From positions 1 through 35,138 of the forward strand of contig JACZJB010000169.1 in the NCBI GenBank assembly GCA_014860805.1: a DNA stretch of 35,138 nt, read 5' to 3'. Below are positions 1 through 35,138 of the stretch, piece by piece. Position numbers and translations under genes: made by a program. The notes beneath the pieces are model-generated. The model searched no databases. It saw nothing but the letters and a program-made list of their open reading frames with translations, and was not told where the DNA came from. Position 1 is the stretch's first letter; each line of letters opens with the position of its first letter. Origin of the DNA: Anaerolineales bacterium (GTDB taxonomy: Bacteria > Chloroflexota > Anaerolineae > Anaerolineales > Villigracilaceae).

Positions 1-2
1 GC

Positions 3-218
3 TTTGAATACATCCCATTCATTGAAGGATTGGGACATACAGGAGATTGGGAACAGGTGAAATCGTTGGCAAAATTCTCGAACAGAATCACGGCGGGGCT
101 CGAGCCAAGTCTGTGTAGTGCGCTGGATAGACTGGAGGCGAGTGCACCTGAGTCCGCTGAACGAGATGAGACCATCCCCAATTTGAAAGAGGACTTGAAA
201 TGCAGTGATTTTCAATAG
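3..218 (+). CDS. C-terminal end of an unidentified protein (cut by left edge)
   Basis: An open frame enters from the left edge and stops at TAG 216-218, leaving 71 visible residues. A TTG at 30 could serve as a start, but the frame is open upstream of it and there is no ribosome binding site, so I read it as the end of a longer gene. The visible part has an aromatic/hydrophobic beginning (FEYIPFIEGLGHTGDW) and a polar, acidic tail. A Rho-independent terminator begins five bases after the stop and has its U-run on this strand, which supports a real plus-strand gene ending here. I do not recognise the family. Confidence 0.5.
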   Translation, partial: FEYIPFIEGLGHTGDWEQVKSLAKFSNRITAGLEPSLCSALDRLEASAPESAERDETIPNLKEDLKCSDFQ

Positions 219-222
219 CAGA

Positions 223-257
223 CCGCCCCGGCAAATCGTCGGGGCGGAATTTTTATT
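223..257 (+). terminator. Rho-independent terminator of the left-edge gene
   Basis: Perfect 8-bp GC arms CCGCCCCG and CGGGGCGG surround a 9-nt loop and are followed by AATTTTTATT. The U-rich tail is on the plus strand, so it mainly ends the left-edge gene; the hairpin could also slow readthrough from the convergent lipoprotein gene. Confidence 0.8.
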
Positions 258-281
258 GAAACCGAATCAGGCTTCAGGAAA

Positions 282-1175
282 TTAAGGAAGCGGGTAGGCG
301 GGAAAGGCGTTTGGCGGGGCGTACCAGTCACCGGGGTCTATGCCACCGGTTACCTGGCCACCAGTCACAGCGACAGGAATAAGCGTGTGATCGGTGCATT
401 CCGCCGTAAGCCCACACGGGACCATATGTGAATATCCGCCGGCGTATCCACCTCCGTCAACATAAGCCACAATATAATAATTACCGGCTGGGAGGTTGTC
501 AATTTGATAGGTGCTGGTGTTTTCGTTGGTAATCACATAATAATAATCAGGACCACCGACTTTATGAGCAACCACCACCATGGATGGAATAAAACTGGAG
601 GGATAGCTTAACTTCCCGGCAATACTGCCAACATTTATTGTTCCCGCATCCAGACCGGGAATACCAGGATCATTCGGCATGGGAGGCCATTGAGACAGAT
701 CTCCATACCAGTCACCGGGGTCAACGTTCGCTGTTACAACACCAGGCTGCACTTCCACCTCGATCAAAGACATATCATTGCAGCCCTGATGCAAGCCGCA
801 CACATAAAATTGATCGTACGCTGCAACCATTTTTCCGTCAGGAAGCGCGTAAGCGAACACAGTATATTTTCCTGCCGGCATGTTATCAATTTGATAAGTG
901 GATTGATTTTGAGCGGTTTGCGTCCAATAATACTGCTCTGTGACAGTATTGAATGCAACAATCAACAAAGGCGGGATTCCTTCGGACGGAAAGGATAATG
1001 CGCCAGAAATACCACCCATTTGTGGAGTGGGCGTCGCTTGCGGAGCCTGCGCAGTCAACGCCTGAAATGTAGCCTGCACGATCGCCTCGACATCTTGAGT
1101 GGGCGCCTGTGAAGGCATACAAGCAGCAATCAATGAAACCAGAATCAAACCCATGAACAATATTTTCTTATGCAT
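282..1175 (-). CDS. Lipoprotein with two tandem copies of a secreted module
   Basis: 297 residues. A signal peptide ends in a lipobox (SLIAAC, Cys19), so the mature protein is probably tethered to the outer face of the membrane. A Thr/Pro/Gln-rich linker (about 20-52) leads to two homologous modules, about residues 53-155 and 183-287. Each opens with GxISGxLSxPS or GSIAGKLSYPS, continues with YQIDN(M/L)PAGxY, has a two-cysteine stretch (VCGLHQGC; PCGLTAEC), and ends with DPGDWY. The pattern resembles carboxypeptidase-regulatory/prealbumin-like beta-sandwich repeats, probably with one disulfide each; this is inference and I cannot name a family. A good AAGGAG site precedes the ATG. It lies 44 bp downstream of mfd on the same strand and may be read with it. 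Function is unknown; ligand binding or surface adhesion is possible. Confidence 0.8.
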   Translation of the reverse strand: MHKKILFMGLILVSLIAACMPSQAPTQDVEAIVQATFQALTAQAPQATPTPQMGGISGALSFPSEGIPPLLIVAFNTVTEQYYWTQTAQNQSTYQIDNMPAGKYTVFAYALPDGKMVAAYDQFYVCGLHQGCNDMSLIEVEVQPGVVTANVDPGDWYGDLSQWPPMPNDPGIPGLDAGTINVGSIAGKLSYPSSFIPSMVVVAHKVGGPDYYYVITNENTSTYQIDNLPAGNYYIVAYVDGGGYAGGYSHMVPCGLTAECTDHTLIPVAVTGGQVTGGIDPGDWYAPPNAFPAYPLP

Positions 1176-1219
1176 AATTCTCCTTTAAAAATATGTCACA
1201 TGGTAGCGTATTTCTGGAT

Positions 1220-4200
1220 TTATCTCCTATCACCCAATTGGACTAACACATCCAACAACTTCGCGGTCCAGACTTCATCCTTGGCGAGGGTGATCCAATA
1301 CATGGATTTTCCGCCACGCACACCGTTTGGGAGATCGGGCAGACGCTTCGCTTCCACGCCTTCAGCTGGCGGCGCGTACTTGAGCAGGATCTGCCCCGCC
1401 TCCCAGTTGACAGATGCCAGCCCCGCTTTTTCAGCACGTAATTTGACGCGCATTTGATACAGCAGGTTTTGTGTCATTTCAGGCATTTGTCCGAAGCGGT
1501 CGCGGAACTCGGAGCCAAGCGCATCGATCTCGGTTTCATCCCGCAGGTCTGCAATGCGGCGGTACAAACGCAAGCGCAGATCCTGATCGGAAATATATTC
1601 AGCAGGGATGCCAACAGCGAGAGGCAGATCCACATTCACTGGCATGGACAATGGCAGACTGAATGTGGAAGGCATGAATGCTGGAGGGAGTTCCATGTTG
1701 AGATTGTCCTTCATCAACACCCGAATACGACGGACGGAATCTGCGAGCATTCGCGTATAAAGATGAAAACCAACAGATTGAATGAAACCATGCTGGCGTG
1801 TACCAAGCAATTCACCCGCGCCGCGGATCTCAAGGTCACGCATGGCAATGGAGTACCCCGCGCCAAGCTGCGTATTTTCGGCAATAACCTCGAGACGCTG
1901 CTGACCTTCCTGAGTGGGAGACATTTTATTATGACGGAAGAAGTAAGCATACGCGCGCATGGCACCCCGTCCAACACGTCCGCGCAATTGATAAAGCTGG
2001 GCAAGGCCAAACGTATCAGCACGATCAACGATCAGCGTGTTCGCGTTGGGGATATCCAAACCAGATTCGATGATGGTGGTGCAAAGCAAAATATCGATCT
2101 CACCTAGATTGAAGCGGTGCATCACACTGGCCAGCTGATTTTCCGCCATTTGTCCGTGACCAATATCCACGCGCGCTTCAGGGACAAGTTTATTGAGATG
2201 CGCCTTCATTGCCTCAATGGTCTGCACACGGTTGTGGACAAAGAAAATTTGTCCGCCGCGTTCGAGTTCGCGCAAAATAGCCTGGCGGACCAAACGCGGA
2301 GAATACGGTCCAACATGGGTGATGATCGGCAGGCGTTCTTCAGGCGGGGTGTTCAAATTGGAGATATCACGCACGCCAGTCAAAGCCATGTAAAGAGTCC
2401 GTGGAATCGGTGTGGCGGTCAGAGTCAACACGTCCACTTCAGTGCGGAGTTTTTTGAGATGTTCCTTGTGTGTAACACCGAAACGCTGTTCTTCATCAAT
2501 TACGACCAAGCCAAGGTCTTTGAAAGCCACATCGGCTGAGATCAAACGATGCGTGCCGATAACGATATCGATTTCACCAATGGCAAGCTTGTGCAAAATT
2601 TCAGTCTGTTCGCGAGGTGTACGGAAACGTGAAAGCATTTCCACTTTCACAGGGAAAGCCGCAAGGCGCTGCGAAAAGGTCTCAAAATGCTGTTGCGCCA
2701 AAACGGTTGTCGGCACAAGGACGGCGGCCTGCCTTCCGCTCATCACAGCTTTGAAAGCGGCGCGCAAGGCAACTTCTGTTTTGCCATAGCCGACATCACC
2801 GCAAAGCAAACGGTCCATCGGACGAGCGCGCTCCATATCCCTTTTGATGTCAGTAATGGCGCGTTTTTGATCATCCGTCTCCACATACGGAAAACTATCT
2901 TCCAATTCTTTTTGCCAGGGTGTATCTTCAGCAAAAGAAAATCCCTGCACCACCTGGCGGCGGGCATATAAGTCAAGCAAGTCCTCCGCAACCTTTTGCA
3001 CGGCTTCTTTAACGCGGGATTTCGTTTCCGCCCATGCCTGCCCGCCAAGGTTATCGAGAGACGGCTTGCCGCCATCCGCGCCAACATAACGCGTGAGCCT
3101 GTCTGCCTGATGGACAGGCACGTAGAGAATGTCGCCGCGGTCATATTCAACGGCAAGATACTCCCGTTCGTGGCCGTCCAACTGCCGCTGAATCAGACCC
3201 GCGAAACGTCCAATGCCATGATCCACATGGACGACATAATCCCCGACCTGCAAATCCGCATATAACATTTCGGGCGTATCCGCAATTTTGCGTTGACGTG
3301 TGCGCGGCTGCGGACGTTCCCATCCAAAAATCTCAGAGTCGGTGATCAAGTGGACGGGTCGCAGAGAATCAGGAATTAACGTGAACCCCTCGGAAAGCGA
3401 GGATTCGATGAATTCAAGATTCGGATACTCCGAGTTTGGATAATGTTCATTCCATAACTCAAGCAAACGCGGGGATTGACGCGAAACGATAAAGACCTGT
3501 TCTCCGTTTTCAACAATCGGAGCAAGATAATCGACAAAAGGTTTGAGCCTGCCGCCAAATCTTTCATCATGCCCGAAAGAAGAAGAAAGTTCCAGTTCAT
3601 TTTCAAACTCTGCAGAATGTCCCAATTCAAGGAATAAAAACTCGCTCAAACCATCGTTCAATTCCGACCACGGAAGATATGGCACGGGGAAATCCGCAGA
3701 CAGGGTTTGCTCTTCTATGCTTTCGCGCCGAAATTTAACCGCCTGTTCCTCCAATTCATTCGCCATCACTTCAACGAGATTTAAATCATCAACGATCACA
3801 AGTGTCTTCGGCGGAAGATAATCCAATAAAGAGGCAGGCTGCGGGTGAAGCAGCGGAATGTGAAATTCGGAAAGCTGAATTTCATCATCCAGCGTCTCGG
3901 CTAAAAACTCACGCGCAGGCGTAATGAGTATGTTTTCAAGTTTTTCCAACGTGCGCTGTGTAGCTGGATCAAAACTGCGAATCGTTTCGATCTCGTCACC
4001 AAAGAAGTCAAGGCGCACAGGATTTAACTCCGTGGAGGGCCAGACATCAAGGAGACCGCCGCGATGTGAGAATTGACCGGGTTCAAGAACAGTGTTCACA
4101 CGCTGGTAACCGATCCTCGCCCACTCACGGATCAGACTATCGGGTTGAATGCTCTGGTTTACTGACAGTTTTTTACAGGCTTTGAGAAAGTCACGCCGCG

Positions 4201-4612
4201 GCAGAGTGCGTGTCATCAATGCACGGACTGAAGCAACCAGGATCGGCGGAGTTTCTGGCTTTTTAGAAAACGGCAAATGGAAAGCGGCAAGCGCCGTCAA
4301 CACCTGCAAACGTTCGCGGCGGGTGGTGATGCCCCATGCGGCTTCTTCATAGAAAAGCGGATTCGGCTCTGCAAACAAATAACGTGGGGATTTCGTCCAG
4401 AAACTGAGTTCATCGAACAAAGCCAATGCGTGATCAGCCCGATCAGTGATGAGCAGGATTGGCCGATTCAAGTCCGCATGCAGAGATGCGAGGACAGGCA
4501 AACGCGCAGAACGCGGCAAGCCAAGTCCCGAGGCGGGTTTGCCGTCGTTGAGTCGAGTCAGCACTTCCTGATATTGAGATAAGGAGTGAATATTTTCTAA
4601 AAGAGTTTGCAT
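1220..4612 (-). CDS. mfd: Transcription-repair coupling factor Mfd
   Basis: 1130 residues, the usual length. Mfd removes RNA polymerase stalled at DNA lesions and recruits UvrA for nucleotide excision repair. The order of parts is standard: an N-terminal UvrB-like region (about 1-330), a CarD-like polymerase-interacting domain around 455-520 ([13 protein letters not shown]), an SF2 translocase with Walker [10 protein letters not shown] near residue 605, the DEEQ box ([10 protein letters not shown]) near 705, TATPIPRTL, helicase motif VI (YQLRGRVGR), and a C-terminal TRCF domain. It is 40 bp downstream of pth on the same strand. The ATG lacks a clear Shine-Dalgarno sequence and is preceded by a 9-bp hairpin, so translation may depend on coupling or leader structure. 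Identification is secure. Confidence 0.98.
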
Positions 4613-4621
4613 GTTTTACAT

Positions 4622-4640
4622 GGCAAGGTTAAACCTTGCC
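4622..4640 (-). other. Hairpin in the pth-mfd gap, upstream of the mfd start
   Basis: Perfect 9-bp arms GGCAAGGTT and AACCTTGCC are separated by one base, which gives a tight stem-loop. It sits 9 bp upstream of the mfd ATG, where the Shine-Dalgarno would be expected. On the opposite strand it is followed by a U-rich run (CTATATTTTT), but no plus-strand gene is known there to need a terminator. Confidence 0.55.
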
Positions 4641-4652
4641 CTATATTTTTCC

Positions 4653-5234
4653 CTACGTATCAATCGTCCCATTGAATTTATTCATCGCTTTGTTCAAGCC
4701 GTGTGTGACAAAGGTTAATGCAGCGTCAACGCCGCGATCCAGGATCTCGGGAAGAAGTTTCATATCCTCCCGGGAGAAATCCTGCAGAACGTAGTCTTTT
4801 GCATCCATGCGGCCTGGGGGACGGCCAATGCCGAGGCGCAAACGCGGGAAGTCTTTTGTGCCAAGCTGCTCGATGGTGGACGCCATACCGCGCTGTCCGC
4901 CTGGCCCACCCGTGGGACGGATACGAATGGTACCGAAGGGAATATCCAGGTCATCGTGAGCAACAAGCAGGTTTTCAAAAGGGATTTTGTAAAAATGCAG
5001 GAGTCCCTGCACCGATTGACCAGAAAGATTCATGTAAGTCTGCGGCTTGGCAAGGATGACTTTCCTGTCCTCATGAAGAGCAGAGATCACAATGGCCTTG
5101 GATTGCAGTTTCATTCCGCGCGCATTCAAGCGGACAGCGATGTGGTCGATAAGCATGAAACCAATGTTGTGACGGGTGTCTTTATATTCGCGGCCGGGAT
5201 TGCCGAGGCCAATGATGAGATAGGTTTCGGTCAT
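4653..5234 (-). CDS. pth: Peptidyl-tRNA hydrolase
   Basis: 193 residues, the normal size for bacterial Pth, a monomeric cytoplasmic esterase that releases peptides from peptidyl-tRNA that has dropped off ribosomes. The N-terminal signature GLGNPGREYKDTRHNIGF carries the catalytic His22, with Asn12 at the substrate-binding position. Other expected residues are in TYMNLSG (Asn69) and HDDLD (Asp94). One oddity: the usual GGHNG motif holding the Asn equivalent to E. coli N114 reads GGQRG here (residues 113-117), placing Arg at that position. It lies 20 bp after the upstream anchored-protein gene and 40 bp before mfd, so the three are probably co-transcribed. Confidence 0.97.
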   Translation of the reverse strand: MTETYLIIGLGNPGREYKDTRHNIGFMLIDHIAVRLNARGMKLQSKAIVISALHEDRKVILAKPQTYMNLSGQSVQGLLHFYKIPFENLLVAHDDLDIPFGTIRIRPTGGPGGQRGMASTIEQLGTKDFPRLRLGIGRPPGRMDAKDYVLQDFSREDMKLLPEILDRGVDAALTFVTHGLNKAMNKFNGTIDT

Positions 5235-5254
5235 AAGATTTCAGATTCCAAGAG

Positions 5255-5890
5255 TCAGGTGTTTTTGCGAAGGCGGAGAATTAATGAAAAAAAGACGAAC
5301 AAAACAAGAACGATCAAAGCGCCGCGGCCAAAAGTGAAGTAGATGGATGATGTTGTGACCGAAGCGGGATTCACAGGCAATGGCGTGGACGAAGGATAGG
5401 TCACTGCGGCTGTGACAGGGAGTTTTGTCAACAAGGGTAGTGAAGTTGCAAAGCTAAATTGCGGAAGCGGTGTTTCGGTCAAGACAACTTCGGCTGGCAA
5501 GGGGGCATCGTTGCGGATCTTTAGGTCTGAAACGATTACATCCTGAAATGTGCCGTCTATCAGGAAAATTCGCAAGCGCAGGTTGTACTCGCCGTCTGTC
5601 AGGGTGGTCGTATCCCAAACGGCGAGGGCAGAGTCAACTGCAGGTTGAGGGAATGTTTGGATAACGAACCAGGTATCGGCAGAGTTGGAAGCGCCCCCTT
5701 CGGGGGTTGCATATGCAAATGCCAGTTCTGCCCAGGAAAAGTTCGGGACAGCCATATTGCCAACAATCTGTACCTGTCCGCGTAATTCCTCACCTGTTTT
5801 GGGCGAGGTAACGCTGGCAGGCGAGTCCTGCATCAAAAAAAGCATAAAGGCGAAAAACAACTTCAACATGGCAACCGTTGAGTCTAACAT
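5255..5890 (-). CDS. Secreted protein with C-terminal membrane anchor
   Basis: 211 residues, unrecognised. The N terminus has a hydrophobic segment (MLKLFFAFMLFLM) consistent with a signal peptide. A globular extracellular part follows, with phrases such as VTSPKTGEELRGQVQIVG and LTDGEYNLRLRIFLIDG, as in Ig-like or fibronectin-like beta domains. Then comes a Ser/Thr/Pro-rich stretch (about 130-180), one transmembrane helix (about 187-206) and a short basic tail (LRLRKNT). The layout predicts an exported, cell-surface beta-sandwich on a stalk. ATG codons at 5890 and 5869 are both possible; neither has a good ribosome binding site. It is the first gene of the minus-strand cluster with pth and mfd. 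Confidence 0.75.
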   Translation of the reverse strand: MLDSTVAMLKLFFAFMLFLMQDSPASVTSPKTGEELRGQVQIVGNMAVPNFSWAELAFAYATPEGGASNSADTWFVIQTFPQPAVDSALAVWDTTTLTDGEYNLRLRIFLIDGTFQDVIVSDLKIRNDAPLPAEVVLTETPLPQFSFATSLPLLTKLPVTAAVTYPSSTPLPVNPASVTTSSIYFTFGRGALIVLVLFVFFSLILRLRKNT

Positions 5891-6005
5891 GAAGGAGAGA
5901 GAGGGTCAAATATCCCGCGACGATGCCGTTGCGAAACGGAGGGATATCGTCATACATTGGCATTATGATAATGAAATGCGAAGGCAATTCTCGATTGTTT
6001 CATTT

Positions 6006-6016
6006 TCTGGTAAACT
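6006..6016 (+). promoter_or_regulatory. Candidate extended -10 promoter for the Roadblock gene
   Basis: TCTGGTAAACT matches an extended -10 element (TGN before TAAACT, 6011-6016). No convincing -35 is present. The predicted start near 6022 would give a leader of about 50 nt that contains a small GC hairpin (GCGGG/CCCGC, about 6042-6055). Confidence 0.4.
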
Positions 6017-6073
6017 CTAGCCGTTCAATCACATTTAATGGCGGGGGAACCCGCTTCCTTAGGAGACTCAGTT

Positions 6074-6448
6074 ATGGCACAATCCCGCTCTGACCAAATG
6101 GTGGAACGCCTGCGAAATATGCAGGCCGCCGCACCAGACATTGAAGCCTCAGCCGTTGTTTCTGTGGACGGTTTGATCATGGCATCTGCCCTGCAGCAGG
6201 GCGTGGAAGAGGATCGTGTTTCCGCCATGTCCGCGGCCATGCTGAGCCTTGGTGAGCGCATCTCAGGTGAATTGGGCCGCGGCGGCCTGGAACAGGTGTA
6301 TATCAAAGGCGACAAAGGCGCCATTGTGCTGACCGCCATCGGCGAGGAAGCCGTCTTAACTGCGATGTCGCGGCAGGATGGCAAACTGGGTATGATCTTC
6401 CTTGAAATGCGGCGAGCCGCTGAAGATCTTGTGAAATTGGTTGGATGA
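6074..6448 (+). CDS. Roadblock/LC7-domain protein
   Basis: 124 residues. An in-frame ATG exists at 6038, but the ATG at 6074 is preferred because AGGAG (6061-6065) lies 8 bases before it and the family's usual N-terminal helix begins there. Core features: SAVVSVDGLIMASAL (beta strands and turn), a central helix with SAMSAAMLSLGERI, LEQVYIKGDKGAIVLTAIG, and a C-terminal helix. Roadblock/LC7 proteins are small dimeric scaffolds related to MglB that often regulate small Ras-like GTPases or polarity. No GTPase gene is next to it here, so the partner is unknown. It appears to be a single-gene unit, bounded by a possible promoter and a strong downstream terminator. Confidence 0.88.
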   Translation: MAQSRSDQMVERLRNMQAAAPDIEASAVVSVDGLIMASALQQGVEEDRVSAMSAAMLSLGERISGELGRGGLEQVYIKGDKGAIVLTAIGEEAVLTAMSRQDGKLGMIFLEMRRAAEDLVKLVG

Positions 6449-6489
6449 ACAAAAAGCGACATTCACCACAAAAAAGTACGCAACCCCAA

Positions 6490-6530
6490 ATGGGGAGGGC
6501 TTAAAGCCCTCCCCATTCTCTTTGTATTTT
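6490..6530 (+). terminator. Rho-independent terminator after the Roadblock gene
   Basis: Arms ATGGGGAGGGCTT (6490-6502) and AAGCCCTCCCCAT (6504-6516) are a perfect 13-bp match around one base, so the real loop is 3-5 nt. The tail TCTCTTTGTATTTTTA is U-rich. It separates the Roadblock gene from pyrG. Confidence 0.85.
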
Positions 6531-6536
6531 TATTAC

Positions 6537-8195
<1,659 letters not shown>

Positions 8196-8204
8196 ACAAA
8201 AAAC

Positions 8205-8235
8205 AACGAGCCACATTTTTTGCTCGCTGTTTTTG
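8205..8235 (+). terminator. Probable weak terminator after pyrG
   Basis: ACGAGC and GCTCGC can pair in a short stem around CACATTTTTT, followed by TGTTTTTGC. The stem is short and imperfect, but the position (about 10 bases after the stop) and the U-run fit. Confidence 0.5.
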
Positions 8236-8265
8236 CAGAAATAACCTAACGCACAGAAAGGCCCA

Positions 8266-8901
8266 TTACATTTTTATCCCCAAAGACACAGCTCGGATTT
8301 TTAGCGCACTGATCAAGCTGGTGTATACGCGGTCTTTATGTTCCGTATCCCCAAAATAGTCAACATACTGGTAAGGCTTCAAGCGTTCCGGCACATCGCA
8401 GTTATCTAGCCGAATCGGGATGATGAAAATTGTCCCATCTGGTTTTTCAGCGGCGGCGTCCAGGGCAAGTTTCAGCTCTTTATGGAAAAAACCTTCTGTC
8501 CGCACCGCAATCGAAGACAGAAAAATGATCACCGCATGAGAATTTTGAACGGCACTGACGACGCTTTCCTCCCACCTTTGCCCAGGCAGGATATCTTCTT
8601 CATCAAACCATGGATCTATCCAGGTCTCAGCCTTTAATCGTTCGCGAAATTCACGGACGGCGGTTGAATTCTCTTTGGCATAACAAAGGAATGGAATCAG
8701 TGTAGAAGCTGGTTTTTCGCTGCCCACAATGGACACGGACCTGCTAAGGGGGAGCTTTTCACTTCGATCTTGCTTCGAGGCGGATGAGTTCAAACTTGAA
8801 TTATCCCCGATGATAATGGTTGAATTACTCACATCACCATTAATCACGATGCTCTTATCGCCTGCCTTGATTTTATTTGGAGCTTTGTTTTTGCTAGGCA
8901 T
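8266..8901 (-). CDS. Stand-alone TIR-domain protein with N-terminal GD-rich strand motif
   Basis: 211 residues. Residues about 67-200 form a TIR domain: the first strand ends in FLCYAKEN, the BB-loop region reads DPWFDEEDILPGQRW (96-110), followed by SHAVIIFLSSIAVRTEGF, and the helix with the candidate catalytic glutamate is HKELKLAL (Glu142). The C-terminal part IFIIPIRLDNCDVPERL is typical of bacterial TIR proteins. The first 40 residues are basic and then contain IVINGDVSNSTIIIGDN, a strand-rich repeat-like motif that precedes effector domains in some bacterial signalling proteins. Bacterial TIR domains often hydrolyse NAD+ or make cyclic-ADP-ribose-like signals in anti-phage defence. No sensor or effector gene is adjacent, so a defence role is inference. 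It is divergent from the PC4-like gene. Confidence 0.88.
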   Translation of the reverse strand: MPSKNKAPNKIKAGDKSIVINGDVSNSTIIIGDNSSLNSSASKQDRSEKLPLSRSVSIVGSEKPASTLIPFLCYAKENSTAVREFRERLKAETWIDPWFDEEDILPGQRWEESVVSAVQNSHAVIIFLSSIAVRTEGFFHKELKLALDAAAEKPDGTIFIIPIRLDNCDVPERLKPYQYVDYFGDTEHKDRVYTSLISALKIRAVSLGIKM

Positions 8902-8934
8902 TTTGATGGATCTCCCAACTTAAAAAGTTTATCT

Positions 8935-8940
8935 ATTATA
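8935..8940 (-). promoter_or_regulatory. Candidate -10 box for the TIR gene
   Basis: TATAAT on the minus strand, 34 bases upstream of the TIR ATG, with a GGGAG element nearer the start. No clear -35 hexamer is seen at the expected distance. Confidence 0.4.
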
Positions 8941-8992
8941 CAACAGCGGGAAATAAACCCCATTTCCAGTATTTAGGTTAAATCTGGTCGGG

Positions 8993-8998
8993 TATACT
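8993..8998 (+). promoter_or_regulatory. Candidate -10 box for the PC4-like gene
   Basis: TATACT on the plus strand, about 55 bases upstream of the ATG at 9053. No good -35 is visible. Together with the minus-strand TATAAT at 8935-8940 it suggests a compact divergent promoter region. Confidence 0.35.
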
Positions 8999-9052
8999 TT
9001 GAAAGCATCACACATTGAAGAAAAAATTATCCGCACATAGGAGGCTGAAATC

Positions 9053-9274
9053 ATGTCTGAAATCAAATATGAAATCATCAAAAATATTGGCGTGCTGTCC
9101 ACATCCGCATCAGGCTGGGCAAAGGAACTTAACTTAATTAGCTGGAACGACCGTGAGCCAAAATACGATCTGCGTGACTGGTCGCCTGACCACCAGAAAA
9201 TGGGAAAAGGCGTCACACTTTCCACAGAAGAATTGCTGTCACTCAAAGAACTATTGAATAATATCGAGCTGTAA
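9053..9274 (+). CDS. PC4/YdbC-family single-stranded nucleic-acid-binding protein
   Basis: 73 residues, covering the whole family domain. The pattern IGVLSTSASGWAKELNLISW, then KYDLRDWSPDHQKMGKG and LSTEELLSLKELL, matches bacterial YdbC proteins, which share the fold of the eukaryotic transcription coactivator PC4. These are small dimers that bind single-stranded DNA or RNA; their cellular role in bacteria is poorly known. An excellent AGGAGG (9039-9044) sits 8 bases before the ATG. It is a single gene divergent from the TIR gene; the shared intergenic region is the only link between them. Confidence 0.92.
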   Translation: MSEIKYEIIKNIGVLSTSASGWAKELNLISWNDREPKYDLRDWSPDHQKMGKGVTLSTEELLSLKELLNNIEL

Positions 9275-9358
9275 ATAAATTACCCTGCGGCGTAACCTGC
9301 TGGCGAGGCTTTTTATGTTTCAAAACTTGCCGCTTACTATTCACTAATCTCTTGCGTG

Positions 9359-9364
9359 TATAAT
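9359..9364 (+). promoter_or_regulatory. Candidate -10 box for the spermidine-synthase-like gene
   Basis: TATAAT 28 bases upstream of the ATG at 9393. No good -35 is seen (TTACTA at 9334-9339 has a 19-bp spacer). The short leader has no clear Shine-Dalgarno. Confidence 0.4.
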
Positions 9365-9392
9365 CCCGCCCATCTTATTCAATGGACAATTC

Positions 9393-10946
9393 ATGAAACG
9401 CTATCTACTCTTCACCGTTTTTATCTCCGGCATGACCACCCTCGCCGCGGAACTGGCTGCCGGCCGCCTGATCGGCAATGTCTTTGGCACAAGCAACCTT
9501 GTTTGGGCAAGCATCATTGGGCTGATTTTGATCTATCTCACATTGGGGTATTTCCTGGGCGGCAAATGGGCGGACAAAAACCCCACGCCTCTCGCCATGT
9601 ACCGCATCCTCGCTTGGGCAGCTTTTACAGTGGGGCTGGTGCCCTACGTTGCAGGACCAGTTCTCAGGTCAGCAGCGAGCGCCTTCGAGGCGTTGAGCGT
9701 TGGAATCATGGCAGGCTCATTCATCGCGGTGTTGATTTTGTTCATCGTCCCCATCACTTTGCTTGGCGCAATTTCGCCTTTTGCGATCCGCCTCTCGGTG
9801 GATGACGCCGCGAAAGCGGGACAAATCTCAGGACAAATTTATGCCATCTCGACTCTCGGCTCATTCATCGGCACATTCCTGCCAACCCTTGTGCTAATTC
9901 CAACCATCGGAACCACCAAGACATTTTTAGTATTTGGACTATTTTTGCTTTTTGTTGCGCTGGCTGGTCTGGGAAAATTTGCAAGCCGAAACGAAATGCT
10001 CAAATTGATTTGGATGCCCATCCTGCTTGCAGTCATTGCCATTCTTTCTGCCGGGCAAGCGCTCAAAAAAAATACAGGACAAGTCTACGAAGCCGAGTCT
10101 GCTTACAATTATATTCAAGTGCAGGAAGTCAATGGATACACTCTTTTGCGCTTGAATGACGGACAAGGCGTTCACTCCATTTATCATCCTGACACCTTGT
10201 TTTACAACGGGCCCTGGGAGGAGTTTTCGGTCGGTCCATATTTTTATGAAAACCGCTCTCCCGATGACATCAAGCGCATGGCGATTGTAGGTCTCGCCGC
10301 AGGCACTGCCGCACGGCAAGCCACCGCGATCTATGGCGAAGACATTCTTATCGACGGCTTCGAAATTGATGAGAAGATCGTGGAAGTAGGTAAAAAATAT
10401 TTTGGATTAGATCTCCCAAATTTAACGATCCACATCGGCGACGGCAGACTCAACCTCGACCGCAGCCAATACAAATATGACATCATCGCCATCGACGCGT
10501 ACCGCCCGCCATATATTCCCCCGCACATGACCACGCTCGAATTCTTTGAAATTTGCGCCTCGCACCTAACTGACGATGGAGTGCTGACCCTCAACGTTGG
10601 CTCAGTCCCCGGCGACCGCCGCCTGATCGACGGACTTGCCACAACAATGGCACAGCTCTTTCCATCCGTGCATGTGATGGACATTCCTGGCACATTGAAC
10701 ACCATGCTCTTCGCCACCAAACAACCAACGAAAGTTGAAAACTTTGCGTCAAACATGACCAGGCTTTCGCAAGACCCAACGCTGAATCCCCTGCTTATCA
10801 CCACCATGGCAACCACGTACGCAAGCATGAAACCTGGTTACGAAACCACCACCGTCTTCACCGATGACCTTGCCCCCATTGAATGGATCGTCAATAACAT
10901 GGTCGTCAACTTTGTCCTCCAGGGCGGCTTGGAATTTCTGCAATAG
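9393..10946 (+). CDS. Membrane protein fused to a spermidine-synthase-like domain
   Basis: 517 residues. The first 215 or so form about seven hydrophobic segments (for example FTVFISGMTTLAAELAAGRL, IAVLILFIVPITLLGAISP), the membrane part of fused-MFS/spermidine synthase proteins. A soluble Rossmann-type domain follows from about 235: AIVGLAAGTAARQ for the nucleotide-binding glycine loop, DGFEIDEKIVEVGKKYF, and DIIAIDAYRPPYIPPH, where Asp in the IDAY motif matches the aminopropyltransferase catalytic region. Classical enzymes make spermidine from putrescine and decarboxylated SAM. Membrane-fused homologues are widespread but their substrate is unproven, so polyamine synthesis should not be assumed. 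The ATG at 9393 begins right at the first membrane helix. The DUF1461 gene starts 7 bases after its stop. Confidence 0.88.
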   Translation: MKRYLLFTVFISGMTTLAAELAAGRLIGNVFGTSNLVWASIIGLILIYLTLGYFLGGKWADKNPTPLAMYRILAWAAFTVGLVPYVAGPVLRSAASAFEALSVGIMAGSFIAVLILFIVPITLLGAISPFAIRLSVDDAAKAGQISGQIYAISTLGSFIGTFLPTLVLIPTIGTTKTFLVFGLFLLFVALAGLGKFASRNEMLKLIWMPILLAVIAILSAGQALKKNTGQVYEAESAYNYIQVQEVNGYTLLRLNDGQGVHSIYHPDTLFYNGPWEEFSVGPYFYENRSPDDIKRMAIVGLAAGTAARQATAIYGEDILIDGFEIDEKIVEVGKKYFGLDLPNLTIHIGDGRLNLDRSQYKYDIIAIDAYRPPYIPPHMTTLEFFEICASHLTDDGVLTLNVGSVPGDRRLIDGLATTMAQLFPSVHVMDIPGTLNTMLFATKQPTKVENFASNMTRLSQDPTLNPLLITTMATTYASMKPGYETTTVFTDDLAPIEWIVNNMVVNFVLQGGLEFLQ

Positions 10947-10953
10947 GCAATTC

Positions 10954-11634
10954 ATGAAACTCAACCTGCCTACCTTCCTTTCTTATTTCGTCTCCCTTCT
11001 CACTCCGCTTGCGTTGATCGGGCTGGCGCTTCGCATCTTGCTCACACCAATTTATTACACTGTCGAATACAACATGCCCTACTTTCCCGCGGACGAGTAC
11101 GGCTTCACCAAAGCAGACCGCCTGCAATGGGCTCCCTACGCTGTGGAATATCTCGTCAATGGCGCGGATATTTCCTACCTTGGCGATCTGCAATTTGAGG
11201 ATGGCACTCCCTTGTATGGTGAGCGAGAGCTCAGCCACATGGAAGATGTCAAAGGCGTAGTTCAGGGAGCGTTGCGAGTTTGGTATGTTTCAGTCGCAAC
11301 CCTGATTGCAATTGCAGTTCTCGCCTCGCGCACAGGTTGGATGCTGGAATACCTCAACGCCTTGAAACGCGGCGGCTTGTGGATGATTGGTCTGGCAATT
11401 ACCTTGGGTTTGATTGCCGGCGCGGGCATATTGCTCAATCCTGATATTTTCTGGTCATTCTTCTCCTGGTTCCACAGCTTGTTCTTCGAAGGTGATTCCT
11501 GGCTCTTTTATTATTCCGATACTCTTATCCGCCTTTTCCCCATCCGTTTCTGGCAGGATGCATTTTTGGCCGCAGCCGTTATTGCATTGGGCGGAGGCTT
11601 GTGGCTGGCTCTTGGGATCAAGCCAAAAGCTTAG
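10954..11634 (+). CDS. DUF1461 / TIGR01906 family integral membrane protein
   Basis: 226 residues from ATG 10954. The frame extends upstream into the previous gene, but that part is out-of-frame overlap and this ATG lies 7 bases after the preceding stop, suggesting coupled translation. It has an N-terminal membrane helix (about 10-32), an extracellular loop with the family's typical LSHMEDVKGVVQGALRVWY, then three more helices (about 106-125, 138-162 and 204-223). Function of the family is unknown. Pairing with the spermidine-synthase-like membrane protein may mean they act together; that is inference. Confidence 0.82.
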   Translation: MKLNLPTFLSYFVSLLTPLALIGLALRILLTPIYYTVEYNMPYFPADEYGFTKADRLQWAPYAVEYLVNGADISYLGDLQFEDGTPLYGERELSHMEDVKGVVQGALRVWYVSVATLIAIAVLASRTGWMLEYLNALKRGGLWMIGLAITLGLIAGAGILLNPDIFWSFFSWFHSLFFEGDSWLFYYSDTLIRLFPIRFWQDAFLAAAVIALGGGLWLALGIKPKA

Positions 11635-11671
11635 TGTAAATACGAAAAACGCAATTTATGAACGTAACGGG

Positions 11672-11677
11672 TATAAT
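11672..11677 (+). promoter_or_regulatory. Candidate -10 box of the fabG-tat operon
   Basis: TATAAT 20 bases upstream of the fabG ATG, with AGGAG (11686-11690) between. The -35 region is not convincing. It is the only promoter-like site ahead of the closely spaced genes that follow. Confidence 0.4.
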
Positions 11678-11697
11678 TTCATTACAGGAGTCTTTTA

Positions 11698-12456
11698 ATG
11701 TCACTCACTCTTCCTTTAGCAAATAAAGTAGCGCTCATTACCGGCGGTTCACGTGGAATTGGCCGCGCCATCGCTTTGGAATTTGCAGCCCGCGGTGCGG
11801 CGGTCGTGGTAAATTACAACAAATCGCCTGAGTCAGCTGAAGAAGTTGTCAAAAAAATTCAAGAATCAGGCGGAAAAGCTGCCGCATCCCAGGCAGATGT
11901 CTCCGATTTCAAACAAGCCGAAACCCTGATCAAATTCGCGATTGACACCTTTGGCGACTTAAGCATCCTTGTAAACAACGCAGGCATCACCCGCGACCAG
12001 CTCATCATGATGATGCCTGAAGCTGATTGGGACGCCGTTATCAACACCAATTTGAAGAGCACCTTCAATTGCTCAAAAGCCGCCGTCAAACACATGATGC
12101 GCAAACGTATCGGACGCATCATCAACATTGCCTCTGTTGCAGGGCAAATGGGCAACCCCGGGCAAACAAATTACTCCGCTTCCAAAGGCGGACAGATCGC
12201 CTTTACAAAAGCTCTCGCGCGTGAAGTTGCTGCGCGAAACATCACCGTCAACGCCATTGCGCCGGGCTTCGTGGACACCGAAATCCTTGACGCCATGACA
12301 CCCGAAACGCTCGCAGCCGCTCTTAAGATGGTGCCGCTTGCGCGCAAAGGCAAACCCGAAGAGATCGCTTACGCTGCCGCTTTTTTCGCCTCTGATGAAG
12401 CCGCCTACGTCACTGGCCAGGTTCTCGGTGTGGATGGCGGCATGGCGATGATGTAA
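11698..12456 (+). CDS. fabG: 3-oxoacyl-[acyl-carrier-protein] reductase
   Basis: 252 residues, a classical short-chain dehydrogenase. NADPH-binding loop TGGSRGIGRA (15-24), NNAGITRD (93-100), and the catalytic set Asn118, Ser146, Tyr159 and Lys163 (NYSASKGG) are all present, and PGFVDTEI and the C-terminal TGQVLGVDGGM fit FabG. It reduces 3-oxoacyl-ACP in fatty-acid elongation in the cytoplasm. AGGAG lies 7 bases before the ATG. No other fatty-acid synthesis genes are adjacent; it leads the Asp23-nusB-tat run instead. Another SDR reductase activity cannot be excluded, but the match to FabG is strong. Confidence 0.92.
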   Translation: MSLTLPLANKVALITGGSRGIGRAIALEFAARGAAVVVNYNKSPESAEEVVKKIQESGGKAAASQADVSDFKQAETLIKFAIDTFGDLSILVNNAGITRDQLIMMMPEADWDAVINTNLKSTFNCSKAAVKHMMRKRIGRIINIASVAGQMGNPGQTNYSASKGGQIAFTKALAREVAARNITVNAIAPGFVDTEILDAMTPETLAAALKMVPLARKGKPEEIAYAAAFFASDEAAYVTGQVLGVDGGMAMM

Positions 12457-12492
12457 CATATGACGCAACAAGACTTCAAAATGGAGTAAAAA

Positions 12493-12840
12493 ATGTCTGA
12501 AACTACTCAAGGTAAAACAACCGTATCGCCCGAAGTATTAACCACCATTGCGCGCCTGTCCGCATTGGGTGTGCCCGGCGTCAGCCGCCTCGCACCTGTT
12601 TCCGGCGGAGTAAATCGACTCTTTAAAAGAGGAGCAGGCGACGGTGTCCGCATTGAAACGGAGGAGAATACCGTCTTCATAGACATGCATCTCATCCTTC
12701 AGGAAAATGTCAACATCCGCGAAGTCAGCCGAAATGTCCAGCAGAATGTGGCACGCGCCATTCAGGAAATGGTCGGCATGGAAATTGGTCACGTTAACAT
12801 CCATATTGAAGATATTGATTACGCGGATAGCGAGGCTTGA
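12493..12840 (+). CDS. Asp23/Gls24-family envelope stress protein
   Basis: 115 residues. The family signature is clear: VSPEVLTTIARLSALGVPGV, VFIDMHLILQENVNIREV, and a C-terminal GMEIGHVNIHIEDIDY. Asp23 proteins are small, abundant, envelope-associated proteins in Gram-positive bacteria, linked to alkaline and cell-wall stress. There is no membrane segment, so it is cytoplasmic or peripheral. It sits 36 bp after fabG and 2 bp before nusB; an Asp23-nusB neighbour pair is also common in Firmicutes. Confidence 0.9.
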   Translation: MSETTQGKTTVSPEVLTTIARLSALGVPGVSRLAPVSGGVNRLFKRGAGDGVRIETEENTVFIDMHLILQENVNIREVSRNVQQNVARAIQEMVGMEIGHVNIHIEDIDYADSEA

Positions 12841-12842
12841 CC

Positions 12843-13304
12843 ATGAAACCCCGAACCAGAGCGCGCTCCATAGCTCTGCAAGTGCTTTACGAAACAGATA
12901 TAGCGAACAACCATCTTCCAGGTGATGTATTAAAGACACGCCTGGAAGATACTTTGCTTGCGGATGATCTCGCCGAATTTGCGCGGCAGATCGTCTTTGG
13001 TGTTCTTCCGCTTCGACAGGACCTCGATCAATTGATCGCAAGATATGCCCCGGAATGGCCGTTGGACCAGATCGCCGCAATTGACCGAAATATTTTGAGG
13101 ATTGCGTTTTGGGAATTCGCGGTCTCGCGTGAAACCCCGGTAAAAGTTGCCATCAACGAAGCAGTGGAACTTGCCAAATTATACGGCTCGGATTCTGCGC
13201 CGCGTTTTGTCAACGGCGTGCTGGGCACTCTGGCGGAACACGAGAACGAAATCCTTCAGATCATAAAAAACCGAATTGCTCAGGAAACAAAACTGGAATC
13301 ATAG
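12843..13304 (+). CDS. nusB: Transcription antitermination protein NusB
   Basis: 153 residues from the ATG at 12843, which has GAGG (12832-12835) seven bases upstream; a TTG at 12837 is in frame but overlaps the previous stop. The sequence is the standard all-helical NusB fold, beginning with RTRARSIALQVLYETD and containing WPLDQIAAIDRNILRIAFWE, INEAVELAKLYGSDSAPRFVNGVLG. NusB with NusE (S10) binds boxA RNA in rRNA leaders to prevent premature termination. It lies between Asp23 and tatA/B in the operon. Confidence 0.95.
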   Translation: MKPRTRARSIALQVLYETDIANNHLPGDVLKTRLEDTLLADDLAEFARQIVFGVLPLRQDLDQLIARYAPEWPLDQIAAIDRNILRIAFWEFAVSRETPVKVAINEAVELAKLYGSDSAPRFVNGVLGTLAEHENEILQIIKNRIAQETKLES

Positions 13305-13307
13305 ATT

Positions 13308-13724
13308 ATGGAAATTCTCGGCGTTGGAATGTCTGAATTTATTTTTGTAATTATTATTGCTTTGATCGTGCTTGGCCCCAAGGATATGCAAAAAGCGGGG
13401 AAAACCATCGGCAAATGGATGCGCAATATCGTCACATCCGACGGCTGGAAGATCTTCCAGCAGACATCGCGCGAATTGCGGACACTGCCAAACAAATTGA
13501 TGCGCGAAGCAAACGAAGAATTGAACCAGATCGGCAATCAAGTCGGGAAGGAAATCAAAGGCGCTTCGAACTTAAACTCGCAGAAGGTACAAAACCCAAA
13601 CACACCGCCGCGTTCCCAGCCTTACACTCCTCAGCCCGCGCCGATGCAGCCAGCTGAAAAGATTGACCCATCCCCTACACCTGAACAAAAAGAAAACGAA
13701 AGCAGCCAGCAAAACGATGAATAA
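13308..13724 (+). CDS. Sec-independent translocase TatA/TatB-like subunit
   Basis: 138 residues. One N-terminal membrane helix (about 8-22, SEFIFVIIIALIVLG) runs into the hinge LGPKDMQ and an amphipathic helix (KAGKTIGKWMRNI), followed by a charged region and a Pro/Gln-rich disordered tail. The LGP hinge and the length suggest TatB rather than TatA, but a single bifunctional TatA/B is possible, since no other copy is in the window. With TatC it forms the receptor for folded proteins carrying twin-arginine signals. It starts 3 bases after nusB, and its stop overlaps the tatC start (ATGAATAA). Confidence 0.88.
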   Translation: MEILGVGMSEFIFVIIIALIVLGPKDMQKAGKTIGKWMRNIVTSDGWKIFQQTSRELRTLPNKLMREANEELNQIGNQVGKEIKGASNLNSQKVQNPNTPPRSQPYTPQPAPMQPAEKIDPSPTPEQKENESSQQNDE

Positions 13725-14637
13725 ATTTTTCCGAGGCATGTGGCGGGCAATCACATTTCCCTTCCGCCTTGTCTTTAGTATTATCGCGTTCCCATTTCGA
13801 GCGGTGTATCGATTCGTGAAATTCCTTAACACGGAGCCTGAAGAACGCCCCATGGCAGAAGTATTTTCCGACCTGGTGACCAGCACCGATACCCGTCAAA
13901 TGCTCTGGGATCAAATCGAAGCCCTGCGGATGCACATCCTTCGGGCGGTGATCGTGCTTTCTCTGGCTGTCACTGCCTCCTTCTGGGTTGCGCAGGATGT
14001 AATGGGGTTTCTCGCCATTCCCGTAGGCGGCTTGGAAAAATTGCAGGCCATTCAAGTGACAGAAGAGATCGGCGTTTTTATGCGCGTGGCAATGACTGTC
14101 GGGGTTGCTGTTGCATTCCCGTGGATGGCAATGGAAGCATGGCTTTTTGCCGCTCCCGGCTTAAGACCCCGTGAGAAAAAATTCGGCCTGGTGGGAATCC
14201 CGCTTGCCACACTTTTGTTCCTGACAGGCATGGCATTTACTTATTATGTACTGCTGCCTGCCGCGCTCCCTTTTCTCGGGAGCTTTACGAAAATTTCTCA
14301 ATTCTGGGCGGCGAAAGAGTATTTCGCATTTGTTACCGGCTTAATGGTCTGGATCGGGGTTTTCTTTGAATTTCCGCTGGTCATCTTTGTGCTATCGTCC
14401 ATGGGATTGGTGAAACCTGCCATCCTCGCGCAGCATTGGAGAATTGCCATTGTCATCATCGCCATCATCGCAGCAGCTGTCACACCGACCATCGATCCTG
14501 TCAACATGGGGCTGGTGATGCTGCCCATGATTTTGTTATACTTTATCAGCATCGGCTTAAGTTACATCGCCTACGCCGGGCGAAGAAAAGAAAAAGCCGA
14601 GGATGAAGTCCCTGCAGATGGTGAGGCAGCAGGATAG
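13717..14637 (+). CDS. tatC: Twin-arginine translocase subunit TatC with N-terminal extension
   Basis: 306 residues from ATG 13717, which overlaps the tatA/B stop by 8 bases; an in-frame codon 54 bases upstream is less likely. The canonical six-helix TatC core starts at about residue 66 (QIEALRMHILRAVIVL) and includes FPWMAMEAWLFAAPGLRPREKK, whose Glu matches the conserved signal-peptide-binding loop, and a final GRRKEKAEDE tail. TatC recognises the twin-arginine signal. Odd feature: about 54 extra N-terminal residues with two FPFR repeats (TFPFRLVFSI and AFPFRAVYRF), basic and aromatic, probably an amphipathic or membrane-lying helix pair. Confidence 0.93.
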   Translation: MNKFFRGMWRAITFPFRLVFSIIAFPFRAVYRFVKFLNTEPEERPMAEVFSDLVTSTDTRQMLWDQIEALRMHILRAVIVLSLAVTASFWVAQDVMGFLAIPVGGLEKLQAIQVTEEIGVFMRVAMTVGVAVAFPWMAMEAWLFAAPGLRPREKKFGLVGIPLATLLFLTGMAFTYYVLLPAALPFLGSFTKISQFWAAKEYFAFVTGLMVWIGVFFEFPLVIFVLSSMGLVKPAILAQHWRIAIVIIAIIAAAVTPTIDPVNMGLVMLPMILLYFISIGLSYIAYAGRRKEKAEDEVPADGEAAG

Positions 14638-14673
14638 GGTGCCGCAAGAAGCGTTTGTATCAGAGGAGAGAAA

Positions 14674-17199
14674 ATGAAAAGGCAGTCCTTCGTGTTACGC
14701 CGCGTATTAACGCTGGCTATTGTGCTTGTCCTAGCGGGGCAGGCATGTACTTTATCCTTATTAACGAATCCGTTCAGCACAACGCCGGCAACACAAATAC
14801 CCGGGGACACCGTCGAAACCGCCACGCCGCAGCCCATGGCGCAGACAAATTTTATCGTCACCCTCCCTGAACCGCTTCAAGCCAATGAGTCGCTGACTCT
14901 CATCGTGATGGATGAGGTCACCGGTCTGCCTTTAAATCCAACGGAATACCTAATGAGTGCAAGGGATTCGTTGACCTACACCGGGACAATTCCCCTGCCA
15001 TACAACTCGGTGGTCAAGTATCGGTATGCTCGCCGAGGAGCAGCGCTTACCATGGAAGATACTACGTTGGGCTCAGCCATTCGTTATCGCATGCATTTTG
15101 TAGCAGGTCCCGCCGATGTGCAGGATATCGTTTCAGATTGGGGTGACCGCTCCTATTCCCGCCCAACTGGAATTATTTTAGGGCAGGTTTTTAACGCAGA
15201 CACGGGCGCGCCTTTGCCGAACATACTGGTAACGGCTGGCGGAGTACAGCATATTACAGATTCAATGGGTCGGTTTGAGCTAGGCAGCCTGCCTGTCGGC
15301 ACACATAACCTGCTTGCCTACAGCCTCGATGGAATGTACAAACCATTTGAACAAGGCGCCGCAGTTGCAGATGGGCAGACCACTATTGTTGATTTGCGCG
15401 TACGGCCTGTAAAACTTGTAAGTGTCACCTTCATTGTTTCTGTTCCTTCTTCCACCGTGCCAGGTGTGCCTGTCCGCATTGCAGGGAATCTATTGCAGCT
15501 TGGTAACACCTTCGCAGACTTGCAAGGCGGGGCAAGCATCAGCACAGACCGCATGCCCATCCTTAACTTGCAAGCGGATGGACGGTATGCGGTCACGTTA
15601 GGCTTGCCAGAGGGCGCACATATCCAATACAAATATACGCTTGGCGATGGATTCTGGAATGCGGAACGTAAAAATGGCGGCCAATTATTTCTGCGTGATT
15701 TTATTGTCCCCGCACAGGATGTCACTCTTCAAGATGCTGTTGCAACCTGGTCGGTTGGCGACTCTGCACCCATCCTGTTTGAAACCACCATTCCATCGGT
15801 AACGCCGCCGGGAGACATAATCTACATTCAATTTAACGCCAGCGGATGGACAGAGCCCATCCCTATGTGGCCTTTAGGCAATTATCGCTGGGCATACAAA
15901 CTATACGGTCCACTTAATTTCCTTGGTTCCTTTTCCTATCGTTATTGCCGTAATGGACAATGTGGCAGCGCAGATGACGGTCAAACCGTTGGAGCCAGTC
16001 CCACGGGCAGACAGGCACAAACGAGTCTGCTTGCTCAGGATTTGCAGGATACGGTTGGGGTTTGGAAATGGTTTGAAAACCCCGAACCTGTTACCTTGGT
16101 GGGCGCAAATATTACAGCGCGCACAAATGGGTTTGTCGCCGGCGTTGAATATCAACCCACCTACCGCCCAAATTGGTCATATTACGCGCCGCAGGCATTT
16201 GCGAACACACAGGCGCTTGGATCAAACCTGGCAGTCCTTACGCCCACCTGGACCTACACCAATGTCTCCCCGCTGCGTTTTGCCACTCTCCCAGGACAAG
16301 ACCCGCTGTGGATCGATTCGGCAATTATGATTTCACAAGCCCGCGCTTTGGGACTTAATGTAGCCCTTTTCCCAACTCCCAATTTCCCCCTAGGTTCGGA
16401 TACGGCTGCGCCTCCTTCCTCAAACTTTTGGCTGGGTGCTCCACGAGACGCACAGTGGTGGCAGACGTGGTTTACCCGCTACCGCGCATTTGCTGTCAAT
16501 TATGCAGACCTCGCCGCTCAAACAGGCGCTCAGACTCTCATCCTGGGCGGTGAATGGGTGAAACCCGCCATGCCAGGCGGGATCATCGCAGATGGCATAC
16601 CATCCAACGTACCCGCCGACGCAGAAGCGCAATGGAAAGCCATCATCGCAGATGTCCGCACTCATTTCAAAGGACAGGTATTCTGGGCAATGCCATTCAC
16701 GCCGTCGGTTGTTGCTACTCCGCTAAATTTCCTGCAGGATGTGGATGGAATTTACCTGCTCTGGTCTGCGCCAATCTCCACAAGCCAAACGGCAACCAAA
16801 GCGGATTACGCAAATGAAGCTGGGCGATTGCTCGATAATGAAGTGGCTCCGCTCGCCTCTCTGCTAAACAAACCGCTCATCCTTGCAGTGAATTACCCCT
16901 CTGCCACAGGCGCCGTAAACGGATGCATTCCTGATGGCGCCGGTAAATGTCTTGATTGGAACTTCCTCAGCAGACCCAATGCAGATATTACCGCCGCCAC
17001 ACTCAACCTGCAAACACAAGCGGATGCCTACGAAGCCATCCTTACCGCGATCAATAACCGCTCATGGATTTCCGGTATTATCAGCCGCGGCTATTACATG
17101 CCAGTGGCACTGCAGGATAAATCCTCATCCATTCACAGCAAGCCCGCCGCGGACATTTTGTGGTATTGGTTCCCAAGATTGCTGGGAAAGGTTCAATAG
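14674..17199 (+). CDS. Large multidomain lipoprotein with GH-like barrel domain
   Basis: 841 residues. A signal peptide ends in LAGQAC (lipobox Cys25). After a Thr/Pro linker come beta-rich domains: about 55-165; a carboxypeptidase-regulatory-like domain (about 168-247, GQVFNADTGAPLPNILVTAGG, SMGRFELGSLPVGTH); a starch-binding-like domain (about 250-350, VTFIVSVPSSTVPGVPVRIA, GAHIQYKYTLGDGFWN); and another similar module (about 365-450). The last 350 residues resemble a TIM-barrel glycoside hydrolase of the GH113 type: LGSNLAVLTPTWTY, ARALGLNVALFP, LILGGEWVKP (Glu627, candidate acid/base), FWAMPFTP, and DGIYLLWSAP. A polysaccharide-degrading surface enzyme is my inference; the family call is not secure. 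It starts 36 bp after tatC, possibly co-transcribed. Confidence 0.75.
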   Translation: MKRQSFVLRRVLTLAIVLVLAGQACTLSLLTNPFSTTPATQIPGDTVETATPQPMAQTNFIVTLPEPLQANESLTLIVMDEVTGLPLNPTEYLMSARDSLTYTGTIPLPYNSVVKYRYARRGAALTMEDTTLGSAIRYRMHFVAGPADVQDIVSDWGDRSYSRPTGIILGQVFNADTGAPLPNILVTAGGVQHITDSMGRFELGSLPVGTHNLLAYSLDGMYKPFEQGAAVADGQTTIVDLRVRPVKLVSVTFIVSVPSSTVPGVPVRIAGNLLQLGNTFADLQGGASISTDRMPILNLQADGRYAVTLGLPEGAHIQYKYTLGDGFWNAERKNGGQLFLRDFIVPAQDVTLQDAVATWSVGDSAPILFETTIPSVTPPGDIIYIQFNASGWTEPIPMWPLGNYRWAYKLYGPLNFLGSFSYRYCRNGQCGSADDGQTVGASPTGRQAQTSLLAQDLQDTVGVWKWFENPEPVTLVGANITARTNGFVAGVEYQPTYRPNWSYYAPQAFANTQALGSNLAVLTPTWTYTNVSPLRFATLPGQDPLWIDSAIMISQARALGLNVALFPTPNFPLGSDTAAPPSSNFWLGAPRDAQWWQTWFTRYRAFAVNYADLAAQTGAQTLILGGEWVKPAMPGGIIADGIPSNVPADAEAQWKAIIADVRTHFKGQVFWAMPFTPSVVATPLNFLQDVDGIYLLWSAPISTSQTATKADYANEAGRLLDNEVAPLASLLNKPLILAVNYPSATGAVNGCIPDGAGKCLDWNFLSRPNADITAATLNLQTQADAYEAILTAINNRSWISGIISRGYYMPVALQDKSSSIHSKPAADILWYWFPRLLGKVQ

Positions 17200-17249
17200 A
17201 TCGTCGTCAAAATAAACTCCAGGCACACCAGGTTTTTTTGTTCAACTCG

Positions 17250-17297
17250 CAGGTTTATCAGAATATCATTCTTGATAAACCTGTGATTAATATTTTT
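17250..17297 (+). terminator. Probable terminator after the large lipoprotein gene
   Basis: CAGGTTTATCAGAAT (17250-17264) pairs with ATTCTTGATAAACCTG (17268-17283) with one bulged T and a 3-nt loop, followed by TGATTAATATTTTTCTC. It lies 50 bases after the previous stop and ends just before the ribosome binding site of the next gene. Confidence 0.6.
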
Positions 17298-17311
17298 CTC
17301 ACGGAGGAGAA

Positions 17312-19888
17312 ATGAAAAAAGCAGGCAAACTGATCGGGAAGATTCTGATCGGGGGGTTGATTCTTGCGCTTATTTCGGCAGGGGGAGGTTTTTATTATTT
17401 CAAGGGCTACCTGCCAAATAAAGTAGCCAAAGAATCCTTTCCGCAAATTGACGGGGAGATAAAAGTGGATGGTCTCGATGCAAAAGTGGATGTATACCGG
17501 GATGGCATGGGCATTCCGCACATTTACGCAGCCACCTCGCACGATTTGTTTTTCGCGCAAGGCTATGTTCACGCACAGGAACGTTTCTGGCAAATGGATG
17601 CCTGGAGACATATCGGGTCTGGCACACTTTCGGAAATGTTCGGCGAGGGACAGGTAAAAACCGACTCCTTCCTCCGCACACTTGGCTGGAAAAACGTGGC
17701 GGAACAGGAGTGGGAACAACTCTCCCCGCAAGCTAAAGCAATTGCCCAAGCCTACACAGACGGCGTGAACGCCTATCTTAAAGATCATAATGGCACTGCT
17801 GCAAGCCTTGAATATGCAGTCGTTGGGTTGCTCAGCCCGGATTACAAAATAGAGCCGTGGACACCGGTCAACTCCCTGACCTGGGGCAAAGCCATGGCAT
17901 GGGACTTGGGCGGAAACATGGATGACGAGATCCAGCGAGCCATCTTGCTCAAGACTCTTACGCCGCAGCAATTGGCAGAGCTTTTTCCTGAGTACCCAGC
18001 CGATTATCCAGTGATCGTTCCGACCATCGGCGAAAATGCGGCCAACATTGAAACTCAGCCGTCAAACGCCGCTGCGACCTTTGAATTCGCATCCCTGAAT
18101 TTTCAACCCGTTGCAGATAATCTTTCCCTGCTTGAAGATGTACTTGGTCCCACCGTCCCGGATATCGGCTCAAATAGCTGGGCGGTTTCAGGCAAGTTGA
18201 CTACCACCGGCCAACCACTACTTGCAAATGACATGCATCTCGGCATTCAAATGCCCTCCATTTGGTTTCAAAATTCCCTGCACTGTATGCCCAAATCAGA
18301 CGCCTGCCCATTCGAAGTAACCGGCTTCTCATTTGCGGGTGTGCCAGGCATTGTTGCAGGGCACAACGACCGTATCGCCTGGGGCTTCACCAATCTTGGT
18401 CCCGATGTGCAGGATCTTTTCATCGAAAAAGTTAACCCTGAAAATCCCAACCAATACGAAGTGGACGGAAAATGGGTGGACTTTGAAACCCGCAAGGAAA
18501 TCATCAACGTGGTCGGCGGCGAATCAGTTGAGATCACTGTTCGTATTTCAAGGCATGGCCCCATCATCTCCGATACATACGGTCCTCTCAAAGATGATGT
18601 AGATCCCAAAGATCCAGAAGCAGTTCCTTTCAAGGATGAAGCGGGAATCGACCTTCCTCAAAACTATGCTGTCGCTCTCGCATGGACGGCTCTGACTCCA
18701 AACACTCCATTTGAAGCTCTTTGGGGTTTTGACCGCGCCCAAAACTGGGAAGAGTTCCGCGCTGCAGCCCGCATGTGGTCAGTGCCTGCTCAAAATCTAC
18801 TTTACGCAGATGTGGATGGAAACATTGGCTATCAAACCCCGGGCACCATCCCGATCCGCAAGAACGGCGACGGCACCCTGCCTGTGCCCGGCTGGAACAG
18901 CGAATATGATTGGACGGGCTACATTCCGTTCGATGAACTGCCGTATGCGTTCAATCCAGAAAGCGGTTTCATTGCCACAGCCAACAACCAAGCCAACCCG
19001 CGCGATTATCCATATCTTATTACAAAAGACTGGGATTACGGTCAACGCGCCGCGCGCATTGTGGATTTGATCCAAAACGCGCCCGGCAAGATAGACGCGG
19101 AATACATCAAAAGCATACACGGCGACTCGAAGAGCTTAAACGCCGAAGTCCTTGTGCCAATTTTGCTCTCGCTCAAACTGGACCCGCAACTGGCTTCTGT
19201 CCGAGATCAGTATCTCAGCGAATGGGATTATCAGGAAACCGCGGACTCGAAAGCCACATCCCTTTTCGAGTGGTTCTGGTGGAATTTACTGATGGACACT
19301 TTCAAAGACGATTTGCCAGAGGAGTACTGGCCCGAGGGCGGTTCCCGCTGGTATGTGGTCATGCGCGAGCTGGTTCAACAGTCTGACAGCCCGTGGTGGG
19401 ATGATCAAGCTACCACAGATAAAGTAGAAACGCGCGATGAAATTTTTGTCAGAGCTTTTGAAGAAACCATCACCCAGCTTCAAAAGGAATATGGCAAAGA
19501 CCTTGCCAAACTGCCTGCCTGGGGCGAATTGCACAGCGCCACCTTCCGCAACCAAACTCTCGGCAACTCAGGCATATTCCTGATCGAAGACCTGTTCAAT
19601 CGCGGCCCTTTCATTACTGGCGGCGGCAAGAGCATCGTCAACGCTACGGGTTGGGACCTCGGAGAATCCTTTGAAGTGAACTGGCTGCCCTCCGAGCGCG
19701 AGATCGTTGATTTAAGCAATTTGGATAATTCACTCGCCGTCCATACTACGGGTCAATCAGGCCATGCCTATCATCCGCATTACGACGATATGGCTCCGCT
19801 CTGGGCAAAAGTGGAATACTATCCCATGTGGTGGAATTTAGAATCGGTCATGAATGACAGCGAAGGTCATTTGGTGATGATGCCATAA
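17312..19888 (+). CDS. Penicillin-acylase-family Ntn hydrolase, membrane anchored
   Basis: 858 residues, peptidase family S45. An N-terminal hydrophobic helix (about 9-30) would export and anchor it. The alpha part has VYRDGMGIPHIYA and FAQGYVHAQERFWQMD, as usual. Autocatalytic cleavage is predicted before Ser287 in DIGSNSWAVSG, which becomes the N-terminal nucleophile of the beta chain; LLANDMHLGIQMPS follows, and later GFIATANNQ matches the conserved Asn region. Relatives cleave beta-lactam side chains or acyl-homoserine lactones; the natural substrate here is unknown. GGAGGAG precedes the ATG. It is flanked by terminators on both sides, so probably a single-gene unit. Confidence 0.93.
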   Translation: MKKAGKLIGKILIGGLILALISAGGGFYYFKGYLPNKVAKESFPQIDGEIKVDGLDAKVDVYRDGMGIPHIYAATSHDLFFAQGYVHAQERFWQMDAWRHIGSGTLSEMFGEGQVKTDSFLRTLGWKNVAEQEWEQLSPQAKAIAQAYTDGVNAYLKDHNGTAASLEYAVVGLLSPDYKIEPWTPVNSLTWGKAMAWDLGGNMDDEIQRAILLKTLTPQQLAELFPEYPADYPVIVPTIGENAANIETQPSNAAATFEFASLNFQPVADNLSLLEDVLGPTVPDIGSNSWAVSGKLTTTGQPLLANDMHLGIQMPSIWFQNSLHCMPKSDACPFEVTGFSFAGVPGIVAGHNDRIAWGFTNLGPDVQDLFIEKVNPENPNQYEVDGKWVDFETRKEIINVVGGESVEITVRISRHGPIISDTYGPLKDDVDPKDPEAVPFKDEAGIDLPQNYAVALAWTALTPNTPFEALWGFDRAQNWEEFRAAARMWSVPAQNLLYADVDGNIGYQTPGTIPIRKNGDGTLPVPGWNSEYDWTGYIPFDELPYAFNPESGFIATANNQANPRDYPYLITKDWDYGQRAARIVDLIQNAPGKIDAEYIKSIHGDSKSLNAEVLVPILLSLKLDPQLASVRDQYLSEWDYQETADSKATSLFEWFWWNLLMDTFKDDLPEEYWPEGGSRWYVVMRELVQQSDSPWWDDQATTDKVETRDEIFVRAFEETITQLQKEYGKDLAKLPAWGELHSATFRNQTLGNSGIFLIEDLFNRGPFITGGGKSIVNATGWDLGESFEVNWLPSEREIVDLSNLDNSLAVHTTGQSGHAYHPHYDDMAPLWAKVEYYPMWWNLESVMNDSEGHLVMMP

Positions 19889-19889
19889 T

Positions 19890-19929
19890 AAAAAGGCGGG
19901 TTGCCCGTTGGGCAACCCGCCTTTTTATT
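19890..19929. terminator. Strong bidirectional terminator
   Basis: AAAAAGGCGGGTTGCCC and GGGCAACCCGCCTTTTT form a perfect 17-bp stem with a 4-nt loop. A-run and U-run flank it on both sides, serving the convergent acylase and DedA genes. Confidence 0.92.
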
Positions 19930-19966
19930 AAATTTTCATGTTTGAATTTGAACCCGACCTGATCTA

Positions 19967-20608
19967 TTACCCCGCCAGTTTTGCTTCTCTTCTTGCCTTT
20001 ATCCATTCAAATACCATGGGCAGGATGGAAACCAAAATGATGACGATGATCACATACTCAAAGTTTTGCTTGACAAAGGGGATATTCCCGAAAAGGTACC
20101 CTGCCAGCGTGAAGAGCAAGACCCAGGTTACACCGCCAACAATGTTGTAAGTAATGAAATATCCGTAGGTCATCTTTCCGATGCCTGCCACAAAAGGCGC
20201 AAAGGTACGGACGATGGGAACAAACCGCGCGAGGAAGATGGCCTTGCCGCCATGTTTCTCAAAAAATGCATGGGTCTTGTCAAGATATTCCTTTTTAATC
20301 CACCTGATGTTGTATGCGCGCGCGCCAAGATAATGTCCAATCGAGTAATTGGCTGTATCGCCCAGGAAGGCGGCTGCGATCAGCAAGCCGATCAATAACC
20401 AGATATTCAGCGACCCCAGAGCGGCAAACGTACCCGCAGCGAACAAAAGCGAATCGCCGGGCAGGAAAGGCATGACAACCAAACCTGTTTCGACGAAAAT
20501 TACCAAGAATAAAATCCCATAGGTCCATAAACCATACTGACCAATGATCGTCTGCAAATGCTCATCCAAATGCAGGAATATATCAATAACCAAGGCTGCA
20601 ATATCCAA
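19967..20608 (-). CDS. DedA-family membrane protein
   Basis: 213 residues. The signature elements are present: FVETGLVVMPFLPGDSLLFA near residues 38-57, and FLARFVPIVRTFAPFVAG with the conserved Arg and Pro residues around 124-142, plus WVLLFTLAGYLFG. Several DedA proteins (UptA) carry undecaprenyl phosphate, the lipid carrier for wall polymers, back across the membrane; others move other phospholipids. It lies 17 bp downstream of the DUF368 gene on the same strand. Confidence 0.93.
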   Translation of the reverse strand: MDIAALVIDIFLHLDEHLQTIIGQYGLWTYGILFLVIFVETGLVVMPFLPGDSLLFAAGTFAALGSLNIWLLIGLLIAAAFLGDTANYSIGHYLGARAYNIRWIKKEYLDKTHAFFEKHGGKAIFLARFVPIVRTFAPFVAGIGKMTYGYFITYNIVGGVTWVLLFTLAGYLFGNIPFVKQNFEYVIIVIILVSILPMVFEWIKARREAKLAG

Positions 20609-20625
20609 GGGTTACTCCTTTAATT

Positions 20626-21555
20626 TCAAGAATGATGGGCGGCGACGCGCTGACCAGCAAAATGCTCGATCACCAGCACCAAAACAAAACCAGCCGTCAT
20701 ACAAAAGACAGCCAGCAGTACCTCCAACGTAAAAGCAGAGGGGATAAAATTCGTCTCACGGACAAACGTTTCACTTATCGGTTCAAGAATCTTCCAGGGC
20801 CAAATCTTGCGGATCGAGCCGATCATGAAACCGGTAAGAATGGCCACCACCAAATCGTGGTTCTTGTTCAACATCCAGCGCAGCAAACGCACAAAACCAA
20901 GCAGCCCGACCACCGCTCCCAGTCCTACCAACGCAATTGTGAGGATATCCAGATTCTTGACCGCCTCCAACACAAAACGATATTTACCCAAAAGCACCAG
21001 AATAAACGCGCCTGATATTCCCGGCAGGATCATGGCGCAAATTGCAACCGCCCCGCTCAGAAAAAGAAGCAGGGGTGTGTGAGGAGTTTCAGATGGGGTT
21101 AGCCCCACCAAAATGAACGCCGCGACCGTGGCTGCAATTGCTGCTGCGATATTGAAAATAGTCCACTTTGAAACACGCTTGCGGACAACAATGATCGAAG
21201 CAATGATCAAACCGAAGAAAAAAGCCCAAACAAATACAGGGGAGTTTTCAAGAGCCCAGTGCAGGGCGTTTGCAAGTGTGAGCACTGCCGTGCCAATACC
21301 CAGAACGAGCGCCAGCAAAAATCGCCAGGGAAATTCGTGGAAAATATCACGCCACTTAAAAGTTAGGATGCGGCGGAAAAAGTTCATGTCCACGGCGTGG
21401 ATGGCATCCAAAAGTTCATCGTAAATCCCTAAAATAAAGGCCATCGTGCCGCCTGAAACGCCGGGGACTACGTCTGCCGCGCCCATAAAGAATCCGCGCA
21501 CGCTGATCCAAAAATAATCCAACAGAGTCCTGTTTTTGATTGTTTTTTCTTCCAT
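20626..21555 (-). CDS. DUF368 family protein, probable polyprenyl-phosphate translocase
   Basis: 309 residues from ATG 21555; a GTG codon immediately before gives a one-residue longer option. Characteristic motifs are GAADVVPGVSGGTMAFILGIYD near the N terminus and a matching second half IMLPGISGAFILVLLGKYR (written CAMILPGISGAF in the protein), as in the inverted-repeat fold, with about eight membrane helices. DUF368 proteins (PopT) were shown to recycle undecaprenyl phosphate. It is followed by the DedA gene 17 bp away. Confidence 0.92.
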   Translation of the reverse strand: MEEKTIKNRTLLDYFWISVRGFFMGAADVVPGVSGGTMAFILGIYDELLDAIHAVDMNFFRRILTFKWRDIFHEFPWRFLLALVLGIGTAVLTLANALHWALENSPVFVWAFFFGLIIASIIVVRKRVSKWTIFNIAAAIAATVAAFILVGLTPSETPHTPLLLFLSGAVAICAMILPGISGAFILVLLGKYRFVLEAVKNLDILTIALVGLGAVVGLLGFVRLLRWMLNKNHDLVVAILTGFMIGSIRKIWPWKILEPISETFVRETNFIPSAFTLEVLLAVFCMTAGFVLVLVIEHFAGQRVAAHHS

Positions 21556-21639
21556 CACTTAATAACTCTCTTTCATAAAGTTCACTTTTTGTCACAAGTT
21601 TAAATTCAGCAAAAGCCGCATCAGCTACAACGGGCGCTG

Positions 21640-21645
21640 ATTATA
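21640..21645 (-). promoter_or_regulatory. Candidate -10 box for the DUF368-DedA pair
   Basis: TATAAT on the minus strand overlaps the TAA stop of the upstream small membrane protein gene. It lies about 85 bases ahead of the DUF368 start, in the only sizeable gap of this block. No clear -35 is visible. Confidence 0.35.
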
Positions 21646-21919
21646 CACTGCTTTCTTTTTTCGATTCGATGCGGCTCAACCAATCGCCAATTGCAAGAGA
21701 CAAAACGCTTCCAATCACTCCCATACCGATATCCAACACCCCAAACATGAACAGTCTCCATCCAAAAGCCATGCTTCCCCACTGCCCGAGCGCAAAGCCG
21801 AGAATGCTCATGCCCAGGTACAAAAGCAGGCGCGAGCCGCTGCCGCCGCGTAAAACGTGGAAGAGAAAGCCAATCAACAGGGCAATTGCCAGCCCTAACA
21901 AAACGACTGGAAGCGTCAT
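21641..21919 (-). CDS. Small three-helix membrane protein
   Basis: 92 residues with three hydrophobic stretches (about 3-22, 30-50 and 57-80) and a charged tail (SRIESKKESSV). Gly-rich helices and the RGGSGSRLLLYLG turn look like GlsB/transglycosylase-associated small membrane proteins, but the resemblance is weak and I do not assign a family. It starts 6 bases after the stop of the S9 peptidase gene, implying co-transcription. Confidence 0.7.
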   Translation of the reverse strand: MTLPVVLLGLAIALLIGFLFHVLRGGSGSRLLLYLGMSILGFALGQWGSMAFGWRLFMFGVLDIGMGVIGSVLSLAIGDWLSRIESKKESSV

Positions 21920-21925
21920 TTCTAT

Positions 21926-23836
21926 TTACGGTTTGAGGTGTTTCGTGAAGAAATCCGTAATGGCGTTGTAGCAGGTGACGCGATTCTCGTACTTCAGCAC
22001 ATCGTGCCCTTCATCCTCAAAGACTAATAATTCGATCTGCTTGCCTTTCTTCTTCAACTGACGGACGAGGTCTTCCGACTCAGCCGCTACCACGCGTGGG
22101 TCGTTGCGTCCCTGAATGACGAGCATGGGCGCCGCCATGTTGTGCAAGTGCGTCTTCGGCGAGCGCTCGATCAAGTCGGCGCGTTCCGCTGGAATAGCGG
22201 GGTCGCCAATAGAGATCTTGAAGTAGGGCTTCCATGTTTCAGGAATACGTTCAGAGAAGGTGATCAAATCATACGGACCAAACATATCGCAGGAGGCCTT
22301 CCACAAGTCAGGGTGCTTGCCTGCCTGCATCAAGGTCATGTAGCCGCCATAGGAGCGACCCACAACCGCTGCGCGTTTGACATCCACACGTTTGTCTTTT
22401 GGCAGAACCTTCATCATCGCATGGACGTGATCAAGGCGGTCCTGACCGCCCCAGTCTCGGTCTACGTGCTTGACATATTTCAAGCCGTAACCCGTGGAAC
22501 CGCGCACATTCGGCACGAAGACGGCAAATCCGCGCAAAGTGAGGAACTGGATCAACGGCATGGAAAACCACGCGAAGTCTGGGCGTTCCTGTCCTTGCGG
22601 CCCGCCATGGATGTAATACACAATCGGACGCGGACCTTTGAATCCCAGCGCCTTGGCAGGCAGGTACATGCGCGCTGAAACGCGGAGCCCATCGTGAGAG
22701 ATGAAGGAAGCGTCTTCGCCTTTGGATAAATGAGAATCGGGGATGCCGAGGATCTTTTCGTTCGTGTGCAAAGAAAGGTCATTGCGCTTTGAGCCTTCGA
22801 TCATATAGATCTGCGTCGGCGATGTGGCGGTGGAGAAAGAGAAAGTGAAGACATCCTCTCTGGCGTCGTAATCCATGTGCTCCAACATGCCGCCGTCGAA
22901 GGGTTCTTCACCCACGAGAACATACTTGAGATTCATGACAAGTTTTGCTTCGTCAAAAATCCCTTCGTATGCCCATGAGCAGGCATCAATATTAAAAGTA
23001 ACAAGGTAACGATCATCTTTCAAGTGGACGATGTTTTCCATCTCGCCCGCACCCGTATGAGCCACGCCTTTCAGCTTGATCGGCTGCATCTCGCCAGGCT
23101 TCTTAAGGTTGATATAACCGAGGCCGAAGGTATCTTCAAAAACAGCAGACATCACAATGACGCCTTTTCCGCTTTTTGAAAACACAGCATTGCCAAGTCC
23201 ATTCAACTGGACCTGCTCGCCCGCCTTGCGTTTTTCCAAGGGTTTGCCATACAACAGAGTCTTCTTGCCTTTGACCCACGAATACAACACCCCATCCCCT
23301 ACTCCATAGCCTGTGCCAAGTAAAAGTTTGGAATGATCTTTGTTGTGCGCAGATACACCGAATCCCCATTCGCTTTCAGCAATCTTTGTCAGTTTGCCTG
23401 TTTTTAAATCACCGCGATACGTTTCATTCATTGGCTTGTCGCGTCGTTCGGCCAATAGATATACAACTGCTTTTTCACGGTCACACTCGCCCAAATGGAC
23501 GCGGTAATTCTTGAAGAAATTATTGAAGGCTGGCTCGGGGAAACCGCCATCCAATGAGATCGTCATCGGCTGATAATTTTCATCGCCGTCGTTATCGACC
23601 ATCACCAAAATCTTGTTCAATTCAGGAAAGACATAAAACGAATGACCGCCGATCAAATGCGGGTTCTGCAGGGCGATGTTTGGCGGAAGCAAAGGCTCCG
23701 GCACACTGCCGCCATAGAACATGGCGTACAAACTCAAGTGCCCGGAAAGATTGCTCAAAAAGTAAATGCGCTCATCCGCGAATTGCGGCACAACAAACAA
23801 ACGGGCAGACATCAGTGATTCAATACGATAGTTCAT
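21926..23836 (-). CDS. S9 family prolyl-oligopeptidase-type serine peptidase
   Basis: 636 residues. An N-terminal beta-propeller (about 1-370, with LSGHLSLYAM and similar blades) precedes an alpha/beta-hydrolase domain. The catalytic triad is visible: Ser495 in GRSYGGYMT, Asp579 in GRNDPRV, and His611 in EDEGHDV. YYIHGGPQGQ marks the oxyanion-hole region. No signal peptide is seen, so a cytoplasmic peptidase acting on short peptides, as in acylaminoacyl peptidases, is likely. AAGGAG precedes the ATG. It follows mnmA by 70 bp. Confidence 0.93.
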   Translation of the reverse strand: MNYRIESLMSARLFVVPQFADERIYFLSNLSGHLSLYAMFYGGSVPEPLLPPNIALQNPHLIGGHSFYVFPELNKILVMVDNDGDENYQPMTISLDGGFPEPAFNNFFKNYRVHLGECDREKAVVYLLAERRDKPMNETYRGDLKTGKLTKIAESEWGFGVSAHNKDHSKLLLGTGYGVGDGVLYSWVKGKKTLLYGKPLEKRKAGEQVQLNGLGNAVFSKSGKGVIVMSAVFEDTFGLGYINLKKPGEMQPIKLKGVAHTGAGEMENIVHLKDDRYLVTFNIDACSWAYEGIFDEAKLVMNLKYVLVGEEPFDGGMLEHMDYDAREDVFTFSFSTATSPTQIYMIEGSKRNDLSLHTNEKILGIPDSHLSKGEDASFISHDGLRVSARMYLPAKALGFKGPRPIVYYIHGGPQGQERPDFAWFSMPLIQFLTLRGFAVFVPNVRGSTGYGLKYVKHVDRDWGGQDRLDHVHAMMKVLPKDKRVDVKRAAVVGRSYGGYMTLMQAGKHPDLWKASCDMFGPYDLITFSERIPETWKPYFKISIGDPAIPAERADLIERSPKTHLHNMAAPMLVIQGRNDPRVVAAESEDLVRQLKKKGKQIELLVFEDEGHDVLKYENRVTCYNAITDFFTKHLKP

Positions 23837-23906
23837 GAAAATCTCCTTTTAGGTTTTGAAAATTCCTTTAAATCGACTATCACAACCTGACTACACGCAA
23901 GGCGTT

Positions 23907-24974
23907 TTATCGGATGATTCCACCGCCCAACATCACTTCGCCTTGATAGAAGACTGCCGCCTGACCTGCTGTGGCATCCCGAACAGGCGCATCAAACTTA
24001 ACCGAAGCCTGATTCCCTTCCATTGGGCTGACCAGCGCTTCGACCTCTTTCGCTGTGTAGCGAATCTTCACTTCGGCACGGAAAGGTTCACTCGGCATTT
24101 CACCATCCATCCAGTTGACATCACGCGCGATGATCTCAGTCACGCCAAGTTCATCCTGCGTGCCAACCACGAGCGCATTGCTTGACGAATTTTTGCCAAG
24201 CACAAAAAGCGGCACGGGGGATGCAATCCCCAATCCCTTGCGTTGACCGATGGTGTAATTCGCCAAGCCGTTATGCTCACCGATCACTTTGCCATCCCGC
24301 GTGACGATCTCGCCAGGCTTCAACATCTCTGCGGCGTTGCGCTGCAGGAAACCGCGATAATCTTCTCCAGCGAGAAAGCACAAGTCTTGAGAATCTGCCC
24401 TCGAAGCAGTCGGCAGGCCAAAGTCCGCAGCGAGGCGCCGTATTTCGGGCTTGGGATACTCCCCCACAGGAAAAAGTGCATGGGCAAGTTTATCCTGCGT
24501 TAAGACATGCAAAACATACGATTGATCTTTGGAATGATCGACCGCACGCAGTAAATTATGTTTCCCATTTTCGGCTTTTTGTAATCTGACATAATGCCCA
24601 GTTGCCATATATTCCGCCCCCAAGGCCAACGCATGATTGAGTAAGAACGTCCAGCGAATTTGACGATTGCACAACAGACACGGATTCGGCGTTTCGCCAC
24701 GCGCATACCCATCCAGAAAATATTGCACAACGGTTTCCTTGAAAACATCCTTCGCGTCGATCACGTAAAATGGAATATCAAGGATGCCCGCCACACGGCG
24801 AGCCTGTGCCATCGCATCTGGCGTGCAGCAGCGATTGGACTCTTCCTTGCCAGGTTCGGACCAAAGACGAAGCATCATACCGGTAACGTCATAGCCCTGC
24901 TGCTTGAGCAGAGCCGCTGCAACAGATGAATCCACACCGCCAGACATGGCGACAACAACCTTTTCTTTTACCAT
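23907..24974 (-). CDS. mnmA: tRNA-specific 2-thiouridylase MnmA
   Basis: 355 residues from ATG 24974; an in-frame codon 39 bases upstream would add a poorly matching N-terminal tail. The N-terminal ATP pyrophosphatase loop is SGGVDSSVAAAL (11-22). The two catalytic cysteines are Cys102 (PNPCLLCNRQ) and Cys199 (SQDLCFLAG). The C-terminal part carries the usual beta-barrel and QAAVFYQGEVMLGGG ending. It inserts sulfur at the wobble uridine of Lys, Glu and Gln tRNAs, which supports accurate decoding. First gene of the minus-strand block, divergent from the amidohydrolase gene. Confidence 0.96.
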   Translation of the reverse strand: MVKEKVVVAMSGGVDSSVAAALLKQQGYDVTGMMLRLWSEPGKEESNRCCTPDAMAQARRVAGILDIPFYVIDAKDVFKETVVQYFLDGYARGETPNPCLLCNRQIRWTFLLNHALALGAEYMATGHYVRLQKAENGKHNLLRAVDHSKDQSYVLHVLTQDKLAHALFPVGEYPKPEIRRLAADFGLPTASRADSQDLCFLAGEDYRGFLQRNAAEMLKPGEIVTRDGKVIGEHNGLANYTIGQRKGLGIASPVPLFVLGKNSSSNALVVGTQDELGVTEIIARDVNWMDGEMPSEPFRAEVKIRYTAKEVEALVSPMEGNQASVKFDAPVRDATAGQAAVFYQGEVMLGGGIIR

Positions 24975-24984
24975 TATGATTGCG

Positions 24985-24990
24985 ATTATA
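24985..24990 (-). promoter_or_regulatory. Candidate -10 box for mnmA
   Basis: TATAAT on the minus strand only 10 bases upstream of the chosen ATG. If used, the RNA would start within a few bases of the start codon, giving a nearly leaderless message. No Shine-Dalgarno is seen. Confidence 0.4.
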
Positions 24991-24996
24991 AACCAC

Positions 24997-25025
24997 TTGC
25001 CTTCACACCTCACTTAATGTATATT
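24997..25025 (+). promoter_or_regulatory. Candidate sigma-70-type promoter of the amidohydrolase gene
   Basis: TTGCCT (24997-25002) and TATATT (25020-25025) are separated by exactly 17 bases. The predicted start near 25032 leaves a leader of under 30 bases that holds the AAGGAG site. This is the best two-box promoter in the window. Confidence 0.6.
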
Positions 25026-25059
25026 CGATAAAACATCGAGAAAACAAGGAGAGAGAGGC

Positions 25060-26652
25060 ATGGCTACCATGGCGGATTTTGTTATTGAGAACGCAAGAAT
25101 TTTCACCAGCGACGAGAAGAAGCCGCACGCAGAGGCTTTGGCTGTAAAAGGCAACAAGATCGTTTTTGTGGGGGCGAATGAAGAAGTAAAGCAATTCAAG
25201 GATTCAAACACGCAAGTTATTGATGGACAGGGACGTACCGTCACCCCTGGTTTCATCGACTCGCATTTTCATTTATTGTGGGGCGCCATTTCAATGGGCG
25301 GCGCACAATTGTACGATGCCAAAAACCTCGACGATGTAAAGCAGGTACTGCAAACATTTGCCGCCGAAAACAAAACCAATGAATGGGTGGACGGGCGTGG
25401 GATTAAATATGACATTATCTCGAACCGCCAGGAACTGGACACAATCGTTTCTGACAAGCCCGTTTACATCAACGCATATGACGGTCACACATCCTGGGCA
25501 AACACGAAAGCACTGGAGATCGCTGGCATTTTACAGCCCGGTGTGGATGCTCCCGGCGTGGGGATGATCGTCCGCGATGAAAACGGACTCGCCACAGGAG
25601 AACTGCGCGAGACGGCGATGGGGCTTGTCTCCGATCTCATCCCTGAACCCAGTGATGCCCGCAAGCGTGAACTGCTAAAGATGACGATCAAAAAGATCAA
25701 CGCAACAGGCGTGACGGGTGTCCATAACATGAATGGCGACATGGAAGAGTTAATGTTCTATGCCGCGCTTGAAGATGCGGGCGAATTGTCTTTGCGCGTG
25801 TACGTTCCGTATCACATCAAACCTGAAACAACCGAAGAAATGGTCAAAAAAGAAGCCGCCGAAATGGCAAAGGTGCAAGGTGACTTTGCGCGCGGCGGTG
25901 CGGCCAAATTCTTTATGGACGGGGTTTGGGAATCGTACACGGCGCTCAATGTGGAGCCTTATGCCGATAACCCTGAAGCCAAACCCGATGGCATTTACTC
26001 GCTCGAACATTTCACACGCATGGCAGAGTTGTGCGACAAAATGGGGTTGCAGATATTCGTCCATTGCTGCGGAGATGGCGCAGTGAGGCGAACGCTCGAT
26101 GGTTACGAGGCAGTTCAAAAGATAAATGGGAAGCGGGACAGCCGCCATCGCGTGGAACACATCGAGGTCTATCATCCCGATGACCTGCCGCGCTTCAAGC
26201 AGCTTGGCGTACTCCCGTCCATGCAGACCAGCCATGCGCCGTTCAGCATTTCCGAAGGTGACGTGTGGCCCGCGCGTGTCGGTGAGCGGCGCTGGCCATT
26301 GTCCTTTGCATGGCGCGACATCAAAAACGCAGGCAACAACATTGCCTTTGGCAGCGACTGGCCCGTAGCTCCATACGATCCCATGATCAACCTGCATGTT
26401 GGCATGAACCGTGAAAAATGGAATCCCAATGACCCCGACCAGACATTGACGTTGGAAGAGATCATCATAGGTTATACCCGCGACGCGGCATACGCTGAGT
26501 TCAAGGAAAATGAAAAAGGCCAGATCAAAGAAGGTTATCTAGCGGATATGGTGCTGTTCTCACATGATTTGTTCGCATTAGATCCAAAAGAGATCATGAC
26601 GGCAAAACCTGTCATGACGGTTGTGGATGGCAAGGTTGTATTTGAAGCGTAA
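25060..26652 (+). CDS. YtcJ-like amidohydrolase
   Basis: 530 residues of the amidohydrolase_3 group. Metal ligands and framework are visible: DSHFH (His69 and His71), VHCCGDGA, HRVEHIEVY and FGSDWPV, with the C-terminal beta part ending in VVDGKVVF. These cytoplasmic metal-dependent hydrolases act on amide or related bonds of diverse small molecules; the substrate cannot be read from sequence. AAGGAG supports the ATG at 25060, though another ATG nine bases on is possible. It precedes a peptide-type ABC transporter on the same strand, so a transported peptide or amide could be its substrate (inference). Confidence 0.9.
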   Translation: MATMADFVIENARIFTSDEKKPHAEALAVKGNKIVFVGANEEVKQFKDSNTQVIDGQGRTVTPGFIDSHFHLLWGAISMGGAQLYDAKNLDDVKQVLQTFAAENKTNEWVDGRGIKYDIISNRQELDTIVSDKPVYINAYDGHTSWANTKALEIAGILQPGVDAPGVGMIVRDENGLATGELRETAMGLVSDLIPEPSDARKRELLKMTIKKINATGVTGVHNMNGDMEELMFYAALEDAGELSLRVYVPYHIKPETTEEMVKKEAAEMAKVQGDFARGGAAKFFMDGVWESYTALNVEPYADNPEAKPDGIYSLEHFTRMAELCDKMGLQIFVHCCGDGAVRRTLDGYEAVQKINGKRDSRHRVEHIEVYHPDDLPRFKQLGVLPSMQTSHAPFSISEGDVWPARVGERRWPLSFAWRDIKNAGNNIAFGSDWPVAPYDPMINLHVGMNREKWNPNDPDQTLTLEEIIIGYTRDAAYAEFKENEKGQIKEGYLADMVLFSHDLFALDPKEIMTAKPVMTVVDGKVVFEA

Positions 26653-26657
26653 TCGTC

Positions 26658-26748
26658 CAGAGCGGAATGGCGAGTGCTCTCCGAGGAACGCAGTCGAAGG
26701 ACAAACGCTCCCATACCCGCGTCTCGGCTTCACTCGTTCCGCTCGGCG
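26658..26748. repeat. Imperfect palindromic repeat between amidohydrolase and ABC genes
   Basis: GAGCGGAA at the left and TTCCGCTC at the right form the outer ends, with CGAG/CTCG and CCGAG/CTCGG pairs inside. It contains CGCAGTCGAAG (26689-26699), an 11-mer also present as its complement inside alaS (33673-33683). I read it as a decayed REP-like element; no gene is present here. Confidence 0.5.
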
Positions 26749-26763
26749 CGAAGGAATTAATCA

Positions 26764-27738
26764 ATGACCACGTACGCCATTCGGCGTGTCCTGCAGACCA
26801 TTCCAATTCTTTTCATCATCAGCGTGCTGCTCTTCATTATGGTGCGTTCTGCGCCAGGCGGCCCGTTGACCGCTGCGCGCAGAAACCCGAACATCTCGAA
26901 GGAACAGATCGAAGCGATCGAAGAGAAGCTCGGGCTCAATGATCCGCTGCCCGTGCAATACGGGCGTTGGCTGGGTGACATGTTCAAAGGTGACATGGGC
27001 GAATCGATCAAGTTCCGCCGCCCTGTCTCTGAGATGATCAATGAGCGCATTCCAAATACTTTGCTATTGGTCGGCGTTTCATTCCTCGTCACGTTGTTAA
27101 TCGCAATTCCAATTGGCATTTGGTCGGCGCGCAAGCCATACTCGCTGTTCGATTATGCAGTAACTACAGTCACCTTCATCGGTCAATCCATTCCCGTCTA
27201 TTGGCTGGGGCTTGGACTGATCGTCATTTTTTATGTGACGTTGAAAAATCCAATCTCAGGCGAGCCGTTCTTCCCAGTTGGCGGGATGAACACACGCGGC
27301 AAAGAAGGCGAATTGCTGGATACGCTCTGGCATTTGGCGCTGCCCGTCACCGCCTTGAGCATGGGATGGGTCGCGTGGTATTCGCGCTTCCTGCGATCCA
27401 GCATGTTGGATATTCTGCACGAGGATTACATCCGCACTGCGCGCGCAAAAGGCATGAAAGAGCAATTGGTGCATTACAAACATGCGCTGCGGAATGCCAT
27501 CCTGCCGCTTGTCACGTTAATCGCGCTTGACCTGCCGAGTCTCTTCGCGGGCGCATTGTTCGTAGAAACGATCTTTTCATGGCCTGGCATGGGACGTCTC
27601 TTTTGGGACGCCGCCAAAGGACGCGATTATCCCGTTCTGTTAGGAGTGGTCATGATCACCGCCACGCTCATCATCGTCTGCAACATTCTCGCAGACCTTG
27701 CGTATGGCTGGCTCGACCCACGGGTGAAATATGAGTGA
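26764..27738 (+). CDS. ABC transporter permease, OppB/DppB type
   Basis: 324 residues, standard length. It starts with the usual N-terminal helix (YAIRRVLQTIPILFIISVLL), a periplasm-facing type region with GLNDPLPVQYGRWL, and five further membrane helices. The ATPase-contact loop is TARAKGMKEQLVHYKHALRNAILP near 228-251. It pairs with the downstream permease, whose start codon overlaps its stop (ATGAGTGA). This family imports oligopeptides, dipeptides, nickel or some oligosaccharides. No clear Shine-Dalgarno other than AAGGAA is seen. Confidence 0.94.
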   Translation: MTTYAIRRVLQTIPILFIISVLLFIMVRSAPGGPLTAARRNPNISKEQIEAIEEKLGLNDPLPVQYGRWLGDMFKGDMGESIKFRRPVSEMINERIPNTLLLVGVSFLVTLLIAIPIGIWSARKPYSLFDYAVTTVTFIGQSIPVYWLGLGLIVIFYVTLKNPISGEPFFPVGGMNTRGKEGELLDTLWHLALPVTALSMGWVAWYSRFLRSSMLDILHEDYIRTARAKGMKEQLVHYKHALRNAILPLVTLIALDLPSLFAGALFVETIFSWPGMGRLFWDAAKGRDYPVLLGVVMITATLIIVCNILADLAYGWLDPRVKYE

Positions 27739-28630
27739 ATTAGCCGCCATACCTTCCCGCGAACAAAACATGGCATGGCTGATCATCCGCCGCTTCTTCA
27801 AGCACAAACTGGCGGGGATTGCAATCGCAGTCCTTGCACTTTTAGTATTTGGCGCCGTGTTTGCAAACCTCAGCCCATACAACCCAACCGACCAGCAGCC
27901 CACCAACAGCTTTCAAAAGCCAAATTCGACACACTGGTTCGGGACAGACGAACTGGGCCGCGATGTATTCTCGCGGATCTTATACGGCGGTCGCGTCTCT
28001 CTGACAGTTGGTCTGTTTTCAACTTTCCTTTCCATTACCTTGGGTGTTTTGGTCGGCGCATTGAGCGGGTACTTCGGCGGCTGGGTAGATTCTGTTCTGA
28101 TGCGCATCACCGACGCCTTCCTCACCTTCCCCACCATCTTCGTGTTGATTTTGCTGGGAGCATTCCTGCGTGAACAGCAAGCGCCATGGTTGAAGAACAG
28201 CATCGTGGTGGTCATCGTTATCATCGCGGCGCTTTCATGGATGTGGCCTGCTCGTCTCGTGCGCGGACTTTTCCTCGTGCTGCGCGAAAAGGAATTTGTA
28301 ACCGCGTCCCGCGCACTCGGCGGAAACCATGCGCGGCTCATCATCCAGCATATATTGCCGAACTGCATCGGGCCAATTCTGGTCAGCGGGACGTTGCAAA
28401 TGGCATCCGCCATCATTACCGAATCGGGTTTGAGCTATTTGGGCTTCGGCGTGCAACCTCCCACTCCCACATGGGGTAGTATTCTGGCAACCGCGCAGAA
28501 CCAAGTCTTCCGCGCCCCGTGGATCGGATTTTTTCCAGGCTTTATGATCTTCATCACCGTGATGGCGATCAATTACATCGGCGATGGGCTGCGCGATGCA
28601 TTTGACCCGTATGTAATTCACACTGAGTAG
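27731..28630 (+). CDS. ABC transporter permease, OppC/DppC type
   Basis: 299 residues. After the N-terminal helix (AGIAIAVLALLVFGAVFANL), HWFGTDELGRDVFSRILYGG marks the OppC family, followed by five helices. The coupling loop reads TASRALGGNHARLIIQHILPN. It forms the channel together with the upstream permease and shares an 8-base overlap with it. The partner binding protein is 97 bp downstream across a long inverted repeat. No ATPase genes (OppD/OppF type) are found in the window. Confidence 0.94.
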   Translation: MSELAAIPSREQNMAWLIIRRFFKHKLAGIAIAVLALLVFGAVFANLSPYNPTDQQPTNSFQKPNSTHWFGTDELGRDVFSRILYGGRVSLTVGLFSTFLSITLGVLVGALSGYFGGWVDSVLMRITDAFLTFPTIFVLILLGAFLREQQAPWLKNSIVVVIVIIAALSWMWPARLVRGLFLVLREKEFVTASRALGGNHARLIIQHILPNCIGPILVSGTLQMASAIITESGLSYLGFGVQPPTPTWGSILATAQNQVFRAPWIGFFPGFMIFITVMAINYIGDGLRDAFDPYVIHTE

Positions 28631-28636
28631 GAACTA

Positions 28637-28700
28637 AGACCCTAAAGGTTTTCTTCATAATAAGCCAAACATAGATTCGCCAAAGAAACCTTTAGGGTCT
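28637..28700. repeat. Inverted repeat between permease and binding-protein genes
   Basis: Perfect 15-base arms AGACCCTAAAGGTTT (28637-28651) and AAACCTTTAGGGTCT (28686-28700) with a 34-base spacer. No U-run follows, so it is not a classical terminator. In RNA it would form a stable hairpin just upstream of the binding-protein gene. Confidence 0.8.
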
Positions 28701-28727
28701 CTTTGTAAAACAAAAGGAGAAGAGAGA

Positions 28728-30434
28728 ATGAAAATCAAACTATTGACCCTGTTCGTGATTCTGGGACTCGTCCTCAGCGCGTGTGGAGGCGGAGGAAATG
28801 CTGAAGCAACAGAATCGGCTGTGAGTGAAGTTGGAGGCGGTACCGTCACATTGATCCTGCCCGAAGAACCCACCACGCTCAACTTCTTCCTCGCAGACGC
28901 AGCCATTGTTCGTCAGGTTGCGGATGCTACATCCATGACCGGGCTTGCGACCATTGATGAGAACGGTGATTTTGTTGCAGTGCTTGCGCAGGAATTACCC
29001 ACGCTTGAGAATGGCGGGCTTTCGGACGATTACCTGACCGTGACGTGGAAGCTGCGCGAAGGACTAAAGTGGTCGGATGGCGAGCCTCTGACCTCTGACG
29101 ATGTGCGCTTCACAATTGAGGTTTTATCCAATCCCGATTCGGGCGCGCTGGTTGGAACAAGCGGATTTGACTTGATCACCAGCGTCGAAACGCCTGATGA
29201 CCTGACGACGGTGCTGACATATTCAGAACCGTACCCGGGCTATCTCGATCAATTTTCCTACGGGCTGTTCCCGCGCCACGCCACGGGCGAACCTGCCGAT
29301 ATGGCGAATTGGGAATGGAACCGCAATCCCGTTACTGCCGGACCGTTCATTTTGAGCAATTGGGCTTCGGGTGAAAGCATTTCGTTCACACGCAACCCCA
29401 ATTATTACGAAGCGGGCAAACCGTATTTAGACGGGCTTGTCTTTGCAATTGTGCCCGAACCTGCTGCGCAAAGCGCAATGATGTTGAACAGCGAAGCGCA
29501 AGTGCACTTGTGGCCTGGCGAATTCAAAGCTGATTACGATGAATTCTTAAAAGGAAAAGCCCAGCAGTATCTCATCCCTGGGATTTGGAACATGGCGATT
29601 GATTTCAACCTGAGCGCGCCTTTTGACGGTGACCCGACTGCCGCAACTCCGCACCCGATCCTTGGCGACATTCGTGTGCGTCAGGCAATTGCCAGCGCAA
29701 TTGATTACCAGACTTTGCAGCAGGATGTTTTGCAAGGCAGCGTCGGTGATTCGACCAATCCGTTTGCGTATGGCTGGTACAAGTGTGACCTGCCGCGCAA
29801 GTTCGGCTATGATGTTGAAAAAGCCAATCAACTATTGGATGAAGCTGGCTGGGTGATGGGCGATGACGGCATCCGTGTGGCAAAAGGCGCCATGTACGCA
29901 GATGACGGCACGCGCCTCTCCCTCGAACTGCAAGGATATACGGCTTTCGATCCGCTGCAGCTCACCGAGGAATTTATCGTCGAGAACCTGAAAGCCATCG
30001 GTGTCGAAGCGCGCATCCAGAACTATGATTTCTCGATCATCTTCGGCTCGTATGAAGACAATTCCCCGCGCGCCGTGGGCGACTATGACATGCTGATCTT
30101 TGACCGCGGTTTCACCACCGAACCGCAGGGATACAACTTCGATGCCTATCATTCATCCCGCATCCCCACAGAATCAAACCCCACAGGCGGAAATTACTTC
30201 CGCTGGGTAAACCCACAAGTGGATGCCGCGCTCGAACTTGCCGGCAGCAGTTTTGACACACAGACTCGGATTGACGCGTACTGCGAAGTCGGTCAAGCCG
30301 TCATAGACGACTTGCCGCAAATCTACCTGTATCTTTTCCAGGATAACTACGGTATCGCAGACAGCCTGACAGGGTACACATTGAACACCTGGGGCTCGAT
30401 GAGCTGGGGCGCTCAGAACTGGCAATTCAAATAA
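28728..30434 (+). CDS. ABC transporter solute-binding lipoprotein, family 5
   Basis: 568 residues. Lipobox VLSAC places the lipid on Cys19. The SBP_bac_5 fold is evident: TLNFFLADAA, a WKLREGLKWSDGEPLTSDDVRFTIE block (residues about 104-128), NPVTAGPFILSNW, RNPNYYEAGKPYLDGL, IRVRQAIASAIDY, and YGWYKCDLPRKFGYDVEKAN. It captures peptides or, in some relatives, oligosaccharides or other solutes outside the cell and delivers them to the two permeases. AAAAGGAG supports the ATG. A perfect 46-bp palindrome follows its stop by about 20 bases. Confidence 0.94.
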   Translation: MKIKLLTLFVILGLVLSACGGGGNAEATESAVSEVGGGTVTLILPEEPTTLNFFLADAAIVRQVADATSMTGLATIDENGDFVAVLAQELPTLENGGLSDDYLTVTWKLREGLKWSDGEPLTSDDVRFTIEVLSNPDSGALVGTSGFDLITSVETPDDLTTVLTYSEPYPGYLDQFSYGLFPRHATGEPADMANWEWNRNPVTAGPFILSNWASGESISFTRNPNYYEAGKPYLDGLVFAIVPEPAAQSAMMLNSEAQVHLWPGEFKADYDEFLKGKAQQYLIPGIWNMAIDFNLSAPFDGDPTAATPHPILGDIRVRQAIASAIDYQTLQQDVLQGSVGDSTNPFAYGWYKCDLPRKFGYDVEKANQLLDEAGWVMGDDGIRVAKGAMYADDGTRLSLELQGYTAFDPLQLTEEFIVENLKAIGVEARIQNYDFSIIFGSYEDNSPRAVGDYDMLIFDRGFTTEPQGYNFDAYHSSRIPTESNPTGGNYFRWVNPQVDAALELAGSSFDTQTRIDAYCEVGQAVIDDLPQIYLYLFQDNYGIADSLTGYTLNTWGSMSWGAQNWQFK

Positions 30435-30453
30435 AACATAGGCACTAGCAAAG

Positions 30454-30499
30454 AACAAAGAATATGGATGGGCGCGCGCGCCCATCCATATTCTTTGTT
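30454..30499. terminator. Perfect 46-bp palindrome between binding-protein and GH13 genes
   Basis: Left arm 30454-30476 is exactly complementary to right arm 30477-30499, 23 bp each with no spacer and a GCGCGCGC centre. The right arm is U-rich at its end (TTCTTTGTT), which could make it a terminator, but such length and perfection also suit an operator or a repeat element. Confidence 0.7.
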
Positions 30500-30526
30500 A
30501 AAATCCAGGTGTGAAAACACCCTGGT
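30499..30526 (+). promoter_or_regulatory. Start-site hairpin and possible -10 box of the GH13 gene
   Basis: TAAAAT (30499-30504) abuts CCAGGTGT (30505-30512), which pairs with ACACCCTGG (30517-30525; one bulged C) around a GAAA tetraloop (30513-30516). The GTG start (30511-30513) lies in the stem and loop edge, and no Shine-Dalgarno is available, suggesting leaderless or structure-controlled translation. Confidence 0.45.
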
Positions 30527-32109
30527 ATCACCGAACAAGCATCTATCAGATTTATCCGCGATCTTTTTATGACAGCAACGGCGACGGGATCGGAGACCTG
30601 CAAGGCATCATCCAAAAGTTGGACTACATCCACGAATTGGGGTTTGAAACCATCTGGATCTCACCGTTCTTTTCCTCGCCGCAAGCGGACATGGGATACG
30701 ACATCAGCAGCTACACGGACATCGCTCCCGAATATGGCACGCTGGACGACGCCCTGCAATTGATCCAAGAAGTCCACAAGCGCGGCATGAAAGTCGTTTT
30801 TGACATGGTGATGAACCATACTTCCATTGAACATCCGTGGTTCAAAGAATCACGCTCTTCGCGGGACAACCCCAAAGCGGATTGGTATATCTGGCGGGAC
30901 AAGCCAAATAACTGGCAAAGCATCACGGGCGGGAGCGGCTGGCATTACTCGAAAGAACGCGGTCAATATTTCTGGTCGAGTTTCCTCCCCTTCCAACCTG
31001 ACCTGAACTATCGCAACCCGGAAGTGAAAAAGACCATGTTTGAAACCGTCTGCTTTTGGCTGGATAAAGGCGTGGACGGTTTTCGGCTGGACATCTTCAA
31101 CGTCATTTACAAAGACGCCAAATTTCGGAACAACCCTTTTTCCTTCAAGCTCATTCCCACCGAAGATGACCCGTCGGGATTCTTTCAGGAAGCAAAATAC
31201 AACCTGAACCAGCCCGAGAGCTTCGAATTTGCAAAGGAGCTCCGCAGCGTGTGTGATGAATTTGGCGAAAGGATCCTGCTGGGCGAAGTCAGCGGCGATA
31301 AATCAATTATCCGCACATTTCTTGGAGACGAGGTCAACAATGGGCTGGGGCTGGTCTTCGACTTTGAAATGCTCAGTTTTCAATTCAACGCAGATTATTT
31401 CCGCAAGTTGATCGAACGTATTGAAACCCATTTTCCGAACCCATTTATGCCTGTCTATGTCTTCAGCAATCATGACAGACATCGAAGTATTCACAGGCTC
31501 GAGGGTGATCTCCGCAAAGCAAAACTGCTCGCCATGCTTCAGCTTACCGTCCGCGGTGTGCCTTGCATGTACTTCGGTGAAGAGATCGGTATGACAGATC
31601 TGCCGCAGCCATTTAATACAGCGCTTGATCCCGTTCCACATAAGTTCAAATTTATTCCGCGCTTCATCTTTGACCTGCTTGGTTTATTGGTCAATCGAGA
31701 CGAAGTGCGTGCGCCGATGCAATGGGACGGGACAAGGAACGCGGGCTTCTCGTCCGCAGAAAAGACATGGCTGCCCGTCCACGGGAAGTACAAGGAGATA
31801 AATGTAGAAATAGAAAGCAAGGAAGATGGCTCTTTGTTGAACACCATCCGCAAATTGATGAAAATCCGCAATGAGAAAACATCTCTGCGGGAGGGTTCGC
31901 TGGAAATCTTGAACGGCTTACCGAGTGGGATTCTTGGCTACCAGCGAAAATTAAAGAATGAGAATGTCACTGTCCTTTTGAATTTCAGCGGGCAGGAAAA
32001 GGAATTTCAATTCGAGTTCTCTGAATCTATTTTCAAACTATCAGACAAAGATGGTGCGAAAGAAAAAGCCGTTCGGCTGAAAGGCTTTGGCGGGGTTATC
32101 GTTAAATAA
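30511..32109 (+). CDS. GH13 alpha-glucosidase / alpha-amylase family enzyme
   Basis: 532 residues with GTG start. No signal peptide, so cytoplasmic. The GH13 barrel is complete: YQIYPRSFYDSNGDGIGDLQ, DMVMNHTS (strand beta3), GVDGFRLDIFN with nucleophile Asp194, LLGEVSG with acid/base Glu259, and FSNHDRHR with Asp322. The GDGIGDL region and overall length fit oligo-1,6-glucosidase or alpha-glucosidase types that trim imported malto- or isomalto-oligosaccharides; exact specificity is unclear. It follows the solute-binding protein gene but is separated by a palindrome, so shared regulation is uncertain. Confidence 0.93.
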   Translation: MKTPWYHRTSIYQIYPRSFYDSNGDGIGDLQGIIQKLDYIHELGFETIWISPFFSSPQADMGYDISSYTDIAPEYGTLDDALQLIQEVHKRGMKVVFDMVMNHTSIEHPWFKESRSSRDNPKADWYIWRDKPNNWQSITGGSGWHYSKERGQYFWSSFLPFQPDLNYRNPEVKKTMFETVCFWLDKGVDGFRLDIFNVIYKDAKFRNNPFSFKLIPTEDDPSGFFQEAKYNLNQPESFEFAKELRSVCDEFGERILLGEVSGDKSIIRTFLGDEVNNGLGLVFDFEMLSFQFNADYFRKLIERIETHFPNPFMPVYVFSNHDRHRSIHRLEGDLRKAKLLAMLQLTVRGVPCMYFGEEIGMTDLPQPFNTALDPVPHKFKFIPRFIFDLLGLLVNRDEVRAPMQWDGTRNAGFSSAEKTWLPVHGKYKEINVEIESKEDGSLLNTIRKLMKIRNEKTSLREGSLEILNGLPSGILGYQRKLKNENVTVLLNFSGQEKEFQFEFSESIFKLSDKDGAKEKAVRLKGFGGVIVK

Positions 32110-32110
32110 A

Positions 32111-32143
32111 AAAGCGGCGGAGACATCTCCGCCGCTTTCGTTT
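32111..32143. terminator. Bidirectional terminator between GH13 and alaS
   Basis: AAAGCGGCGGAGA (32111-32123) and TCTCCGCCGCTTT (32126-32138) form a perfect 13-bp stem, flanked by AAAAAA upstream and CGTTTT downstream. It ends both convergent genes; it slightly abuts the alaS stop. Confidence 0.88.
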
Positions 32144-34908
32144 TACTTCAACTTCTCTCCAACTGCTCTTGCGACCTTTCCCAACGCTTCCTGGACATTG
32201 CCGTCTGGCAAACTGCCTTGCGCAAGGTTGGGACGCCCGCCGCCTTTGCCGCCAATACCTGTGATGAGATCGCCTGCCTTGAGTCCGCGTTTAACGAGGT
32301 CTTCGGTCACCACCGCGATGACAGTTGATCCTGTCACGAGGAGGGCCGTTCCCGCTTTGGGATATTTCTCGCGGAACTTGTCGGCTAACATTCGCAGAGT
32401 ATCCACGTTCGAGTCAGGGATTTCAACCGCAAGAACATGCGCATCTTTGACGGTTTGAACGTTGGCAAGTTGCAGGTTGAAGGTTGTAAGCGCAGACTGT
32501 GCGCGGAGGTTGGCGAGTTCTTTCTTGAGATCAGAAACTTCATCCTGCAAAGCTTCCACCTTGGCAGGGACTTCTTCCACAGAGGATTTCAACTCACTCG
32601 CAGCCTGCTTCAACGTCTTGAAGCGCTTGTTGATGAGTTCGTACGCGCCGCGGCCCGTCACCGCTTCGATGCGGCGAATGCCTGCCGCTGCCGAACCTTC
32701 ACTGACGATGAGAAACGCGCCGATATCGGAGGTGCGGTCGATGTGTGTGCCGCCGCAGAGTTCGTAGGAATATTTGTCATCCTCGTCTTCGAGAATGGAA
32801 ACGGTTCGCACCGTCTCGCCGTATTTCTCGCCAAACAAGGCCATTGCGCCTTCTTTTTTAGCTTCGTCCAATGACTTGGTCACTTTGACCACGGGCATAT
32901 CCGCCGCAATCGCTTCGTTGACCATTTTCTCGACTCGCTCGATCTGCTCAGGGGTCATGCCGTCGGGTTGGGTGAAGTCGAAGCGCAGGTATTTGGGAGA
33001 GACAAGCGAGCCTGCCTGACGGGCATGCTCGCCGAGGACTTCGTGCAGGGCTTTGTGCAGGAGGTGCGTGGCGGTGTGATTGCGCATGATGTTGTGACGG
33101 CGGACCATGTCCACTTCAGCAACAGCTTTGTCACCTACTTTGGGTTGACCAGAAATGACCTGCCCTATGTGTGTGATCGTCCCAGCCGCGGCACGGCGGA
33201 CGGATGTGACTTCGATCTCCCACGCTTCGGCTCCGCTCAGCGCGAGTGAGCGGATGTAGCCCTCGTCATTGACCTGACCACCAGACTCGATATAGAAGCC
33301 TGTCTTGGGCAGGATGACTTCGACAACATCATCAAGGGAGGCAGAGGAAACGGATTCGCCGTTGACAATCAAAGCCAGCACTTCGCCTTCCACTTTAGGG
33401 CTGTTGTATGGGTCGTATTCCACTCCGTCTTTGCCGAGTTTCTTTTTGGCTTGCAGGTCTTTCAGGATATTCGCAAAGAACTCCGAATCTTCGCCGCCGA
33501 GTTTGCCCATGGCTTTGCCGCCGCCAGAGGCTTTGGCGTGGACTTCCTTTGCATGAGTGAAACCCGCTTCATCAATATCGAGACCCTGCTCACGGGCAAT
33601 GTCGCGGCTGATCTCAAAGGGCAAGCCGTAGGTGGCGTACAGGTCGAAAGCAATGTGTCCATCCAACACGCTCTTCGACTGCGCCCCTTCGGGGCTCCGC
33701 TCAGAGCGAAGCCCGTCGAGGTGATTCTGCAAGTGAGCTGTACCCGCTTCAACGGTACGAGCGAAGCGGACTTCTTCCCGAGTCAGGTTATCTAAAATGG
33801 TCGCCTTGTTCTTTTCGAGTTCGGGATAAAAATCGCCATAGTAATCTACAACGGACTCGGCAACTTTTGCGAGGAAGGGTTCGTTCAAACCGATCTTCGT
33901 GCCAAAGCGCGCGGCGCGGCGGATGATCATGCGGGTGACGTAGTTGCGCCCCGCGTTGCCAGGCACGACGCCGTCGGCGATGAGGAAAGCCGCGGAACGG
34001 ACATGGTCGCAAATGACGCGGTACGGCGTGAAATCGGCCAGCATTTCTTTTTCGCTGTGACCTGTGAGCGAGCGCAACACTTCAAGAGAGCCAGCAAAGA
34101 GGTCGGTCTTGTAATTGGAGTCGACGCCTTGCAGAACGGAGACGATGCGCTCGAAGCCCATGCCCGTATCCACATGTTTGGCGGGCAGCGGTTCAAGGCG
34201 GCCGTCTTCAAAGAGATTGTATTGAATGAAAACGTTGTTCCACAGTTCGAGGAAGCGCGTGCATTCGCCGTTCACACCGCAGACGTGATCCGTGCCGCGC
34301 AGGTTATCGCGCTCTTCGCCGAGGTCAATGTGGATTTCAGAGCAGGGACCGCAGGGACCGAACTCCGCCATTTGCCAGAAGTTTTCCTTGCGCCCGAAGA
34401 AGAGGACATGCGAAGGGTCGAAGCCAGGCTGTTCCTTCCAGATATCGGCGGCTTCATCATCGCGCGGAATATCGCCCTTACCCGCAGGGTGCGCTACGCT
34501 GTCATCTTCAAAGCAGGTGGCATAGAGCTTGTCTTTGGGCAAGCCCCATACTTCGGTCAGCAATTGCCACGACCAGGCAATGGCTTCCTTCTTATAGTAG
34601 TCGCCAAAGGACCAGTTGCCGAGCATTTCAAAGAAAGTGTGATGCGTGTCGTCGCGGCCCACGTCTTCGAGGTCATTGTGCTTGCCTGCCACACGCATAC
34701 ACTTCTGCGAGTCGACGGCACGGGTGTAGGGCTTCTTGTCGGTGCCGATGAAGACGTCTTTGAACTGCACCATGCCCGAGTTGGTGAAGAGAAGCGTAGC
34801 ATCCCCGCCAGGCACAAGTGACATGGACGGCACGGCGGTATGTCCGTGCTCGACGAAGAAATCAATGAAGTCCTGGCGGATCTGGTTGCCTGTTAGTTTT
34901 TTGCTCAT
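32143..34908 (-). CDS. alaS: Alanyl-tRNA synthetase
   Basis: 921 residues from ATG 34908, which has GGAG nine bases before it; an in-frame ATG five codons upstream is less well supported. The class II aminoacylation core (MVQFKDVFIG, RVAGKHNDLEDVGRD, FFEMLGNWSFGDY) is followed by the editing domain with zinc ligands NHTATHLLH and CGGTHIDRT, then a coiled-coil (about 740-775) and the DHHA1-type C-terminal domain (GIGGKGGGRPNLAQGS). Residues about 396-413 (LDGLRSERSPEGAQSKSV) look like an in-frame insertion derived from a palindromic repeat; most AlaS proteins have a shorter loop there. Confidence 0.97.
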   Translation of the reverse strand: MSKKLTGNQIRQDFIDFFVEHGHTAVPSMSLVPGGDATLLFTNSGMVQFKDVFIGTDKKPYTRAVDSQKCMRVAGKHNDLEDVGRDDTHHTFFEMLGNWSFGDYYKKEAIAWSWQLLTEVWGLPKDKLYATCFEDDSVAHPAGKGDIPRDDEAADIWKEQPGFDPSHVLFFGRKENFWQMAEFGPCGPCSEIHIDLGEERDNLRGTDHVCGVNGECTRFLELWNNVFIQYNLFEDGRLEPLPAKHVDTGMGFERIVSVLQGVDSNYKTDLFAGSLEVLRSLTGHSEKEMLADFTPYRVICDHVRSAAFLIADGVVPGNAGRNYVTRMIIRRAARFGTKIGLNEPFLAKVAESVVDYYGDFYPELEKNKATILDNLTREEVRFARTVEAGTAHLQNHLDGLRSERSPEGAQSKSVLDGHIAFDLYATYGLPFEISRDIAREQGLDIDEAGFTHAKEVHAKASGGGKAMGKLGGEDSEFFANILKDLQAKKKLGKDGVEYDPYNSPKVEGEVLALIVNGESVSSASLDDVVEVILPKTGFYIESGGQVNDEGYIRSLALSGAEAWEIEVTSVRRAAAGTITHIGQVISGQPKVGDKAVAEVDMVRRHNIMRNHTATHLLHKALHEVLGEHARQAGSLVSPKYLRFDFTQPDGMTPEQIERVEKMVNEAIAADMPVVKVTKSLDEAKKEGAMALFGEKYGETVRTVSILEDEDDKYSYELCGGTHIDRTSDIGAFLIVSEGSAAAGIRRIEAVTGRGAYELINKRFKTLKQAASELKSSVEEVPAKVEALQDEVSDLKKELANLRAQSALTTFNLQLANVQTVKDAHVLAVEIPDSNVDTLRMLADKFREKYPKAGTALLVTGSTVIAVVTEDLVKRGLKAGDLITGIGGKGGGRPNLAQGSLPDGNVQEALGKVARAVGEKLK
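33671..33720. repeat. Repeat-like palindromic stretch inside alaS
   Basis: Contains GCCCCTTCGGGGC (33683-33695), an inner palindrome, inside CTTCG/CGAAG inverted pairs, and CTTCGACTGCG (33673-33683), complementary to a copy at 26689-26699. It is a multiple of three in effect and keeps the reading frame open. Confidence 0.55.
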
Positions 34909-34940
34909 TGCGAAACGCTCCAAAATGATGAAATGACTGG

Positions 34941-34949
34941 CGAATTATA
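34941..34949 (-). promoter_or_regulatory. Extended -10 promoter of alaS
   Basis: On the minus strand TGGTATAAT (extended -10; TATAAT at 34949-34944) lies about 36 bases upstream of the alaS ATG, giving a predicted leader near 30 nt. The -35 position falls inside the 87-bp repeat, where no TTGACA-like hexamer is present. Confidence 0.6.
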
Positions 34950-34960
34950 CCAAGTGGCAT

Positions 34961-35047
34961 GTCATTGCGAGGGCGTTCTTGCTCTTCGCCCGAAGCAATC
35001 TCCATACCAATTATGGGATTGCTTCGCCCTATCGGGCTCGCAATGAC
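34961..35047. repeat. 87-bp palindromic repeat element (REP/MITE-like)
   Basis: Ends are GTCATTGCGAG and CTCGCAATGAC, perfect 11-bp inverted repeats. Inside are GAAGCAATC and GATTGCTTC, a second inverted pair around a central ACCAATTAT spacer. The whole folds as a long nested hairpin. A partial relative lies at 6537-6573. No coding capacity. Confidence 0.8.
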
Positions 35048-35049
35048 AC

Positions 35050-35085
35050 AATAAAAAAAGTCCCGAACCTGTTCGGTTTCGGGAC
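35050..35085 (-). terminator. Terminator for a minus-strand gene beyond the right edge
   Basis: AGTCCCGAA and TTCGGGACT (9-bp arms) around CCTGTTCGGT; on the minus strand the hairpin is followed by TTTTTTTAT. It therefore ends transcription arriving from the right edge, upstream of the alaS promoter. Confidence 0.75.
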
Positions 35086-35107
35086 TGGGTTTCCTTTCGG
35101 TTCCGTC

Positions 35108-35137
35108 TCAAGCCGTGGCAGGTGTACAGGTCGCGCA
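35108..35137 (-). CDS. Possible C-terminal codons of a gene beyond the right edge
   Basis: One minus-strand frame reads CATCTPATA then TGA, ending about 20 bases before the terminator above. Only nine codons are visible, so frame and identity are uncertain; the terminator could also belong to an RNA gene. Confidence 0.25.
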   Translation of the reverse strand, partial: CATCTPATA

Positions 35138-35138
35138 T

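Follow-up and report, generated by a model that had tools for sequence, protein, structure and literature searches.

Probable in-frame insertion of a REP-like palindrome into a variable loop of alanyl-tRNA synthetase in an Anaerolineales bacterium

Results and Discussion

The alaS palindrome and its reading frame

We analyzed a window of 35,138 nucleotides, the whole stretch from position 1 to 35,138 of contig JACZJB010000169.1 (assembly GCA_014860805.1), from an Anaerolineales bacterium of the family Villigracilaceae. The palindromic element considered here is referred to as E1, and the features of the window that concern it are the following.

26660-26702, plus strand: intergenic relative of E1, GAGCGGAATGGCG...AACGCAGTCGAAGGAC, the partner with a common 11-mer; by eye it resembles copies on contigs C126 and C140
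32143-34908, minus strand: alaS, alanyl-tRNA synthetase, 921 amino acids from ATG, stop included, identified by translation and Pfam
33223-33249, minus strand: second AlaS insert, SLALSGAEA, in another variable loop, called site C; at the DNA level similar, by eye, to one half of E1
33667-33705, minus strand: AlaS residues 403-415, SERSPEGAQSKSV, against six residues (SQNKTS) in the sister locus L015, a net +7
33669-33708, minus strand: E1 element, long form, sense with alaS; one of 19 copies in the genome, arm of 6
34480-34500, minus strand: third AlaS insert, SVAHPAG, 7 residues (site E148); not palindromic

The AlaS frame, whose start codon was picked by alignment, has Pfam matches to tRNA-synt_2c, tRNA_SAD and DHHA1. 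The original prediction, made from the letters of the window, described palindromic DNA inside this gene, and that observation is confirmed. The inner palindrome GCCCCTTCGGGGC lies at 33683-33695, the frame stays open across it, encoding LDGLRSERSPEGAQSKSVLDGH in AlaS, and the 11-mer CGCAGTCGAAG held in common with the intergenic repeat (at 26689-26699) is found in reverse complement at 33673-33683. The intergenic partner itself looks like a member of the E1 family. An outer stem is present as predicted, although the pairing proposed for it, CTTCG/CGAAG, is bettered by the six pairs that CGCTCT at 33669-33674 makes with AGAGCG at 33703-33708. On the coding strand, from 33708 down to 33669, the element reads CGCTCTGAGCGGAGCCCCGAAGGGGCGCAGTCGAAGAGCG, with arms CGCTCT/AGAGCG and an inner stem GCCCC/GGGGC.

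Taken alone, the folding strength of the alaS palindrome is ordinary. The RNA fold of 81 nucleotides of the alaS segment has a z-score of -0.99, and the single-stranded DNA fold of the 40-nucleotide hairpin, in which outer and inner stems both form, has a z-score of -1.66; the DNA folds of five other E1 copies range from -1.42 to +0.92. No Rfam family reaches its gathering score within the window.

The AlaS loop across the genus

Among the 57 genomes of the genus that were searched, 55 gave an AlaS match, and 45 AlaS rows were aligned, including that of the window. Six of these (L047, L051 and L054-L057) have partial or split frames; they count in the loop table but not in the AlaS tree. The loop between RTVEAGT and AFDLY (site A) has 22 residues in 34 of the 45 rows and is longer in the remaining 11, with 24 (one row), 28 (five), 29 (three), 36 (one) or 43 (one) residues. 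The AlaS of the window has 29. The loop is thus longer than usual, as had been predicted, and the extra residues do not fall within ordinary variation among close relatives; the gain is seven residues net, not the roughly ten first estimated.

The closest relatives make the change visible. Of the six rows in the fork to which the AlaS of the window belongs, L014, L015, L016 and L022 carry the plain 22-residue loop, and L018 has a 28-residue loop built of other repeats. At the same place, L015 reads TTCGCTC-ACAAAATAAAACCTCC and the window TTCGCTC-TGAGCGG...GAGCGTG, a stretch of 16 bases against 37. About 16 native alaS bases seem to have been replaced, so that the insertion would not be a clean one. 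Elsewhere in the genus, E1-type inserts can be recognized by eye in the loops of L025 and L027, that of L027 being degenerate; L046 and L056 carry a different palindrome (the CCCTTCGACCAGGCTCAGGGC type) together with short AT-rich repeats, and five further rows have short AT-rich repeats alone. On the AlaS tree, in which 14 of 36 inner branches are well supported, the E1 state requires two changes for 3 of 39 rows and the presence of any insert requires five; these changes may be losses as well as gains. We also aligned 24 AlaS rows from named records, drawn from 80 loci. Two of them (L114 and L125) are members of the genus; none of the remaining 22 has an insert at site A. One AlaS match, in L104 (JAKEFL010000239.1, 1357-5048), spans 3692 bases, about 900 above the usual length.

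In a low-confidence structural model of AlaS (pTM 0.43), residues 404-414 are coil, with pLDDT under 50 at 408-412. The three inserts of this protein are mostly coil in the same model, residues 142-144 of the third forming a three-residue helix.

The E1 family

The E1 hairpin has an outer stem that is variable yet complementary, a core that starts with GAGC and ends with TCGA, and often an inner stem. It measures about 24-56 bp, gives inserts from 12 nucleotides up, and is read in several frames and in both orientations. In the 4.23 Mb genome, 19 sites match the pattern GAGCGGAG-N4-33-AGTCGA, the alaS copy included, and a single one matches the reversed pattern, so the unit does have copies elsewhere in the genome. 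Outer arms of four or more pairs are found in 14 of these 19 long-form copies, and TTCG precedes the arm in 9. The short core, GAGCGNAGTCGAAG, has 8 matches in the same genome (reversed control, 0) and is present in 42 of the 57 genomes of the genus, where the control gives 2 matches over all 57. Its count is highest in the genome G051, with 81 copies, among which we counted 14 close pairs on opposite strands. Across the family, CTGAGCGNAGTCGAAG occurs in 97 of 152 genomes and 18 of 26 genera, and its reversed control has one match in all.

The outer arms covary. Among 76 short copies, which include orthologous ones and are not all independent, pairing at the third and fourth arm positions is 0.68 and 0.71, whereas shuffled sets give 0.35 and 0.42 on average and at most 0.51 and 0.61. 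Of the nine positions tested, only these two exceed 1000 shuffles; the first two are nearly constant. When the short form is translated in six frames, only the frame that reads the TGA of CTGAGC is always stopped, and a copy that lands in frame is therefore usually readable.

Plain sequence comparison is a poor guide to this family. In a blastn search of 721 kb of genus DNA the top match of the alaS insert scores 26.3 bits, which equals the control median, and relatives of the insert were not recovered; its top relative elsewhere in its own genome has E = 2.9e-4. Judged from sequence, the E1 family is visible through its bipartite core and not through overall similarity.

E1 in other conserved genes

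The homology comparison covered 4 of the 19 E1 copies, and these four lie inside conserved genes. Besides AlaS, these encode a protein that we take to be TrpE-like, an enzyme that is presumably an FAD oxidoreductase of the phytoene-desaturase type (FAD enzyme), and an AMP-ligase, whose homologue L077 matches Pfam AMP-binding. Other proteins carrying such a segment thus do exist, three being added to AlaS. At all four sites sister species have short loops, or other repeats in the same place. For each of the three additional genes we compared 30 loci, as returned by its search, and found loops that are short as well as loops that hold repeats in sense or antisense, doubled or nested.

The TrpE loop is at its shortest in 14 of 30 loci. 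By eye, E1 lies antisense in L214 (the genome of the window), L215, L228 and L241 and sense in L221, L224 and L227; L225 and L234 have an E1 variant, and L231 another palindrome. The mechanical pattern found 7 of the 30 rows, to which L227 and L241 were added by eye. With these 9 rows, E1 requires 8 changes on the TrpE tree, and it requires 6 on the AlaS tree, where 6 of 23 rows have it. A comparison of L224 with L220 reveals a near-clean insert of 12 bases.

In the FAD enzyme, E1 is recognized by eye in L244 (again the genome of the window), in L249 and in L247, where another repeat is nested in it. A different family, GGTCTCGATACGAGC...GCTCTACTCGACC, fills the loop in L248, L252, L255, L259 and L262 by eye, and four of the 6 loci (of 30) found by the mechanical pattern belong by eye to another family. 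The AMP-ligase loop, where that pattern found 7 of 30 loci, one of which (L344) is another family by eye, holds a single E1 in the genome of the window and in L328, inverted E1 doublets in L347, L349, L350 and L352, and the TGGTCGAG...CGAGACCA type in L344 and L346, all by eye. In L348 (genome G015) the same loop carries, by eye, a CGTC-like REP dimer, in frame inside a conserved enzyme. A second loop of the AMP-ligase, in L323-L352, is filled by runs such as GTCAAAGGTCAAAGGTC and CCAATTACCAATTACC, some of them with CCTGAGC...GTCGAAGG palindromes.

These comparisons bear on the idea that the alaS segment is an ordinary fast-evolving loop whose codons resemble a repeat by chance. Such a loop would agree with the variability of site A in the genus, with the unremarkable hairpin energy and with the lack of excess similarity in plain blastn. 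It would not be expected to keep one length in 34 of 45 rows, nor to contain a 28-base span, GAGCGGAG...AGTCGA, with 6-bp arms that fits a family of 19 copies where the reversed control finds one, nor to be matched in three further genes of the same genome. We regard this explanation as extremely unlikely.

A wider sample of 60 E1 copies (one per genome plus the first 30 of the 81 in G051) was compared with random positions. A stop-free frame of at least 200 codons was found for 38 of the 60, against 1921 of 2400 random positions (80%), and 26 of the 60 copies are well inside a frame of 200 codons or more. We scanned 23 of these 26 ORFs with Pfam (leaving out L062, L086 and L290), and in 11 the E1 copy falls within a domain match, which by location alone is no proof of insertion; only L077, the AMP-ligase, was compared with relatives. 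Phenylalanyl-tRNA synthetase beta and a Mur ligase are among the Pfam matches of G051 that contain E1. In a lactamase-fold gene (L060, which is one of the 11, and L062) the E1 core may be part of the native codons.

Other loops of AlaS

Palindromes are not confined to site A. At three other AlaS sites, B (TAGGGGCGGGGTCACCCCGCCCCTA), C and D, perfect stems of at least 8 pairs are present in 6 of 6, 7 of 23 and 7 of 18 filled rows, compared with 0 of 60, 0 of 230 and 0 of 180 control windows. At AlaS sites A and E148, and in TrpE and the FAD enzyme, such stems are not above control. Inserts occupy site C in 18 of the 39 tree rows and require 11 changes, or 16 if families separated by eye are counted; sites B and E148 show 6 changes each for 6 rows. 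Plain blastn matches of at least 32 bits in the 721 kb of genus DNA were obtained for 1 of 10 inserts at site A (control 3/50), 5 of 6 at B (3/30), 11 of 22 at C (7/110) and 1 of 16 at D (3/80).

Comparison with known palindromic repeats

Palindromic elements inside genes are of a kind already known from intragenic REPs and Rickettsia palindromic elements. GTAG/CGTC REPs are short palindromes, mostly intergenic, that occur as singles and dimers; some lie within genes, among them those for DNA repair and for tRNA synthetases, and the recB genes of two Xanthomonas species have different REPs at about the same site (PMC3733652). E1 is likewise short and palindromic, its many copies have a core in common, although its copy number in the genome of the window is low for a REP, and it forms inverted doublets. 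It differs from those REPs in having, by eye, no conserved GTAG or CGTC end. Since it lacks such an end by eye and no RAYT has so far been linked to it, we call E1 REP-like and do not file it as a REP.

An inverted pair upstream of alaS in the window, TGTCATTGCGAG...CTCGCAATGACA at 34960-35048, looks like a CGTC/TGTC-type REP dimer as described in PMC3733652. That paper gives REPs of this type for five phyla, Chloroflexi not among them. A table of REPs in the accessible passages of the RepRanger paper (PMC12306157) includes the Chloroflexota genome of Anaerolinea thermolimosa, and REPs as such have therefore been reported in the phylum. The same passages define REPs as seldom overlapping coding regions, and they contain neither an E1 sequence nor in-frame inserts.

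Rickettsia palindromic elements are in frame in many unrelated genes, according to PMC10969869. On that description they are like E1 in being palindromic repeats in frame inside conserved genes, and unlike it in being about 150 bp long with a conserved encoded peptide, E1 being shorter and read in several frames and both orientations.

Origin of the inserts

REPINs, or BIMEs, are inverted REP doublets mobilized by RAYT. The close opposite-strand pairs of G051 and the four doublets of the AMP-ligase loop liken E1 to them; the difference is that no RAYT has been linked to E1 so far, either among the matches listed for its own genome or at 10 loci of relatives. In that genome (96.8% complete), no small RAYT was found among the matches listed, and one Y1_Tnp match was, at the end of a 552-residue frame. 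This protein (L213:110-1765, on contig C117 of genome G000), which ends in an IS200-type Y1_Tnp domain, is possibly a domesticated HuH enzyme. By hand count among the matches listed, at least 50 of the 57 genomes of the genus have Y1_Tnp in a frame of 520-610 codons. Ten Y1_Tnp loci of relatives were inspected, and one (L187) has a hairpin nearby that we took for E1 by its arms; neither these loci nor the match in the genome of the window ties a mobilizer to E1. When TrpE and AlaS loci were compared by eye, we saw no target duplication such as a MITE would leave. A synteny comparison of the window's neighbors among relatives gave too patchy a picture to be of use.

Several lines of evidence suggest that the alaS segment is a copy of the REP-like palindrome E1, inserted in frame into a variable loop in the lineage of this genome, a reading to which we assign a probability of about 0.85. 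The interpretation first offered for the locus, a mobile palindromic repeat that entered an essential gene without breaking its frame, is supported as regards the repeat and its insertion; the word mobile leans on its lineage-specific presence. The spread of E1 may involve single-stranded hairpins or template switching, and copies would land in genes and spacers alike before being filtered. Gene-breaking copies would then be lost, and copies that keep the frame in tolerant loops would stay and drift. The under-representation of E1 in long frames is what such a filter predicts.

A palindrome could also form in place, without transposition, if the newly made strand folded back at a half-site already in the gene and, through template switching, acquired an inverted copy of the flank as an arm. 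By eye, L015, L028 and L034 have native sequence that matches TTCGCTC, the left arm, the palindrome of L025 continues by eye into native sequence, many different perfect palindromes with stems of at least 8 pairs occupy AlaS sites B, C and D, and the arms covary across E1 copies, all as this process would have it. Foldback of unrelated flanks would not, however, be expected to yield the common core GAGCGGAG...AGTCGA at 19 places in one genome or a short core common to 18 of 26 genera, and the inverted E1 doublets of the AMP-ligase resemble those of G051. As an account of the alaS segment we consider formation in place unlikely.

It is very unlikely that the palindromes are kept for a function, such as a hairpin in the alaS mRNA or a selected peptide. 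Arms that remain complementary at two variable positions and inserts that recur in the same loops could be read in this way. The loops nevertheless stay short or hold several unrelated sequences, TrpE carries E1 in both orientations, and the folding of the alaS segment is ordinary. As far as can be told from the sequences, the added residues give no sign of serving AlaS.

A broader picture may be drawn tentatively, at somewhat less than even odds. Variable loops of conserved and partly essential enzymes would act as landing pads that sample genomic palindromes, with E1 singles and doublets, the CGTC-like dimer, TGGTCGAG...CGAGACCA elements and others taking each other's place at one site. The loops would evolve by repeat capture, and in part by hairpin formation in which host flank supplies one arm.

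Conclusion

What stands out is that unrelated palindromes repeatedly fill the same loops in one genus. In a search that mostly left out subscription journals we noticed no paper describing such in-frame inserts in Anaerolineales, nor any account of a genus in which the same loops capture unrelated palindromes time and again; a literature search with E1-like sequences returned no paper. Descriptions of intragenic REPs usually deal with single genomes. The present case is one genus in which the same loops have been filled many times by several families. Across its 57 genomes, orthologous loops are short or carry repeats in sense or antisense, doubled or nested. This makes it possible to measure how often REPs insert, in which frame, and how far a site tolerates them, and the loops provide a natural record of the short segments that essential enzymes tolerate.
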